Counted from the stretch's first letter, positions 1 to 64,000 are shown. The stretch is 64,000 bases of DNA from Synergistaceae bacterium (GCA_017450125.1 JAFSWZ010000040.1:62001-126000); one strand, 5' to 3'. Made by a program: numbers and translations. The notes: generated by a model not told the origin, from the letters alone.

Positions 1-1887
1 GCGTGATTTGTCGAAGCTGCCCGCCGCCTTGCCGTTCAGGAACGCGTTTACCTTGCTGTTGGAATCACTAGACATTGTGCCGGCTTCAGAATAAGGCATC
101 GCTGACTCATCAACAGGGGCTATATCTATCTTGTTCAGGAACGAGACTGCAATATCGGGGTCGCCTCCCTCCATGAGGACATCCTTGCCGCGCCTCATGA
201 AGTTGTCAAAGCTGGCCTCATACGCAAACCATGCGAGATGAAGTTCTGAGAGGTCAAGGCTGGCCGGGGAGGCTGGGGCTTTGTGTAGCATGTAGTCTGC
301 TTCCATTGCTCCGAGAACTGCGAACGCCCAGCAAGTCTCATAAATTCCCTGATGTCTTACCGGCGATAGGTTTCCGCTTGTTCTGGCATCATACGATGCT
401 GGCAGGGAAGGCATGTTGACATTAGGCGGGTTGCTGCTGAGGTGCGATGTGCCCACAGGGCTCGGCCTTGCTCCTGAAGGTACATTGCTGTCCTCATCGC
501 TCCTCCACGCGTCAGGGTTTTGCTGCCAAGTCTGGAAGTCTGTTGCGGCCGGAGCTTCCTCGACTGCTTGGGGTTCGTCGTCCCACTCGCAGATGAATCC
601 GTGAGCTTCAGCACCGTCTGAGTCGTCCCACTTGCCGTTGGCGGAAGAGTTTGCGGCATTCGAGTCCCACACGATATGAACGTTGTTTCCTGAGCCGTCG
701 GGCTGTCCGTCCCCGAAGTTGCTGTACTGACGCTCCAGAACTTCGTCGGTAACCCACTCGAGCCAGCCGGAAGCGTTGGACTTCGCGCCGATCCAGTAGT
801 ACGTGTAATTTGTCGTGGACTGCCTGAGGAGGGCTTCGACCTGTTCCTGTTCGAGAGAGCTTGTTATTGTCGCGAGGTGTCCGCCGAGTGCCTCACAGCG
901 GGCTTTCGCGTTCTCCCACGTCGTGGGTTCGTTGAAGACCTGATAGCGGTGCTTGTTCCAGGAGATTTGCGGCGTGGGGTCTGAGGAGTCTGGGATTGGA
1001 ATGTCTCCGCTGCTTCTCCCTACTGCCGGGTAGCTTGAAGGACAGCTGTTGCCCTCTATGGTCGCATTGTAGGAAGACCCGGCGATACCGCCAACATCAC
1101 CTGAGACAGAAGTGATCTCAACACCTTCCTCGACGGTACAGTTCTTGATAGTGATGCCGCCTGCACGTCCAGTGATGCCGCCTGCATCTTGCGAAGCTGT
1201 TATGATGGTGCCAGCCTCTACAGTACAATTCTCTATACTGATTCTGTCCCCGCTCTCCTCAAAATCATATGAGTATCCTACGATACCGCCTGTACAATAC
1301 CAAAGAGAAGTGTTGGCAGATGTAATCTCAGCGTTCACTGTACAGTTCCTGACTGTTCCGCCATGCAGCCATCCAACTATCCCGCCTATGTCGGCAGCAC
1401 TAGGTGAACGATACGATATACTGCCGTTGAAGCTGCAGTTCTCGATTACTCCTGAATACATGTGAGCTGTGATCGCACCGCAAGCATCCGATGCCTCTAT
1501 ATCCCCGACGACATTGAGATTCATCACTGCAGGAACATCGCCACTAGTACGGTAAAACAAGCCACTCTCCGCTTCGTTCAGCTCAACCGTGTGCCCCTGC
1601 CCGTCAAAGTGCCCCTGAAAGATTCCGTAACTGCTCCAGCCAGTCAGAGATATATCCGCGCCCAGCTTGTAGTACTTCCCTGACGCTTCCTCGCCGCTCT
1701 TGATTCTGTCGCGCAACAGCGTCATGTCCTCAGACGATCTGATGAAGTAAGCGTCCTCCCAGCTATCACCACTCCTGCCCATGTTGTAGTATTCACCGCC
1801 GAAAGAGTATTCCTCAGCTCCGGCTGACGAGACACCCACCGCCGAACACAGGACAGCTAACAGTGCCATCACAAGAAATTTCCTCAT
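1..1887 (-). CDS. Secreted GLUG / C-type lectin / C1A (papain-like) peptidase protein, C-terminus cut by window edge
   Basis: The reading frame starts at ATG 1887 and stays open for 629 codons to the left edge. A signal peptide (MRKFLVMALLAVLCSAVGVS) is followed by GLUG-like repeats around residues 130-285 (GGIVG, GGITG units each followed by an NCTV strand), a C-type lectin fold at about 306-435 (KARCEALGGHLATITS at its start, GFICEWDDEP at its end), and a papain-family domain from about residue 508 with catalytic Cys519 in QGIYETCWAFA. The His and Asn of the triad lie off the window. GGAGG precedes the ATG by 12 bases. It is probably a surface or secreted protease that binds glycans or protein through the lectin fold. 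The first half of the peptidase domain is seen; substrate and any C-terminal anchor are unknown. Confidence 0.85.
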   Translation of the reverse strand, partial: MRKFLVMALLAVLCSAVGVSSAGAEEYSFGGEYYNMGRSGDSWEDAYFIRSSEDMTLLRDRIKSGEEASGKYYKLGADISLTGWSSYGIFQGHFDGQGHTVELNEAESGLFYRTSGDVPAVMNLNVVGDIEASDACGAITAHMYSGVIENCSFNGSISYRSPSAADIGGIVGWLHGGTVRNCTVNAEITSANTSLWYCTGGIVGYSYDFEESGDRISIENCTVEAGTIITASQDAGGITGRAGGITIKNCTVEEGVEITSVSGDVGGIAGSSYNATIEGNSCPSSYPAVGRSSGDIPIPDSSDPTPQISWNKHRYQVFNEPTTWENAKARCEALGGHLATITSSLEQEQVEALLRQSTTNYTYYWIGAKSNASGWLEWVTDEVLERQYSNFGDGQPDGSGNNVHIVWDSNAANSSANGKWDDSDGAEAHGFICEWDDEPQAVEEAPAATDFQTWQQNPDAWRSDEDSNVPSGARPSPVGTSHLSSNPPNVNMPSLPASYDARTSGNLSPVRHQGIYETCWAFAVLGAMEADYMLHKAPASPASLDLSELHLAWFAYEASFDNFMRRGKDVLMEGGDPDIAVSFLNKIDIAPVDESAMPYSEAGTMSSDSNSKVNAFLNGKAAGSFDKSR

Positions 1888-1912
1888 AGTTCCGTCATAC
1901 CTCCTCTCTGCG

Positions 1913-1961
1913 AAAAATCCCCGCCGCCCAAGCCATGCAGGCCTCTGGGAGTCGCGGGGAT
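1913..1961 (-). terminator. Intrinsic terminator after the Ig-repeat Synerg-CTERM gene
   Basis: On the minus strand ATCCCCGC (1961-1954) pairs with GCGGGGAT (1924-1917) around a long loop and is followed by TTTTT. It lies after the stop at 2010 and before the start at 1887, so it separates the two secreted-protein genes. Confidence 0.65.
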
Positions 1962-2009
1962 ATTCTGCATGTACTTAGAGTGCTCAGTGTTTCATGCCCG
2001 GCACATGTA

Positions 2010-4028
2010 CTATCTGCTCCTACTATTCCGGCGGAACGCAAACAGCACAGCCGCGAGCATCAGTACCCCTGCTCCGGCGTTACAGCCTCCGTCAGAACTT
2101 CCGAGATTATAGTTGGTGTCAGCTGTCGCTTTCTTCACCGTCCCGAGATCAGCCGTATACTCCTTGCCGTCATTGCCAGTAACTGACAGCGAAATCTGAG
2201 AGTCGGTGCTGAGGTCTGCGGGAGGTGCTGCCTCAACTGTGGCTGATGTCGCATTGGATGTTACTATCCTCGCCCAGCTGTCCGCCGCTGACGTGAAAGC
2301 GGCCGAACTCACAGCAGTACCGTTTATGAGCAGCTTCCACGCCCGGGCGGTTATGCCTGTGCCCTCAAGCGAGATGGTGTAAGTAGCCTTCGAGCCTGCC
2401 GCCAGTGTGGAGAACGGCCGTGAATTTACCGCAGTCCCATCCTCGTTCTTGATGCCTACCTTGCTGGTGATGTCCGTGCTGTCTTCGGACGGGTCTGGTA
2501 TCGGGGGTACAGTTGTTGTGACGGTTATCCTCAGCGTTGTGTTGGCCGATGTCCCCGCTGAGTCCTTAGCACTAACCGTAACGCTGTACGTGTCCGCCGA
2601 AACATTCTGCCCCACGACTATAGATACCTTTGCGGAAACATCGCCTGAACATGTAACGAGAATGTCTGCCGCCGGTGAGAGTGTCCCGACAGTCCACGTT
2701 ACGTCTCCGCTGACATCACCGCTTGCTGTGAGTGTCGTTGACGCGGACTCTCCAGCCTTCAGCGAGAACGTCTTGGGTTCTCCCGTGATAGCGATCTTCG
2801 GTGTCAGTGGGATTGGCTTCTGAACAACAGTAACGTTTGCTGTTACGTTGCCGGAATTTCCGTAAGCGTCGGTGAAGGTGAACGTCTTGTTATAGCTGCC
2901 TGCAGCCGCGCTGTCTGAAGCCTCGACGGTAACGGTTATAGTCCCGTTTGCAGCCGCTGTGTTGAACCTTACGCCGCTTGATGTATCGTTCGACGTTATG
3001 CTCACAGGCTCTGAGCCGGAGTACTGAGCCGTCTTTACGTCGGTGCTGCCCGGCCAGAGCGTGAAGCTCATGGGGCTGCCAGACGTTACTGTGAAGGGAG
3101 CAGGCTTGCGGTAAGTTACATCCCAGCTCAGGAGGAATGATGCGTCTACTCCGTCTCCCTCCAAACCCAGAAACGGGACGTTTACCTTCGCGATCGTACC
3201 GTCCTGCAGGTCTCCAAGAAGTTTTCCGTCGTAGCTGTCGTTGAACTTTATCACGATGGAAGTTATTGCCTTCCTGTCTGTGAACTCCGACTCGAGATCC
3301 TCATTGCCGCCGAAGTTTTCCTGCTCTCCAGTGAGCTCCCACGTCAGCCATTCGGGAAGGTTTATCGTGTATTCATCCTCAGACTGGATGTAGTTATCGT
3401 ACCTCGTCAGCAGCTGAGCGTAGTCCGCGCTGACTGTAACCGTAACCTTATAGTTCCGGGTAACTTCGTGGATGTCCGTATTGCTGTCGTGCACGAGGTA
3501 CTTCGTGAGAGCGTCTGATGTAGCAGCTGTATGCTCATCGTCCTTCTTGACTTCAACAGTGAGAACATCAAAGCTGATCTCGACACCTACAGCATATGCC
3601 CTGTACATATCTTCCGTAGTGTCTGTAACCTTAGCTTTAACTGTGATTTCTTCGGTGTAAGCGTCCGATGACTCGGGCAGAAATCCGCTGACCACGAATA
3701 TACCCCCCGAAGAGTCTGCGCTCAGTTCCTTCAGCTTCAGGTTGCTGGACGAAAATGTGATGTCCCACGAAAGCTTGAAGCCGGTGGTGATCTCACTCTC
3801 ATCGTCAGGGTCGGCTTTATCGAATATGTAGAGCTTAAGCTCCGGCAGTCTGTATTTAGCAAGGTAGTTGTAGCCGAAGTATGTCTCGTCCGCCTCCGGA
3901 TTGTCCTCGTGGAGCTCCGGATCCCCTTCCTCCTCCAAAACGCACTGATAATCTGCTGACATTGCCGGTGTCAGAGCAGCGAGCACCCACGCGGCAACGA
4001 GCAGCAGCAAACCTATTTTCCTGAACAC
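2010..4028 (-). CDS. Secreted Ig-like-repeat protein with Synerg-CTERM sorting tail
   Basis: 672 residues. A GTG start at 4028 has GGAG nine bases upstream. The signal peptide is MFRKIGLLLLVAAWVLAALT. The body has a beta-rich N-terminal region (about 30-310), then several bacterial Ig/cadherin-like repeats (about 315-510) with recurring FTFTDAYGNSGNVTANVTV-like and SVTVSAKDSAGTS-like strands. The C-terminus is GGCNAGAGVLMLAAVLFAFR plus a basic tail, the Cys/Gly motif, helix and Arg-rich end of the Synerg-CTERM type known from Synergistota. It is probably cleaved and anchored at the outer surface. No enzymatic motif is visible. The role is likely adhesive or structural, which is inference. Confidence 0.85.
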   Translation of the reverse strand: MFRKIGLLLLVAAWVLAALTPAMSADYQCVLEEEGDPELHEDNPEADETYFGYNYLAKYRLPELKLYIFDKADPDDESEITTGFKLSWDITFSSSNLKLKELSADSSGGIFVVSGFLPESSDAYTEEITVKAKVTDTTEDMYRAYAVGVEISFDVLTVEVKKDDEHTAATSDALTKYLVHDSNTDIHEVTRNYKVTVTVSADYAQLLTRYDNYIQSEDEYTINLPEWLTWELTGEQENFGGNEDLESEFTDRKAITSIVIKFNDSYDGKLLGDLQDGTIAKVNVPFLGLEGDGVDASFLLSWDVTYRKPAPFTVTSGSPMSFTLWPGSTDVKTAQYSGSEPVSITSNDTSSGVRFNTAAANGTITVTVEASDSAAAGSYNKTFTFTDAYGNSGNVTANVTVVQKPIPLTPKIAITGEPKTFSLKAGESASTTLTASGDVSGDVTWTVGTLSPAADILVTCSGDVSAKVSIVVGQNVSADTYSVTVSAKDSAGTSANTTLRITVTTTVPPIPDPSEDSTDITSKVGIKNEDGTAVNSRPFSTLAAGSKATYTISLEGTGITARAWKLLINGTAVSSAAFTSAADSWARIVTSNATSATVEAAPPADLSTDSQISLSVTGNDGKEYTADLGTVKKATADTNYNLGSSDGGCNAGAGVLMLAAVLFAFRRNSRSR

Positions 4029-4060
4029 AACAATGATCTCCTCTCGTTAAACAAAACAAT

Positions 4061-4080
4061 TTCCGCTCACAAAAGCGGAA
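4061..4080 (-). promoter_or_regulatory. Leader hairpin just upstream of the Synerg-CTERM gene
   Basis: TTCCGCT (4080-4074) pairs with AGCGGAA (4067-4061) on the minus strand and is followed by a T-rich run (TTGTTTTGTTT), about 30 bases before the GTG start. It could act as a weak terminator or attenuator in the 270-base leader. Confidence 0.35.
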
Positions 4081-4219
4081 CACAAAGATTAGACTCCAGA
4101 AGAGCCCGCCGTTTTGCGCCTGAAGTGTATCTCTTGGAGTTCCCGCCCCCCTTGGGATGTTTGTCGCAAAGCACTGCGCGAACAAGGAAAAAGCACGCAC
4201 AACAACAAACTGACTTATT

Positions 4220-4316
4220 CTGTGATAAAATATACACAGGACAAGACAAAGAGATAGAACGTGACCGCGAATCACGACCTGTTTATGTGCGTTAGACTAT
4301 TAGCTTAGTTATTATA
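4220..4316 (-). promoter_or_regulatory. Extended -10 promoter and inverted repeat in the 320-bp gap before the Synerg-CTERM gene
   Basis: The gap 4029-4348 holds no convincing gene. On the minus strand an extended -10 (TGC TATAAT, 4319-4311) lacks a good -35. Downstream in the presumed leader, 4220-4239 reads CTGTGATAAAATATACACAG, an imperfect palindrome with CTGTG/CACAG arms that could be an operator. Together they suggest transcription of the gene at 4028 with a leader of about 270 bases. Confidence 0.4.
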
Positions 4317-4348
4317 GCACACCTTTGCTTGTCCGTTTACCCTTCTTT

Positions 4349-5236
4349 TTAGAACATGAACTCTTGGTGTGCTCGGTATATTTCTTGCAGCAGCTTGACA
4401 AACTCCCCTACGCACTCCCTCTTTTCGTCAGAGTGAGTACACAGCACGCACTTCACCTTTTCCGGGCAGTCAAAGGGTGTCCACGCGAATTCATTGTTGT
4501 GGTCATTCAGGAAGCCCGGCGCAAGACACACGCCCTTATGTGCGGCAATGTTCGTTAATGTTGTCTCGCGGTCGTTGCTGTTGAAGTAGTGCATCCCTAC
4601 CGTCTCAATCAGCCTGTTCTGCACGGCACGGAGTTCCGGCGGCGAGCCTCCTCCTACCATCAGAACTCTTCCGGCCAAGTCGTAAGGATGCACAACGTCT
4701 TTCCCAGCGAGTTCGTCAGTCTTCTCGGTGATGAGGTATATTCTGCTCTCGAACAGCGGGTGAATCTTTATGCCGGGAATGTTCTTGACGTTGTTCTGGC
4801 GCGCAAAGAGTATGTCCTCCTCGCCCTTCAGGAATGATGACGTGTCGTACAGCGCAAGGAAGTGCGGAGTGATTGATATTCCTTCGTGGGACTGCTCGAA
4901 GCTCTCGATAGCCTCAGGCAGAAAGTGTACTGCGCTCCTCATCGGAAGGCCTATCGTTATGTTGGTGCGGTAGTGCGTGCTGAAGTTCTGTCCCTGCTCG
5001 ACGGCCAGCCTGAACTCGTCGCGAATGTTCTTCAGCATTACGCAGAACTGTTCCCCCGCAGGCGTGAGCACCGCTCCTCTCGGTGAACGCTCGAACAACA
5101 TGAAGCCCACCTCTGCCTCGATGGCCTTAATCTGGTAGGTCAAGGCGGGCTGTGAGATAAAGAGGTTTTCTGCGGCTCTGTTGAAGTTCTTGGTCTTGGC
5201 CAGCTCCAGAACGTAATCAATCTGCTTTGTGTCCAT
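4349..5236 (-). CDS. LysR-family transcriptional regulator
   Basis: 295 residues, normal LTTR length. The N-terminal winged HTH is clear (MDTKQIDYVLELAKTKNFNR, then AAENLFISQPALTYQIKAIE), followed by the periplasmic-binding-like effector domain. It is divergent from the secreted hydrolase at 5339, with about 100 bp between the starts, so that gene is the likely target. The effector is unknown. Confidence 0.9.
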   Translation of the reverse strand: MDTKQIDYVLELAKTKNFNRAAENLFISQPALTYQIKAIEAEVGFMLFERSPRGAVLTPAGEQFCVMLKNIRDEFRLAVEQGQNFSTHYRTNITIGLPMRSAVHFLPEAIESFEQSHEGISITPHFLALYDTSSFLKGEEDILFARQNNVKNIPGIKIHPLFESRIYLITEKTDELAGKDVVHPYDLAGRVLMVGGGSPPELRAVQNRLIETVGMHYFNSNDRETTLTNIAAHKGVCLAPGFLNDHNNEFAWTPFDCPEKVKCVLCTHSDEKRECVGEFVKLLQEIYRAHQEFMF

Positions 5237-5248
5237 GATAAATTTTCT

Positions 5249-5261
5249 CTATCGCTGATAG
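5249..5261. promoter_or_regulatory. Possible LysR operator between divergent genes
   Basis: CTATCGCTGATAG is a perfect 5+5 palindrome with a T-N11-A-like core, lying between the LysR start (5236) and the hydrolase start (5339). A TATAAT on the minus strand (5283-5278) is close by. Function is inferred from position only. Confidence 0.35.
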
Positions 5262-5338
5262 TGTCTGTGATTTGCATATTATATCCCCAGCGTCTACTAT
5301 TTCCCCGTTCAAATCTCACCCTTGCCAGGAGGTTACTC

Positions 5339-6397
5339 ATGAAGAAGTTATTGTTGTGTGTGCTTGCCGTGCTGCTGCCGGTGGCGGCGTTCGCTGAACC
5401 GATAGTGATTCAGGAGCAGGGAAGTTTCACTGCGGGCGGAAAAGTTGCTGTGAACAGCGGAGAGTTCGTGTTCGCTGACCTGTGGAGTCCGTCGGGGCAG
5501 ACAGCGTACGGGGATCATGCGTATGTGTGGTATCAGATTCCCGAGAAAGCGAAGAAGCTGCCTATGGTGTTTCTTCACGGAGGCGGTCAGTCAAAGAAGA
5601 CGTGGGAGACGACTCCTGACGGGCGCGAGGGCTTCCAGAATATTTTTCTGCGCAGGGGCTTCAGTACGTACCTTGTCGACCAGCCAAGACGCGGCGAAGC
5701 AGGGTTCTCGACGGTTTCGGGTGAAGCTATACCGCCCGCGTATTACGACCGCACAATGTTCACGCTGTTCCGTCTGGGAAGATGGCCGGAGTTCTACGAT
5801 GATACGCAGTTCCCGAAAGATTCTGCGAGTCTCGAGCAGTTCTACCGTCAAGGGACACCGAACACCGCGCCTCTGGACTTCGACGTTGTTGCTGATGCTA
5901 TGGCGGCAGTGCTCGCAAAGACGGGCCCGGCGATTCTCGTAACGCATTCTCAGGGAGGCGGAGCAGGATGGATGACTGCACTGCGGACGGAGAACATCAA
6001 GGCCATTGCTGCCTACGAGCCAGGCGGAAGTCCGAGACTGTTCCCTGAAGGTGAAGTGCCAGAGCCTATCGCTACGTCGTTCGGCATCATCGAGGGGACT
6101 GCGATTCCTCTTGAGAAGTTCAGGAAGTTCACGAAGTTTCCCATCATAATCTTCTACGGCGACCACATTGCGACAGAGCCTACGGACAATTACGGTTCTG
6201 ACCAGTGGAGGGCTGAGCTTGCGATGGGCAGGAAGTTCGCGGAGCTCGTCAACAAGTACGGCGGGGACTGCACAGTGATTCACCTGCCGGAACTGGGCAT
6301 CAAGGGCAACACGCATTTCATGTTCTCTGACCTCAACAACATAGAGCTTGCTGACCTGCTGTCGAAATGGCTTGCAGAGAAGGGACTTGACGAATGA
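5339..6397 (+). CDS. Secreted alpha/beta hydrolase
   Basis: 352 residues. I chose ATG 5339 over an upstream in-frame ATG because AGGAGG ends seven bases before it and a signal peptide follows directly (MKKLLLCVLAVLLPVAAFA). The fold shows the oxyanion-type VFLHGGGQSKKTW, the nucleophile elbow THSQGGG with Ser204, and a late His in GNTHFMF. It is a serine hydrolase of unknown substrate, acting in the periplasm or outside the cell. Its stop codon overlaps the start of the decayed esterase at 6394 (ATGA), and LysR is divergent upstream. Confidence 0.85.
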   Translation: MKKLLLCVLAVLLPVAAFAEPIVIQEQGSFTAGGKVAVNSGEFVFADLWSPSGQTAYGDHAYVWYQIPEKAKKLPMVFLHGGGQSKKTWETTPDGREGFQNIFLRRGFSTYLVDQPRRGEAGFSTVSGEAIPPAYYDRTMFTLFRLGRWPEFYDDTQFPKDSASLEQFYRQGTPNTAPLDFDVVADAMAAVLAKTGPAILVTHSQGGGAGWMTALRTENIKAIAAYEPGGSPRLFPEGEVPEPIATSFGIIEGTAIPLEKFRKFTKFPIIIFYGDHIATEPTDNYGSDQWRAELAMGRKFAELVNKYGGDCTVIHLPELGIKGNTHFMFSDLNNIELADLLSKWLAEKGLDE

Positions 6398-6720
6398 TGA
6401 AGATACTGCTTGCGGTAATGCTGTTGATGATGGCGGCTTCAGCTCATGCGCAGGAAGTGAAGTACATTGACGCGCCGACGTTCGAGGTGGAATTTTCCTG
6501 TACGAGGACATTAACGCGGCAGTGAAGCTCGTGCGTGAAAGAGCAGGAGACTTCCGCATCAAGCCCGACCGAATCGGAATCGTAGGGTTCTATGCCGGTG
6601 CGTTGATGGCAGTGTACAACGCCGAGTGTGCTCCTGCCGGGTCAAAATCGGGATGGGACATAAACCGTTCACGAGTTACCTGTGGCCTGAGCAGTTCATG
6701 GCGTGGCTTCGGATGCTGAA
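6394..6720 (+). pseudogene. Decayed secreted esterase / alpha-beta hydrolase
   Basis: An ATG overlapping the preceding TGA opens a signal peptide (MMKILLAVMLLMMAASAHAQ), but the frame stops at 6523. In the next frame the sequence continues as a typical esterase stretch (EDINAAVKLVRERAGDFRIK, then PDRIGIVGFYAGALMAVYN), where the usual GFSAGG nucleophile elbow reads GFYAGA. A further shift leaves a C-terminal-looking piece (MGHKPFTSYLWPEQFMAWLR). At about 110 residues in total against roughly 300 for the family, this is a remnant with internal deletions and frameshifts, once co-transcribed with the hydrolase upstream. Confidence 0.75.
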
Positions 6721-6830
6721 GATTCTCAGTTAAAATAAGTATAGCTGATTATTGATTGGATATTTCGATTTGAGGAATTAATCATACGCAGCTATCATTG
6801 TGTCATCCCAAACGCAAGGAGAACAGAACA

Positions 6831-7826
6831 ATGAAGTATGTGAAACTCGGAAACAGCGGCGTAGATGTCTCGCGCATATGTCTCGGAATGATGAGCTTCG
6901 GCAAGCCCGGCACAGAAAACGGAGTCTTTCCTTGGGCATTGCCCTTTGAGGACGCAAAACCCCTCTTCAGGAAGGCCGTAGAGCTCGGCATAAACTTTTT
7001 CGACACAGCCAACGTCTACCAGCTCGGCAGCAGCGAGGAAATCACCGGCAAGCTCATCCGTGAGTTCGGCCTCAACCGTGATGAAATCGTCGTCGCGACA
7101 AAAGTCAACTTCGAGATGAGGGCAGGCCGTCCCAACGGAGCAGGTTCTTCCCGCAAGAACATAATGGCCGAGATTGACCACAGCCTCCAGCGTCTTGGAC
7201 TGGATTACGTTGACCTGTACCAGATTCACAGGCTCGATGCCTTCACGCCGATGGAGGAGATCATGGAGGCACTTCATGACGTGGTGAAGTCCGGCAAAGC
7301 CCGCTACATCGGAGCGTGTACAATGGACGCGTGGCAGTTCGAGCGTCTGCAGAACATCGCCGAGCGTCATAACTGGACGAAGTTCATCACGATGCAGAAC
7401 CAGTACAACCTGATTTACCGCGAGGAAGAACACGAGATGATGCCTCTGTGCCTCGACAGGAAGGTCGGCGTGAACCCGTGGAGTCCTCTTGCCGGAGGAA
7501 GGTGCGCTCATTCGTGGGGAACTCAGACGGCACGCACGAAGATTGACGCGGTTTCGCCGATGGTCTGGACGGACAAGACCGCAGAGCAGGATAAAGCCGT
7601 TGTCGACAACCTCGAGAAGGTCGCGAAGGAGCACGGACGCACAATGGCTCAGGAAGCCTTAGCGTGGATGCTCAGCAAGCCGTTCATCTGCTCGCCCGTC
7701 GTCGGCACAACCAGCGTAAAGCACGTCGAGGAAGCCGCCAGCGCAGTAGATATTACCCTCAGCGCGGAGGAGATTGCGGCACTCGAAGCACCGTACGTCG
7801 CGCACACAAAGCAGCACGCGTTCTAG
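6831..7826 (+). CDS. Aldo/keto reductase
   Basis: 331 residues, the usual AKR length. ATG 6831 is chosen over an upstream in-frame start because AAGGAG lies about 10 bases before it and MKYVKLGNSGVDVSRICLG is the normal AKR beginning. The family pattern is visible: FFDTANVY with the catalytic Asp/Tyr, VVATKVN with the Lys, and LDYVDLYQIH with the His. It is a cytoplasmic NAD(P)H-dependent oxidoreductase of YajO/Tas type. It is followed after 31 bp by an SDR dehydrogenase, suggesting a two-gene redox unit. The substrate is unknown. Confidence 0.92.
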   Translation: MKYVKLGNSGVDVSRICLGMMSFGKPGTENGVFPWALPFEDAKPLFRKAVELGINFFDTANVYQLGSSEEITGKLIREFGLNRDEIVVATKVNFEMRAGRPNGAGSSRKNIMAEIDHSLQRLGLDYVDLYQIHRLDAFTPMEEIMEALHDVVKSGKARYIGACTMDAWQFERLQNIAERHNWTKFITMQNQYNLIYREEEHEMMPLCLDRKVGVNPWSPLAGGRCAHSWGTQTARTKIDAVSPMVWTDKTAEQDKAVVDNLEKVAKEHGRTMAQEALAWMLSKPFICSPVVGTTSVKHVEEAASAVDITLSAEEIAALEAPYVAHTKQHAF

Positions 7827-7857
7827 GCATGAGCGTAATCGTGAAGGAGATTTAGTG

Positions 7858-8694
7858 ATGAACAAAGAAGTAGCTGTATTGTTAGGGACAGGTTCGATAG
7901 GGCAGGCAATAGCCCGTCGTGTCGGAGCAGGGAAACATGTAGTACTTGCTGACCTCAAGAAGGAGAACGCGGACAAAGCGGCCAAGATTCTCGAGGATGC
8001 AGGTTTCGAGACAAGCACAATAGCCGTGAATCTCGGCTCGCGTGATGACATCCTCGCACTCGTTGAACACGCGCAGACCTTCGGGGCGGTGAAGCACCTC
8101 ATCAATGCCGCAGGTGTCTCACCCTCTCAGGCCTCAGTTCAGGACATCCTGAAGGTAGACTTGTACGGGACGGCAGTACTGCTCGAGGAGTTCGGGAAAG
8201 TTATTGCGGAGGGCGGCTCTGGTGTCGTAATCTCCTCTCAGTCAGGCCACAGGTTAGGCGCGCTCTCTGAGGAGCAGAACGCACAGCTCGCGACTTCGCC
8301 GGTCGATGAGCTGATGACTCTGCCATTCATTGCGGCGATAACCGACACCCTCAAGGCCTACCAGTACTCCAAACGCTGCAACGTACTGCGCGTGATGTAC
8401 GAGGCTTCGAGGTGGTCAAAGCGTGGCGCAACGATTAACTCCATCAGTCCCGGGATAATCATTACACCTCTCGCGAACGACGAGCTTCACGGTCCGCGCG
8501 GCGAGGGCTACAGGAAGATGCTGAGGCTTTGCCCGGCGGGAAGGGCTGGTACACCTGACGAGGTCGGGGACTTGGCCGCGTTCCTGATGAGCGAGAAAGG
8601 ACGCTGGATTACGGGAAGCGATTTCCTGATTGACGGCGGAACAACAGCCTCGTACTGGTACGGAGATCTGCAGTACCTCAAGGCTACACATTAA
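7858..8694 (+). CDS. Short-chain dehydrogenase/reductase (SDR)
   Basis: 278 residues. ATG 7858 follows AAGGAG; earlier in-frame codons lie inside the aldo/keto reductase gene. Rossmann glycine motif GTGSIGQAIA (10-19), NAAG (83-86), active-site Ser near 126-130 and YxxxK (Tyr168-Lys172) are present, and the C-terminal ITGSDFLIDGGT is typical. An insertion at about 135-165 before the catalytic Tyr is longer than in classical SDRs. It probably acts with the preceding reductase. A terminator follows at 8704. Confidence 0.92.
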   Translation: MNKEVAVLLGTGSIGQAIARRVGAGKHVVLADLKKENADKAAKILEDAGFETSTIAVNLGSRDDILALVEHAQTFGAVKHLINAAGVSPSQASVQDILKVDLYGTAVLLEEFGKVIAEGGSGVVISSQSGHRLGALSEEQNAQLATSPVDELMTLPFIAAITDTLKAYQYSKRCNVLRVMYEASRWSKRGATINSISPGIIITPLANDELHGPRGEGYRKMLRLCPAGRAGTPDEVGDLAAFLMSEKGRWITGSDFLIDGGTTASYWYGDLQYLKATH

Positions 8695-8703
8695 CTCACA
8701 AGG

Positions 8704-8731
8704 CCTCCTGAATCTCAGGAGGTCTCTTCTT
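8704..8731 (+). terminator. Intrinsic terminator after the SDR gene
   Basis: CCTCCTGA / TCAGGAGG is an eight-base perfect stem with a three-base loop, followed by TCTCTTCTT. Confidence 0.75.
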
Positions 8732-8805
8732 ACTCTGCACGCCGTATGTCCGAACTCGTCCCGTCCGTGAACACCAGATACGCGCTCACATACTCAAGGC
8801 AAATA

Positions 8806-9080
8806 TTATTGTGAAGAGCAGTCCTGTTTTGGGACATCATCGGCCACCAGCGGCAAGTCTGGCGTGTAGTCTTCGTGAAGAGCTGCGTCGTACTTCAGGT
8901 ACTCCCAGAAGCGCATCACTTCTTCTGCGTCGGGAGGGTTGATGCCACGTCTTGGCCGAATGAATCTGCTGAGGTATTCGTCCTCGTACTTGTCGAGTAT
9001 CAGGTCCAAGATTCCATCCTGCTAAGCACCCGCGACAGAATCCACGACACAAGAAGCAGCAGGTAACTCCCGACAAAGCA
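8806..9080 (-). pseudogene. Frameshifted remnant of a small membrane-anchored protein
   Basis: On the minus strand one frame gives a hydrophobic segment (FVGSYLLLLVSWILSRVLSR, from about 9077) that breaks near 9005-9015. The adjacent frame then continues for 66 residues as an acidic soluble tail (LILDKYEDEYLSRFIRPRRG at its start). No credible start codon with RBS lies in front. A one-base change would join them, so this looks like a broken gene of unknown family. The rest of 8732-9110 holds only the terminator at 9081. Confidence 0.4.
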
Positions 9081-9108
9081 AATCCCCCTTCACGTTCGAG
9101 GGGGGATT
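9081..9108 (-). terminator. Intrinsic terminator after the argS-divIC unit
   Basis: AATCCCCC (9081-9088) pairs with GGGGGATT (9101-9108). On the minus strand the stem is followed by TTTGCTTTG, directly after the stop of the septum-initiator gene at 9111. Confidence 0.65.
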
Positions 9109-9110
9109 CT

Positions 9111-9443
9111 TCATTCCTGCTCTTCCGGCTCGGGAGGAGCTTCTGTTTCAGGCTCTGCTTCCTCGACATCAGGACTCTTCAGCAGCAACACCCTCTCTCC
9201 TTCACCCACAAGGTTATACTGTTCCCGCGCCAAGTGTGCCACACCCTCTTCGGTCTTGTAGAACGCTACCTTCTCCTTGTACTCGCGGACTGCTTCGCGC
9301 TTCTCTGCAAGTATCGCCTCGCTCTTCACTATGGCCTCCCGAATCTGCGCAATCCTCTCAAGCTCAAACCTGTAGTACCCCACAGTTATCGCCAGAAGCA
9401 CAACGCCCAGCACCAGCCACAGCAGCCGCTTCAGGAAGAGCAT
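9111..9443 (-). CDS. Septum formation initiator (FtsB/DivIC family)
   Basis: 110 residues from ATG 9443, one base after the argS stop. One N-terminal transmembrane helix (FLKRLLWLVLGVVLLAITVG) leads into a coiled coil (FELERIAQIREAIVKSEAIL and onward) and an acidic Pro/Glu tail. This is the FtsB/DivIC arrangement, a bitopic divisome protein linking FtsL and FtsQ. The phrase KVAFYKTEEGVAHLAREQYN matches the conserved end of the family coiled-coil domain. An in-frame start 17 codons upstream lies inside argS and lacks an RBS. Confidence 0.85.
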   Translation of the reverse strand: MLFLKRLLWLVLGVVLLAITVGYYRFELERIAQIREAIVKSEAILAEKREAVREYKEKVAFYKTEEGVAHLAREQYNLVGEGERVLLLKSPDVEEAEPETEAPPEPEEQE

Positions 9444-9444
9444 C

Positions 9445-11118
9445 CTACATTCTCTCCGGCGCGGATACTCCCAAGAGCTCAAGGCACGACGCAATCACTG
9501 CCTTGACAGCCCGCGCAATGTTCAGCCGTCCGGCGCGTATGTTTTCGTCCGGCTCGTCAAGAATCCTGTTCGTGTTGTAGAACGAGTGGAACACTCCCGC
9601 CAAGTTCAGCACGTACCCCGTGAGTGCCTGAGGCGCAAGGTCGTTCGAGGCTTCTTTAACCGCGTCAGGATAGGATGCTAGGCAGTCGGCCAAGTCCTTA
9701 GCGTCCTTCGAGGCGAAGATTTCAGCGGGAATGTTCCCCGCATCGAGCGTCGAAAGGTCTCCGCCCCTGCTCGCGTACTCGCGGAGAATCCCCGCAATCC
9801 GTGCGTGTGCGTACTGTACGTAATACACCGGGTTGTCGCTGCCCTGCTTCTTGGCCAAGTCAAGGTCGAAATCCATCTGGCTGTCCGAGCGTCTCATCAG
9901 GAAGAAGAATCTTGTTGCGTCAACCCCAGCTTCATCGAGAACGTCAGCAAGCGTGATGAACTCTCCGGCTCTCGTCGACATCGTAACTATCTTTCCGTCG
10001 CGCAGAAGGTTCACCAGCTGAATCAGCAGCACGATGAAGTCATCAGGGTCTTTGCCCATCGCCTTGACCGCCGCCTTCATTCTGGCGATGTATCCGTGAT
10101 GGTCTGCCCCCCAAACGTCAATCACTCTCTCGAACTCTCTCGTGATGAATTTGTCCCTGTGGTACGCAATGTCAGACGCGTAGTACGTCGGGATTCCGTT
10201 TGCGCGGATTAATACGCGGTCTTTGTCGTCGCCGACAGTGTCGCCCGTCCTGAACCACAACGCCCCGTCCTGCTCGTAAGCGTATCCTCCGGCCTTGAGC
10301 TCCTCCATCGCTCCCTTGACGAGGCCGTTGGCGTGAAGGTAACCCTCCGCAAAAAAGTTGTCGAAGCCAACGCGGAATCTCTCGAGGTCTTCACGTATTC
10401 CCGCCATGATTACGGATGATGCGTATTTCCTGAAGTAATCCAGCCTCTCCTCGTCAGGTTCGTCGAGAAAACGATCTCCTTCTTTCGCGATAATCTCCCT
10501 CGCAATGTCGTAGATGTATGCTCCCCTATAGCCGTTCTCGGGGAAAATATCACCTTCACCCAGAAGCTCGAAGTATCTCGCCATTGTAGAGCGTCCGAGC
10601 GTGTCAATCTGCAGGCCCGAATCATTCATGTAGTACTCCCGCTGAACGTCCCAGCCCGTGAACTTCAGGATTCGTGCAACGGCATCACCTACTGCCGCTC
10701 CTCTTCCGTGCCCGATGTGCAGAGGCCCGGTAGGATTCGCGCTCACAAACTCAACCTGTACCCGCCTGTCTTGGCCGAGATTCACTGCTCCGTAATTCGT
10801 GCCCTGCCTGAGTACGTCGCTCACCGCATCAGCGTAGAACTTTCCCGACAGCGTAATGTTGATGAAGCCCGGCCCGGCTATCTCGGTGTCAGTAATGACT
10901 TCTTCACCCTTTATGCTCTCCGCAAGCCTCTCCGCAATGTCGCGCGGTTTGGACTTCAGCGGACGAGCGAGCTTCAGTGCAACGCTTGCTGCCCTGTCCC
11001 CGTGCCCTTCGTGCTTGGGACGCTCCCATTCCGCTTGGACATCCTCAACGCCGAGTGCCTTGACTGCGTTAGTGAGTGCCTCATTAAGTTTTGCGACTGC
11101 TGTATTTTCTCCGTTCAT
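9445..11118 (-). CDS. argS: Arginyl-tRNA synthetase
   Basis: About 557 residues. I prefer ATG 11118 (GGAG nine bases upstream) over the GTG two codons earlier. The class I signature is complete: ANPTGPLHIGHGRGAAVGD carries the HIGH motif, and IVTMSTRAGEFITL occupies the KMSKS position, as in many ArgS. The N-terminal Add1 domain (1-95) and a C-terminal anticodon-binding domain ending in SCLELLGVSAPERM are present. It attaches Arg to tRNA-Arg in the cytoplasm. It is transcribed after secA and the secreted gene at 11131, and before divIC. Confidence 0.96.
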   Translation of the reverse strand: MNGENTAVAKLNEALTNAVKALGVEDVQAEWERPKHEGHGDRAASVALKLARPLKSKPRDIAERLAESIKGEEVITDTEIAGPGFINITLSGKFYADAVSDVLRQGTNYGAVNLGQDRRVQVEFVSANPTGPLHIGHGRGAAVGDAVARILKFTGWDVQREYYMNDSGLQIDTLGRSTMARYFELLGEGDIFPENGYRGAYIYDIAREIIAKEGDRFLDEPDEERLDYFRKYASSVIMAGIREDLERFRVGFDNFFAEGYLHANGLVKGAMEELKAGGYAYEQDGALWFRTGDTVGDDKDRVLIRANGIPTYYASDIAYHRDKFITREFERVIDVWGADHHGYIARMKAAVKAMGKDPDDFIVLLIQLVNLLRDGKIVTMSTRAGEFITLADVLDEAGVDATRFFFLMRRSDSQMDFDLDLAKKQGSDNPVYYVQYAHARIAGILREYASRGGDLSTLDAGNIPAEIFASKDAKDLADCLASYPDAVKEASNDLAPQALTGYVLNLAGVFHSFYNTNRILDEPDENIRAGRLNIARAVKAVIASCLELLGVSAPERM

Positions 11119-11130
11119 GCTCACTCTCTC

Positions 11131-12981
11131 CTATCTCACGGGAATCTGACGTGCCGAGAATGCCCGCCAGTTGTCCAAGTGTCTCCGAAGAAGAGACATG
11201 TTCCCCGCGCTTATGCTGGTCATGTTGAGTTCGAAGCGTGCGTCAGCTATAAGCCTGTGCCGCCTGTTCACGTAACTGTCGGAGTAGTTTATTTTGTCTG
11301 GATTCTTGGCGGTCTTGCCGCTCACTAAGGCCTGAGACGCGTTTTTCTGGAAACCGAGCGTGATGTTCTGGTCGATCACGAACGGAAACGCCATCTCCAC
11401 AGGAGCTTCATACCCTCCGAGTTTGCGCATCGCAACGGGCTCGAAGAACGGCAGAATCGCCAGCACTCCCCTTCCTGTCCCGCCGACACCGGGCTTGTTC
11501 TCGATGGTGAAGGAGAGTTCCGGGACTCCCTTGACGTTCTTGACGGCAACGTCCTTGTAGTTCGTCAGGCCGGGAAACAGCGAGAGCAACGCACCCCTTG
11601 CCGTGCCGTTCGTGGGGTTGTTCCCGAGCATCAGAGCCCCCCACGCTCCGCGAAGCGTAACCTTCACTGTACCGCTGAGCTGCCCGTGTTCGTTGAGCTT
11701 CAGATCCATCACAGCACTAAGCCTGTTGTCTGCGGCTTTCGAGGACGGGACGCGCATTGTGGTTATCCGTCCTTCAGGAGACACGCCGAAGACTTTCGCG
11801 CCCTCGAGGAGCTTCGCTGAGGTGAGGTCGTCGAACTCAATACCCTTGATGCCCGAGACATTCAGCACTGGGCTGAAGAACATCGCATCACACAGCGGAG
11901 AGTTCTCGTCGGGCTCAAACGGCAGCTGCCACACCAGCGACGCAGAGACTTTCTGTGCCTCAAGCCACGACTTGGCCAGTATAGCCTTCTCCCTCTGCGT
12001 CAGCGCGCCGGAAGCCGGAATCTTTCTCGGACTGCCTTCAGCGAGCTCTATTGTCTCACGATTCCGCAGGTAGTCAGCGAGCCTCACAGCACCGTCTGCC
12101 TTCGAACGCTTGAACCCGGCCAGTGCCTCAGAATCCGCAGGAAGTTTCGCCAGGCTTTCCGCGTCCTTCACCGCACCGAGCGCACCGCCAGTCCCGCGCC
12201 TTGTGCTGAAAGCTACTCCTGACCGCTGAAGGCGTGCGAGCTCTCCGGCCGTGCTGTAGGGTTCGAGGTTTATGCGCCGCCACGTAGAAAGCGTCTCTCC
12301 CGTGAGCTTCTGTGTCTCCGGCGAAACGAAGTCAGGAAACGTCTTGTACGCCATCGACTCGCCGGAATACACCTCAACGATCGACTCCCACACTCTCAGT
12401 TCCTCCTGAAACCAGCACAAGCCCTCAACGCTCAGCTTCGACGGGAGATGCTCCTTCCACGACATCACAATAATGAACGTCTCGGGAAGTGCCTGAAAGT
12501 TCACGCGGATGATGCCTGCCTGCGTGTCCTCTTCCTGCGATGCTGAACCAATTTTCGCGAGGCTCGCAAAGTCGTAGATGTCTGCCTCGATGACCTCCGC
12601 GCTGCCGTCTGCAGGAACGGGAATGTTCCAGTGCAGCCACTTGCTGCCGAGCCCCCTCCGGCCAAGTATCACGTAAAGCCTCGCTATTTCTGCCCCGCCG
12701 TTTTTGTGTGAGGAGTACACAGAGTGCTTCAGCCAGATTATCCCAGCCGCTTCGGGGTATGTCGTGAAGTCCGGGTTCATCTGCTTCATGCGCGAAAGGT
12801 CATACTCTACGCCTTCCGCCTCAGTGAAGGACATCGATGGGTTCACGTAGGACGGGAGGACTCCCGACATGTTCATCTCGTCGACATGCCGCATGTTGAG
12901 TTTCGAGCTGTCCATGAGGTCATCAGCATAAACAGGCCTCACGAACAACAGAAGAATCATAAGCCAAAAATTACGCTTCAA
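11131..12981 (-). CDS. Large secreted protein of unknown family (DUF3857-like layout)
   Basis: 616 residues, TTG start with AAGGGGG upstream, just after the secA stop. The N-terminus is a signal peptide (MKRNFWLMILLLFVRPVYA). The body has no metal or catalytic motif I can name. The N-terminal half (AAGIIWLKHSVYSSHKNGGA region, about 75-210) and the beta-rich C-terminal half ending in a WRAFSAR-type segment recall DUF3857/transglutaminase-core proteins, but the Cys-His-Asp core is not apparent. It is tightly packed between secA and argS, so it is probably co-transcribed. A homolog search is needed to assign it. Confidence 0.6.
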   Translation of the reverse strand: MKRNFWLMILLLFVRPVYADDLMDSSKLNMRHVDEMNMSGVLPSYVNPSMSFTEAEGVEYDLSRMKQMNPDFTTYPEAAGIIWLKHSVYSSHKNGGAEIARLYVILGRRGLGSKWLHWNIPVPADGSAEVIEADIYDFASLAKIGSASQEEDTQAGIIRVNFQALPETFIIVMSWKEHLPSKLSVEGLCWFQEELRVWESIVEVYSGESMAYKTFPDFVSPETQKLTGETLSTWRRINLEPYSTAGELARLQRSGVAFSTRRGTGGALGAVKDAESLAKLPADSEALAGFKRSKADGAVRLADYLRNRETIELAEGSPRKIPASGALTQREKAILAKSWLEAQKVSASLVWQLPFEPDENSPLCDAMFFSPVLNVSGIKGIEFDDLTSAKLLEGAKVFGVSPEGRITTMRVPSSKAADNRLSAVMDLKLNEHGQLSGTVKVTLRGAWGALMLGNNPTNGTARGALLSLFPGLTNYKDVAVKNVKGVPELSFTIENKPGVGGTGRGVLAILPFFEPVAMRKLGGYEAPVEMAFPFVIDQNITLGFQKNASQALVSGKTAKNPDKINYSDSYVNRRHRLIADARFELNMTSISAGNMSLLRRHLDNWRAFSARQIPVR

Positions 12982-12984
12982 GCG

Positions 12985-15552
12985 TTACAGCCCCCTTCCA
13001 TGACAGTGCTTGTACTTCTTGCCCGATCCGCACGGGCACGGGTCATTGCGTCCGACTTTTGGCAGCTTCTTCAGCGGCTCGCGCGGTGCGGCGGGTGCGT
13101 TCGTGTGGAACTCCTGCTTCTCCATCATCATGCGTCTGGGCTGGCGTTCGCTCTCCGTCAGAATCCTAACCCTGAATATCTGCTCGCTGAAAGTATCCTT
13201 CACCCTCTCCATCATCTCGGTGAACAGGTTGTAACTCTCGAACTGGTACTCGATGAGCGGATCTTTCTGGCCGATTGCACGGAGGCCGATGCCTCTGCGG
13301 AGTTCGTCCATGCCGGTGAGGTGTTCGCGCCACGCAGAGTCGAGCGTGTTCAGTATTATGTGCCGCACGATTGTACCAGCAATATTGCCCTCAGCGTTTG
13401 CGTTGAGAGACTCAATCTTCGCGTAGTAACGGGACTTCACGCCGTCAAGTATCTCTTCCCTCATGCCCTCCATGTCGAGGCGGGTATCTACGCTCGCGAT
13501 TCTGCCTTCTGCACCCTGACCGAACAGACCGCGCAGTCTTGATGCTGCTCTCTCTGGTTCAGCTTCTCCGTTCTCGGGAAAATACCTATCTAGTATGCCG
13601 TTCACCACACCGTGAATTATGTCCCAGCCGTAGTCAGGCATCTCGTCGTCAGGTGTAGTGAGGATGTCGCCGCGTTCGGTGTAAATCGCTTCCCTCTGCT
13701 GGTTCATGACGTTGTCGTAGGCGAGAAGCTGTTTCCTGATGTCGAAGTGCATCTCCTCGACCTTCTTCTGTGAGTTCTCGATTATCCGCGTGAGAACGGA
13801 AGACTCTATAGCTTCGCCGTCCTTGAGGCCAAGTTTTCCCATGAGGGGCTGGATTCTCTCAGAACCGAACAGCCTCAAGAGGTTGTCCTCAAGCGACAGG
13901 TAGAACCTCGACACGCCCGGGTCTCCCTGACGGCCGCTCCTTCCGCGAAGCTGGTTGTCGATTCGGCGGGACTCGTGGCGTTCCGTGCCGATAATCGCCA
14001 GCCCTCCGAGCGAAGCAACTTTGTCGTGATCCTCCTTAGGTGCGTCTTTTCCGCCGAGCATTATGTCTGTTCCGCGCCCGGCCATGTTCGTTGCTACGGT
14101 AACTGCTCCTTCACGCCCTGCCTGAGCAACAATCTCCGCTTCCTTGTCGTGATACTTTGCGTTGAGGACGCTGTGAGGAATCCTTCTCGCTTTGAGGAGC
14201 TTGCTGACGCGCTCGGAGTTCTCAATTGACGTTGTGCCGACGAGCACGGGCTGCCCTCTCTTGTGGCACTCCTCGACCTGATCCGCAACAGCTGTGTACT
14301 TCTCGTGCTCTGTCGCAAAAATCACGTCCGGCTGATCCGTGCGAATCATCGTCTTGTGCGTCGGAATGCTCACCACCTGAAGCCCGTAAATCTCCCTGAA
14401 CTCTTCGGCTTCCGTTGCGGCAGTACCTGTCATTCCAGCCAGCTTGTGGTACATCCTGAAGTAGTTCTGCAGGGTTATCGTCGCGAGAGTCTGCGATTCG
14501 CGTCCGACCTTGACGCGTTCCTTTGCCTCTATGGCCTGATGAAGTCCGTCAGAGTACCGGCGGCCTATCATCAGCCTTCCCGTGAACTCGTCGACAATGA
14601 TTACTTCTCCGTCCTTCACGACGTAATCAGTGTCGCGCTTGTAGAGCCTGTGAGCTTTGAGGGACTGCACGATTCTGTGCGCAAGTTCGGAGTGTGCCGC
14701 ATCCGAGAAGAGGCCGGGCATCTTCAGGTAGTCTTCCGCCTTCTGGATTCCTGCCTCAGTCATCGAGATGCTGCGTTCCTTCTCGTCAGCCTCGTAGTCC
14801 GTGCCTTCCCTGAGGGTACGCGCGGCGTTGTCGGCCTTAACGTAAAGTTCTGCGTCGTCGTCGCTTGGCCCGGAAATTATGAGAGGAGTACGCGCCTCGT
14901 CGATGAGTATCGAGTCAACCTCGTCGACAATGCAGAAGCTGTGTCCTCTCTGCACCATCTCGGCCGGGCTCAGAACCATGTTGTCCCTCAGGTAGTCGAA
15001 CCCGAACTCGGAATTTGTCCCGTAGGTTATGTCCGCATTGTAGGCGGCGATGCGTTCGTCCTGCGGCATGTAGGGATAGATCACGCCGACGGTCAGGCCA
15101 AGAAAACTGTAGATCGGCCCCATCCACTCGGAGTCTCTGCGCGCAAGGTAGTCGTTCACCGTAACGAGATGCACACCCTCACCCTTCATTGCGTTCAGCA
15201 CGACTGCGAGGGTAGCAACTAAGGTTTTGCCTTCGCCGGTCTTCATCTCTGCTATGCGGCCGTCATTGAGAGCCATTCCGCCAATGAGCTGGACATCATA
15301 ATGCCTCAGGCCTATCGTGCGTTCGCTGACCTCACGGACTATCGCGAAGACTTCCGGCATAACGTCATCAAGGCTTCCGCCGTCCTGAACCTGCGCCTTG
15401 AGCTCGAGGAAACGTGCCTTGAGTTCGTCGTCAGTTTTGGCGTGAATGTCCTGCGTGTAGCTGTTGATTATGTCTGCTAGGCCTGAATAATGCTTTAGTG
15501 CCCTGTCGTTGGGGTCAAGGCCCAGCAGTTTCTTTACGCTGTCAAATATCAT
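12985..15552 (-). CDS. secA: Preprotein translocase ATPase SecA
   Basis: 855 residues. It has Walker A in [15 protein letters not shown], the DEAD-type [20 protein letters not shown], the helicase II segment [34 protein letters not shown], and a C-terminal zinc-binding SecB/lipid tail [19 protein letters not shown]. It drives Sec-dependent export at the inner membrane. It heads a minus-strand run with the secreted gene at 11131, argS and divIC. The upstream 430-bp gap holds no typical -35/-10 pair that I can assign with confidence. Confidence 0.97.
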
Positions 15553-15740
15553 GTTATCTCCTGTAGAAAATGGGATTTGGGGGAAAGATTATCATGAATT
15601 GAATCATGGTACAACGCAAAAAGGCATGACCTGCAGATTTCCCGTGTGATAGAATAAGTTGCAGACGGGGTATCTTTGCAGTTTGGCTGGGGATGCTCGG
15701 GAGTATCTCCTCCTGACGAAGAGAAGGGAGGGGAGAGCGC

Positions 15741-15863
15741 ATGAAATGGCTGGACTTTGCGATAAAAATGCTGCATATAATAGCCGTTGCCGGTACGTAT
15801 GCAGCTTTACTTGAAATCGTGCTGACAGTAGTTCGTGCGATACTGTCCTTCTTTGGGTACTAG
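15741..15863 (+). CDS. Small hydrophobic membrane protein, 40 residues
   Basis: ATG 15741 follows a strong GGGAGGGGAG ribosome site by about six bases and opens MKWLDFAIKMLHIIAVAGTY, then AALLEIVLTVVRAILSFFGY before TAG 15863. It is almost wholly one long or two short transmembrane helices. It lies on the plus strand opposite the secA upstream region, with a large hairpin right after it. It could be a small membrane regulator or a toxin-type peptide. Codon use and RBS support translation; function is unknown. Confidence 0.5.
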   Translation: MKWLDFAIKMLHIIAVAGTYAALLEIVLTVVRAILSFFGY

Positions 15864-15876
15864 GCTTTGACTTCAT

Positions 15877-15908
15877 TGCCTGAGTGGGATGGCAGTCCCA
15901 TTTAGGCA
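15877..15908. repeat. Strong imperfect hairpin after the small ORF
   Basis: TGCCTGAGTGGGA pairs with TCCCATTTAGGCA, thirteen bases with two G-U or mismatch positions, around a six-base loop. No T-run follows on either strand, so it is not a standard terminator. It may be part of an RNA structure. Confidence 0.5.
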
Positions 15909-15969
15909 AACCCAGAGTTGTTGCGCAGACATCCGAAAATCTTTCCCCCGTCTTCGGGTGTCTGTGCTT

Positions 15970-15978
15970 ATTATAGCA
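15970..15978 (-). promoter_or_regulatory. Extended -10 promoter on the minus strand
   Basis: TGC TATAAT without a clear -35. Transcription from here would run across the hairpin at 15877-15908 and antisense to the small ORF toward secA, giving a 400-base leader or a separate RNA. Confidence 0.4.
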
Positions 15979-15982
15979 TTGT

Positions 15983-16318
15983 TTACGCTAATGCTTCCCT
16001 GCTCTCCCAGATTGCTCCGCCTGCCTGACACGCAGGACATATGCAGTACTTCCCGCCCTCAGCTTTCGCCTTCTTGGCCGCCGCCGCAAGACCCTTCGCC
16101 GCTTCTGCTCCGAAGACCTTTGCTCCTGCCTCCGACTCCGCAAACGCAATCGTCTCGTCTACACTGCTGACTGTAGCCTCGAGCATCTTCACCAGAGCAT
16201 CAGCACTCTTCTTGTCCTGAGCCTTCAGGTACGCTTCAGCCGCCGCTTTGAGTTCGGGGTTGCACATAGGAGCAGCAATAAGCTCATTGACCTTCGCGAG
16301 AATTTCCTGTTTCGTCAT
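15983..16318 (-). CDS. Small acidic CxxC protein (family often labelled Hsp90-like in error)
   Basis: 111 residues, helical and Ala/Lys/Glu rich: MTKQEILAKVNELIAAPMCN, then a helical core with DETIAFAESEAGAKVFGAEA, and a C-terminal CICPAC pair. This matches a widespread small gut-anaerobe family that automatic annotation calls molecular chaperone Hsp90, although it has no Hsp90 ATPase domain. The Cys at 19 and the CICPAC cysteines could bind metal. Function unknown. An extended -10 at 16347-16355 (TGG TATAGT) fits its promoter. Confidence 0.75.
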   Translation of the reverse strand: MTKQEILAKVNELIAAPMCNPELKAAAEAYLKAQDKKSADALVKMLEATVSSVDETIAFAESEAGAKVFGAEAAKGLAAAAKKAKAEGGKYCICPACQAGGAIWESREALA

Positions 16319-16346
16319 TCACAAAACCTCCCAAAAATTTTTCTAC

Positions 16347-16355
16347 ACTATACCA
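16347..16355 (-). promoter_or_regulatory. Extended -10 promoter of the CxxC protein gene
   Basis: On the minus strand TGG TATAGT lies about 30 bases before the ATG at 16318. No good -35 is seen 16-18 bases upstream. Confidence 0.4.
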
Positions 16356-16418
16356 CAAAAATTACTTAGTCCGTGATAAGTATATTTAGAAAATATTTCA
16401 CGGGGAAGGATATTTTTC

Positions 16419-17378
16419 ATGACAGCAAGAATCGGAGTTATAGGAGTAGGGCATCTCGGACAGCATCACGCAAGGATATACACGGAGCTTCTTGATGCAA
16501 ACCTTGTCGGAGTAGCAGACAGCGATTTTGACCGCGCGCGCTTTATCGGCGAGCATCTCGGAGTTCCTGCGTACGGTTCTCTTGAGGAGCTTATCAGGCG
16601 CAAGCAGCCCGACGCAATCTCCGTTGTCGTCCCGACGAGCCAGCACTATGACATCGCCAAGACTGCCCTCGAGGCCGGAATACACGTCCTCGTAGAGAAG
16701 CCAGTAACCGTCCGCCCGGAAGAAGCAGGTGAACTCCTTGACCTCGCCGCGAAGAAGAACCTCGTGCTTCAGGTCGGGCACATCGAACGCTTCAACAGTG
16801 CGATACGCTACATCTCCGGCATAAAGTGCGAGCCGGTGTATCTGGATTCGCGCCGTACATGCCCCTTCACGGGAAGAATCAATGACGTAGGCGTTGTGCT
16901 TGACCTGATGATTCACGACATCGATATCGTTATGTCTCTGGTGAACTCTCCTATAGCCCGCATCGCCGCGACGGGCGCATGTGTCTTCACGGACTATGAG
17001 GACATTGCCGACGCTCAGATAACCTTCGAGAACGGAGTACTCGCACACATTCTTGTGAGCCGCTGCGCAGAGAAGAAGTGCCGCCAGCTTGAGATAGTTG
17101 AGCGTGAACGTCAGATTACCATCAACTACGAACAGCAGACCGTGCAGATTTCTCGTTGCGTGAACAATTCTGACGGGCAGGTAGAGATTCGCGAGACCCC
17201 TGTCTTCCCGAAGAGCGAGCCGCTGAAGCTGGAGCTTGCGGATTTCGTGAGGTGCGTACGGGATCACGGCCGTCCTGTCGTAGGAGGAAGCGAGGGCAAG
17301 AGGGCACTTGAAGTTGCAGTAGAGATTCTGAGGCAGATTCACGACGGAGGCATAAGGAGTGTCAGGAAGGCCTGCTAG
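16419..17378 (+). CDS. Gfo/Idh/MocA-family oxidoreductase
   Basis: 319 residues. The N-terminal Rossmann domain starts IGVIGVGHLGQHHARIY; the family EKP motif is in VLVEKPVTVRPEEA; the catalytic-region segment is DLMIHDIDIVMSLVN with its His-Asp pair. It is a cytoplasmic NAD(P)-dependent dehydrogenase, by homology acting on a sugar, inositol or UDP-sugar-like substrate. AAGGA precedes the ATG. Its stop overlaps the stop of the convergent LysR gene by four bases, with no terminator between. Confidence 0.9.
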   Translation: MTARIGVIGVGHLGQHHARIYTELLDANLVGVADSDFDRARFIGEHLGVPAYGSLEELIRRKQPDAISVVVPTSQHYDIAKTALEAGIHVLVEKPVTVRPEEAGELLDLAAKKNLVLQVGHIERFNSAIRYISGIKCEPVYLDSRRTCPFTGRINDVGVVLDLMIHDIDIVMSLVNSPIARIAATGACVFTDYEDIADAQITFENGVLAHILVSRCAEKKCRQLEIVERERQITINYEQQTVQISRCVNNSDGQVEIRETPVFPKSEPLKLELADFVRCVRDHGRPVVGGSEGKRALEVAVEILRQIHDGGIRSVRKAC

Positions 17379-18271
17379 CTGTAGAGTTTGGCGGCAATCC
17401 TGATGAACTCCCGCGCATAGGAGGACACGTAGCTTCCTTTCCTGTACGCGGCAACAAAGTCGCTCATCACCTTTCCGTCGCCGAAGCTGTACGTGTCGAT
17501 TTCTGGTGCGGGCGAGTGCCAGCGTAAATGGCTCTCAAAGATGAATGACACTCCCCAGCCCTGCTCGGTCAGAGACATTACGGCGGGCATGTTGTTAGTG
17601 GTGATTGAGTTCGTGAGGGGAATCCCTGCAAGTTTCAGGTGGTGTCGGGAAATCTGCCCCGTCCGCTGTTCGGGCGAGAGGAGGATTAAGCGTTCGTCCC
17701 TGAGCGCGGAAAGCTCTATGTGTCCGTCCTCTGAGGAGGCCTTAACGGGATGATTGCGGCACGTACACACTTTCAGTTCTTCGCGGGCAAGAGTCTCGTA
17801 CGTCAGGTGCGGGTTCGATTCGTGGGGCTTGCTGTAGAACGCTAGGTCCGTCTCTCCATCAAGAAGCCGTTTATCTATCGCCGCGCTTGTACCCTCGAAG
17901 ATGTTTACCTTGACGTTGGGGTATTTCGCATTGAACTCGGGGAGAGTTTTCGGGAGGACGTACGCACACCGCATGTTGGGCAGGCCGATGTTCAGGACTC
18001 CGATATCGCGCTTGATTATGTCGTCGAGTTCGGAGTCGAGACTGGCTTTCGTGTCGAGTATTGCCCGCGCGTACTCGAGGTAACGTTCTCCGGCGTAAGT
18101 TGGGACGTACTTCCTGTCCAGCCTGTCAAAGAGCTTCAGGCCAAGTTCCTCCTCTAGACCGGCGAGAAACTTGCTCAGCCCCGGCTGGCTGATGTAGAGT
18201 GCCTCCGCCGCTTTCGTGATGTTCTGGTGCTTCGCTATTGCTGTTATGTATGACAGTTCCCTAAAGTCCAT
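17375..18271 (-). CDS. LysR-family regulator, divergent from prpF-carrier genes
   Basis: 298 residues from ATG 18271 (GGAGG five bases upstream; an upstream TTG overlaps that RBS). The HTH reads MDFRELSYITAIAKHQNITK, then AAEALYISQPGLSKFLAGLE, with a C-terminal effector domain. It is divergent from prpF at 18404 with about 130 bp between, the classical LysR arrangement, so it probably controls prpF and the carrier in response to their substrate. Confidence 0.9.
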   Translation of the reverse strand: MDFRELSYITAIAKHQNITKAAEALYISQPGLSKFLAGLEEELGLKLFDRLDRKYVPTYAGERYLEYARAILDTKASLDSELDDIIKRDIGVLNIGLPNMRCAYVLPKTLPEFNAKYPNVKVNIFEGTSAAIDKRLLDGETDLAFYSKPHESNPHLTYETLAREELKVCTCRNHPVKASSEDGHIELSALRDERLILLSPEQRTGQISRHHLKLAGIPLTNSITTNNMPAVMSLTEQGWGVSFIFESHLRWHSPAPEIDTYSFGDGKVMSDFVAAYRKGSYVSSYAREFIRIAAKLYS

Positions 18272-18322
18272 AGCATCCTCCAACTATAACTTTCAGTAAG
18301 GGTAACAATTCCCAACGAGTAT

Positions 18323-18351
18323 TTCACATTATACCTCACCCGCTGTATTCT
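18323..18351 (+). promoter_or_regulatory. Promoter of prpF-carrier operon
   Basis: TTCACA (18323-18328), 17-base spacer, TATTCT (18346-18351). On the other strand TATAAT lies in the same stretch facing the LysR gene, so the divergent promoters overlap. Confidence 0.5.
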
Positions 18352-18403
18352 TTGCTCATCAATTCCACAACACAAATTCACACACAACGGAGGGTAAAAC
18401 ACG

Positions 18404-19552
18404 ATGACAGCCGTAAAGAAGCTGCCGGTAACTATTATGCGCGGCGGCACCAGCAAAGGAGTCTACATCCTCGAGTCCGACCTTCCCGCCAATCACGACG
18501 AGTGGGAACCGTTACTGCTCAGACTTATGGGCAGTCCCGACGCAAAGCAGATTGACGGTCTCGGTGGCTCATACTCAGTTACGAGCAAGGTAGCAATCAT
18601 CAAGAAGTCAGACAACCCAGAAGCTGACGTGGATTACACGTTCGCACAGGTGAGCGTCGACAAGCCGCTAGTGAGCTACAAGGGCAACTGCGGGAACATC
18701 TCCTCAGGTGTCGGGCCTTTCGCGATCGAGAAGGGATTAGTTGAGGCAAAAGACGGAACAACGACCGTGCGAATCTTCAACACCAACACGAACAAGATTA
18801 TTGCGGCGGACGTAAAGACCCCCGGCGGACAGGTAGAGTACTCGGGAGACTTCGCAATAGCAGGAGTACCGGGCACAGCCTCGCCCGTAAAGCTGAAGTT
18901 CGTCAACCCCTCCGGCACTCTCGGAAACGGCCTTCTTCCTACGGGAAATGTTGTTGACACCCTCGACGTTCCCGGCTTCGGCAAGGTTCAGGTGTCCATC
19001 GTTGACGCGGCGAATCCCCTCGTCTTCGCGAAGGCAAAGGACATCGGCCTTACTGGCAAAGAGACTCCCGACGAGATAAACGGCAACCCCGCAGCACTCG
19101 AGCTACTCGAGAAGATTCGCGGTCTCGCGGCAGTGAAGCTCGGCCTGATTGAGGACTACACGCGCTCTGCGTGGGACACTCCCGGCATCCCAAAAATGAC
19201 TTTCGTTGCAGAGCCTGAAGACTACACAACCTCCGACGGCAAGAAGATAGCGAAGGGCAGCATTGACCTTCTGTCGCGCATGATGTCGATGCAGAAAGCT
19301 CACCCGTCCTACGCAATGACCGGCGCAATGTGCACGGCCGCCGCCGCAGTAACTCCCGGCTCAATCGTCAATCAGGTGCTTGCTCCTGGCGCAGATACTC
19401 AGTTCATCAGGATAGGCCACGCCGCAGGAATCCTCGAGTGCGGAGCTGACTTCACGCTTCAGGACGGAAGCAATGTGCCGTACATCGAGGACACGTTCGG
19501 CTTCAGGACAGCGAATCTTCTCATGGAAGGCACAGCAACTATAAGGTTGTAG
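18404..19552 (+). CDS. PrpF-family protein (methylitaconate isomerase / oxalomesaconate tautomerase-like)
   Basis: 382 residues of the diaminopimelate-epimerase-like fold: VTIMRGGTSKGVYI at the N-terminus, QIDGLGGSYSVTSKVAII, the NCGNISSGVGPFAI active-site loop with its Cys, and a second half-site with GAMCTAAAAVTPGSIVNQVL. Known members isomerise C5-C7 unsaturated tricarboxylates or dicarboxylates (PrpF with AcnD; 3-methylitaconate isomerase; 4-oxalomesaconate tautomerase). No aconitase or tautomerase partner is adjacent. The next gene is a carboxylate carrier and a LysR gene is divergent, suggesting uptake and isomerisation of one such acid. Confidence 0.88.
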   Translation: MTAVKKLPVTIMRGGTSKGVYILESDLPANHDEWEPLLLRLMGSPDAKQIDGLGGSYSVTSKVAIIKKSDNPEADVDYTFAQVSVDKPLVSYKGNCGNISSGVGPFAIEKGLVEAKDGTTTVRIFNTNTNKIIAADVKTPGGQVEYSGDFAIAGVPGTASPVKLKFVNPSGTLGNGLLPTGNVVDTLDVPGFGKVQVSIVDAANPLVFAKAKDIGLTGKETPDEINGNPAALELLEKIRGLAAVKLGLIEDYTRSAWDTPGIPKMTFVAEPEDYTTSDGKKIAKGSIDLLSRMMSMQKAHPSYAMTGAMCTAAAAVTPGSIVNQVLAPGADTQFIRIGHAAGILECGADFTLQDGSNVPYIEDTFGFRTANLLMEGTATIRL

Positions 19553-19564
19553 GAGGTATAGATT

Positions 19565-20830
19565 ATGCAGGAGTATTTACCGGTAATATCGCTCGTTGTT
19601 CTTGCTGTTGTCGTGGCAGTCGGCTTCATCAAGAAGATCAATCTCGGCTTCTTCGCGCTGGGAGTTGCGTTCGTTCTGGGAACTGTCGGCGGAATGAAGG
19701 CCTCGCAGATCACCGCAGGGTTCAGCTCGTCAATGTTCGTTACGCTCGTGGGAGTTACGTTCATGTTCGGGATGGCCAGCCAGAACGGCACGCTCGAGCT
19801 GTTCTCGAAGAAGGTAGTTGCCCTCGTCGGCAAACACACGGTGCTGATTCCTATCTTGATGTTCGTGCTGTCAGCATTCATATCAGCCATAGGACCCGGT
19901 CATATCGCGGCCGGAATATTAATGACGACCTTCGCAATGTACCTAGCATTCGAGATGGACATCAACCCTATGGCTACGTCATTATACGCCAAGCTGGGGG
20001 CAAACGCGGGCTGTGCATCGACGCTCTCGATAACGGGCATTCTTGCGGCTCAGCTCTCCAACCCGATGGGTTATTCAGGCTTCGGGCTTCACCTGTTCCT
20101 GTCGACGCTGCTGTCGGGGTTCGTGTTCACGTGCGTGGTCTACATCCTCTACAAGGGCTACGCGGTCAAAGCTGACAACCCCTTGAAGTGGTCGGACATC
20201 CCTGCGTTCAACAGGGAGCAGAGAATCACAATCTGCGTCATCGCTATCGTGGTGATCTGCTGCATAGGCTTCAAGCTCGATACGGGACTGTTCGCCTTCT
20301 TGGCCGCGAGCGTGCTTATCCTCACGGGCTGTGCTGACGAGAAGAAGGCCATCAAGGGCATCCCTTGGGGAACGCTGGTGTTCATCTGCGGCGTTGGAGC
20401 ACTCGTGAACGTCATCAACAAGCTGGGCGGAATCGCACTGGTCTCCGACTACCTCAAGAGCCTGATGACCGCGAAGACTGCCACGCCGATTATGTCAGCA
20501 ACTTCGGGAATCCTCTCGTGGGTAAGCTCGACGACGGGAGTCGTAATGCCAGCACTGCTGCCCATCGCGGATAATGTTGCTAGGACGTTCGGGGTGAGTT
20601 ACGTTGAGCTGATGAGCGCGATAATTGCGACATCGTTTGCGGCGGCGATTTCTCCGCTGTCGACGGGAGGAGCAATCATAATGTCATCCTACAGCGCGAG
20701 CAAGGAGACCACCACCGAAGAGATGAACAACATGTTCAAGACGCTGTTCCTGCTCTCTGTGGCGAATGTGTTGATCAACGTCCTGATGTCATGGCTGGGA
20801 GTGTTCAGCTTGGGTCATCTGTTCTATTAA
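19565..20830 (+). CDS. SLC13/MatC-like dicarboxylate carrier
   Basis: 421 residues, about 11-12 transmembrane segments, two similar halves. The N-terminus (LVVLAVVVAVGFIKKINLGF) and FGMASQNGTLELFSKK match the MatC-type dicarboxylate carrier domain; ISAIGPGHIAAGILM and AAAISPLSTGGAIIMSS are the pseudo-repeated substrate/ion loops of the ion-transporter superfamily. It starts 12 bases after prpF with GGAGGT, so it is co-transcribed. It is likely a Na+ or H+ symporter for the acid handled by PrpF. Confidence 0.85.
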   Translation: MQEYLPVISLVVLAVVVAVGFIKKINLGFFALGVAFVLGTVGGMKASQITAGFSSSMFVTLVGVTFMFGMASQNGTLELFSKKVVALVGKHTVLIPILMFVLSAFISAIGPGHIAAGILMTTFAMYLAFEMDINPMATSLYAKLGANAGCASTLSITGILAAQLSNPMGYSGFGLHLFLSTLLSGFVFTCVVYILYKGYAVKADNPLKWSDIPAFNREQRITICVIAIVVICCIGFKLDTGLFAFLAASVLILTGCADEKKAIKGIPWGTLVFICGVGALVNVINKLGGIALVSDYLKSLMTAKTATPIMSATSGILSWVSSTTGVVMPALLPIADNVARTFGVSYVELMSAIIATSFAAAISPLSTGGAIIMSSYSASKETTTEEMNNMFKTLFLLSVANVLINVLMSWLGVFSLGHLFY

Positions 20831-20853
20831 CGCTACACAATACACACTGACTG

Positions 20854-20893
20854 TTCCCCCTTGTCTTACGGCATGGGGGAATTTTGCTGTTTT
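20854..20893 (+). terminator. Intrinsic terminator after the carrier gene
   Basis: TTCCCCC (20854-20860) pairs with GGGGGAA (20875-20881), followed by TTTTGCTGTTTT. It includes the stop codon of the convergent XRE gene. Confidence 0.65.
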
Positions 20894-21240
20894 GCGGCCG
20901 TGCTGTTGTCGATCATTCTGTCGACGCGTTCCCAGAACTGTTTGGCGAAGGCTAGGGTTGCGGGGACTTCGAGCCTCTGTTCTCCTGTCTGGAAGACTAG
21001 TACGCCTCTGTTCTCGGAGATAGAGCATTCCTTGATGTCGGATGCTTCACCCTTCATGAGGTAGTCTACCGGCCGTTCCAGAACCTCCGAGAGTTTGTGC
21101 ACGTAATGAAGACTCGGGGTTGACGTGCCTCTCTCCCAGCGTGATATTACGTTCCCTTCAGTGCCGACAAGATTGCCTAATTCTTCTTGGCTGAGTCCTC
21201 TCTCGCGCCTAAGTTCCTTCAAGACTGAACCGTCAATCAT
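20866..21240 (-). CDS. XRE-family helix-turn-helix regulator
   Basis: 124 residues. ATG 21240 is chosen because the HTH begins directly (MIDGSVLKELRRERGLSQEE, then LGNLVGTEGNVISRWERGTS), whereas the upstream in-frame extension spans the promoter region. The C-terminal half (about 70-124) is a short unassigned dimerisation or sensing region. It is divergent from the 913-residue secreted protein at 21479. An inverted repeat inside its own promoter suggests autoregulation. Confidence 0.85.
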   Translation of the reverse strand: MIDGSVLKELRRERGLSQEELGNLVGTEGNVISRWERGTSTPSLHYVHKLSEVLERPVDYLMKGEASDIKECSISENRGVLVFQTGEQRLEVPATLAFAKQFWERVDRMIDNSTAAKQQNSPMP

Positions 21241-21263
21241 AGTAACCGCCCCTTTTTTGCGAG

Positions 21264-21293
21264 AATATAAACTTTCTGGATTAGACAAAACAA
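21264..21293 (-). promoter_or_regulatory. Promoter of the XRE regulator
   Basis: On the minus strand TTGTTT (21293-21288), 18-base spacer, TATATT (21269-21264), about 23 bases before the ATG. Confidence 0.5.
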
Positions 21294-21311
21294 GGCTGAT
21301 GTTGGCTAATC
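21279..21311. promoter_or_regulatory. Candidate XRE operator (inverted repeat)
   Basis: GATTAGACAA (21279-21288) and TTGGCTAATC (21302-21311) match as an inverted repeat at nine of ten positions. The left arm lies between the -35 and -10 of the XRE promoter, and related GGCTAAT half-sites recur at 21374-21400 after the plus promoter. Binding by the XRE protein is inferred. Confidence 0.45.
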
Positions 21312-21338
21312 GTTGATAATGAGAGATATTAGTACCGA

Positions 21339-21367
21339 TTGACAAGGATAAAAACGTGGATTATATT
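21339..21367 (+). promoter_or_regulatory. Strong promoter of the 913-residue secreted protein
   Basis: TTGACA (21339-21344), 17-base spacer, TATATT (21362-21367). The start codon is about 105 bases downstream of the expected start site; the leader holds ACAAGGCTAAT and GGCTAAT repeats like those of the upstream operator. Confidence 0.75.
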
Positions 21368-21478
21368 TTTCATACAAGGCTAATTTTGTGGGCTAATGAC
21401 TATATATATCAAGCTAGCACCAGAAGATAACTAGCCTGCAGAGCCTAGAAAACACACAAAGGAAGGGATGATGTTCCA

Positions 21479-24220
21479 ATGAGGAAGGGAAGATTTGCGG
21501 GAATTGTTTGTACGGTGATTCTGTTGCTGCTGTGTCTGTGTTCGACGGTCTGGGCAAAGACTCCGCGCGACGCTGCTGTAGATTATGCCTACCAGATCTA
21601 CAATTATACGTGGTCTGTAAAGCATTCTATCCCTCGCTATCATGCAGACAAGAATCCAACAGCTGTTTCCGGAACAATCAAGGGAATACCTTACACTTAC
21701 GCGAACATGGTATCGTTCGCAGAGTACAAAGCGTTATCTAATGCGGACAAAGGAATCGTTTACGGCGGTTCAATGAAGTACGGGATGGTCTGCGCAACGC
21801 TGGTAACGGACTGCATAAGGCAGGCTTTCTGGGATAGGGAACTGCCGTTGCTACATACGGTTATGTTCCACAAGAGTCGCTACAGCAGTGCTTACACTAA
21901 GTTGGTGTCGTCAGTCTCGAGTGCTATCTTCAACAACGACCATACTTGCGAACAGTGGCAGAATATCTGGGCCAGCATCAGGAGCAGCCAAGCGAGTTCA
22001 GGCTATCCTGCTTATAAGAAGCTACAGAAGGGTGATTACCTCAACGACTGGAATCACGTAATTTTTGTTGTGGATAATAATACCAGTACACAAACGATAA
22101 CGTACATTGACCAGACTTATTGCTGGGACACAGTTGCGAATGGAATGGTCGGGACGCATAAAGGAACGTATACGTACGCGAGGCTGTCGGAGAAGTGCTA
22201 TGTTCCTATGTACGTAAACTATCCTGCTTCCTTCAGGGTATACCACGAGCCTCCGAAGATACTAACGACAAGCCTTTCTGACGCATACATCGGCGAGTTC
22301 TTCTACGCGAAGATTCAGGTTACAGGCACAACACCGATTTATTTCACCGGCGGCACTGCTAAAACGCTGGCAAACGGCATCGGCACGCAGGAAATGCTCA
22401 ACGGGAGCGATACTTCGGGCATCATCAAGGGCACTCCGAAGAACCCTGCAAAAAGGGCTCTGCCTTACACCCTGAACTTCACGGTAACTGCCACGAACTC
22501 CGCAGGCTCTTCTGCCCCAAGAACTTTCACCATTACCGTCAGGCAGAGAAAGCCCATAATCACCACAACTTCACCTCTTCCGCAGGCCACGCAAGGAAGG
22601 ACTTATGCTGTAACCTTCGCTGCCTCGAACAATCCGACAAAGTGGGCGATAATCAGCGGCAGTCTGCCCAGAGGGTTATCGCTGAACCAGTCCACTGGCA
22701 AGCTCGCAGGAACTCCTGCAGTGTGTGGCTTGTACACGTTCAAGGTCAGAGCGTATAATTCAGCAGGCTGGAGCGATCCCAAAGAGTTCAAGCTCGTAGT
22801 CAACAGGCCTCCCGTGATATTCGGGACTCTGAAGGATGCTATGCAAGGCATGTACTATGAAGGATATGTGGGCGTGGATTATGGGACGTTACCGTTCAAG
22901 GCTGAGATAATCAGGGGCACACGTCCTGCAGGACTGTCAATGTCTGTATCAGGTCGCGGAGTGTACTTCAAGGGTACACCTTCCACTATCAGGGATTATG
23001 AATTCACGTTGAAGATCACCGACAAGAACGGTGCAACAGCCACGAAAGCCTTCAAGATGAAGGTGAAGAAGAAGGTAGTGCTCACATTCAGCTACAGCTT
23101 TATGAACGGCGTGAACGGCATACCCTATTCTGACTGGGTGAAGGTCTCCGGAGGTACATCGCCGTATACCTGCTCCATTGCCTCAGGCAAACTCCCGGAC
23201 GGCTTGTATCTCAGCGTATCAGGAGAAAGGATTTACATCAAGGGAACTCCCAAGAAGGCCGGAACGTTCACCTTTACGCTCAAGACCAGAGACAAAAACG
23301 GAGCTGAGGGCAGTAAAGCATACAGCATAACGATAGTTCAGCCCGCGATAACAGGAACTGTGCCTTCACTACTTGCACGCGGAGCAACTGTATCAATAAC
23401 GTCGCTCAAAGCCGACTGGGCAATAAAGCCCTGCACGTGGCGCATAAGCTCCGGCAGACTTCCAGACGGCCTCAGCATAAACTCCAGCACGGGGAAGATT
23501 TCAGGAACACTCAGAAAGGCGGGAAGATTCGTTTTTACCGTTACCGTGCGGGATAAGAACGGTCTCACAGTATCAAAGTCCTTCGCGATGACGGTAACCG
23601 AGACGACAGTAACAGGAACAATCCAGACGGTGCTGACGCGCGGAGTTTCTGTCGTGTGGGTATTCAAGGCCTCAGGAGGCACTCCGAGCTACATATGGAG
23701 TCTCGGTGGCGGAAGCCTCCCTGCCGGTCTCAGCTTCAACAAGTCAACCGGGAAGGTTAGCGGCGGCCTCACAAAGGTCGGAACGTACACGTTCATCATC
23801 AAAGCTGTGGACAGAAACGGAATTGCGGGCACAAAGAAATTCACAGTGAAGGTTGTTGAACCGACTCCCACTGACGTTGGAGCGACACCGCGTGGAGTAA
23901 AGTCCTTGCCTTCGGTGTCCGGCATCACCCTTCAGATCGACAGCAGGGACATCGTCGAAGCGCATGAAGGCAGAGACAGCGACATAGTCAAGGTCAAAGC
24001 TGGCGCACCCGTCAGGTTCATTGTCGGCGGGCGGGGCTTTAATGCCTCAGATGTCAGAGTGTTCATCGATGACGCTCTTGCGGAAGATATTACGGTTGAA
24101 GAAGGCACGTTTACACTCCCTGCAGAGAAAGTTCATGGAGACTTCAAGGTAGGAGTCAGAGCACAGCACGGGGATGAGGAACTGGAGTCCGAAGAACTGT
24201 ACATTATCTCTGAGCGGTAG
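21479..24220 (+). CDS. Secreted NlpC/P60-like amidase domain with putative-Ig (He_PIG) repeats
   Basis: 913 residues. The signal peptide spans about 1-26. An N-terminal domain (about 27-245) has Cys105 in GMVCATLVTDCIRQ and His193 in LQKGDYLNDWNHVIFVVDN, the Cys...GD...HV order of NlpC/P60 cysteine amidases. From about 255 there are six to seven He_PIG-type repeats, each with a phrase such as GSLPRGLSLNQSTGKLAGTP or GKLPDGLYLSVSGERIYIKG. The last 100 residues form another beta domain. No sorting tail is seen. It likely cleaves peptidoglycan or peptide bonds at the cell surface. It sits alone between its promoter and a terminator, with an XRE gene divergent. Confidence 0.8.
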   Translation: MRKGRFAGIVCTVILLLLCLCSTVWAKTPRDAAVDYAYQIYNYTWSVKHSIPRYHADKNPTAVSGTIKGIPYTYANMVSFAEYKALSNADKGIVYGGSMKYGMVCATLVTDCIRQAFWDRELPLLHTVMFHKSRYSSAYTKLVSSVSSAIFNNDHTCEQWQNIWASIRSSQASSGYPAYKKLQKGDYLNDWNHVIFVVDNNTSTQTITYIDQTYCWDTVANGMVGTHKGTYTYARLSEKCYVPMYVNYPASFRVYHEPPKILTTSLSDAYIGEFFYAKIQVTGTTPIYFTGGTAKTLANGIGTQEMLNGSDTSGIIKGTPKNPAKRALPYTLNFTVTATNSAGSSAPRTFTITVRQRKPIITTTSPLPQATQGRTYAVTFAASNNPTKWAIISGSLPRGLSLNQSTGKLAGTPAVCGLYTFKVRAYNSAGWSDPKEFKLVVNRPPVIFGTLKDAMQGMYYEGYVGVDYGTLPFKAEIIRGTRPAGLSMSVSGRGVYFKGTPSTIRDYEFTLKITDKNGATATKAFKMKVKKKVVLTFSYSFMNGVNGIPYSDWVKVSGGTSPYTCSIASGKLPDGLYLSVSGERIYIKGTPKKAGTFTFTLKTRDKNGAEGSKAYSITIVQPAITGTVPSLLARGATVSITSLKADWAIKPCTWRISSGRLPDGLSINSSTGKISGTLRKAGRFVFTVTVRDKNGLTVSKSFAMTVTETTVTGTIQTVLTRGVSVVWVFKASGGTPSYIWSLGGGSLPAGLSFNKSTGKVSGGLTKVGTYTFIIKAVDRNGIAGTKKFTVKVVEPTPTDVGATPRGVKSLPSVSGITLQIDSRDIVEAHEGRDSDIVKVKAGAPVRFIVGGRGFNASDVRVFIDDALAEDITVEEGTFTLPAEKVHGDFKVGVRAQHGDEELESEELYIISER

Positions 24221-24232
24221 CAGGCGTATTTT

Positions 24233-24268
24233 CTCCCTCCGGCCCGGACAGCCGGGGGGAATTTTTTT
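24233..24268 (+). terminator. Intrinsic terminator after the NlpC/Ig gene
   Basis: TCCCTCCGGC pairs with GCCGGGGGGA, followed by seven T. Confidence 0.85.
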
Positions 24269-24301
24269 GCGCCGTGATATTATTCTGCGTGAGGTGAAAG
24301 A

Positions 24302-26104
24302 ATGAAGAACATACGCAACTTTTGCATAATAGCTCACATAGATCACGGAAAATCTACCCTTGCCGACAGACTCCTTGAAGCTACCGGCACAATCTCATCA
24401 CGCGACATGAAGGCTCAGATTCTCGATTCGCTGGCTCTTGAACGCGAGCGCGGCATAACGATAAAGCTCGTCCCTGTACGGATGGATTACACGGCCTCTG
24501 ACGGCACAAAATACATCCTCAACCTCATAGACACACCCGGCCACGTAGATTTTGCCTACGAGGTCTCACGTTCACTTGCGGCGTGTGAAGGCGCGCTCCT
24601 CGTCGTCGATGCGACTCAGGGTGTCGAAGCACAGACCGTCGCGAATGCCTATCAGGCCGTCGAGCAGGGGCTGGAGATTCTGCCCGTCATCAACAAGACG
24701 GATTTACCTTCAGCACGTCCAGACAACGCGAAACAGGAAATCTCTGACGTTGTGGGAATAGATGCTTCTGGTGCAGTCTTGGCCAGCGCGAAAACGGGAG
24801 CAGGAGTGCCCGAGATACTTGAACGGATTGTTACGGACATTCCCGCGCCCGAAGGAGACCCGAACGCTCCGCTTCAAGCCCTAATCTTCGACAGTGTTTA
24901 CGATAACTACAGAGGAGTCATCTGCTACGTCAGAGTCGTGAACGGCACGATAAAGGCCGGGCAGAACATTATGTTCATGTCGAACGGAATAACTTACCCC
25001 GTCAACGAAGCAGGAGTCTTCCGTCCCGGTTTTGAGCCAGTTGCTCAGCTTGGACCGGGAGAAGTCGGGTATGTTACGGCGAGCATCAAGACGCTTGCAG
25101 AAGCTCAGGTCGGCGACACAATCACTGACGCAAACAACCCCGCATCCTCACCACTGCCCGGCTACAAGAAGGTGAAGAGCGTAGTATTCTGCGGTTTCTA
25201 CCCCGTTGAACGCGACAACTACCCGCAGTTACGCGACGCACTCGAGAAGCTCTGCCTGAATGACTCCGCTGTAACCTACGAGCCGGAAAGCTCAGAGGCA
25301 CTCGGCTTCGGGTTCAGGTGCGGATTTCTTGGCCTGCTTCACATGGACGTAGTAAGAGAACGACTGCGCGAAGAATACGGCGTTGAACTTGTTGCTACTG
25401 CTCCGAACGTAATCTACGAGGTCGTGAAGGCTTCGGGTGAGGTCATCGAGGCTCACAGGCCTTCGGACTTTCCTGACCCTAGCGAGATTACGGAGATTCG
25501 CGAACCGTACATCAAGCTGTCGGTGTTTATGCCGTCGGAGTTCACGGGGCGTGTAATGCAGTTAGTGCAGGACAAGCGCGGTACGTATAAATCAATGGAC
25601 TACATTACGCCCGAACGCGTGAGGCTTGTTTACGAGATGCCGCTGTCGGAGTTCATCGTTGACTTCCATGACAAGCTGAAATCACAGACAAGGGGCTATG
25701 CGTCGCTGGATTATGAGTTAATTGGCCTGAAGCCCAGCGAACTCGTGAGGGTTGATATTCTCGTGAACGGCGAGGCGGCTGATGCGTTCTCGTTCATCTG
25801 CCACAAGGATGCAGCGTACAATCGCGGTCATGCTGTCGTAACGAAGCTGAAGGAGTTAATCCCGTCGCAGCTGTTCGAGATACCGATACAGGCATCAATC
25901 GGCCGGAGGGTAATTGTGCGCGTGAACGTCAAGGCATTACGTAAGGACGTGCTGGCCAAGTGCTACGGCGGAGACATAACGCGCAAACGCAAACTTCTAG
26001 AGAAGCAGAAGGAGGGCAAGAAGCGCATGAAGCAGATCGGCAAGGTCTCAATCCCGCAGGAAGCCTTCCTAGCGTTCATGCAGGTTGATACTGGTGAGAA
26101 GTAG
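24302..26104 (+). CDS. lepA: Elongation factor 4 (LepA)
   Basis: 600 residues. G1 motif [20 protein letters not shown], switch [26 protein letters not shown], the domain II-V order and the LepA C-terminal domain ending in the usual [14 protein letters not shown] identify the ribosome back-translocase GTPase. GAGGTGAAAGA precedes the ATG. Its end overlaps hemW, so the two are translationally coupled. Confidence 0.97.
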
Positions 26105-27155
26105 CCTGTACGTTCACGTTCCGTTCTGCGAGAGGAAGTGCGGTTACTGCTCATTCTACAGCGTAAGGGCAGGGGCTGGCGATGCTGAGGCGTGGCTTGA
26201 TGGGATTGCGCGTGATGCCGTGAAGTTCAGGGGCACAGAGGTAACGACTCTCTACATCGGCGGGGGAACTCCGAGCGTATTATCTCTCTCTCACTGGCAG
26301 GAACTGATGCGCACGATTCACCACAACTTCAACACCTTACACCTCCTTGAAGCAACAGCAGAGGCTAACCCCAACTCCCTGACAGAAGAGCACATCGCGT
26401 TCTTCAGGGACAACGGCATTACGCGGGTAAGTCTCGGAGTACAGAGCCTCAACGACGAGGAGCTTGCGACACTTGGCCGACTTCATGACTCGCGTCAGGC
26501 ATTGCGGGCTATGGAGATGGTGAGAGATGCGGGGCTGAACCTGTCGTGCGACCTGATTTTTGCCGTGCCCGGGCAGACACTCAGAACGTGGGCAGGTTCT
26601 CTCCGTACCGTGATGCAGTATGCCTCCCACATCTCGACGTACCAGCTCACCCTTGAGCCCGATACCCCTATGGGAAAATTGTACGGGAATGAAGAACTCA
26701 ACAGAGAGGGCTATTTATTCTACAGGTACGCACAATACTTCCTTCCGCGCAAAGGTTTCACGCAGTACGAGATCTCCAGTTTTGCCCCCGAAGGCCAAGA
26801 GTGCCGGCACAACATCAGCTACTGGAATCACTCTGACGTTATCGCTCTCGGCCCGTCGGCTTCGGGGTACACTGGCGGCGTGAGGTACACCAACCCCCGC
26901 ACGCTCAAGGCATGGCTCGCCGGTGAAGAACCGGAACGTGAGGAACTCTCTCCGCGTGAACGTGCAATAGAGCTGGCGATACTCTCACTGCGCACAAAAT
27001 GGGGCATCAGACGGGAATTATTGTTGCCGGAAGCCGAGAGAATTATTGTCAGGATGCCTTCTGACCTCTTCATCATCACGCCTGAACGCATAGCCCTCAC
27101 TCCGAAAGGTATGCGGCTCGGTAATGCCATATGGTGTGAATTAATCGGAGTGTGA
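26094..27155 (+). CDS. hemW: HemW-type radical SAM protein (coproporphyrinogen oxidase-like)
   Basis: 353 residues from GTG 26094 (an earlier TTG at 26085 lacks RBS spacing). The radical SAM cysteines are in [18 protein letters not shown], with the HemW-type extra residue in CGYCSFYS, then GGGTPSVLS and [12 protein letters not shown]. HemW members bind heme and a 4Fe-4S cluster and are thought to insert heme; they are not oxygen-independent CPO enzymes. It overlaps lepA by eleven bases, the common lepA-hemW arrangement. It ends just before the SRP RNA promoter. Confidence 0.93.
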
Positions 27156-27167
27156 TAGAATATCAAT

Positions 27168-27263
27168 TGTCCGGCTCAGCGCGGCGGAGACCTGTGAATC
27201 GTGTCAGGCCCGGAAGGGAGCAGCACTAAGCGGTGTTCTTCGGGTGCCGTTGAATGCCGGACG
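27168..27263 (+). ncRNA. ffs: Signal recognition particle RNA (small 4.5S type)
   Basis: About 96 bases. It has the invariant apical core GTCAGGCCCGGAAGGGAGCA and GCACTAAG, and terminal stem arms GTCCGGC (27169-27175) and GCCGGAC (27256-27262). A -10 TAGAAT lies at 27156-27161, seven bases before the 5' end. The 3' part is antisense to the end of the glycosyltransferase gene on the other strand. Confidence 0.95.
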
Positions 27264-28317
27264 TTATTTCGTTGAAGCTGCGAACTGTCTCACTCTCCGC
27301 AAACTCATTCCCTAGTCTCTGTGAAATTTCCTTGAGGTCATTCCTGAAGCCTTCATCGTTGTAGCGGTCGTAAATTCTGAACAAGTCCGCTGTTAATCCC
27401 GAGAAGTCATGTTCTGCATAACGTTCAGAGAAATAGCTTCTGACTGCCTCGTCAAGGTTCGACGGCGTAACAGTGCCGAGATACCCCGAGCACATCGCCA
27501 CAACCGGCCTCAAGGAATACGCCGCCTCCATCGCACTCGTTGCGGACGCGAAGACGACATTAGCCCTCTCGATGAACGGTCGCGGGGTGTCCTGAGCACC
27601 GGCAATCTTCACGCACTTTCTGCCCAGCTTGCTGTTGAGCTTCCGTGCAAGAAGCCGGAACTCCCACAACCTCCAGCCTCCTCCGCCGAGAATCGTTATC
27701 GTGAAGCCGGGTATGTGTTCCTGAATCAGCTCTATGTTGTCCAGCATGTGGAAGATGCCCGGTGTCTTGTACCTGCTCAGACGGCCGAAGCACAGAATGC
27801 TGAAGTTTTCGCGCGTTGGAAGCTCTGAGGGCGCAAAGAACACATCAAGCGGACGTGTCATCTTCACGATCGGGATGCTCTCTCCGAGTTCGTGGAGCTG
27901 TCCGAGTATTCCGGGCTCGAAGGCTGTCCATGCGTCGCTGAACTTCACGAGTGAGGGTATGTCTCTTCCCGGCCTGTCAGTCTTCTCGACGGGGTCAAGG
28001 AAGTACGTGATTACAGGTGCGCCGGTAACACGCTTGATTCTCGCTGCGAGGGGGAAGGAACGGCGCGGGTCAGTCATAATCACGTCAGGCCTGAAGAGTT
28101 TTGCGCGGAGGTCAAAGTACATGTTCCCGACACCAAGTGAAGGGCACGTTATCACCGTGAAGCCTTCCTGCCTGTAGCGTGCCTGAAAGCCTTTGCCCGA
28201 CCACCGGCCAAGTACTCCGACGGTGTGCCCTGCGCGCCTGAGTGCCGCTCCGACGTTGAGGATGTAGCTTGTTACGCCGTCAATCGTCAGCGCGTCCGAA
28301 CAGAATAGTATTCTCAC
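27226..28317 (-). CDS. Glycosyltransferase (GT4/GT-B type)
   Basis: About 363 residues from GTG 28317, which overlaps the stop of the GT10 gene as GTGA. A TTG two codons earlier is the alternative. The N-terminus (VRILFCSDALTIDGVTSYIL) and the C-terminal donor-binding region (SILCFGRLSRYKTPGIFHML, FTITILGGGGW, ANVVFASATSAMEAAYSLRP) fit a retaining GT-B enzyme. It likely adds a sugar to a surface polysaccharide with the two glycosyltransferases upstream. Its last twelve codons are encoded antisense to the 3' part of the SRP RNA. Confidence 0.85.
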   Translation of the reverse strand: MRILFCSDALTIDGVTSYILNVGAALRRAGHTVGVLGRWSGKGFQARYRQEGFTVITCPSLGVGNMYFDLRAKLFRPDVIMTDPRRSFPLAARIKRVTGAPVITYFLDPVEKTDRPGRDIPSLVKFSDAWTAFEPGILGQLHELGESIPIVKMTRPLDVFFAPSELPTRENFSILCFGRLSRYKTPGIFHMLDNIELIQEHIPGFTITILGGGGWRLWEFRLLARKLNSKLGRKCVKIAGAQDTPRPFIERANVVFASATSAMEAAYSLRPVVAMCSGYLGTVTPSNLDEAVRSYFSERYAEHDFSGLTADLFRIYDRYNDEGFRNDLKEISQRLGNEFAESETVRSFNEITSGIQRHPKNTA

Positions 28318-29342
28318 TCCCAAACCCTACCCTTCATCCTGTGGTATGACTCAAAAACTTTGTCCGCAAATCTCGGCGATACTCCCTTCATCAGCTCGTA
28401 CAGTGCATTCTTGCTCCTGCTGATTAACCGCCTGAACAGTTCCGGCCGTGCAAGTTTGGGCGTGGTATCGTTGAACTCCTCGATTATTCTGCATGTTGTC
28501 TCGTAACGGTCAGAAGCCTTCAATGCCCATTCCCTGCACCTGCCTATAGCCTCAAGCCTCGACAAATATACATCACTGTTTATGACTTCATGAATCTTCC
28601 TCAGCGAACCTTCAATGTCATCAACATCAATAATCACAATCCCGTTTTTGTCGGGGATTTGCTGAAGTATTGCAGGGTCTCCGCAATAAATCGGCAGTGC
28701 CCAGCCCGCCCACGCATCGCAGAGCTTCTCCGTCCAGTAATAGCTGTGCCGCGAGTTCTCTATCACAACGTGGTACTTGTACGGCTCAACAGCATCCAGC
28801 TTGTCGTCCACAGGGTTGAACTCTCTCCCGAAACACTCAATCTCTCCCGCAAACTCCCTCTGAAGTTCGCGGAGGAAAGCTAAACGTTTACGGTGATAAG
28901 GTGTCTTGTGCTTGAGGGATGTGATGATTGAGAGTCCGCGTGTCTTTTGCGGGGGCTGGAAGTTCAGCGCACGGGGCAGCGTAGAGAGTTCGCCCCTAAT
29001 TCCTGCCGTCCAGCCTAAGTTAGGGTTGGAGGTTATCACCCTGCCGGAATAGCCGGGAAGCTCGTAGTGGGTTACGACAGTCCCGAACTGTTCAATGTAG
29101 TAACGAATCTTCGAGCAGTCGTGAATCTCCTTCGGCTCTCCGATGAACAGTATTCTTCTCTCTCTGGGAATGTCCGTCCAGAAGCATGAATACGGGGTAT
29201 CATTGACTATGAGCCAGTCAGCGTTACGTTCCAGAGTGAAGAGGTAGTCATTTCCCCTCATGTGCCCGTGTCCGTCCTCGCTGAGCCAGCCGGGAATTTC
29301 AGAATCATTGCCGTAAGGAGCATCAAAAATTGTTGTCGTCAT
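28314..29342 (-). CDS. Glycosyltransferase family 10 (fucosyltransferase-like)
   Basis: 342 residues. The GT10 signature is clear: FGREFNPVDDKLDAVEPYKY, HVVIENSRHSYYWTEKLCDA, WAGWALPIYCGDP, the acceptor/GDP-sugar pocket of alpha-1,3-fucosyltransferases. The N-terminal domain is shorter and more divergent. The C-terminus carries a basic amphipathic tail typical of the bacterial enzymes. It is the middle gene of a three-glycosyltransferase unit for a fucosylated or related surface glycan. ATG 29342 directly follows the GT2 stop. Confidence 0.88.
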   Translation of the reverse strand: MTTTIFDAPYGNDSEIPGWLSEDGHGHMRGNDYLFTLERNADWLIVNDTPYSCFWTDIPRERRILFIGEPKEIHDCSKIRYYIEQFGTVVTHYELPGYSGRVITSNPNLGWTAGIRGELSTLPRALNFQPPQKTRGLSIITSLKHKTPYHRKRLAFLRELQREFAGEIECFGREFNPVDDKLDAVEPYKYHVVIENSRHSYYWTEKLCDAWAGWALPIYCGDPAILQQIPDKNGIVIIDVDDIEGSLRKIHEVINSDVYLSRLEAIGRCREWALKASDRYETTCRIIEEFNDTTPKLARPELFRRLISRSKNALYELMKGVSPRFADKVFESYHRMKGRVWE

Positions 29343-29343
29343 G

Positions 29344-30297
29344 TTATTTTGTCCTCATCCTGTAATACAGCTCAGGGAACTTCAGAATCGCCAGCGATTT
29401 GAAGAACACTTCAGGCTTTCCTGACAATACGCGCAGTTCCAGAGCACAATTGAGCACATTCCTGTTTTCGCGCACGATAGAATCATAACCTGCTTTGCTG
29501 TCCGTCATCGCACATAGATTAGCCCTGCGTATTACTGTCTGCGGCATTAGCACATGTTCAGCGAGATACCTCACTCGTTCGGTGCGTGAATGTTCCAGAA
29601 GATAGGCAGCCGTACGCTCCTGAGCTTCTGTGTTGTGCCTGTAGCTGATGATATTATCACGCGAAGGCTCATGCTCCGTGTACGAGTACAGGCATTGAGG
29701 CGTGAAAGCAGCTTTTTGCGCGCAACAGAAAGCCTTTGCCTGAAACTCGACATCCTCGCCAGAAGTGCATCCGTCGTGAAAACGCAGGGAATATCTCCTG
29801 AGGAAGTCGGCTTCATAGAGGCAGCACCACAGCGGCGGTGTATGCTCCGGCAGGAAGTTTTCGCCGCCGGAAATTCCATCGCGCCTGCAGCACCTTGCGT
29901 GAACGTCAGGCCGTCCGTCCGTGAAGTGCCGCTTGTATCCGCAGAAAGCTACATCGCTCTGAGTACCTGTTATGAGCCTGTGAAGTACAGCAAGCATTTC
30001 GGGGTGTGCTGTGTCGTCGGAGTCCATGAACCAGATGTAACTCCCGCGTGAAGCATCAAGCCCTTTGTTGCGCGAGGCGGACACTCCGAGATTTTTGGGA
30101 TTGGTGAGAATCCTGAAGGGACGACCCGAATTTTCCAGTATTTCCCACGCAGCAATACCCGTGCCGTCATTCGAGGCATCATCTACGAGTATGATTTCTG
30201 TCTCACTGCAAGACTGCCTGATGACGCTCAAAAGTGAGTCCCGTATCCGGCCGGACGAATTGAACGCGGGTATTATTACGCTGATTAACGGCGGCAA
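29344..30297 (-). CDS. Glycosyltransferase family 2
   Basis: About 317 residues. I place the start at TTG 30297 (AAGGAG eleven bases upstream); a GTG at 30309 overlaps the RBS and would add four residues. The GT-A fold is plain: LISVIIPAFNSSGRIRDSLL, IILVDDASNDGTGIAA, LGVSASRNKGLDAS, and the DxD-like WFMDSDDTAHPEMLAVL. It is an inverting transferase for a surface glycan. It is the first gene of the glycosyltransferase run, preceded by a leader with a strong promoter and a terminator. Confidence 0.87.
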   Translation of the reverse strand: MPPLISVIIPAFNSSGRIRDSLLSVIRQSCSETEIILVDDASNDGTGIAAWEILENSGRPFRILTNPKNLGVSASRNKGLDASRGSYIWFMDSDDTAHPEMLAVLHRLITGTQSDVAFCGYKRHFTDGRPDVHARCCRRDGISGGENFLPEHTPPLWCCLYEADFLRRYSLRFHDGCTSGEDVEFQAKAFCCAQKAAFTPQCLYSYTEHEPSRDNIISYRHNTEAQERTAAYLLEHSRTERVRYLAEHVLMPQTVIRRANLCAMTDSKAGYDSIVRENRNVLNCALELRVLSGKPEVFFKSLAILKFPELYYRMRTK

Positions 30298-30337
30298 TCG
30301 CTGAATCACTCCTTGTGTTTCTGCAGATTATAGCGCA

Positions 30338-30492
30338 CAAAAAAACGTGGCCTTACTCCAAATCGCTGGAAGCCCGGCCAAGTTTTTGAGGGGGGTAAAA
30401 CTATCAAACGATCGAACAAGAACGAGAAAAATGACAATCGAGAGTCATCTTCATAGCCTTCTGTGGATTGCTTTGTTCATTTGTTCGTTATG
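30338..30492 (-). ncRNA. Candidate small RNA or attenuated leader before the glycosyltransferases
   Basis: A consensus promoter on the minus strand should start RNA near 30492. The transcript has ATGAC/GTCAT hairpin arms and two tiny ORFs (MNKAIHRRL and MKMTLDCHFSRSCSIV) that overlap as ATGA. It ends at ACTTGGCC...GGCCACGT (30383-30345) with an inner TCCA/TGGA stem, followed by seven T, about 45 bases before the GT2 start. It is either a 150-base small RNA or a leader whose terminator controls the operon. A second TATAAT at 30330-30325 could start the operon independently. Confidence 0.5.
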
Positions 30493-30498
30493 CCAAAC

Positions 30499-30526
30499 AT
30501 TATAACGGGAAAAATTCAGGTGTCAA
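30499..30526 (-). promoter_or_regulatory. Consensus sigma70 promoter for the leader RNA
   Basis: On the minus strand TTGACA (30526-30521), 16-base spacer, TATAAT (30504-30499): all twelve consensus bases match. Confidence 0.8.
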
Positions 30527-30585
30527 TATACGGGATTAATTTTCTCGGGTATTCAGTAAGTATAACAATGCGGAGCACCGAAAAA

Positions 30586-30660
30586 ATGCTAGAATATCTC
30601 ACTATCCACAGCAGATAATCTTGATTTCCCCTCCCTGCCGAAAAGTGAGGGGAATTAATT
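30586..30660 (+). promoter_or_regulatory. Promoter and leader hairpin of the antiporter gene
   Basis: An extended -10 (TGC TAGAAT) lies near 30587-30596. Downstream, TTCCCCTC (30626-30633) pairs perfectly with GAGGGGAA (30647-30654), followed by TTAATTTATTTG, a terminator-like hairpin inside the leader before the TTG start at 30700. It may attenuate expression. The rest of the 400-bp gap holds the leader RNA of the opposite strand. Confidence 0.4.
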
Positions 30661-30699
30661 TATTTGTGGCGTGTGCAAACGAGAAAGGAGAGAATAATT

Positions 30700-32133
30700 T
30701 TGTTTGCTCAGGTTATGAATTATCTTCACGGAGGTTCGCCCGCAAGCGTGGGGATAATCACAGTGGCAATAATGCTGCTGTTCGGTTTCGCGCTCACCAG
30801 AATCACCAAGCTCCTGAAGCTGCCGAACGTTACCGCCTACATAGTTACGGGAATACTCATCGGCCCTTACTGTCTGAACCTCGTGCCGTCAATCGTCGTC
30901 GAGTACACTACCTTTCTGCCCAACGTCGCGCTGGCGTTCATCGCGTTCAGTACGGGACAGTTCTTCCGTGTAAGCGCGCTTCGGGGCAACGGCGCAAAAG
31001 TTCTCGTGATTACCGTTCTGGAGGCTCTGGCGGCTTCGGCGTTCGTGTTCATCGCGGCGTTTTTCGTGCTCAGGCTGGATCTGGCGTTCTCGGTCGTTCT
31101 TGCGGCTCTCGCGTCGGCAACTGCACCAGCCTCAACAATGATGACAATCCGTCAGACAGGCGCACACGGAGACTTCGTGAACACCCTGCTTCAGGTCGTG
31201 GCACTTGATGACGTTGTGGGGCTTCTCGCGTACAGCATCGCCATATCAATTGCTCTCGCGTCTACAGCGTCAGGTGCGGACTTCGAGTTCAGAAACATAG
31301 TGCTTCCCCTGCTCATCAACTTGGCCAGCATAATCATCGGTGCACTGCTCGGAGTCCTCCTGAAGATGATGCTTTTCCCGAAGCGTTCAACGGATAACAG
31401 GCTGATAATCTCTGTTGCGGTTCTGTTCGGGTTCTGCGGAGTGTGCGAGATTCTCGGAGTGTCGCCGCTTCTGGGCTGTATGTTCATGTCGACGGTCTAC
31501 ATCAACATCACTGACGATGACAAGCTCTTCAAGCAGATTAACACCTTCAGCCCTCCGTTCCTGCTTCTGTTCTTCGTGAGGTCGGGAGTCAGCTTCGACC
31601 TTGCTGCTCTCACAGGCGGAGGAAGCGCAGGAGGTACGTCTCTCCTGATGCTCGGAGTTGTGTACTTTCTTGTGAGAATCGCGGGAAAATATGCCGGAGC
31701 TTTCTGGGGCTGCCTGATGACCGGCAAGGATAAGCTCGTGCGCAACTATCTCGGTCTAGCGTTAATCCCGCAGGCAGGAGTCGCAATAGGCCTCGCGGAA
31801 CTCGGAGCACGGACATTGGGCGGAGACATGGGCAGTGCGTTGCGGACGGTTATTCTGGCCTCGAGCGTCCTCTACGAGCTCATAGGCCCGGGCTGTGCGA
31901 AACTCTCGCTGTCGTTGTCGCACTCTTACGACGCAGACGCAGAACCTGAGCGCGTTATTTCACCGCAGGAAGAGGACAGGCACATAGTGAACCTGCTCAT
32001 AGAGAGGATACGCGAGATTCAGAGCGAACTTCCCGAACACCCGCAGGCCGTACCTGTTCAGGCGAACAACAACGTTCAGGGTGCGCACACAATCGCGAGG
32101 CATCTGCACTCCAACAACACGAATTATCATTGA
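30700..32133 (+). CDS. Cation/proton antiporter (CPA2/KefB-like membrane domain)
   Basis: 477 residues from TTG 30700, placed seven bases after AAAGGAGAG; the upstream in-frame ATG lies before the RBS. About 12 transmembrane helices, with KLLKLPNVTAYIVTGILIGP at the N-terminal side typical of monovalent cation:proton antiporters, and a cytoplasmic tail of about 70 residues (SHSYDADAEPERVISPQEED onward) without a TrkA-N domain. It exchanges Na+ or K+ for H+. It fits an organism that uses a sodium-pumping decarboxylase, whose beta-subunit gene is next. Confidence 0.88.
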   Translation: MFAQVMNYLHGGSPASVGIITVAIMLLFGFALTRITKLLKLPNVTAYIVTGILIGPYCLNLVPSIVVEYTTFLPNVALAFIAFSTGQFFRVSALRGNGAKVLVITVLEALAASAFVFIAAFFVLRLDLAFSVVLAALASATAPASTMMTIRQTGAHGDFVNTLLQVVALDDVVGLLAYSIAISIALASTASGADFEFRNIVLPLLINLASIIIGALLGVLLKMMLFPKRSTDNRLIISVAVLFGFCGVCEILGVSPLLGCMFMSTVYINITDDDKLFKQINTFSPPFLLLFFVRSGVSFDLAALTGGGSAGGTSLLMLGVVYFLVRIAGKYAGAFWGCLMTGKDKLVRNYLGLALIPQAGVAIGLAELGARTLGGDMGSALRTVILASSVLYELIGPGCAKLSLSLSHSYDADAEPERVISPQEEDRHIVNLLIERIREIQSELPEHPQAVPVQANNNVQGAHTIARHLHSNNTNYH

Positions 32134-32158
32134 TGACCATGCTCATAAAAACATAAAG

Positions 32159-32187
32159 CATCCCTCCGAAACTTGGGGGGATGTTTT
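32159..32187 (+). terminator. Intrinsic terminator after the antiporter gene
   Basis: CATCCCTCC pairs with GGGGGGATG, followed by TTTT. Confidence 0.75.
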
Positions 32188-32190
32188 CAT

Positions 32191-32220
32191 TTGCCAAAGT
32201 ATCAAGCGTTGTGATATAAA
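32191..32220 (+). promoter_or_regulatory. Promoter of the decarboxylase beta subunit
   Basis: TTGCCA (32191-32196), 18-base spacer, TATAAA (32215-32220), about 46 bases before the ATG. Confidence 0.6.
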
Positions 32221-32266
32221 TTACTCACTCACAAAAACTTTTCACGAAAGGATTTGAGTCCATAAC

Positions 32267-33439
32267 ATGGAAATGTATCTTGCTGCACTGAAAGACTTAA
32301 TTCTTCAGTCGGGATTCTTCGGGCTCACGACGGGCAACATCATCATGATTATTGTCTCGTTCGTCCTGCTGTATCTCGCAATCGGCAAAGGCTTTGAACC
32401 CCTCCTGCTCGTGCCGATAGCTTTCGGCTGTCTGCTCGTCAACCTGCCCCTCTCCGGCATCTGGGACGAGTACAACGCCACAACGCACACGATAGGCTTC
32501 CTGCGCTCGCTGTACTACGGAGCAGAGTTCGAGATTTACCCGATACTTATCTTCTTGGGCATCGGAGCAATGACGGACTTCGCACCCCTCATCGCCAACC
32601 CCATTACGTTCCTTCTGGGAGCGGCGGCACAGTTCGGCGTGTTCGTGGCATTCATCGGTGCAAACTATCTCGGCACTCTGACGGGCGGCCTCGTGTCGTT
32701 CAACATCAAGGAAGCGGCATCAATCGCAATCATCGGAGGAGCTGACGGCCCGACGAGCATTTATTTGACCGTTATGCTCGGACAGACGCAGATTCTCGGT
32801 GCTGTTGCGGTCGCGGCGTATTCCTACATGTCGTTAGTGCCGATGATTCAGCCCCCCGTTATCTACCTCATGACCAGCAAGAAGGACAGAGGCATCGTAA
32901 TGGGACAGCTCCGCCCCGTCAGCAAGAGGGAGAAGATTCTCTTCCCCATCATCTGCACGGTGGTTTCAGGGTTGATTCTGCCTGCGTGCGTTCCGCTTGT
33001 AGGTACGCTGATGTTCGGAAACCTTCTGCGTGAATGCGGAGTTACCGAGCGTCTCAGCAACACGGCACAGAACGAGCTGATGAACATCGTAACGATATTC
33101 CTTGCGCTGTCGGTAGGTTCAACGATGGCGGCAGAGAGATTCCTTACGCTGGGAACGCTGGCAATTATCGCGCTGGGACTTGTAGCGTTCGCGTTCTCGA
33201 CGTTCGGCGGTCTTGTGTTCGGACAGATAATGAAGGTGCTCTCGGGCGGAAAGATCAACCCGATGATCGGCGCGGCGGGAGTCAGTGCTGTGCCTATGGC
33301 GGCGCGCGTTGTTCAGAGGTGCGTACAGCATGAGTACCCGGGACACTTCCTGCTGATGCACGCGATGGGCCCGAACGTTGCGGGAGTTATCGGAACGGCA
33401 GTTGCGGCTGGAGTTATGCTGACGCTGTTATCACGTTAA
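32267..33439 (+). CDS. Sodium-translocating decarboxylase beta subunit (MmdB/OadB/GcdB)
   Basis: 390 residues, about 9-11 transmembrane helices. Family hallmarks are LIFLGIGAMTDFAPLIANP, the region IGGADGPTSIYLT with the functional Asp in GADGPT, and NPMIGAAGVSAVPMAARVVQ near the C-terminus. The subunit couples decarboxylation of carboxybiotin to export of Na+. It stands alone between its own promoter and terminator, whereas the alpha, delta/gamma and biotin-carrier genes lie 18 kb away at 51929-54327. It is the probable missing channel subunit of that complex. Confidence 0.93.
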   Translation: MEMYLAALKDLILQSGFFGLTTGNIIMIIVSFVLLYLAIGKGFEPLLLVPIAFGCLLVNLPLSGIWDEYNATTHTIGFLRSLYYGAEFEIYPILIFLGIGAMTDFAPLIANPITFLLGAAAQFGVFVAFIGANYLGTLTGGLVSFNIKEAASIAIIGGADGPTSIYLTVMLGQTQILGAVAVAAYSYMSLVPMIQPPVIYLMTSKKDRGIVMGQLRPVSKREKILFPIICTVVSGLILPACVPLVGTLMFGNLLRECGVTERLSNTAQNELMNIVTIFLALSVGSTMAAERFLTLGTLAIIALGLVAFAFSTFGGLVFGQIMKVLSGGKINPMIGAAGVSAVPMAARVVQRCVQHEYPGHFLLMHAMGPNVAGVIGTAVAAGVMLTLLSR

Positions 33440-33453
33440 GAGAAGGTTACGCT

Positions 33454-33484
33454 TGCCCGGTGTAACAGCCGGGTAATTTTTTTA
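33454..33484 (+). terminator. Intrinsic terminator after the beta-subunit gene
   Basis: TTGCCCGG and CCGGGTAA form a stem with a short loop, followed by seven T. Confidence 0.8.
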
Positions 33485-33508
33485 CCCTCACGAAAGGAGA
33501 CCGCAATC

Positions 33509-35989
33509 TTGGCCACAAAGAAGAGCGGAAAGAAGCACGAAATGACAGCAACCATTCACGCAGAGACGCGCATAAACAACCCCGAAGCCGGGCACGGACA
33601 GCTTGAGCCCCCCGCAGACCCTACGCACACATACGCTTTTGACCCGCACGAATCCCCCGCGCTCGACTGGGCAGGAAAGACTGAGGGAGAAAGCTTCACC
33701 GTTCCGACGTCGTCAATCCACGTTCACGAGACAGTGAGGCCGCACAGAATAATTTTCCCAGTCCAGAAGGAGGAGACCAGAACGCCCGAACGCCAGCAGT
33801 ATCTTTTCCCCGAAGCGTCTTACGCTGACAGGGCAAAGAGCACGCTTGCGGCCGTTGAGACCTACCAGCACGCCAAGAACTGGATGAACAGGATGATAGC
33901 CGGAGACTCGCTGATAATCATGAACTCGCTGCTTCAGAAGGAGAGCATGGCAGGGACTGTGCAGACGTGCTACATTGACCCGCCTTACGGGATAAGGTAC
34001 GGGAGCAACTTTCAGCCGTTCGTGGGGAAGAAGGATGTTAAGGACAGGAGCGACGATGACCTGAGCACTGAGCCGGAGATGATTCGGGCATTCCGCGACA
34101 CGTGGGAGCTGGGGATTCACTCGTATTTGACGTATCTGCGAAACCGGCTGTTATTGGTGAGGGAGCTGCTGTGCGATTCTGGGAGCGTGTTTGTGCAGAT
34201 AAGTGATGAGAATGTTCACCATGTGCGGGAGCTGTGCGATGAGGTCTTTTCCCCCGAGAATTTCGTAACGATGATTAAGTTCACGAAGTCAGGGAAGAAT
34301 CCTTCGAACCTCATGGGTAGCACTACAGATTATCTCGTGTGGTACGCGAAGGACAAGGAGCATGTGAAGTATCGCCAGCTATATGTGGAGAGGAAGCCAG
34401 GTACGCCATCGTTTGACGTGTACAGGTACATTGAGCTGGAGGACGGAACTGTGAGGAAATTAACACCAGAGGAGATGAACGACAAAACATTTCTATCAAG
34501 GTGCCGAAATTTTCAGTATGATACATTACTGTCGGCTGGCGCAACTAGTAATTCTACTGAACTTTTGGAGTTCGAGGGCAAGAAGTATTCTCCACCCGCA
34601 AATAATCACTGGAAGACAACGATTGAAGGCATGAAGAGACTCATAGCGGCAGGACGCATCAGTGCTTCAGGAAAGACCTTGCGCTACAAAAGATACATGA
34701 GCGATTCGCCAATGATGCAACTCGACGACATGTGGAATGACACAGGCGGGACTCCCGACATGCTCTACGTAGTCCAGACCTCCACGAAGGTAATTCAACG
34801 CTGTATCTTGATGACCTCCGACCCCGGAGACCTCGTCCTCGACATCACCTGCGGCTCCGGCACAACCGCATTCGTCGCAGAGCAGTGGGGCAGACGCTGG
34901 ATAACCGCAGACACCTCACGCGTAGCAATCGCCATCGCACGGCAGAGACTCCTCACCGCCACCTTCCCCTACTACAAGCTGGCCGACCTTCAGGCCGGAG
35001 TCTCCGCAGGGTTCGTGTATGAGACAGTCCCGCACATCACGCTGAAATCCATCGCCAACAATGAGCCCCCCGCACAGGAAATCCTCTACGACAAACCCGA
35101 GACCGACTCAGGCTTCATCCGCCTCACAGGGCCTTTCACCGTCGAGGCTCTCCCTGCTCCCGTAGTGTTTTCCCCCGACGAGGCCGCAGAGTCCGGCACA
35201 GCAGGAGAGGGCGCGAAACTATCGGACTGGCGCGAACAGCTCAAGGCTACGGGAATCGTCAGCAGGGGCGGCGAACGCATAAGGTTTTCACGCGTCGAGG
35301 CCAAGACCGGCACACGGTGGCTCAACGCTGAGGCAGAGACGGAGGACGGACGGAGCGCGTATGTGTGTTTCGCGGACGAGTCAAGCCTCATGGACTCGCG
35401 CAGGGTCTTCAACGCAGTGCAGGAAGCATTGCTCGTGAAGCCCGACATGCTGATTTTTGCGGCGTTCCAGTTCGACCCGGAGGCATCGCAGCTCATCGAG
35501 GACTTGGCCGGGGTTCACAGCCTCACGATTCTTCAGGCGTTAATGAACACGGACTTGATGACTGAGGATCTGCGCAAGAAGCTCAAGACGGACCAGTCTT
35601 TCTGGCTCGTTGGTCAGCCGGATGTTGAGCTGCTGAATGCTGAGGGCGGAATGTACCGCGTGAGGGTGCTGGGGTTCGACTATTACGATGTCAAGGCGGG
35701 AAAGGTAGACTCCGGCAACGCTGACAAGATTGCGATGTGGATGCTTGACCCTGATTATGACGGCGGGACTCTGAATCCCTCGCAGGTGTTCTTCCCGATG
35801 GAGGGCAGAAGCGGAGGATGGGCAAAGCTCGCAAGGACTCTCAATGCTGAGATTGACGCTGAACTTATCGAGGCGTATTCGGGCACGGAGTCTTTACCCT
35901 TCAAGGCCGGAGAGAAAATCGCGGTGAAGGTCATCGACGACAGAGGGATTGAGAGCATGAAGGTGCTTCGCCGTGAGGAGGCCGAATGA
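33509..35989 (+). CDS. Type III-like DNA methyltransferase (Mod)
   Basis: 826 residues from TTG 33509 (AAAGGAG ten bases upstream). Motif IV DPPY (157-160) precedes the SAM-binding motif LDITCGSGTT (about 444-453), the beta-class order of N6-adenine/N4-cytosine methyltransferases. The target-recognition region between them (about 310-380) is AT-richer than its surroundings, notably 34455-34620. The protein is longer than typical Mod (about 650), with a 120-residue N-terminal extension and a C-terminal extension of more than 300. Its stop overlaps the start of the helicase-nuclease gene (ATGATG), so the two form one unit. Confidence 0.9.
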   Translation: MATKKSGKKHEMTATIHAETRINNPEAGHGQLEPPADPTHTYAFDPHESPALDWAGKTEGESFTVPTSSIHVHETVRPHRIIFPVQKEETRTPERQQYLFPEASYADRAKSTLAAVETYQHAKNWMNRMIAGDSLIIMNSLLQKESMAGTVQTCYIDPPYGIRYGSNFQPFVGKKDVKDRSDDDLSTEPEMIRAFRDTWELGIHSYLTYLRNRLLLVRELLCDSGSVFVQISDENVHHVRELCDEVFSPENFVTMIKFTKSGKNPSNLMGSTTDYLVWYAKDKEHVKYRQLYVERKPGTPSFDVYRYIELEDGTVRKLTPEEMNDKTFLSRCRNFQYDTLLSAGATSNSTELLEFEGKKYSPPANNHWKTTIEGMKRLIAAGRISASGKTLRYKRYMSDSPMMQLDDMWNDTGGTPDMLYVVQTSTKVIQRCILMTSDPGDLVLDITCGSGTTAFVAEQWGRRWITADTSRVAIAIARQRLLTATFPYYKLADLQAGVSAGFVYETVPHITLKSIANNEPPAQEILYDKPETDSGFIRLTGPFTVEALPAPVVFSPDEAAESGTAGEGAKLSDWREQLKATGIVSRGGERIRFSRVEAKTGTRWLNAEAETEDGRSAYVCFADESSLMDSRRVFNAVQEALLVKPDMLIFAAFQFDPEASQLIEDLAGVHSLTILQALMNTDLMTEDLRKKLKTDQSFWLVGQPDVELLNAEGGMYRVRVLGFDYYDVKAGKVDSGNADKIAMWMLDPDYDGGTLNPSQVFFPMEGRSGGWAKLARTLNAEIDAELIEAYSGTESLPFKAGEKIAVKVIDDRGIESMKVLRREEAE

Positions 35990-38646
35990 TGGAGCGCAAA
36001 GACTTCACGATAAATTCGCCCTACGTTGAACCGCAGCAGTATCACCGTTACAACGACGAGACCAGCAGGTTCGAGATAATCCCGGAGCGCAGGCCTGCAG
36101 GGTACTTCCTCGCTGTCCCAAGAAGCAGCCGCACAATCTTCAAGCCCCTCGACAACGTCAACGCAATCCGCAAACTCGTCAGGGAATGGCGGGAAAACGC
36201 TTATCCGCACGTTACCGCAACGACCCGCAGACTCCTCGAACACTGGCACGACAATTCCGCACGAATGTACCCGTTCTTCTGGTGCCAGCTCGAGGCAATA
36301 GAGACGCTGATTTTTCTCGAGGAAGGCCGGGCGAATGTTCAGGTTGACGGCGACGGCGGAGAGTTCAGGCGGCTGTGCACAAAGCTCTGCACCGGCGGGG
36401 GCAAGACTATCGTGATGTCGATGCTCATTGCGTGGCAGGCCTGCAGCACAAACGGCACAAGGAACTTCCTTATAGTTACGCCGAACCTCACCGTCAAGGA
36501 CAGGCTGAAGGTGTTATTGCCCGGAGGAGCGGGGAATTACTACGACACTTTTTCTGTTGTTCCGCCTGAGATGAGGGAGATGCTCAACAAAGCGCGCATA
36601 GAGATTCACAACTGGCAGGAGATGAAGCCCGACAAGCCCGACACGACCAGCGTCGACAAGAGAGGCCCGAAGAGCGACAACGCTTTCTGCAGGGAGCTTG
36701 TTGGCAGCATGAGGAACATCATCGTCATCAACGACGAGGCGCATCACGCGTGGAGAGTTAATCCGGGCAGGAAGAAGCTCACGGAAGACGAGAAGGAAGC
36801 TACTGTGTGGATACAGGGGCTTGACCGACTTCACAGGACGCGCGGAATAAGGACATGCTACGACTTTTCGGCAACACCTTTTGTGCCGGGAATGAGCGTT
36901 AAAGATGAGGAAGGGCTGTTCACGTGGATTGTGAGCGACTATTCACTTAGCGACGGGATAGAAGCCGGGATCGTGAAGACACCCAGACGCGTAACAGGCA
37001 CGAACATTCCGCCGGACAAAAAAACGTTTGAGCCGAAGCTGTATCACATTTACGCAGAAGCGGAGGTGAAGGCAGACCTTACGCGCAGAGGAAGCAGGGA
37101 AGACGACGAACTTCCTGACCTTGTGCGCAACGCGTATGCTATTCTTGCGGCTGACTGGCAGAAAACGCTGGAGGCATGGCGTGAGGCGGATGTTCCTGCA
37201 TTGCCCGTGATGATTTCCGTAACCAACAGCACGGAGACCGCCGCGAGAGTTTCCCGGATGTTCAGCGATGGAATCGCGGGAGTGCCCGGCCTGTGCAGTG
37301 ATGATGCAATTCTGCACATAGACTCGGGAAAACTCGACAAGATTACCGGCCCGGAAGCTGACGAGCTCAGGAAGACGGCTGACACTGTCGGCAAGGAAGG
37401 ACAGCCCGGCGAAAAGAAGTGCAACATAATTTCTGTGTCTATGCTGTCTGAAGGATGGGACACGCGGACAGTTACGCACATAATGGGATTGCGTGCATTC
37501 ACGAGCCAGCTTTTGTGCGAGCAGGTTGTGGGGCGCGGCTTGCGGAGAACGTCATACGATCCGCCGGAAAGCGAGGACGGGCTGTTTTCGCCGGAATACG
37601 TCAATGTGTTCGGAGTGCCGTTCAGGTCGATGTTCTTCGGCGGCGACGAGAGCACCGGGGAGAATGACCCGCCCGTAGTCGAGAAGCCCAAGAGCATCGT
37701 GAAGGTACTGCCGGAACGTTCGGAGTACGCGATAACTTGGCCGGTCGTCAGCAGGCTTGAGTACGTTACGAGGCAGAAGCTCAGCCTTGATGTCGGGAGC
37801 GTGCCTGAACTTGTGCTTGAGGCAGGGAGCACGATACTCAGCGCGGATGTTGCGCCGGTTATCGACGGGCAGGCGGACTTGGAGAAGTGCAGCGGGATTG
37901 ACCTCCAGCGTCTGGGGGAAAGCGTAAGGCTTCAGCGGATAATCTTTGATGCGGCCGGGAAAGTCTACGATGAGTTCAGCGAACAGTGGCAGAAGAAGGG
38001 GGTGAAGCTCGCACATATCGGGCAGGTGATTCGTCTCACGGAAGAATATCTGCGCGGAGGTGCGGTGAGGATTCAGCCGGAGCTTTTCGGGACTGACAAG
38101 CTGCGCCGGAAGATAATGCTCGCGCTGAACATGAAGCGTATTATCCGGCACATCTGGGGGCATATCTTCAGCGAGAACGTAGACGAGATTATCCCGGTTA
38201 TTGAGCAGGGGAACAGGGGGCGTTCGACGCGGGACATGTCGCCGTGGTGGACTGCCCGGCCTGCGTATGAGACCATGCACTCACACATCAGCAAGTGCGT
38301 CTGCGACAGTACATGGGAACACTCGGAAGGCTGGTGCCTCGACCACAACCCGGACGTGAAGGCGTGGGCGAAGAATGACCACTTGGGTTTCAGCGTGAGC
38401 TACATGTTCGGCGGAAAAGTTCACAGATACCTTCCTGACTTTCTGGTGAGGCTGTCGAACGGCAGAACTCTCATCCTTGAGGTCAAGGGCAGGGAGTCGG
38501 AGCAGGACAGGGTGAAGCGTGAGGCTCTCGCTGACTGGGTGAAGGCTGTGAACCTCGTAAAGGTTTACGGCGAATGGTCTTGCGATGTCTCAAGGAATCC
38601 TGCTGACGTTGACGGAATAATAGCAAGGAAGTTAGGGGTTAGCTAA
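35986..38646 (+). CDS. Type III-like restriction subunit (SF2 helicase plus PD-(D/E)XK nuclease)
   Basis: 886 residues. Walker A in KLCTGGGKTIVMSMLIAWQ (about 133-152), DEAH box in VINDEAHHAWR (about 250), motif III YDFSATPFVPG, and motif VI QVVGRGLRRTSYD give the SF2 translocase. Near the C-terminus YLPDFLVRLSNGRTLILEVKG (about 818-838) matches the PD...ExK nuclease of Res subunits. With the overlapping Mod gene it should cut unmethylated foreign DNA. The recognition site cannot be read from sequence. Confidence 0.9.
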   Translation: MMERKDFTINSPYVEPQQYHRYNDETSRFEIIPERRPAGYFLAVPRSSRTIFKPLDNVNAIRKLVREWRENAYPHVTATTRRLLEHWHDNSARMYPFFWCQLEAIETLIFLEEGRANVQVDGDGGEFRRLCTKLCTGGGKTIVMSMLIAWQACSTNGTRNFLIVTPNLTVKDRLKVLLPGGAGNYYDTFSVVPPEMREMLNKARIEIHNWQEMKPDKPDTTSVDKRGPKSDNAFCRELVGSMRNIIVINDEAHHAWRVNPGRKKLTEDEKEATVWIQGLDRLHRTRGIRTCYDFSATPFVPGMSVKDEEGLFTWIVSDYSLSDGIEAGIVKTPRRVTGTNIPPDKKTFEPKLYHIYAEAEVKADLTRRGSREDDELPDLVRNAYAILAADWQKTLEAWREADVPALPVMISVTNSTETAARVSRMFSDGIAGVPGLCSDDAILHIDSGKLDKITGPEADELRKTADTVGKEGQPGEKKCNIISVSMLSEGWDTRTVTHIMGLRAFTSQLLCEQVVGRGLRRTSYDPPESEDGLFSPEYVNVFGVPFRSMFFGGDESTGENDPPVVEKPKSIVKVLPERSEYAITWPVVSRLEYVTRQKLSLDVGSVPELVLEAGSTILSADVAPVIDGQADLEKCSGIDLQRLGESVRLQRIIFDAAGKVYDEFSEQWQKKGVKLAHIGQVIRLTEEYLRGGAVRIQPELFGTDKLRRKIMLALNMKRIIRHIWGHIFSENVDEIIPVIEQGNRGRSTRDMSPWWTARPAYETMHSHISKCVCDSTWEHSEGWCLDHNPDVKAWAKNDHLGFSVSYMFGGKVHRYLPDFLVRLSNGRTLILEVKGRESEQDRVKREALADWVKAVNLVKVYGEWSCDVSRNPADVDGIIARKLGVS

Positions 38647-38653
38647 CCCCTAA
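38632..38653. repeat. Perfect 22-bp palindrome between convergent res and guaA
   Basis: The palindrome has arms TTAGGGGTTAG / CTAACCCCTAA and includes the stop codon of the restriction gene; it ends four bases before the guaA stop. There is no T-run. It may be a bidirectional terminator-like structure or a protein site. Confidence 0.6.
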
Positions 38654-38656
38654 TCC

Positions 38657-40192
38657 TTACTCCCACTCGATCGTTGCGGGCGGCTTCGACGTTACGTCCA
38701 TCACAACGCGGTTGATGCCCTTGACCTCGTTGCAGATTCTCTTTGCGACACGGTCAAGAACGTCGTAATCTATCCTGACCCATTCCGCCGTCATTGCGTC
38801 CTGCGAGTGGATGGCTCTCAGCACTACAGCCTCTCTGTACGTCCGGCTGTCCCCCATAACTCCGACGGACTTCACGGGAAGAAGCACACAGAACGACTGC
38901 CAGATACCAGCATACAGCCCCGCACTCTTGAGCTCCTCACGGAAAATCGCATCAGCTTCGCGCAGTGTGTCGAGTCTCTCGCGCGTAATCCCTCCCAAGC
39001 ACCTCACCGCAAGTCCCGGACCGGGAAACGGCTGGCGGTTGATGATGTCCTCCGGCATTCCGATTATCCGGCCGAGCGCGCGCACTTCGTCCTTGAACAA
39101 GTCTCTTAACGGCTCTAACAGCTTCAGGTTCATGTGCTCAGGAAGTCCGCCGACGTTGTGGTGGGACTTGATTACCGCACTGCCCTTCTTCGTCCCGCTC
39201 TCGATAACGTCAGGATAGATTGTGCCCTGCAGCAGCCATTTCGCACCCTCAATCTTCCGTGCCTCCTCCTCGAACACCTCAATGAACAGACGGCCGATAA
39301 TCTTGCGCTTCTGTTCCGGGTCAGTAACCCTAGCGAGCGCGTCAAGAAATCTGTCCGACGCGTCAACGTACTTCACATTCAGGCCTAGTGCTTCGTACTG
39401 GCTCATGACCTGCTGAGGTTCGTCCTTGCGCATGAGCCCGTGATTCACGAACACGCACTGAAGGTTTCCGCCGATAGCCTTATTCACCAGCACAGCCGAA
39501 ACGCTCGAGTCCACTCCGCCCGAGAGACCGCACACTACCTTATCGCTCCCGACAGATTCGCGGATAGCCTCAACAGTCCCCTTCACCCAGTCGGCCAAGT
39601 CCCAGTCCCCCGAGCACCCGCACACTCCAAACACGAACGACCTCAGAATCTCCGTGCCGTGCTCAGTTGCGGCGACTTCGGGGTGGAACTGCAGGCCGTA
39701 GAGTTTTCGCGCGTCATTCTCGAACGAGGAGATTACCCCGCCCGCCGTTGATGATGTTGCGCGGAAGCCGGAAGGCAGAACAGAAACGTTGTCGCCATGA
39801 CTCATCAGGACGTTCAGCGTCTCGGGAACGCCTTTCAGGAGAGCAGAGTCCTTCGCAGTGCGGATGGCAGTTACGCCGTATTCAGGTTTCCCGCCCGAAC
39901 TCACAACGCCGCCCGTGAGTTTCGCGAGCAGCTGCATTCCGTAGCAGATTCCCAGCACAGGACAGCCCAGCTCCAGAATCGCAGGAGAAACCGTGATTGC
40001 GTCGGGTTCGTTGACGCTGTCAGGACCGCCGGAGATTATTACTCCCTTCGGCGCGTATGATGAGACTTTCGCGGCATCAGCATCCCAGTTCAGGATAACG
40101 CTGTGTATCTTCATCTCGCGGAGACGGCGCGCTATCAGCTGGGTGAACTGCGAACCGCAGTTGATGATGATGATATTTTCGTTATTTGTCAT
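38657..40192 (-). CDS. guaA: GMP synthase (glutamine-hydrolysing)
   Basis: 511 residues. The glutamine amidotransferase domain has VLGICYGMQLLAKLTGG with the nucleophile Cys and HPEVAATEHG with its His-Glu pair; the ATP-pyrophosphatase domain has CGLSGGVDSSVSAVLV; the C-terminus ends VMDVTSKPPATIEWE, the standard GuaA ending. It converts XMP to GMP in the cytoplasm. It is divergent from the subtilase at 40255. Confidence 0.97.
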   Translation of the reverse strand: MTNNENIIIINCGSQFTQLIARRLREMKIHSVILNWDADAAKVSSYAPKGVIISGGPDSVNEPDAITVSPAILELGCPVLGICYGMQLLAKLTGGVVSSGGKPEYGVTAIRTAKDSALLKGVPETLNVLMSHGDNVSVLPSGFRATSSTAGGVISSFENDARKLYGLQFHPEVAATEHGTEILRSFVFGVCGCSGDWDLADWVKGTVEAIRESVGSDKVVCGLSGGVDSSVSAVLVNKAIGGNLQCVFVNHGLMRKDEPQQVMSQYEALGLNVKYVDASDRFLDALARVTDPEQKRKIIGRLFIEVFEEEARKIEGAKWLLQGTIYPDVIESGTKKGSAVIKSHHNVGGLPEHMNLKLLEPLRDLFKDEVRALGRIIGMPEDIINRQPFPGPGLAVRCLGGITRERLDTLREADAIFREELKSAGLYAGIWQSFCVLLPVKSVGVMGDSRTYREAVVLRAIHSQDAMTAEWVRIDYDVLDRVAKRICNEVKGINRVVMDVTSKPPATIEWE

Positions 40193-40254
40193 GTATCCTC
40201 CGAAATAGTGTTATATAATTTGCCAATTATCCCATAATTTGAGAGAGGTAGTGA

Positions 40255-41706
40255 ATGTTTGTGAATACTTGCAGAAAGTTCATACTGTGCGCATTAATCG
40301 TGATGCTCGCAGTCCCGGCATATTCAGCCGAGTACGTGCCTGGCGATGTCCTCGTCGTCTTCAAGCCCTCCGAAGGCGTAAAGGCCTCGTCATTTGCCGC
40401 CGCGTGGGGTGCCAGCGTCAAGGAAGTCTACTCTGCCCTGTCCGGCGCAGGAAGTTCCGTGTACGCGCTCCTTCACTCTGAGACAAAGAATCCCGAAGAC
40501 CTCACCGCAGAACTCCTCGCCAACCCCGATGTTCTCGCGGCCTCGCCGAACTACAAGGTCAGGGCGGCTGTTACCCCAAACGACACGTTCATCAGCCAGT
40601 GCTGGGGATTGAGCTCCATCAACGCCCCCGCCGCGTGGGACATCACCTCAGGAGACAGTAACGTCTACGTCGCGATAATCGACTCCGGCATCGACGAGAC
40701 CAACCCCGACCTCACGGACAACGTCGCTACAGAGTACGGCACAAACACAGCGGGCGGGTCTTCTGCGCGCGACGATCAAGGGCACGGGACTCACGTCGCC
40801 GGAACAATCGGAGCTGTCGGCAACAACAGCAGAGGCATTGCGGGCGTGAACTGGAACGTAGGCTTAATCTCGGTCAAGGCACTCGACAGCAACGGCTCGG
40901 GCACGTTTGCCGGCGTAATCGCAGCGATAGACTACGTAACAGGACTGATTCAGCAGGGCGTGAACGTCAGAGCTGTGAACTTGTCGCTGGAGACCTACAT
41001 TCCTGCCGCACCTGAACATGACAACCTTGTGCAGATGCCCTTATGGAGAGCCTTCAAGGACCTTGACGCGCTCAACCAGGCGGTAATAGTCTGCGCGGCC
41101 GGGAATTACGCCGTTACTGTCGGACAGCCCACGACATACGCTGATCCTGACGGCATGTTCGGTATCGGCTATTATGTCTACCCTGCGTCGTTCAACGGCC
41201 TCGACAACCTGATCTCCGTCTCTGCACTGGACACTGACGGCACAATAGCTTCTTTCAGCAACACGAACGCCACCATCTCAGCACCGGGCGTGAACATCCT
41301 GAGCACGTGGCTTCAGAACTCGGCATCATACCGCTCATCAGACGGCACGAGCCTGCGGGCAATTCAGGGCACATCGATGGCGGCTCCTCACGTTGCGGGG
41401 GCGGCGGCACTTCTCGCGTCGGCGAAGCCGAACTACACTGCCTACCAGCTCAAGCGCGCAATCCTCGACGCAAGCGGGGAGAAACTCGACCTTCTGGCGA
41501 CGCTGAACTATCAGGCGGCAGTCCCCGAAAAAAGCACTGAGTGGACAGACTACGACGACTACGAAGACTACACTACGGACGAGCAGAGCTACAGCGGTGG
41601 CGGAGACTCGGACAGTGGAGGCAGCGGCGGGTGCGGAAGCCTTGTACTTGGCGCGTTTGCATTACTCCTGATTGTGCCTATAATATCTGCTCGTTTCAAG
41701 TTATAG
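40255..41706 (+). CDS. Secreted S8 (subtilisin-type) serine protease with Synerg-CTERM tail
   Basis: 483 residues. Signal peptide to about residue 24, a prodomain starting EYVPGDVLVVFKPSEGVKAS, then the catalytic domain: Asp143 in VAIIDSGIDETNPDL, His177 in GHGTHVAGTIG, Ser374 in GTSMAAPHVAGAAAL. An acidic Asp/Glu/Tyr linker (DYDDYEDYTTDEQ) is followed by GGSGGCGSLVLGAFALLLIV and a basic end, the Synerg-CTERM anchor. A -10 TATAAT lies at 40214-40219. It acts at the cell surface or is released. It is followed after 18 bp by the FkbM gene. Confidence 0.93.
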   Translation: MFVNTCRKFILCALIVMLAVPAYSAEYVPGDVLVVFKPSEGVKASSFAAAWGASVKEVYSALSGAGSSVYALLHSETKNPEDLTAELLANPDVLAASPNYKVRAAVTPNDTFISQCWGLSSINAPAAWDITSGDSNVYVAIIDSGIDETNPDLTDNVATEYGTNTAGGSSARDDQGHGTHVAGTIGAVGNNSRGIAGVNWNVGLISVKALDSNGSGTFAGVIAAIDYVTGLIQQGVNVRAVNLSLETYIPAAPEHDNLVQMPLWRAFKDLDALNQAVIVCAAGNYAVTVGQPTTYADPDGMFGIGYYVYPASFNGLDNLISVSALDTDGTIASFSNTNATISAPGVNILSTWLQNSASYRSSDGTSLRAIQGTSMAAPHVAGAAALLASAKPNYTAYQLKRAILDASGEKLDLLATLNYQAAVPEKSTEWTDYDDYEDYTTDEQSYSGGGDSDSGGSGGCGSLVLGAFALLLIVPIISARFKL

Positions 41707-41724
41707 GCGAGGAGGAGCTATATT

Positions 41725-42547
41725 TTGGACTTACGCGCTCTCAGAGCCCTTGCGATACGCATGGGCTTCAAGAATTTGGCTGTCAAGCTCAGCCACACGA
41801 GATTTGCGAGATTCCTGCAGGGTATCAACTACTCTGCAGGGCTTCGCAGGCACGGGAAGGAACTTCGGCAGGTGTACGACATGCTTGCCGATGATCTTTC
41901 CCGCGAAACTTTCAACGCCGTCATTCATGCCAGCAAGTCAGGAGACTATAGCATGATGAGGAACTACAACGTTCAGCCACAGTATTTCCTTAGGGACATT
42001 TGCGTACCAGAAGATAGGGAAATATACGTAGACGGGGGGGGGGTATGACGGAAAAGACGTATTGCACTTTCTGACCAGCTATGCAACAGCTCCCGAGAAC
42101 TGCAAGGCGTACATCTGGGAGCCGGACGCAGAGAACATCGCAAGAATCACACGGACACTTCAAGGCTTCACGAACTTCGAGGTAAAGCCATTCGCAATGT
42201 GGAGCAAGCGCGAACAGCTTCACTTCTCAGGAACAGGCAGCGTAATTTCACAGGTCAGCAAGTTCGGCAAGGTAACAGTTCAGGCCGACAGCATCGACAA
42301 CCAGCACTTCGACGAACCTGTAACGTTCATCAAGATGGACATTGAGGGAGCAGAACCCGAAGCCCTCAAGGGAGCAGAACGCACCATCAGGAAATACAGG
42401 CCGAAACTCGCGATCTGCATCTACCACCAGCCCAGCCACCTCTACGAGATTCCACTCTGGATAAAAAGCGTAGTCCCAGAGTACAGGCTATACATCCGCC
42501 ATCACTCCAACGGCCTCAACGAGACTGTGTGCTATGCGGTAATGTAG
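41725..42547 (+). pseudogene. FkbM-family methyltransferase, frame broken at a G10 tract (likely phase-variable)
   Basis: TTG 41725 follows GGAGGAGC. The first frame gives 103 residues to DREIYVDGGG and then stops at 42048; the second frame carries the rest, from YDGKDVLHFLTSYAT through the FkbM signature FIKMDIEGAEPEALKGAERT to a stop at 42547. The break falls exactly in a run of ten G at 42034-42043. With nine G the product would read IYVDGGGYDGKDV, the normal SAM-binding strand-turn of FkbM enzymes, and be about 273 residues long. So this copy is OFF, or carries a sequencing error. FkbM enzymes O-methylate sugars or small molecules. Confidence 0.85.
42034..42043 (+). repeat. Homopolymeric G10 tract inside FkbM coding sequence
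   Basis: Ten consecutive G encode the Gly run of the SAM-binding motif. Slipped-strand change by one base restores or breaks the frame. Confidence 0.9.
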
Positions 42548-42557
42548 AGGATGAGGC

Positions 42558-42586
42558 TTGCCAAAAAGTTAATCGGCTGATAAAAT
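42558..42586 (+). promoter_or_regulatory. Promoter of tRNA-Thr
   Basis: TTGCCA (42558-42563), 17-base spacer, TAAAAT (42581-42586), twelve bases before the mature tRNA. Confidence 0.7.
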
Positions 42587-42598
42587 TTCCCCTGTTGT

Positions 42599-42673
42599 GC
42601 CGGTGTGGCTCAGAGGTAGAGCAGCGCACTCGTAATGCGCAGGTCAACAGTTCGAATCTGTTCACCGGCTCCA
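42599..42673 (+). tRNA. tRNA-Thr(CGT)
   Basis: Acceptor arms GCCGGTG and CACCGGC, discriminator T and encoded CCA. The D arm contains GGCTCAGAGGTAGAGC. The anticodon arm GCGCA-CTCGTAA-TGCGC reads anticodon CGT, for codon ACG. The T arm has GTTCGAATC. All cloverleaf stems pair. Confidence 0.96.
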
Positions 42674-42690
42674 TCACACAGAGAACAATG

Positions 42691-42718
42691 ACCCGTCTTA
42701 TTCGCTAAGGCGGGTTTT
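42691..42718 (+). terminator. Intrinsic terminator after tRNA-Thr
   Basis: ACCCGTCTTA pairs with TAAGGCGGGT around a five-base loop, followed by TTTCT. Confidence 0.75.
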
Positions 42719-42743
42719 CTCGTCTCTTGTGGGATTGCGTGTA

Positions 42744-44309
42744 TCAGGCAAGTTTGATTGAGTTCAGGAAATCGCTGTTGCTCTCCGTCTGCCTCAGCTT
42801 GTCAAGTATGAGGTTCAGTGCCCCTGCCTCGTCAACGCCCGCTATTCTCTTCCTGAGAATCCACAAGCGTTTGAGCTCTTCCTCCGGGATAAGCAGTTCT
42901 TCGCGCCTTGTTCCTGATTTGGTGATGTCTATTGCAGGGAAAATCCTCTGTTCCGCAAGTTTCCGCGACAGGTGAAGCTCCATGTTCCCCGTGCCCTTGA
43001 ACTCCTCGTAGATAACGTCGTCCATCCTAGAGCCCGTGTCTGTAAGAGCCGTGCCGATTATCGTGAGGCTTCCGCCTTCCTCGAAGTTCCTTGCTGCCCC
43101 GAAGAATCTCTTGGGGAAGTACAGCCCCGACGGGTCAAGCCCTCCCGACAGCGTACGTCCTGACGGCGGAACGGTAAGGTTCGACGCACGCGCCAGCCTC
43201 GTTATGCTGTCCAGCAGAATCACAACGTCCCTCTTGGCCTCAACGAGCCTCTTCGCCTTCTCTAGCGCAAGGTTGGCGACGCGTATATGTTCGTCCGACG
43301 GCCGGTCGAACGTCGACGCGATTACTTCTCCGTCAATCGAGCGCGCAATGTCCGTAACTTCTTCCGGGCGTTCGTCGATGAGCAGTGCCATGATTATTAC
43401 GTCGGGAGAGTTCGCCGCGATCGCACGGGCAATACGCTTCAGGAGCGTGGTCTTTCCGGCTTTCGGGGGCGACACGATTAATGCTCTCTGGCCGAGTCCT
43501 ATCGGCGCAAACATGTCCACAAGGCGCGTGGCGATGTCCTTGCTCTCGTACTCAAGGCTCAGCCTCTTGTCCGGGAAAACCGGCGTGAGCTGGGCGAATA
43601 TCGGCCTGTTGCGCGAATGCTCAGGGTCAGTAAAGTTCACCGTCTCGACCCGCAGCAACGCTTCATAGTGCTCCTGGTCTCTCGGCGGACGAATGAGCCC
43701 CCAGATAACATCGCCGTTACGAAGCCCGAAGCGTCGTATCTGTGAGGCAGAAAGGTACACGTCATTATCCGTCGGGAGCATTCCTTTGGGTCGCAGGAAA
43801 CCGAAATTCTCCGGCAGAATCTCCAGCGTTCCGCCGCCGAAACGGTAATTCATGCTCTCCGCCTGCGCCTTCAGAATCGCGATAATCACATCATCCTTGC
43901 GCATGTTCGCCGGAGCGTTCACGTCAAATTCCTTCGCGAGCTTCCGCAGATCCGCCGCGTTCCGTGCCGACAGCATCGCGTAGGTGTATTTCGGCTTCGG
44001 GTGCTGAATCATCTCGCGCCTCCCAGTCCGATACTGCTGGCCTAACGCAGAGGACTCCTCCGGCTCGTCCGCTGTCTCGTCCTGAATGTCTGGCTCTTCG
44101 GGCATCATGACCTCTTCAGGTCTGGTATATCCTTCCGTCTGAATCTCCCTCACTTCCTCGCTGAGCTCTTCGGCCGTCATTCCTGACACGGGAGGCATCG
44201 CCATCGCCTCGTCCTGCTCCGAATTCCGGGCCGTTGTCCTGCGCACCGTGCGCGTTCTGACTGCGCGGGGCTGTTCTGTCTCTGTGTCTTCTGATTTTCT
44301 TCTTGGCAT
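42744..44309 (-). CDS. rho: Transcription termination factor Rho
   Basis: 521 residues. An N-terminal extension of about 125 residues rich in Glu/Asp/Arg precedes the Rho N-terminal helical domain (RNAADLRKLAKEFDVN), the cold-shock RNA-binding domain (GGGTLEILPENFGFLRPKG) and the hexameric ATPase: Walker A SPPKAGKTTLLKRIARA, Walker B DVVILLDSITRLAR, the arginine and Q-loop region GGLDPSGLYFPKRFFGAARN. It is an RNA-dependent helicase ending transcription. The N-terminal insertion is longer than in E. coli (419 residues) but common in other phyla. Confidence 0.96.
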   Translation of the reverse strand: MPRRKSEDTETEQPRAVRTRTVRRTTARNSEQDEAMAMPPVSGMTAEELSEEVREIQTEGYTRPEEVMMPEEPDIQDETADEPEESSALGQQYRTGRREMIQHPKPKYTYAMLSARNAADLRKLAKEFDVNAPANMRKDDVIIAILKAQAESMNYRFGGGTLEILPENFGFLRPKGMLPTDNDVYLSASQIRRFGLRNGDVIWGLIRPPRDQEHYEALLRVETVNFTDPEHSRNRPIFAQLTPVFPDKRLSLEYESKDIATRLVDMFAPIGLGQRALIVSPPKAGKTTLLKRIARAIAANSPDVIIMALLIDERPEEVTDIARSIDGEVIASTFDRPSDEHIRVANLALEKAKRLVEAKRDVVILLDSITRLARASNLTVPPSGRTLSGGLDPSGLYFPKRFFGAARNFEEGGSLTIIGTALTDTGSRMDDVIYEEFKGTGNMELHLSRKLAEQRIFPAIDITKSGTRREELLIPEEELKRLWILRKRIAGVDEAGALNLILDKLRQTESNSDFLNSIKLA

Positions 44310-44344
44310 GTACTGTTTCCTTATTGAGTGTATTTGTGTGAAGA

Positions 44345-44371
44345 GAGGGGAGCAACAGCTTCACTCCCCTC
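44345..44371 (-). terminator. Hairpin after pfkA
   Basis: GAGGGGAG / CTCCCCTC is an eight-base perfect stem right after the pfkA stop. On the minus strand the following tract is TCTTCAC, so the T-run is weak. Confidence 0.55.
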
Positions 44372-44382
44372 ACGGTAAAGCA

Positions 44383-45348
44383 CTAGTTCATCTTGTTGAT
44401 CAGGCTCAGCATCTCCGGGCTCAAGGATTTATGCTCGCTCCATGCCCTCTCGAGAGGACTGAGCACCAGCTTGTGGTTAATGTTGCCGACCATCATTCCG
44501 GACTTGCCGATCATGAGGTTCTCCGTCGCGAAAGCTCCCATCCTCGTCGCAAGCACTACGTCAAACGATGTCGGATGTCCTCCGCGCTGAATGTATCCCA
44601 GCACCGTTACCCGCGCGTCATACCCTCCTGCGTCGGCGAGCTGTTCGCGCATCTCTGCGGCTGTCATTACGCCCTCAGCAAGAATGATGAGCGTGTGCGT
44701 CTTGTGCTGTGAGTGGGACTGCTTGAGAATCTTCACCAGATTCCCGATGCTCAGCGGCAGTTCGGGAACTACGGCATATTCTGCCCCCGTCGCTACTGCA
44801 ACTTCAAGCGCGAGAAATCCCGCGTTGCGCCCCATTACTTCGACCACAAAAAGCCTTTCGTGGCTCGAGGCTGTGTCCCTCAGCTTCATGATGGCATCAA
44901 GTGCCGTGTTCACCGCCGTGTCGAACCCGATGGTCTCGTCCGTGCCCGTAATGTCGTTGTCGATCGTGCCGGGTATTCCTATCGTCGGGAAGCCCAGATC
45001 ATGAAGCTCCTTCGCGCCGTGAAACGACCCGTCTCCGCCGATTACTACAAGGCCGTCAATTCCTGCCTTCTTCATCTGCTCGAGAGCTTCCTGCCGGCCT
45101 TCGGGTGTCCTGAAACGCTCGCTCCGCGCAGTCCTCAGGATAGTCCCGCCTTTGTGGATTATCCCGCCTACTGCCGCACGGTCAAGGGGCACAAAATCTC
45201 CCTCGATGAGGCCTTCATAGCCTCTCATTACTCCGATGCACTCCTTATCGTTGAACATGCACGTACGGGCTACGGCTCTCACTGCCGCGTTCATGCCCGG
45301 CGAGTCTCCTCCGCTCGTCAGTACAGCGATACGGTCCATCTTGATCAT
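44383..45348 (-). CDS. pfkA: ATP-dependent 6-phosphofructokinase
   Basis: 321 residues. Glycine-rich ATP loop LTSGGDSPGMNAAVRAVAR, the IGGDGSFHGA motif, the active-site FPTIGIPGTIDNDITGTDET segment with its base Asp, and MGRNAGFLALEVA for F6P binding. The GGDGS form indicates ATP rather than PPi as donor. It commits fructose 6-phosphate to glycolysis. The start is ATG 45348; a second ATG three codons later is possible. Confidence 0.95.
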   Translation of the reverse strand: MIKMDRIAVLTSGGDSPGMNAAVRAVARTCMFNDKECIGVMRGYEGLIEGDFVPLDRAAVGGIIHKGGTILRTARSERFRTPEGRQEALEQMKKAGIDGLVVIGGDGSFHGAKELHDLGFPTIGIPGTIDNDITGTDETIGFDTAVNTALDAIMKLRDTASSHERLFVVEVMGRNAGFLALEVAVATGAEYAVVPELPLSIGNLVKILKQSHSQHKTHTLIILAEGVMTAAEMREQLADAGGYDARVTVLGYIQRGGHPTSFDVVLATRMGAFATENLMIGKSGMMVGNINHKLVLSPLERAWSEHKSLSPEMLSLINKMN

Positions 45349-45407
45349 GGTAACTACACTCTTCCTTTCGTGTGCTGTCTGTATTGCGCAGATATTGTAG
45401 CTTATGT

Positions 45408-46163
45408 TTACTCGGATTGCAGTTCCTCTATCCTGTCGTTTACTTCCTGCGCTTCCTTGTCGAGCTCGTCAAGCTGTTTGCGCAGGGCATCACGATCCGC
45501 CTTGAGCTTCTCGCTGCGTTTCAGGAGACGGTCAATCTCGAGCCTGTTTGCCGCCTTGCCTCCGCCTATCTTCGCCCTGTCCTTCGTCAAGTCCCACACC
45601 CACGTTATGTCGCCCCTTCCGGACAAAGCGATGCTTATCGAGCTGTTGAAGACGAGGCGCACATCACGCGCACCCTCGAGAACGTCCTTGCCGGTCTTCG
45701 GGTCATAGCGCGGAAAGTACACCATTCCGTCGCGCGGGCCGAGAATCCTGAAGTTGAAGCGTTTGTCGTAGTCTATGGGCGTGTACTTCTTACGGCCTAC
45801 CATCATCGTTACGTTCTTGTCGAACGGGCTCGCGTAAATCGGGATTCCCCTGACGTACATGTCGATGTGGAACGGTATCGACTCGGCGAGGTTGAGGTTC
45901 TTCAGGAGCGTGTACTTGTAGTTCTCGGCCTCGTCGGCTGTCCAGAGGTTCTTCTCTGCTTCTGCGGCTATCAGTGCTTCGACGTAATCGTTGGAGTAGT
46001 AGGTAGCCTTGAGCTTTATGCTCTGGTCGCCGTCTTTGTCGCTAGCTTCGAGCTCATGAGACCACTGCGCGAGCACAGAGTCAACACGTTCTGCACCAAA
46101 CGCCGCCGCGCAGAGACACAGCAGCAACACAATCACTGACGCTGAAACTTTATGATTGAGCAT
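45408..46163 (-). CDS. Secreted protein of unknown family with C-terminal coiled coil
   Basis: 251 residues. The signal peptide (MLNHKVSASVIVLLLCLCAA) is followed by a soluble domain of about 165 residues (including GRKKYTPIDYDKRFNFRILG and ARDVRLVFNSSISIALSGRG) and a C-terminal coiled coil (LLKRSEKLKADRDALRKQLD, then ELDKEAQEVNDRIEELQSE). AGGAAGGAAA lies before the ATG. I do not recognise the family. It has its own promoter at 46256-46283, and pfkA follows after 59 bp. Confidence 0.7.
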   Translation of the reverse strand: MLNHKVSASVIVLLLCLCAAAFGAERVDSVLAQWSHELEASDKDGDQSIKLKATYYSNDYVEALIAAEAEKNLWTADEAENYKYTLLKNLNLAESIPFHIDMYVRGIPIYASPFDKNVTMMVGRKKYTPIDYDKRFNFRILGPRDGMVYFPRYDPKTGKDVLEGARDVRLVFNSSISIALSGRGDITWVWDLTKDRAKIGGGKAANRLEIDRLLKRSEKLKADRDALRKQLDELDKEAQEVNDRIEELQSE

Positions 46164-46255
46164 CCTCAGAATTTCCTTCCTGTGTAAAAATTTCAGGTGA
46201 ACTAATTTTGTCCGACTGGTTTGAAAAATTTATGGGGTAATAAAAATTTTGGGCT

Positions 46256-46283
46256 ATTATACAACAAGTTGTTGATGTGTCTA
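46256..46283 (-). promoter_or_regulatory. Promoter of the coiled-coil secreted protein
   Basis: On the minus strand TAGACA (46283-46278), 16-base spacer, TATAAT (46261-46256). The -35 lies in the palindrome TGTCTAGACA (46278-46287). A weaker plus-strand pair (TTGTTG, 17, GATTAT) overlaps it and may serve the STAS operon. Confidence 0.6.
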
Positions 46284-46357
46284 GACAGCAAGATTATTGA
46301 CTTGCAGTGGGAAAAATGATACTTTACGCAAATCCAATTACGGAGGTTAATATTATT

Positions 46358-46666
46358 ATGGCACTTAACATCACCAAAGCAACAGCAACAGATTCACTGA
46401 CCATTGCGCTTGACGGCCGTCTCGACACAACTACAGCACCCCAGCTTGAAGCGGAACTCAATGCCTCGATGGCGGGGGACGTGAAGGAACTCGTGTTCGA
46501 CATGGCGAAGCTGGCCTACATTTCGTCGGCGGGACTGCGCGTGCTCCTCAAGGCACAGAAGACCATGAACAAGCAGGGCAGCATGACGATAAAGAATGCC
46601 GGAGCGGAGATTCTGGAGATCTTCGAGGTAACAGGTTTCGACGAGATTCTGAACATCGAGAAGTAG
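46358..46666 (+). CDS. STAS-domain anti-sigma factor antagonist
   Basis: 102 residues from ATG 46358 (GGAGG about ten bases upstream; an earlier in-frame ATG has no RBS). It is a whole STAS domain: LTIALDGRLDTTTAPQLEAE, LVFDMAKLAYISSAGLRVLL with Ser56/Ser57 at the phosphorylation site of SpoIIAA/RsbV-type proteins. It would cycle between phosphorylated and free forms and bind an HPK-type kinase. It heads a five-gene run that also encodes a SpoIIE-type phosphatase, and this makes it the switch protein of a local partner-switching circuit. Confidence 0.93.
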   Translation: MALNITKATATDSLTIALDGRLDTTTAPQLEAELNASMAGDVKELVFDMAKLAYISSAGLRVLLKAQKTMNKQGSMTIKNAGAEILEIFEVTGFDEILNIEK

Positions 46667-46671
46667 TCTGT

Positions 46672-47610
46672 ATGCTCGACTTCAGGCCGGTAACCCTCAG
46701 TGATCGCAGCATGATTGAGGGTTACTTCTCGAAGTGGGGCGGGCATTCTTGCCAGTACTCATTCATGTCGTTGTTCGGAACGCAGGGCATGTTTGGCGAC
46801 ATGGTGTGCGAGAAAGACGATGTCCTGTACTTCCTCCGCACCAAACGCTGTACTTCGTCCGCACGAGCCTACCTGTTCCCTCTTGGGGACTTTACGGACA
46901 GGACAGCCCTCCGCAAGGCCGTAATGAATGTACTCGAAGATGCCCACTCACGCAATTTTTCTGCACGTTTCGAGGCAGTCAGCAAAGACGCTGCTGAAGC
47001 TGTGCAGGAATTATTTTCCGGGCTTTTCAGGATAGAGCCTTCCCGCGACTATTCAGAGTACATTCACAGACGCTCCAGCCTTGCTGATTATCCGGGCAGC
47101 AAGTTCAGTTCGCGGCGTTATGACTACAACTGCTTCTTCAGGCATTACGCCGGCCGTGTTTCTATCTGTCTGATTCGGGAGGAGCATATCCCTGCAATAA
47201 GGGAGTTCCAGGAATGCTGGCTGGCTCTCAGGAAGCAGTCTGCGGACTCTCGCCTGAAGGATGAGCTTGATGCTGAGCATGTGGGAGTATGCCGGTGGCT
47301 CGATCATTATTCAGAGCTTGGCCTCTCGGGAATAGTTGTGTTCGTTGACGGGGAACTGAAGGGCTACGCTTTCGGATACCGCATGGATGACAGCTATTAT
47401 GATGTCCTGGTCGAGAAGGGAGATAATGACACGGAAGATATTTACTGCGTTCTTGTCCGTGAACTCGTCAGGAAATGCTGTGCTGACTGCGACTACATCA
47501 ACAGGGAAGAGGACTGCGGAACTCCGGGCCTGCGGAAAGCGAAAATGTCATACAGGCCTGACTTCATGCTGGAAAAATTCACTATCTGTGAGATTGCCGA
47601 CAACAAATGA
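46672..47610 (+). CDS. DUF2156 protein (phosphatidylglycerol lysyltransferase C-terminal-like)
   Basis: 312 residues, two GNAT-like lobes. FRPVTLSDRSMIEGYFSKWG opens the first and CDYINREEDCGTPGLRKAKM is the signature of the family near the end. Members resemble the aminoacyl-transferase domain of MprF/LysX, but this one has no membrane part. It might transfer an aminoacyl group to a lipid or other acceptor. It begins five bases after the STAS stop and overlaps the next gene as ATGA, so translation is coupled. Confidence 0.85.
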   Translation: MLDFRPVTLSDRSMIEGYFSKWGGHSCQYSFMSLFGTQGMFGDMVCEKDDVLYFLRTKRCTSSARAYLFPLGDFTDRTALRKAVMNVLEDAHSRNFSARFEAVSKDAAEAVQELFSGLFRIEPSRDYSEYIHRRSSLADYPGSKFSSRRYDYNCFFRHYAGRVSICLIREEHIPAIREFQECWLALRKQSADSRLKDELDAEHVGVCRWLDHYSELGLSGIVVFVDGELKGYAFGYRMDDSYYDVLVEKGDNDTEDIYCVLVRELVRKCCADCDYINREEDCGTPGLRKAKMSYRPDFMLEKFTICEIADNK

Positions 47611-48536
47611 ACAAACTTGAAGCTAACGTATTGCTCTTGATGATCTCCATCTTTGATGCAATACAGTACGTCTTTCTGTCGTATGTTCCTGAAGACGTTT
47701 CGCACTTTGCGTTCCTGTGCATGACTAACCTTGTGGGGTTCATCATGACGCTGGCGTTTTTCTTCGAAGAACTCTTCAGGCTCGACGCAAAACAGGTTCT
47801 CCAGAGCCTTGTACTTGCCGCCGAACTGATGGTGTTTGACATCTTCATGCTTCTCGGCTCGTCAGGCGTTGACCCGACAATGACAGCGGCGGTCATTTCG
47901 TCGTACTTCCTGTTCATCGTGATAATCTCTGTCGCGTTTCTTGGCCAGTCCGTCGAGAAGAGCAGCATCGTCGGAATAATAATAGTCTTCATCGGGCTGT
48001 TCTTCATCCTTGACATGGACATTACAGGCTTGTGGGACAGGCACATCCTCTACCTCGTGATTGCCGACATCGCTTTTGCGACGTACACAATCACTGTGGG
48101 GTATTATGCTTCTGCCTCGAATCCCTCGATCCTGTCGATGGGTCATAACCTGTTCTGCTTCCTGTTTACGCTGATTTTGTGGGTAGGCGAGTCATGGTTC
48201 TACAAGATGCCGTTCACTCTTCCTTCGGAGCGTCAATTCTGGGGAATAGTGATCTACATCGGCTTCTTCATACGCGGCTTATATACAGTCATCCAGATTT
48301 ATGCGCAAAGGTATGTCAGTGCACTCAACACGTCATTAGTTCTCTCGTCAGGAATAGTTATCACTATGGCAGTATCTCCCGTTCTCTCTGCGTTGTTCAG
48401 CACAGAACCTGAGGTCATAACTCCATACAAGATAATCGGCAGCGTAATCATGGTGGCCGGGCTTCTGACTACCGAGCCGGAATTTGTCAGTACAGTGAGG
48501 AAAATGTTCCATGCAGGAAAGAAAGTTTCACGATAA
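47607..48536 (+). CDS. DMT/EamA-like ten-helix membrane transporter
   Basis: 309 residues, about ten transmembrane helices in two repeats, with the second-half phrase ALNTSLVLSSGIVITMAVSP and a cytoplasmic basic end, as in drug/metabolite transporter superfamily permeases. Substrate unknown. It overlaps DUF2156 upstream by four bases and the next gene by 26 bases, so it is an integral part of the partner-switching operon. Confidence 0.82.
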   Translation: MNKLEANVLLLMISIFDAIQYVFLSYVPEDVSHFAFLCMTNLVGFIMTLAFFFEELFRLDAKQVLQSLVLAAELMVFDIFMLLGSSGVDPTMTAAVISSYFLFIVIISVAFLGQSVEKSSIVGIIIVFIGLFFILDMDITGLWDRHILYLVIADIAFATYTITVGYYASASNPSILSMGHNLFCFLFTLILWVGESWFYKMPFTLPSERQFWGIVIYIGFFIRGLYTVIQIYAQRYVSALNTSLVLSSGIVITMAVSPVLSALFSTEPEVITPYKIIGSVIMVAGLLTTEPEFVSTVRKMFHAGKKVSR

Positions 48537-49377
48537 AATCAAGCTCCTAGTTCTGTCGTGCTTGGCGTATATTCTTCTTGATGTCCCTGTAAGAGTAACG
48601 GAGTTCTTCCCCATCAATGCCGGTCTGAAGAGTTTTCTGCCTTCAACGCTCGGACTGTTTTTCGGGTCTTGGGGAATCGCAGGGTGCTGTGCAGGCAGCA
48701 TTGTCCCTTCTGCGGTGATGGGCGTGTCATGGAGCGATGCAGGTTATGAGTGTTTCTGCATAGTAGTGAACGGGCTCGTTATGTGGCTCGGCTGGCACAT
48801 ATTCTCGCGTTCTCACACGGTGCATTTCAAGTCCGTCCGCAAATACATAATCTATTCCGGGCTGTGTGCGGTGTCGTCTGCATTGTGCCTTGACACGAAA
48901 TATTCTCTGTCGTACTTTGCGGCAGAGATGATTGTAGGCCTGCCCATCAATATCCTCTTGTCCGGGCCTCTCGCTGTTGAGCCTGTAGTTCCGCCTTTCT
49001 GCAGCGTAAAGGATGACGCGGCGTTCTCGCTGTTCTCTGACCCCGAAAGCCTCGAAAGCGCGAATGAAGTACTAGAGCTGACCGGCGAGAGCAAGGGCTT
49101 GGGCATGAAGCGGATGTTCGAGATAGAAAGCTGTATTGAGGAGATGTCCATACGCATCTTCAAGGCACTGCCAGAAGCGGAGATAAGAGTCCGAATAAAC
49201 TACAGCGACGCAATATCTATGAGGCTGAGCTATGAGGGCAAAATGTATAACCCGTTCGTGATCTCCAAAGGTGATGACGTTCTGGGCATGATGAGCCTGA
49301 AGATAATCAAGCACAGAGCTTTGCGGGCATCTTACGGCTATTCAGGCGGAGAGAATAACATTCACGTAGTAGTGTAA
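48511..49377 (+). CDS. Membrane protein with degenerate HATPase-like C-terminal domain
   Basis: 288 residues. The N-terminal 160 residues hold about five helices (LLVLSCLAYILLDVPVRVTE and onward). The C-terminal part (about 190-288) has the order helix, NYSDAISMRLSYEGKMYNPF, DDVLGMMSLKIIKHRALRAS, GGENNIHVVV, which parallels the end of GHKL kinases of the SpoIIAB/RsbW group. The N-box and G-box residues look poorly conserved. It may be a membrane-held binding partner for the STAS protein. I do not know a named family. Confidence 0.65.
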   Translation: MQERKFHDKIKLLVLSCLAYILLDVPVRVTEFFPINAGLKSFLPSTLGLFFGSWGIAGCCAGSIVPSAVMGVSWSDAGYECFCIVVNGLVMWLGWHIFSRSHTVHFKSVRKYIIYSGLCAVSSALCLDTKYSLSYFAAEMIVGLPINILLSGPLAVEPVVPPFCSVKDDAAFSLFSDPESLESANEVLELTGESKGLGMKRMFEIESCIEEMSIRIFKALPEAEIRVRINYSDAISMRLSYEGKMYNPFVISKGDDVLGMMSLKIIKHRALRASYGYSGGENNIHVVV

Positions 49378-49392
49378 AGGAGAGGTACAGGC

Positions 49393-51834
49393 ATGGAGTC
49401 CAAGAAAGTGCTCAAACGGCTGCCGATACGCAAGAAGATTCAGCGTATGGTGATGGCAATATCTATAGCTGCGTTAATCGTAACGAGTTCAGCCGGAATA
49501 GTCAGCATGATGCGTATTCAGGGAGACAGCGAGTCTGCATTGATTCATCAGATGGAGCAGAACCTCAGGACGATAATTGAGGACAAAGCCCGCTTTGCGG
49601 ATTCCGAACTCAGCAAGTACGCAGGTTATCTTCTGAACTGTGCAGAATACGCCCGGGACCTCTACAGGAATCCCTCGAACTATGCCGCAAAGAATGTCCG
49701 TCCTCCATTGATGGAGAATGCCGGAGTGTTCGCGATGCAAAGATTCCTCGAGAATCCCGACATTTCGTTTGAGGCAGTCAGCGATGAAGTAACTTTGCTC
49801 GGGAATCTTGAGCAGGTCTTCGATCCGATAATCCGGCACAACAGCAGCATAGTTACGACGATATACGCGGGAACTAAGCGCGGAGTCATGGTCGACTATG
49901 ATGCGCAGTCAGAGCTGGCAGAAAATGTTGAAGGCACGGAACAGTATTACGCTTTCTTCTCGTACGACTGGTATCATGAGCCGATGAACACAGGAAAGAC
50001 ATATTTTTCTGCGGTCTATTGGGACGAGTACAGGGACAAGCCGGTATTAGCCTGTGCTGTTCCGTTCTACGATGCTGAAGGCGAATGCGCCGGAGTCATC
50101 GGGATGGACATACAGGTAGCAGACATATACAGCGAGCTTGTGAATATCGATTTGGGAGAAGGAGCGCAGGTATTTCTTGCCGACCAGAAAGACAGAATCA
50201 TAGAAGGGTACGACAGCAAGGGCAGCAGCAGGACGTTATTCGACGATACCGATGCGAACGAACAGATATTGTCTGACATTCTGGCGCGGAAGACGGGAAT
50301 AGCCTTGTCCGATAACGGCATATACTACGCATACACACCGATCAGCATGACGGACTGGAAGCTGTGCGTGAAAATTCCCGAGAGCACGATACTGTCGCCT
50401 GTACGTTCGGTGAACCGCACTATCATCATGACAATGCTTATGTTCACTGCAGCGTTTGCCCTGATAATAGTGATCGTGATTATTACGGCACGGAAGTTCT
50501 CAGCAAAGCTCACCTCGCCGATAGTTGCGCTGGACCGCGATGTCTCCAGGATAAGCTCCGGCAATCTCGATCACCGCGCCGAAATCCGCACCAACGACGA
50601 GATAGGCGACCTTGCCCAGAGCTTCAACACGATGGCGGCATCCCTCAAGGACTACATCAAGAACTTGGCCGCTGTTACCGCTGAGAAGGAGAGAATCGGT
50701 GCAGAGCTCAACGTTGCGACGCAGATTCAGGCGGACATGCTCCCGAAGATTCTGTCGCCGTATCTGGGACACAAAAAGTTCGAGCTCTACGCGACGATGA
50801 ACCCAGCAAAGGAAGTAGGCGGAGACTTCTACGACTTCTTCCTGATCGACGACGAACATCTCGGGCTGGTTATGGCTGACGTTTCGGGGAAGGGAGTACC
50901 TGCGGCACTGTTCATGGTTATCGCGAAGACGCTCATCAAGAACCGCGCGATGATGGGGGGAACTCCACGCGAGATTCTCGCCGACGTGAACAACCAGCTG
51001 TGCGAGGGCAACGAAGCTGACCTGTTCGTAACGGTGTGGCTGGGGATTCTGGATCTGTCTACAGGAAAAGTTATCGCCTCGAATGCAGGCCACGAGTACC
51101 CGGCAATCTGCAGGGCAGGAGGAAGCTACGAACTCTTCAAGACGAAGCAGAGCCCGGCCGTCGCGACAATGGAGGGCTTGAGGTTCAGGGAGAGCGAGTT
51201 CACGCTGAATCACGGAGACAGCCTCTACGTGTACACCGACGGAGTGGCTGAAGCGACGAACATACACGACGAACTTTACGGCACGGACAGGATGCTCGAG
51301 GTTCTCGACGAGACGCATGGCATGACCGCGCAGGAAGTCCTGTCGCACGTGAAGCAGAGCGTCGACGAGTTCACGGGGGAAGCTCCGCAGTTTGACGACA
51401 TAACGATGCTGTACCTGAAGTTCACGGGAGGTGAACATATGCATGAACTTGAAGTAGAAGCGGCAACCGAGAGGCTTGATGAGGTGCTGAATTTCATTGA
51501 CGGGCATCTCGAGGAATGGGGCTGTCCGATGAAGACGCAGACGCAGATAAACATTGCGGCGGAAGAACTCTTCGTGAACATCGCGCACTATTCCGGCTCT
51601 GAGACGGCAAGAATCACCGTCGCCAAGAATGGCACTGACGCAGAGATAACCTTCACGGACAGCGGGACTCCCTACAACCCTCTGGAGAAGCCTGACCCTG
51701 ACATAACGCTTAGCGCGGAAGAACGGAGCATCGGCGGGCTGGGGATCTACATCGTGAAGAAGAGCATGGACTCGGTGAGCTATGAGCACAAGGACGGCAA
51801 AAATGTGCTGACAATCCGCAAGAACATCGCGTAG
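49393..51834 (+). CDS. Cache-HAMP-SpoIIE phosphatase with C-terminal HATPase domain
   Basis: 813 residues. TM1 at about 20-40, an extracellular Cache sensor (about 45-325), TM2 (about 335-358), HAMP (RKFSAKLTSPIVALDRDVSR, about 359-415), a coiled linker, a PP2C/SpoIIE phosphatase (about 440-670; EVGGDFYDFFLIDDEHLGLV with metal Asp, VMADVSGKGVPAALFM), and an RsbW-like HATPase (about 680-813; NIAAEELFVNIAHYSG, SIGGLGIYIVKK). Thus phosphatase and kinase of the switch lie in one receptor: an outside ligand would control STAS dephosphorylation. It is the last gene of the module. Confidence 0.93.
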   Translation: MESKKVLKRLPIRKKIQRMVMAISIAALIVTSSAGIVSMMRIQGDSESALIHQMEQNLRTIIEDKARFADSELSKYAGYLLNCAEYARDLYRNPSNYAAKNVRPPLMENAGVFAMQRFLENPDISFEAVSDEVTLLGNLEQVFDPIIRHNSSIVTTIYAGTKRGVMVDYDAQSELAENVEGTEQYYAFFSYDWYHEPMNTGKTYFSAVYWDEYRDKPVLACAVPFYDAEGECAGVIGMDIQVADIYSELVNIDLGEGAQVFLADQKDRIIEGYDSKGSSRTLFDDTDANEQILSDILARKTGIALSDNGIYYAYTPISMTDWKLCVKIPESTILSPVRSVNRTIIMTMLMFTAAFALIIVIVIITARKFSAKLTSPIVALDRDVSRISSGNLDHRAEIRTNDEIGDLAQSFNTMAASLKDYIKNLAAVTAEKERIGAELNVATQIQADMLPKILSPYLGHKKFELYATMNPAKEVGGDFYDFFLIDDEHLGLVMADVSGKGVPAALFMVIAKTLIKNRAMMGGTPREILADVNNQLCEGNEADLFVTVWLGILDLSTGKVIASNAGHEYPAICRAGGSYELFKTKQSPAVATMEGLRFRESEFTLNHGDSLYVYTDGVAEATNIHDELYGTDRMLEVLDETHGMTAQEVLSHVKQSVDEFTGEAPQFDDITMLYLKFTGGEHMHELEVEAATERLDEVLNFIDGHLEEWGCPMKTQTQINIAAEELFVNIAHYSGSETARITVAKNGTDAEITFTDSGTPYNPLEKPDPDITLSAEERSIGGLGIYIVKKSMDSVSYEHKDGKNVLTIRKNIA

Positions 51835-51928
51835 GCGCAATCTTTGCAATGAACGGGTTATTATGTTATTCTAGCTTGCATCCAAAAATTTTACACACAA
51901 CACACATAAAGGAGGAACTTGTCGGATT

Positions 51929-53488
51929 ATGGGACTTCGTACTATAGAAGAGCTTTGTGCGGAGCTTGCCGAGAAGCGTACTTCTGCACAGTCCGGCGGC
52001 GGGAAAGAAGCCGTTGACAAGCAGAAGGCCAAAGGCAAGGGTACAGCCCGCGAGAGACTGGCACAGCTTCTTGATCCGGGTTCGTTCGTAGAGATCGACG
52101 AGTTTGTTACGCACAGGTGCACCAACTTCGGCCTTGAAGAGAGGAAGCCTCTCGGGGACGGGGTAGTAACCGGCTGGGGCACAATCGAGGGACGCAAAGT
52201 CTTCGTGTACAGCCAGGACTTCACGGTGTTCGGCGGGTCATTGGGCGAGAAGCACGCGGACAAAATCTGCAAGGTTATGGATATGGCTATGCAGATGGGA
52301 TGCCCGGTAATCGGCCTCAACGACTCGGGCGGAGCGCGCATTCAGGAAGCACTTGACGCGATGAACGGCTACGGAAAGATCTTCAAGCGCAACACTCTCG
52401 CCAGCGGAGTAATCCCGCAGTTCAGCGTGATACTTGGCCCTACAGCCGGAGGAGCGGTGTACAGCCCTGCACTCACTGACTATATCTTCATGGTTGACGG
52501 AGAAAGTGTAATGCACATCACCGGCCCTGAAGTCATCAAGGCAGTAACGGGCGAGGCAATCACCGGCGAGGAGCTCGGAGGAGCAGAAGCACACAACACC
52601 AAGAGCGGAGTAGCGCACTTCGAGGCGAAGGACGAGGCAGAGGCATTCGCGCAGGTTCGTAAAGTTCTGTCGTACCTTCCGCTGAACAACCTTGACGACG
52701 CACCCTTCAAGCCCACAGCGGACAGCCCTGACCGTGCAGACCCTGAACTTCGCGGAATAGTTCCCGTCAACCCCAATAAGGGCTACGACGTTCACGAGGT
52801 GATTACGCGCGTGCTTGACGACGGAGAGTTCACGGAAGTGCAGGCCGGATGGGCAAAGAACATCGTTATCGGCTACGGACGCATCGGCGGGCGTGCTGTG
52901 GGAATCGTCGCGAATAACGCAGACGTTCTTGCGGGATGCCTCGACATTGACGCTTCGGACAAGGCTTCACGTTTCGTGCGCCACTGCGACGCATTCAACC
53001 TCCCGATAGTTACATTTGTCGACGTTCCCGGCTACCTGCCCGGCGCAGACCAGGAACACAACGGCATAATTCGTCAGGGCGCAAAGATGCTCTACGCTTA
53101 CAGCGAGGCCAGCGTCCCGATGGTAACGGTCGTGATGCGCAAGGCTTACGGCGGGGCATACATCGCGATGGGCAGCAAGTCGCTCGGTGCTGATGTGGTT
53201 CTGGCGTGGCCTCAGGCAGAAATCGCGGTCATGGGTGCTGAAGGTGCCGCAAGAATCGTCTTCAAGAAGGAGATTGACGGCGCGACTGACCCCGGCACGA
53301 AGATGCTCGAGAAGATCGACGAGTACCGTGAGGCGTTCGCCAACCCCTACAGAGCCGCAGAGAGGGGATATGTTGACTGCGTGATACTTCCTGAGGAGAC
53401 GCGCAAATGTGTGTGCATGGCACTTGCGGCAATGGAGAGCAAGCGCGAGACACGTCCGGCCAAGAAGCACGGAGTAATTCCGCACTAA
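51929..53488 (+). CDS. mmdA: Methylmalonyl-CoA decarboxylase alpha subunit / acyl-CoA carboxyltransferase
   Basis: 519 residues of the AccD/PccB carboxyltransferase family: two crotonase-like halves, RLAQLLDPGSFVEIDEFVTH, GLNDSGGARIQEALDAMNGY, VILGPTAGGAVYSPAL, then FVDVPGYLPGADQEHNGIIR and VMRKAYGGAYIAMGSK. With a delta/gamma anchor and a biotin carrier in the same operon, and no biotin carboxylase, it is the alpha subunit of a Na+-pumping decarboxylase, moving CO2 from (methyl)malonyl-CoA to carrier biotin. GGAGGAAC precedes the ATG. Confidence 0.93.
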   Translation: MGLRTIEELCAELAEKRTSAQSGGGKEAVDKQKAKGKGTARERLAQLLDPGSFVEIDEFVTHRCTNFGLEERKPLGDGVVTGWGTIEGRKVFVYSQDFTVFGGSLGEKHADKICKVMDMAMQMGCPVIGLNDSGGARIQEALDAMNGYGKIFKRNTLASGVIPQFSVILGPTAGGAVYSPALTDYIFMVDGESVMHITGPEVIKAVTGEAITGEELGGAEAHNTKSGVAHFEAKDEAEAFAQVRKVLSYLPLNNLDDAPFKPTADSPDRADPELRGIVPVNPNKGYDVHEVITRVLDDGEFTEVQAGWAKNIVIGYGRIGGRAVGIVANNADVLAGCLDIDASDKASRFVRHCDAFNLPIVTFVDVPGYLPGADQEHNGIIRQGAKMLYAYSEASVPMVTVVMRKAYGGAYIAMGSKSLGADVVLAWPQAEIAVMGAEGAARIVFKKEIDGATDPGTKMLEKIDEYREAFANPYRAAERGYVDCVILPEETRKCVCMALAAMESKRETRPAKKHGVIPH

Positions 53489-53504
53489 AGGAGGTTGAAG
53501 GATA

Positions 53505-53897
53505 ATGCATTTCGAGGGAATAGCAGGAGCAATTAATGTAAGCATCGTAGCATTCTCGATAGTGTTCGGAGTACTGTTAGTGCTCACGGGAGTAATCTAC
53601 GGAATGAGGCTGTTCGCTGGCGGCACGGAAAAAAAAAATGATGTAGCTCCCGCCAAGCCTTCAGCCTCTCCAGCCCCCAAGCCTGTACTGACGAAGGCAT
53701 CTTCTGCGGATAAAGCGAAGATTGTTGCGGCGATCACTGCGGCTATAGTGGAGTTCACGGGGAGCAGTGATTTCCGTATCCTGTCAGTTACGCCTGAGGT
53801 TCAGGGAATGAACGGCGGGGATTACTGGACGAGAAGATGGAAGGCGGCGGGAATGCTTAATCTGAACGCAAACAGGCTGACCCGCAAGTGGAACTAA
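53505..53897 (+). CDS. Decarboxylase delta/gamma subunit (MmdD/OadG-like)
   Basis: 130 residues. One N-terminal transmembrane helix (VSIVAFSIVFGVLLVLTGVI), an Ala/Pro/Lys linker, and a C-terminal helix-rich part (KAKIVAAITAAIVEFTGSSD) ending WTRRWKAAGML. This is the small anchor subunit that holds the alpha and beta parts together at the membrane. It lies 16 bp after mmdA, with AAGGAGGTTGAAGG as RBS. The long C-terminal part is typical of MmdD rather than the short OadG of enterobacteria. Confidence 0.87.
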   Translation: MHFEGIAGAINVSIVAFSIVFGVLLVLTGVIYGMRLFAGGTEKKNDVAPAKPSASPAPKPVLTKASSADKAKIVAAITAAIVEFTGSSDFRILSVTPEVQGMNGGDYWTRRWKAAGMLNLNANRLTRKWN

Positions 53898-53922
53898 CAA
53901 CAACGAAGGGAGAATAAGAATC

Positions 53923-54327
53923 GTGAGCAATAAATACAGAGTAATAGTAGACGGCACGGCCTACACTGTGGAGGTCGAGGCACTCGGGGCGGGCGCGGCT
54001 CTTCCTGCACCTGCACCGGCGGCAGCTCCTGCACCGGCAGCAGCTCCTGCGGCGGCACCTGCACCTGCACCGGCGGCTGAAGCTCCTGCGGCTCCTGCAC
54101 CTGTTGCGGACGACGCAATGACGGTTACGGCACCGATGCCCGGAAAGATTCTCAGCGTCAAGGTCAACGTCGGAGACAGCGTGAACAGCGGAGACCTTGT
54201 GCTGATGCTCGAGGCCATGAAGATGGAGAACGAGGTCTTTGCGACGGCTTCAGGGAAGGTTACGGAGATCCGCGTGAAGAGCGGAGACAGCGTGAGCACC
54301 GGAGATATTCTGCTGGTTATCGCGTAA
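53923..54327 (+). CDS. mmdC: Biotin carboxyl carrier subunit (MmdC)
   Basis: 134 residues from GTG 53923 with GGGAGAA upstream. An N-terminal beta strand (KYRVIVDGTAYTVEVEALGA) and a flexible Ala-Pro hinge of about 35 residues lead to a biotinyl domain with the canonical EAMKMENEVFATASGK; the biotin is joined to the Lys of MKM. It carries CO2 between the alpha and beta subunits. The beta subunit is encoded at 32267. A terminator follows. Confidence 0.95.
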   Translation: MSNKYRVIVDGTAYTVEVEALGAGAALPAPAPAAAPAPAAAPAAAPAPAPAAEAPAAPAPVADDAMTVTAPMPGKILSVKVNVGDSVNSGDLVLMLEAMKMENEVFATASGKVTEIRVKSGDSVSTGDILLVIA

Positions 54328-54344
54328 CAGAGAGAGTAACTTTG

Positions 54345-54380
54345 TCCCTCCTGCTGAAACGATGCGGGAGGGATTTATTT
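54345..54380 (+). terminator. Intrinsic terminator after mmdC
   Basis: TCCCTCCTGC pairs with GCGGGAGGGA, followed by TTTATTT. Its end touches the stop of the convergent restriction gene. Confidence 0.75.
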
Positions 54381-55175
54381 GGTCTGTGAAAGGCTGAGGT
54401 TTGTGCCTGTCGGGAACAGCTCTGCCCGTAGCTGAACGTATTCAGGGCGTGATGACAACAGCCGCTCGTACAAGTTCCTCTGTTCTGTCTTGAGCCGTAT
54501 CAATGCCAGCAGAATTTCCGAGCTGGTGTCAAAGTCTGGAATACTCAGCACTTCATCAGTACGATCAAGTTTGTTGCGAGCCAAATGACTACAGAGTTCT
54601 TCCCAGACATCCGGGCGTGCAAAAATCCCCGTGAATAATTCTCCATCATAAATGATGTGAATGGTTATGCCTGTGCCAGCTTCTGCCTCTGCACGTTCAA
54701 GGTAGTACTTCCTGTTCTTCCTGAGGCTGCCGTCAATGAACCACATAACCGCGTTGATTTCGCAGTCAGGGTGTTTCTCCTGCAATGCCAGATACTTTAA
54801 ACGGAAGTTGTCATACTGCCCGCGCTTCTTCGTGCTGTCGTGGTCATCACGAATCTTTTGCTCAATCAGGTAAACCGCTCTTCCTTTCCTGAAAAGCTGG
54901 TCTGCCTCGAGGTTATTCGATATGTGCTTATCAAGGTTCTCATAACCCATTTCGGATATATACCACGTGATTAAGTCTTCCATGAAGTCGCCGAACTTTA
55001 TTTCTCTGCTCTGCGTAACATTCTGGATTAGTTTTGTTTTGGCGTTGCTGACACGGAATATTCCCGTGTATCTCTGAGGATTCCTTATGACCGTTATAAG
55101 CAGTTCGTAGCAGAAATCATCATCAGACTTGATTTTAGCGTTAAGTTCATCAGCAAAGTCTTCGTAATTCTTCAT
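54375..55175 (-). CDS. HinfI-like type II restriction endonuclease
   Basis: 266 residues. The stretch VYLIEQKIRDDHDSTKKRGQ (about 101-120) has the E-x-K nuclease pair and the compact basic loop characteristic of this small endonuclease group; LLITVIRNPQRYTGIFRVSN and TKLIQNVTQSREIKFGDFME are well-ordered N-terminal parts. The divergent neighbour is clearly similar to M.HinfI (GANTC), so I infer the same target. Length agrees with R.HinfI (about 262). The -10 TATAAT ends nine bases before the ATG, so the message should be leaderless or nearly so. Confidence 0.8.
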   Translation of the reverse strand: MKNYEDFADELNAKIKSDDDFCYELLITVIRNPQRYTGIFRVSNAKTKLIQNVTQSREIKFGDFMEDLITWYISEMGYENLDKHISNNLEADQLFRKGRAVYLIEQKIRDDHDSTKKRGQYDNFRLKYLALQEKHPDCEINAVMWFIDGSLRKNRKYYLERAEAEAGTGITIHIIYDGELFTGIFARPDVWEELCSHLARNKLDRTDEVLSIPDFDTSSEILLALIRLKTEQRNLYERLLSSRPEYVQLRAELFPTGTNLSLSQTK

Positions 55176-55177
55176 GA

Positions 55178-55193
55178 TGCTAAAATTATAGCA
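55178..55193. promoter_or_regulatory. Extended -10 of the restriction gene inside a TGCTA/TAGCA inverted repeat
   Basis: TGCTA-AAATTA-TAGCA covers the minus-strand TGC TATAAT that drives the nuclease gene. The repeat could be an operator timing expression of nuclease after methylase. No separate controller gene is seen; the methylase itself is a possible binder. Confidence 0.5.
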
Positions 55194-55228
55194 ACACTTT
55201 CATTAATTTTACGAGGAGGTTTTCATTA

Positions 55229-56305
55229 ATGTGCGATACAATCATTAACGGCGAAACCATCAGCGAGATGCAACAGCTACCCGACCAGTACGTAGACCTG
55301 ATATTCGCCGACCCTCCTTACTTCATGCAGACCAGCGGCATCCTTAACAGACCCGAAGGCTCGGAGTTTCAGGGCTGCTCGGACGACTGGGACAAGTTCG
55401 CCTCCCTCGCGGACTACGCAGACTTCTCCAGAAAGTGGCTTGCAGAATGCCGCAGACTCCTCAAACCCTCCGGCTCAATCTGGGTCATAGGCTCTATGCA
55501 GTGCATCTACACTCTCGGAAGCGTAATGCAGGAGCTCGGTTTCTGGTTCATCAACGACATAATATGGCAGAAGTCAAACCCAGTCCCGAACTTCAGAGGT
55601 TCACGGCTCAACAACAGCCACGAGACTCTAATCTGGGCAGTCAGGGACAAGTTCTCCCGCTACACCTTCAACTACAAGACAGCCAAGCACCTCAACGGCG
55701 GAAAACAGCTTGGCTCAGTGTGGACGTTCCCTGTCTGTGCTGGAAGAGAGAGGCTCAAAGGCTCAGACGGGAAAAAGCTCCACAGCACCCAGAAGCCCCA
55801 AGCCCTGCTGGAACGCATAATCGCAATCTCATCACGTTTGGGGGATGTCGTGCTAGATCCTTTCGGCGGAACAATGACCACCGCGGCGGCGGCCAAGAAA
55901 CTCGGGCGCAGGTACATCATGATAGAGAGAGAGAAACTCTACTGCGAACACGGAGAAAGACGGCTCAATGCAGTAAGCTTTGAGGACTCGGAGATTGCCC
56001 GCGCAGACTTCGACCTCAAACCTATGCGCGTAACTCTGTCGGAGATGATTGACGCGGGAGCTTTCACTGTCGGAGAATCTTTCTGCCTCAAGGACGGGAC
56101 TCCGTGCGCACAGCTCAGAGAAGACGGAAAATTGATGTATCACGGTGAAGTTCTCGACATCCACACCTGCGCGGCACAGGCAAAGAATCTCAAGGCCTCG
56201 CGCGTCAACGGCTTCGACGTGTGGCACGTAATCAGAGACGGCGAAATTATCAGCATCTCGTCAATCCGCGAGGAACTAAGGGCATCCCTCACGCCAAATG
56301 CCTGA
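55229..56305 (+). CDS. HinfI/CcrM-like adenine methyltransferase (GANTC, inferred)
   Basis: 358 residues, like M.HinfI (359). Motif IV DPPYFMQTSGIL, then SGSIWVIGSMQCIY, FWFINDIIWQKSNPVPNFRG, HSTQKPQALLERI and motif I near VVLDPFGGTMTTAAAAKKLG, followed by the C-terminal RAMA-type domain (PMRVTLSEMIDAGAFTVGES). In M.HinfI and CcrM the motif I core reads DPFFGTGTT; here the second Gly of the FxGxG pattern is Met. This may weaken SAM binding or be tolerated. GAGGAGGT precedes the ATG. The gene protects DNA from the divergent nuclease; its end overlaps the AAA+ gene by 17 bases. Confidence 0.88.
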   Translation: MCDTIINGETISEMQQLPDQYVDLIFADPPYFMQTSGILNRPEGSEFQGCSDDWDKFASLADYADFSRKWLAECRRLLKPSGSIWVIGSMQCIYTLGSVMQELGFWFINDIIWQKSNPVPNFRGSRLNNSHETLIWAVRDKFSRYTFNYKTAKHLNGGKQLGSVWTFPVCAGRERLKGSDGKKLHSTQKPQALLERIIAISSRLGDVVLDPFGGTMTTAAAAKKLGRRYIMIEREKLYCEHGERRLNAVSFEDSEIARADFDLKPMRVTLSEMIDAGAFTVGESFCLKDGTPCAQLREDGKLMYHGEVLDIHTCAAQAKNLKASRVNGFDVWHVIRDGEIISISSIREELRASLTPNA

Positions 56306-57659
56306 CGCAGATACACCTGCTCCCTTCAGAATACGCTTTGTTCACAGCCTGCGACAGACAGAACCGCAATTCCCTGAAGTTTCCCGGAAAGTCCTTGCCC
56401 TCTATGTACTCTATCGCATCAAGGCTTATCCTCTCAGCTCTGCGCTTCCCGTCCGGCGAAGCAGGGTTAATCCTCGCATCCTGCAGCACCATGCTGATTA
56501 ACAGACGTATATCCTGCTTCCTCTCGCGCAGTGCAGGTATCTCTATCACGTGCTCAAACCTGTTCACTATGTCCTTCCTGAATGACGGATCGTGCCTAAC
56601 ATCCCTGTTCGTCGCGGCTATCAGTATGCACGGAACGCAAACCGGCCTGTCCATTCCGCGCGGCAGAACGTTTCCATTGTCCATGTATGTCAGAAGGCGC
56701 GTCTGAATCTCCGCATCCATGTCCCCAATCTCGTCCAGAAACACAACTTCACCGCAATGTTCTATGAATATTCCCAGCCTGTCAGTTATTGAGCCGGTGT
56801 ACGAACCTTTCACCGAACCGAACAGAACCGCATCAACAGAGTCTTTAGTGTAGGAGGCAATGTTTATCTTCGTAAGGGGACGGTTGTGCATTATCACGCT
56901 TGCGGCGGCTGTGGCAAGGAGAGTTTTTCCGCACCCTGTCTCTCCGAGTATCAGCATTGACGGCACGCGGGCATTTTTCCCGAAACCGAAGCCGGAGAGT
57001 TCCGAGAGACGCTCGGACATCGTGCTGCTCCTGAAGTGCTGCGAGCGTACCTTGCGGAGTTCGGGCGTGTCTATGTCGAGGACGGCATCCTTGTACCGCC
57101 GGGCCATCAGCTGCATTGACGGCGAAGAAAACAGGCTGACGAAATCAGTACTGCACCCAGAGTCCAGCTTTGCCTTCCAGTCTGTGGGCTTGGACAAATC
57201 TTCCTCGTGAAGCCCGGCCTTCTTCCTCAGCACCTGACGAAGAATCTTCTTGAACACTCCGGCAAATTCACCGAAGTCCTCAGGGTCTCTGCCCTCACCT
57301 AACAGCTTGGCCAGCCTGAAGACTCCCATAACGTTGAACACAGGGTTCATCAAGACATTGTTTATATCACTGCTCCAAACGTCGGAAGATAGGATTATCA
57401 GTGCTGGCACGGGCTGCATGGACTCTTTCTCGGCGGGACTTATCCACTTGAAGCTGTTGTGCGACGGGTCGCCTATTATCAGGTCTGCTTCCGTTATGTC
57501 CGACTTCCTGATTTTCCCGCTGAACGCAAAAAATTCCTGCTTCCCTCCGGCCTTCAGACCCTCCAGAATCTCACCCAGTAATGCCTTGAACTGTCGGCGT
57601 TCCTCAACCTGCGCGCTCATGTCATACGCGTAGCACACCCTCACATCAATATCATTCAT
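56289..57659 (-). CDS. AAA+ ATPase of the sigma54-activator class with altered GAFTGA loop
   Basis: 456 residues. An N-terminal domain of about 200 residues is unassigned (alpha/beta, ADLIIGDPSHNSFKWISPAE). The AAA+ core has Walker A GETGCGKT (239-246), the L1 loop GSVKGSYTGSITDRLGIF where GAFTGA is GSYTGS (285-290), Walker B VVFLDEIGD (305-313), arginine-finger segment NRFEHVIEIP and sensor II FPGNFRELR (424-432). It ends directly after the lid, with no Fis-type HTH. It is the last gene of the fused-RNA-polymerase operon and overlaps the gene before it by eight bases. It likely remodels a transcription complex; a role with sigma54 is doubtful. Confidence 0.88.
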   Translation of the reverse strand: MNDIDVRVCYAYDMSAQVEERRQFKALLGEILEGLKAGGKQEFFAFSGKIRKSDITEADLIIGDPSHNSFKWISPAEKESMQPVPALIILSSDVWSSDINNVLMNPVFNVMGVFRLAKLLGEGRDPEDFGEFAGVFKKILRQVLRKKAGLHEEDLSKPTDWKAKLDSGCSTDFVSLFSSPSMQLMARRYKDAVLDIDTPELRKVRSQHFRSSTMSERLSELSGFGFGKNARVPSMLILGETGCGKTLLATAAASVIMHNRPLTKINIASYTKDSVDAVLFGSVKGSYTGSITDRLGIFIEHCGEVVFLDEIGDMDAEIQTRLLTYMDNGNVLPRGMDRPVCVPCILIAATNRDVRHDPSFRKDIVNRFEHVIEIPALRERKQDIRLLISMVLQDARINPASPDGKRRAERISLDAIEYIEGKDFPGNFRELRFCLSQAVNKAYSEGSRCICVRHLA

Positions 57660-58530
57660 GACTGCCCTCCTGCTGTTTCTCGAGCCACTTCTTCCAGCCC
57701 CCGAGCCTCTTGCGCTGCATTACTGTCGGATCATCGTTGTACGAGAAATTTACGGTTTTGATGCCTAATCCCCGCCCGCGTGATTTCCTGCGGCCGTCGT
57801 CTTCTGCGTCGTCCTCGCGTCCGAAGTTCTTTGCGCAGAAAGTGTTGATATTGCGGGCAAACTCACGCAAGCCTTCAGGAAGCCATTTCTTGCAGTTCCG
57901 CCAGTCCAACGGATTCGGTTCGGGGTGATGCTCGAGCTCGCGGGACAGCCACAGATACTCCAAGTGTTCAGGCAGAGGGATTGAGCCTCCTTCCGGCTGT
58001 TTGCCCTTGCCCCTTCCCGCACGGAATTTCCCCAGCGGCAGAACCTGCCCCCCGCAGACTATTCCGACCGTCTTAAGGGTGTCCATCCATCCGCCGCCTT
58101 CATCATCCTGCGTGAAGAATCCCCGAAGGCTCAGCAGTAATTCTTCCGGCTTCCGGCCGGGAAACTCGCGCGACAAGAACCCCAGCAATAACTGAAGCCT
58201 TCTCCTGAGGTATTCGCGCGGAGGGAGCTTCGAGCTTGGCCGGTAGTACAGGGCTGACCACAATATCTGGTCTCCGCAAAGCATCCAGATCGGGATTACT
58301 GACTTGCGCCGGAAATCTTCATTGTCATTTCCGGTTTCGTCGTCAGAATGATATTCGTCCTCGTAGTCTGTCGGGTCTTCCGGCTCAAAATCTATGTCGT
58401 CCTCAGGGTCAAGTTCCGGCTGTTCAAGTGCTGTGTTGTCCGGCATGTAATCTGTCCCGCCGAACGATAAACGCTCAATGTTGCCGGTACGTTCGCGTTC
58501 TGTCTGTGAATGCGTAAGAATTTCCGGCAT
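57652..58530 (-). CDS. Unknown acidic protein encoded with the fused RNA polymerase
   Basis: 292 residues. The first 75 residues are strongly acidic (LDPEDDIDFEPEDPTDYEDE). The middle is helical and basic (YLRRRLQLLLGFLSREFPGR), with a Trp-rich part (DWRNCKKWLPEGLREFARNI) and a basic C-terminus (GRRKSRGRGLGIKTVNFSYN, KRLGGWKKWLEKQQ). I see no known domain. ATG 58530 overlaps the polymerase stop by one base and has GGAGGAG before it. An acidic N-terminus with basic RNA/DNA-binding-like tail would suit an initiation or sigma-like accessory factor; this is inference only. Confidence 0.75.
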   Translation of the reverse strand: MPEILTHSQTERERTGNIERLSFGGTDYMPDNTALEQPELDPEDDIDFEPEDPTDYEDEYHSDDETGNDNEDFRRKSVIPIWMLCGDQILWSALYYRPSSKLPPREYLRRRLQLLLGFLSREFPGRKPEELLLSLRGFFTQDDEGGGWMDTLKTVGIVCGGQVLPLGKFRAGRGKGKQPEGGSIPLPEHLEYLWLSRELEHHPEPNPLDWRNCKKWLPEGLREFARNINTFCAKNFGREDDAEDDGRRKSRGRGLGIKTVNFSYNDDPTVMQRKRLGGWKKWLEKQQEGSHE

Positions 58531-61500
58531 TACTCATCTCCTCCTTCCCACAGAAGACGGCTCTTTATGCCTGACAAGTCATCACTCTTCGCACCTTTGC
58601 GCAATGACCGCAGAAGCAGCGATACCCTCTCGCCCGCAAGTTCGGACAAGAACCCTGTATCCTGCTTTGTGTACGCCGCCTCAACCTCGAAATGTATAAG
58701 TGCCTGCTTCATGTTAGACGAACGGCAGAGAATAGCAGTGATTGTGTCGCTGAGAGTGTGCTTCTTCATCAGGACACCCTGCACCTGCTTCACCGTAACT
58801 TCATCCGGCGTGCTTCCTCCGACATCGTGAAATTTCTTCATTGCGAGCTGAGTGCCTCTCTCGCCGATTGCCTGTGCCGCAGTCAGCCCCGCCGCAAAAC
58901 CTTCACGCACCGGCCCTGGCCTTCTGTACGGCCTTCCTGCAACATCAGCACCGTAACACGCCGAGCACACGTGCCCTCTTCTGCGTTCCTTGCAGGTCAG
59001 CGGCGAACGAACTATCACGGTCTCCCCCGCCTTCAGCCTCTCGGTTACAGCCTCAACGTCAAGGCACTCACTCTCTCCGGCCAAGACTCTGCCCCACAAG
59101 ACGCGTGGAAAATCAGCTTCAGGCATTGCGACTCCGTCAACGTACAGCTTTCCGTCCTTGTACGAGACCTCAAGCCCCTTCTTTGTCCCGCAGTCAGGAA
59201 TGCTCACGGTGTATTCGTAGAGCTTTTCTGCTAGAAGACGGGAGAGATACCCAGCCTCAGCAACGGATAACTTCTTCTGTGCCATCGAGTAGCGCGACGG
59301 GTAGCTGTACATGAACAGTTCATCATCGCTCAAGCCCTCCCAGAGGTTACCGGCTATGTATTCCTTCTTGAAGCTGTCCTTGTCGTCAATGCTCAGCCCG
59401 TCCTTGTCCGTGTCGGGCTCGTCCTTCATCATGCTTATTTTGCCTATAGGGCTTGCCGTCCTCTCGCAGTCCATAGGGCTTAACGTCGCCGCACCGTAGG
59501 ACTCCCGCATCACTTGTGCCTGAAGCTCCTGCAGTGTTCTGCTCCTCTCCTCGAAGCTCAGAGGTGCTATATCGCTCAGTACTTCATCCAGGTGTTCAGA
59601 GAACTTCCCCGTACCCTTCCAGCCCAGCGCAATGTCTTTGCCGGAAGCCAGCGCAGGTTCGCCTGTTCCTACGAGACCGGGATTATTGATGACCGAGAAG
59701 GGGCGCAAGTCCTTAGCGTCGTCATACGGAGGCAGAAAGACAGCCATTGTGTCGCCGTCAAAGTCCGCGTTGAAGCCCGGCGTAACCATCGGAGGAATGC
59801 CTATTACTGGAAATTCCCAGCACCTTAACCTGAAGGACTGTACGCTGTGGCGGTGAAGGCTGGGCTGACGTATCATGAAGCACCACAGCTCCCCCTCAGC
59901 ACTTTTCAGGAACTCGTCAAACTCTCCCGCCAAGTTACGGGCTTCGTCTCTGCGTTCGTCGTAATCGTTGAAGATTCTTCTGAGCGCGTCAAAATCCCGT
60001 ACTCTCTCGGGAAGTCTGCATACATAGTTAAAACTGTAGCCGTCAAGAAGCTCGATTAACATTGCGGCTGGGATAAATGCTTCATGAAGCATCAATGACG
60101 GTTCAGGGACAATTACTGCTCTCCCTGAATGGTCATAACGCCGCCTAGCAAAATAACTTCTCGGCAGTCCGTTTTTGCCCGAAACAATCTTCATCAAACC
60201 TTCATGATAATCCGCGAGAGCTTTTGCCCTCCTGAAATCTGAACCGTTCATGCAGAACTGCAGGAGAAGCCTCGACATGTCCCAGCCCCTGATTATGTCG
60301 GGTTCAGCGTGAATGCTGCCGTCAGGGTTGAAGAAACACTCATCCTTCAGGACAGCGTCAAGCCTTCGTGCCGTGTGCCCGTCCTTGAGCCTGCTGCGTA
60401 TGTCTTCCGCCAATGCCCTGCACGAGATTTCACCGTCCTTCTTGCCGGATTTTATGCGTATGCAGAAGGGCTCGCTCCCATCACGGACTGATGCCCATTC
60501 CACCGGCTCGCGTTTGAGCCCCGCATCATCCTCATCATTGCGCGCACGGAACTCAAGCCCCGAGTCTGTCTCCGTCATGATTACGCCCAGAGAACGCAGG
60601 GTTTTTCTGAGGAGCTCCCGAGTCGTAGCGAAATTCCCGGTGTAATTCCTGCGCATGTCAGAGAGGATTTCTCCCGCACCATGACTCAGAAGAGACCAGT
60701 TCTCCATCTCGCCCATCCGCTGCCCGGTCAACGCTCCGCACTGCAGGGGCTGGCCGGTTAGAGAGCTGTACGGGACATCCCTTCCGCCGCGAGCCTGCAG
60801 CTTCTTCCACGCGTGATGGTGAAGACGGCAGAAGTACTGCCACCCCGCGAAAGCCTTTGTGTCTTCGTGCCCCTCACGCGTAACCTTGAACAGCCCGGAC
60901 TCGTCGCACCCTGTTTCCGCGAGAAACTCACCGAGACGTTCACGGAAGCCCGGTATTTTGTCAAGAGGCTCATTCTTTATGTCTATGTCCTCATCATCAA
61001 GAAACTCCTCCAGCTCCGCGCCACCTTTAAGTGCGAGCAGTGAATGTATCATCTCCCAGATCTGCCCGAGATTCTTTCGGCCAATCACCGACGCAGGAGA
61101 GATAATCAGCTCGGCGGGCAAAACTTCATCCTTGAAGTGAACATGAGGCATAAGCTCATCAGGAAGTATCTTCGTAACAACTCCCTTGTTGCCGTTCCTG
61201 CCGGTAAGTTTGTCGCCGAGCCCCATTCGCCGGACAACGCGGAAATTCCACGACACGGACAGTTCTGCTTCGTAGCTCTTTGCGTCCTTGTCGCTTCTGC
61301 CCGAGTCTCCTGTTATTGTGCACTTCACCTTCACGCTCTCGAGGATGCCGGGCGAGTGATGCCGGTATCTTTCCCGCCACTCCAGCTGCCTGCCGTCGCG
61401 GTAAAACTTCACGCGCGGTTCAGGGAGAAGGTCGCCGTAAATGCACTTTCTGCCCCCAGCGTCTCCGAACAGTCCGGCCAAGTCCTGAGCTTCAAGGTCA

Positions 61501-62600
61501 GTTATGCCAGCCTCCTCCAGCTCCTGCTTCATCAGCACAACGTCGAAGACGCGCGAATACCTGTAATGTCCTTCAGGGATGCACAGCCTTTCAGCGAGCG
61601 ATTCGGAGATGACTATTCCATCTTCGTACGTGTACCCGTCGAACGGCATAATCACCGTCAGAGCGTTCAAGCCGAGATAGGGGAAAAACCTTCCCGCCTT
61701 CTTGTTCCTGTTGAACACGGGAAAACCGCTCATCGCTTCGCCCTCATAACATCCCGGCACTATCGGGGCTTCTGCTCCAGCTGTTCCTGTTTCTGCCTGC
61801 TTCATGTTCTTGCCGCCCATCATGAGACGCGGGCCGTCCGTGTGGTTCGGGTAAGGTATCAGCCCCACAGCCGCAGAGAGCATAGCCCTTCCCGCGCGGA
61901 TTGTACCTTCACTTATCGAGGCATCGGCAGCAAGCGTGAGCTGAAGTCCTGTACGTTTGGACTCGGGAGTCTGGAAGGGGCATAACCTGTTTCTGTGCGA
62001 TTTATGCGGGATTCTGAGGCGGCCTAATGTTCTTGCGGGCCAGTCTATGAGAACCTGACGTTTGGCTTCGAGTTCAAGCAGAGGGTTAGCGTCCTCGCTT
62101 GGGGCATCCGGCGCAAAACCTGCGGACTTCCGTGCTCGTGCGCTGGTGAAAAACGCGTTCAGCCCTGCTTCAAGCCTAATGAAGTTATCGAGCGTGCATT
62201 CTCCTGATGCCTTGATGTCCTCCGCAAAACGTTTCCACTTCTCGCAGACATCACGAAGCCACGAAGACCCCGCGAAGCTGCCTTCAGCGTCAAGGTCAGG
62301 GGACAGATTCAGAGCATGATTGCCGGGCGCGAACTCGGGACGGCGGAAGATGCTTCCTGCGGTGTACGTCCTTCCGCTCAGTGCGTCCCTGACGATGCAC
62401 GAATTTCCGTCGCTCTCAGGCAGAAGCCACCGTAGCAGTAACTTATCCTCCGTGCCGTACTTGGCCGCAAGACCGGCGAACTCCTGCCCCGCAAGCTCAA
62501 GCACAAGAAGCGTACTCCCTCCGTCCGTCGAAAAACTAATCTCCCTTGCGTCAATACCTGATGCTTTCCGAACAACTGCTATAACCTCATCAATATTCAT
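58530..62600 (-). CDS. Single-chain RNA polymerase: fused beta and beta-prime halves
   Basis: 1356 residues. Beta-type half (about 190-675): RLCPFQTPESKRTGLQ (205-220), GLIPYPNHTDGPRLMMGGKN, VIMPFDGYTYEDGIVISES, GLGDKLTGRNGNKGVVTKI (460-478) with both catalytic-pocket Lys, NLGQIWEM, and GQPLQCGALTGQRMGEME (616-633). Beta-prime-type half (about 770-1265): RRRYDHSGRAVIVPEPSLML (819-838), RQPSLHRHSVQSF (911-923), NADFDGD metal site (944-950), GEPALASGKDIALG, bridge-helix-like AQKKLSVAEAGYLSRLLAEK (1107-1126), CSACYG, trigger-loop-like TAAQAIGERGTQLAMKKFHD (1240-1259). The beta-prime N-terminal zinc clamp is absent. About half the size of beta plus beta-prime, so an accessory enzyme. GGAGG precedes ATG 62600. 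Confidence 0.93.
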   Translation of the reverse strand: MNIDEVIAVVRKASGIDAREISFSTDGGSTLLVLELAGQEFAGLAAKYGTEDKLLLRWLLPESDGNSCIVRDALSGRTYTAGSIFRRPEFAPGNHALNLSPDLDAEGSFAGSSWLRDVCEKWKRFAEDIKASGECTLDNFIRLEAGLNAFFTSARARKSAGFAPDAPSEDANPLLELEAKRQVLIDWPARTLGRLRIPHKSHRNRLCPFQTPESKRTGLQLTLAADASISEGTIRAGRAMLSAAVGLIPYPNHTDGPRLMMGGKNMKQAETGTAGAEAPIVPGCYEGEAMSGFPVFNRNKKAGRFFPYLGLNALTVIMPFDGYTYEDGIVISESLAERLCIPEGHYRYSRVFDVVLMKQELEEAGITDLEAQDLAGLFGDAGGRKCIYGDLLPEPRVKFYRDGRQLEWRERYRHHSPGILESVKVKCTITGDSGRSDKDAKSYEAELSVSWNFRVVRRMGLGDKLTGRNGNKGVVTKILPDELMPHVHFKDEVLPAELIISPASVIGRKNLGQIWEMIHSLLALKGGAELEEFLDDEDIDIKNEPLDKIPGFRERLGEFLAETGCDESGLFKVTREGHEDTKAFAGWQYFCRLHHHAWKKLQARGGRDVPYSSLTGQPLQCGALTGQRMGEMENWSLLSHGAGEILSDMRRNYTGNFATTRELLRKTLRSLGVIMTETDSGLEFRARNDEDDAGLKREPVEWASVRDGSEPFCIRIKSGKKDGEISCRALAEDIRSRLKDGHTARRLDAVLKDECFFNPDGSIHAEPDIIRGWDMSRLLLQFCMNGSDFRRAKALADYHEGLMKIVSGKNGLPRSYFARRRYDHSGRAVIVPEPSLMLHEAFIPAAMLIELLDGYSFNYVCRLPERVRDFDALRRIFNDYDERRDEARNLAGEFDEFLKSAEGELWCFMIRQPSLHRHSVQSFRLRCWEFPVIGIPPMVTPGFNADFDGDTMAVFLPPYDDAKDLRPFSVINNPGLVGTGEPALASGKDIALGWKGTGKFSEHLDEVLSDIAPLSFEERSRTLQELQAQVMRESYGAATLSPMDCERTASPIGKISMMKDEPDTDKDGLSIDDKDSFKKEYIAGNLWEGLSDDELFMYSYPSRYSMAQKKLSVAEAGYLSRLLAEKLYEYTVSIPDCGTKKGLEVSYKDGKLYVDGVAMPEADFPRVLWGRVLAGESECLDVEAVTERLKAGETVIVRSPLTCKERRRGHVCSACYGADVAGRPYRRPGPVREGFAAGLTAAQAIGERGTQLAMKKFHDVGGSTPDEVTVKQVQGVLMKKHTLSDTITAILCRSSNMKQALIHFEVEAAYTKQDTGFLSELAGERVSLLLRSLRKGAKSDDLSGIKSRLLWEGGDE

Positions 62601-63994
62601 GCTCTGCCTCCTACAGGTTCTGCGAGAAACTCAGGGAAGCCCCGCAGTACTTCTTTCACCGCCTCGTACTCCTTTCTGATGTCATCAGATATGCTCAAAG
62701 CTGCTTCTGTGTAACCATCTACTTCATCATTCGGAAAAACGTTAATAGTGATTGTGTTATCTTTCTCATTCATTGAAGGCAGGACGAACCTTATGCACTT
62801 GTGCTTGCTGAAATGATTATGCTGCTCTTTCTTGAACGCAAGACGATTCGCGAGGGACAACGCCATAAATTTAGGGAGTGCCTCAGCCTGTACCTTCCTC
62901 CATGTACGATGCTCCTCCTTAAGTTCCGTCAATCCCGCAAACACATCCTCATAAATCCCGCTGATTTCTCCTTCTGCGTCGAGCACCCTGATTTTCTCCC
63001 TGAGTCCGGCGGGCAGAAAACGCATGAACCCTTCAAGCTCAGCGCGTACCATTCTTGCTTCGTCAGCACTCCGTTTGTTCCTGTAGTCCAGATACTCGGG
63101 GCTTATGACTCTGTCTGACTGAACGTCGCACCCGTCAAGAATCCTGAGCAGTGCCGTAACCCACAGTAGCTTCTGCACGTCCTCCGCACCTTCTGCTCTG
63201 TCCTGAAGAGGCCTCAAAGTCTCCGTGAACTTCTCCTCTCCGAACAGCAGATAACCAGCCTGAACTATGCGCTTCTTCGGGGACGATGTTTCGCCGCCCG
63301 CGAGCACGGTGTAGCCTCTGTGATGCGCGGCAATGAGGGGCACGAAACGTTCAAGGACTTCACGCTTCGGGTTTCTCTCTCCGAAGTAACGTTCTGGAGT
63401 TCTCCCCAAAACTTCACCCGTCAGAAGGTGATGGAGCTCTCTCACTGCTGAGGGGAACAGTCCGAGCGGGAAGATGTCTGCGCGTTCAATGCTGTCATCA
63501 GGAGCTAGAACTGGATAAGACAGCGCGGTGTGTCCTATGTCGTGAAGGTATATCGACGCTATGAGCAGGGCTAAGGGCTTCGGGTCATCGCGTGTGAAAC
63601 CTATATCCTGCATTCTGTCTCCTGCACAGCGGAAAAGGCTTGCGGCGAGTTCCATTAGACGCTTTGAGTGCCGACGGCTGTGCTCTACTGTTTCGGGTAT
63701 CTGGTCTCCTAGCCAGAGATTGGCCCAGTTCTTCACCAAAAGATTTTGGAGGTAGTCTGCCCATTCGTCTCCGTCCCGGCATTCACGCAGACGGTTGAAG
63801 AGGTATTCTCCTGTGCCGTAGGGTTTTACGCGGGCTTGATTGTAGCTGTCGAGGAGTGCTCCGGCTAACTGCTTGGAGTCCTTTACCCACTGCGGGAGTG
63901 CCTCTGTGTTGGGGGCGGCGTTGCTGTGAATGGCTTTGAGCATGTTGATTTCCTCGTCCATTCTGGCATAGGCATAACCCAGAGGGAGGCTCAT
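62597..63994 (-). CDS. HD-domain phosphohydrolase-like protein, first visible gene of the RNA polymerase operon
   Basis: 465 residues if ATG 63994 is used; only six bases remain before the window edge, so the gene may begin further right. His105, the HD pair His151-Asp152 in ASIYLHDIGHTALSYPVL, a His pair in LIAAHHRGYT and the late Asp in RILDGCDVQSDRV give the HD superfamily metal site. Such proteins hydrolyse nucleotides or cyclic nucleotides. A C-terminal region (about 360-465) with FLPSMNEKDNTITINVFPND is unassigned. Its stop overlaps the polymerase start (ATGA), so the two are made together. Confidence 0.83.
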   Translation of the reverse strand: MSLPLGYAYARMDEEINMLKAIHSNAAPNTEALPQWVKDSKQLAGALLDSYNQARVKPYGTGEYLFNRLRECRDGDEWADYLQNLLVKNWANLWLGDQIPETVEHSRRHSKRLMELAASLFRCAGDRMQDIGFTRDDPKPLALLIASIYLHDIGHTALSYPVLAPDDSIERADIFPLGLFPSAVRELHHLLTGEVLGRTPERYFGERNPKREVLERFVPLIAAHHRGYTVLAGGETSSPKKRIVQAGYLLFGEEKFTETLRPLQDRAEGAEDVQKLLWVTALLRILDGCDVQSDRVISPEYLDYRNKRSADEARMVRAELEGFMRFLPAGLREKIRVLDAEGEISGIYEDVFAGLTELKEEHRTWRKVQAEALPKFMALSLANRLAFKKEQHNHFSKHKCIRFVLPSMNEKDNTITINVFPNDEVDGYTEAALSISDDIRKEYEAVKEVLRGFPEFLAEPVGGRA

Positions 63995-64000
63995 AACCTC

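Follow-up and report, generated by a model that had tools for sequence, protein, structure and literature searches.

A compact single-chain beta/beta-prime RNA polymerase encoded beside a type III-B CRISPR locus in Synergistota

The locus described here raises the question of what a small RNA polymerase, with its beta-like and beta-prime-like parts joined in one chain, might do beside a type III-B CRISPR system. The window, by which we mean the whole 64,000-nucleotide stretch that was analysed, lies on contig C40 (62001-126000) of a 2.16-Mb Synergistaceae genome assembled in 43 contigs. An initial annotation had described in it a compact beta/beta-prime fusion of 1356 residues, and this is borne out by an intact open reading frame with an ATG start, 1356 codons and no internal stops, and by five collinear Pfam matches to Rpb2_3 (3e-4), Rpb2_6 (1.5e-27), Rpb2_7 (3.6e-5), Rpb1_2 (4.5e-16) and Rpb1_5 (5.6e-13), four of which are above cut-off with Rpb2_7 below its own. 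The landmark motifs that it quoted are all present in this frame (CPFQTPE, GYTYEDGIVISE, GLGDKLTGRNGNKGVV, GQRMGEME, RYDHSGRAVIV, RQPSLHRHSVQSF, NADFDGD and QLAMKKFH), and sequence matches in the PDB reach 2e-38 for bacterial beta-prime and 3e-30 for beta. The gene and its recognisable parts are as follows.

58530..62600, minus strand: single-chain beta/beta-prime RNA polymerase, 1356 aa (open reading frame, Pfam, PDB sequence matches, E. coli mapping, dN/dS)
60630..62102, minus strand: beta-like half with the first double-psi barrel, residues ~167-657, corresponding to E. coli beta ~514-1298 (Pfam, mapping, structure)
61185..61211, minus strand: catalytic-region lysines K464 and K472, corresponding to E. 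coli beta K1065 and K1073
58800..60245, minus strand: beta-prime-like half with the second barrel, bridge helix, zinc site 2 and trigger loop, residues ~786-1267
59751..59771, minus strand: NADFDGD metal-binding Asp triad, residues 944-950
58956..59192, minus strand: second beta-prime zinc site, Cys 1137/1203/1212/1215, corresponding to E. coli C814/888/895/898, four of four kept
58761..58865, minus strand: trigger-loop-like segment (GERGTQLAMKKFHDVGG...), residues 1246-1280

Mapping onto the E. coli enzyme confirms that the metal-binding aspartates and the beta lysines are kept, as had been claimed. E. coli beta-prime D460, D462 and D464 correspond to D946, D948 and D950, beta E813/D814 to E326/D327, and the trigger-loop residues Q929, M932 and H936 to Q1251, M1254 and H1258; both the bridge helix and the trigger loop are present, with residues 1072-1153 and 1174-1267 aligning to E. 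coli. The mapped active-site and zinc positions are invariant in all 11 aligned family members (the window polymerase and ten orthologues at 35-59% identity to it), and the active site is, as read from these residues, intact. Orthologue pairs give dN/dS values of 0.12-0.29, from which we conclude that the polymerase is under purifying selection. Structure prediction, which the initial annotation had suggested as a check, yields a model of residues 157-1356 with a mean pLDDT of 59, with much of both barrel regions at 70-90, and this model matches bacterial beta and beta-prime (best Foldseek E 9e-17; VIA-align Z 14.4). Two double-psi barrels with the metal-binding DxDxD and the beta lysines are thus found in the sequence, and the fold match of the barrel regions agrees. 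The single-chain protein is a multisubunit-type polymerase, chance resemblance being excluded, and it would be expected to synthesise RNA, probably with DNA as template. Because canonical full-size rpoB and rpoC are encoded elsewhere in the source genome, it is a second polymerase, which upholds its designation as an accessory enzyme and removes the alternative that it is the sole polymerase of the cell.

The enzyme is reduced in ways that bear on how it might start transcription. The first ~500 residues of E. coli beta are represented by ~150 poorly alignable residues, and, as judged by alignment and not from the model (mean pLDDT as above), nothing corresponds to beta-prime zinc domain 1 (C70-C88), to SI3 or to most of the jaw. 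The same is true of the clamp coiled coil (E. coli beta-prime about 260-309), within which 275-298 is unmatched. The spacing between GQRxGEMENW and RxDHSGRAVIV is 185 residues in the window polymerase and 185-308 across the family, compared with 411 in E. coli, and there is no CxC or CxxC between these two motifs; the loss of the clamp zinc domain, an earlier proposal, therefore stands, and extends to the coiled coil. Sigma region 2 docks mainly on the clamp coiled coil, and because this element is missing, use of ordinary sigma factors by this polymerase seems unlikely.

Phylogenetically, the family members form one clade with 100% support, outside both the Synergistota rpoBC and the sampled phage groups, which leads us to reject a recent copy of the host rpoBC as their source. 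A close phage or plasmid source was likewise sought and none was found, identity being about 33% at most, or 38% in viral contigs, and the viral relatives are all distant (24-38% identity). The trees are unrooted, with long branches and without archaeal or eukaryotic outgroups, so that an ancient origin and a fast-evolving one are not separable in them. Several other arrangements were seen among the sequences collected. Viral contigs L075, L083 and L091 encode full-size fused beta/beta-prime proteins of 2276-2328 aa, phages Arash and D69 (L058, L061) have beta fused to the N-terminal part of beta-prime (1525-1545 aa), and Clostridioides difficile plasmid records of 97-150 kb (NZ_CP149712.1 and others, H32-H43) carry rpoB and rpoC.

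The polymerase gene is the second of four in an operon with the order CARF7-HD, polymerase, 292-aa protein and AAA+ ATPase, in which successive genes overlap by 4, 1 and 8 bases and a GGAGG-like ribosome site precedes every gene. Its other members are these.

62597..64000 and on past the window edge (full gene L003:12597-14636), minus strand: CARF7-HD, 679 aa (PADLOC CARF7--CARF_HD, E 1.2e-196)
57652..58530, minus strand: 292-aa protein of a ~300-aa family, with an acidic low-confidence N-terminus followed by a conserved, Trp-containing folded part
56289..57659, minus strand: bEBP-like AAA+ ATPase, 456 aa, with Walker A and B, no C-terminal HTH, and GSYTGS in place of GAFTGA

CARF7-HD keeps its GTS motif and the histidines and aspartates of the HD domain in 11 of 11 aligned members, and is predicted to be a cyclic-oligoadenylate sensor joined to an HD hydrolase. 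The CARF7 group takes in the ring nuclease Crn1 (PMC12409355), and CARF7-HD may therefore act to end the signal instead of passing it on. The operon is adjoined by a type III-B cas locus that starts just outside the window; past CARF7-HD, and oppositely oriented, come a CRISPR array, a reverse transcriptase, cas6, CARF-RelE, cmr1, cas10, cmr3, cmr4, cmr6, a second array and cas1. The CARF7-HD and CARF-RelE (Cami1) genes are intact at this locus, and Cas10 has GGDD both here and at the 8 of 8 other loci examined. Upstream of CARF-HD (L003:14637-14936) is a short conserved box resembling TGTARAATA, a -10-like sequence, which is also present in genome G082, where no polymerase was found; since the box is housekeeping-like and shared with a genome that has no polymerase, we recognise no dedicated operon promoter.

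The neighbourhood has further features of its own. Just downstream of the AAA+ gene, at window positions 54375-56305, an HpyAIV-family type II restriction enzyme (minus strand) stands beside a CcrM-like methyltransferase (plus strand), and the two are likely a GANTC restriction-modification pair. Past the window, between cmr6 and cas1, L004:4881-7238 holds a 785-aa open reading frame combining RNase H, Prok-JAB and ThiF (E1-like) domains, with relatives in L038 and L054 of other carriers. The reverse transcriptase (L003:15421-16527) is a stand-alone one, and its mechanically assigned start falls within the CRISPR array.

The initial annotation had placed the enzyme in Synergistota and recommended a search for the same operon in other genomes. 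Close orthologues of the polymerase do occur in this phylum, in 17 of the 188 Synergistota genomes searched (the copy in G020 being a contig-edge fragment), and the module is found with them. The 292-aa gene is present in exactly these 17 and in no other of the 188, and the AAA+ N-terminal domain in 16 of them and no others, the contig ending in the one exception (G057); none of the three genes occurs alone among the 188 genomes. In each of the 15 carriers with contig coverage on that side, CARF-HD is the nearest upstream homologous gene, with a gap between it and the polymerase in G108 and G111. The gap in G108 holds a 152-aa CYTH-like gene (L035:12956-13414; a motif reading, with no Pfam hit), and we note that PADLOC includes a CARF-CYTH-HD protein; the same genome has vWA-like and PP2C-like genes, read by eye, between AAA+ and cmr1 (L035:1380-5360). 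The cmr4 gene is found in 14 of the 17 carriers, and the other three are two highly fragmented assemblies and G047, whose contig runs out beyond CARF-RelE; the cmr4 of Fretibacterium is ~33 kb away. Linkage to cmr and cas10, as for a type III-B ancillary unit, is consistent. Four genomes (G032, G115, G117 and G118) have CARF7-HD and cmr without the polymerase, which indicates that the polymerase is an add-on and not essential to signalling. The polymerase, the 292-aa protein and the AAA+ ATPase thus make up a set of three genes that can be added to or lost from a CARF-HD type III-B system. Separate HD genes that correspond to the HD part of CARF-HD, and have no CARF, were seen away from cmr at L187:7361-8743, L188:9642-11015 and L189:1409-2791. 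A single contig search across genomes, reaching beyond Synergistota, returned Synergistota only. The CRISPR linkage of the module is strong, and its function is a matter of inference.

The two partners of the polymerase offer the main clues to that function. The AAA+ core is similar to those of sigma-54 activators, best to RtcR and NorR, with 33% identity to E. coli RtcR. A C-terminal HTH is absent from all 13 AAA+ orthologues, each of which stops at the lid domain, and the GAFTGA loop is altered to GSYTGS, GSYTSS, GSYTDA, GAYSGM and others. The N-terminal domain is conserved among the orthologues and without known relatives; a CARF domain there would have explained direct control by ligand, and was rejected when hhalign against the E. 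coli RtcR CARF and CARF7 gave a probability of 0.2%. Sigma-54 (PF04552) is absent from nine of the 17 carriers, the source genome included, and PF04963 is likewise absent from those nine; sigma-54 is present in the other eight carriers, and the same search was positive in 43 other or sister Synergistota genomes. In the nine carriers that have no sigma-54, the AAA+ protein cannot be a sigma-54 activator, and the co-encoded polymerase would be the obvious candidate for its target. The 292-aa protein evolves fast (mean column identity 27%) and is constrained, with dN/dS of 0.2-0.3 where measurable. Its AlphaFold model has a mean confidence of 70.5 overall, with blocks above 90 in the folded part and very low confidence at the N-terminus, and no significant match was found in Pfam, PHROGs, the PDB (by sequence or structure) or viral structures; because it has no recognisable fold, any role assigned to it is a guess.

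The reading that we lean towards, with a little better than even confidence, is that of a machine for transcription without sigma factors, linked to CRISPR signalling: a reduced polymerase, its active site intact, would form the centre of a three-gene module working with CARF7-HD and type III-B. In such a scheme, Cas10 would sense foreign RNA and produce cyclic oligoadenylate, CARF7-HD would read or remove this signal, and the AAA+ ATPase and the 292-aa protein would load the polymerase and open the DNA, in place of sigma factors and sigma-54 activators. The RNA made by the polymerase might then serve immunity, for example from the cas genes or CRISPR arrays, at a time when the host polymerase is under phage control. 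Within this scheme, the response to cyclic oligoadenylate, what the AAA+ and 292-aa proteins do and which genes are targeted are each conjectural. The more specific proposal of a private immunity transcription system, a CRISPR-signalled polymerase that initiates with its own AAA+ protein and a new cofactor and with neither sigma70 nor sigma54, is one that we advance tentatively and think rather more probably wrong than right.

Other readings are all less likely. The polymerase could be a domesticated phage or plasmid enzyme that has come to rest in a defence island and plays no part in CRISPR immunity, and related, sometimes fused, polymerases in phages and the richness of the region in defence genes are consistent with this; however, no phage or plasmid relative is closer than the values given above, and the module adjoins CARF-HD at every judgeable locus across lineages that are only 35-60% identical, and we consider a mere passenger unlikely. 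Type III-B senses RNA, and the polymerase resembles the double-psi-barrel RNA-dependent polymerases of RNA interference in its single-chain layout, which raises the idea that it copies target RNA or crRNA, either boosting the type III signal or feeding the reverse transcriptase for spacer uptake. The presence of a reverse transcriptase and cas1 in this type III-B locus and the loss of the sigma-binding and clamp elements fit such an amplifier, although the sequence is near to DNA-dependent bacterial enzymes and keeps the bridge helix, trigger loop and zinc site 2, and a bEBP-like AAA+ partner is better suited to opening promoter DNA; RNA-templated amplification is on balance quite unlikely.

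Toxicity is also to be considered, since the usual type III ancillary protein is a toxic effector (PMC11229360) and the polymerase shares an operon with a CARF protein. Once switched on, it could make RNA without restraint, draining NTPs or yielding toxic RNA or R-loops so that growth stops, but CARF-RelE and CARF-HD are already at the locus and a 1356-aa polymerase with a dedicated AAA+ protein is costly for a simple poison, which makes this decidedly improbable. Least credible, to the point that we give it hardly any weight, is that the polymerase acts by itself and the AAA+ protein is simply a conventional sigma-54 activator for the operon: its similarity to RtcR and NorR speaks for this, and the missing HTH, the altered GAFTGA loop and the nine carriers in which a sigma-54 gene is absent speak against it.

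If the private immunity transcription system is real, it would add a third way for bacteria to initiate transcription, and no RNA polymerase before it would have belonged to a CRISPR system. The known CRISPR ancillary proteins cut, block or degrade, and we know of none that makes RNA. A second polymerase tied to type III would, if active, show how a cell could keep transcribing once a phage has seized the main polymerase, and its constant co-inheritance with two partners beside type III-B suggests, at the level of gene content, that it may be a private machine for defence transcription. The pairing of a polymerase that lacks the sigma dock with a sigma-54-activator-like ATPase, where sigma-54 is absent, would make ATP-driven initiation testable outside the sigma-54 system, and an active enzyme of this kind would offer structural and engineering work a natural, small form of the cellular polymerase in one chain.

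The enzyme and its partners can be compared with several known systems. Bacterial RpoB/RpoC and the fused Helicobacter RpoBC share with it the barrels, the Asp triad, the beta lysines, the bridge helix, the trigger loop and zinc site 2; it differs from them in being about half the size, in its mostly reduced beta lobes, in lacking zinc domain 1, the clamp coiled coil, SI3 and most of the jaw, and in forming a separate long branch that does not nest within Synergistota rpoBC. YonO-type phage polymerases are similar in having one chain, both barrels and the Asp triad, but in YonO the detectable similarity stops at the barrel residues and a trigger loop is absent (PMC5467207), whereas the present polymerase has a trigger loop and a bridge helix and aligns readily to cellular RNA polymerases. 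The kinship to YonO that had been suggested is thus not supported, and the initial interpretation holds in part; its plasmid- or phage-type framing, after ORF6 or YonO, also missed the four-gene operon and the adjoining type III-B CRISPR context. Phage multisubunit polymerases (mReC Caudovirales, PMC7481178; YerA41, Carin-5, Vibrio D69 and IMG/VR contigs) are divergent relatives, some of them fused, that fall in separate tree clades; no CARF, AAA+ or 292-aa partner was noted for them, and CARF-HD was not found in viral contigs. The AAA+ protein has the core of RtcR and other bEBPs with its Walker A and B motifs, but differs from them in the missing HTH, the altered GAFTGA and an N-terminal domain unrelated to the RtcR CARF. 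The polymerase module is missing from the type III ancillary surveys PMC12669027 and PMC11229360, and we found no published description of a CRISPR-linked polymerase in a search that left out key earlier surveys, so that an earlier mention is possible. Genes for the type III ancillary proteins CARF7-HD and Cami1 (CARF-RelE) are present here, and it is the polymerase module that sets this locus apart.
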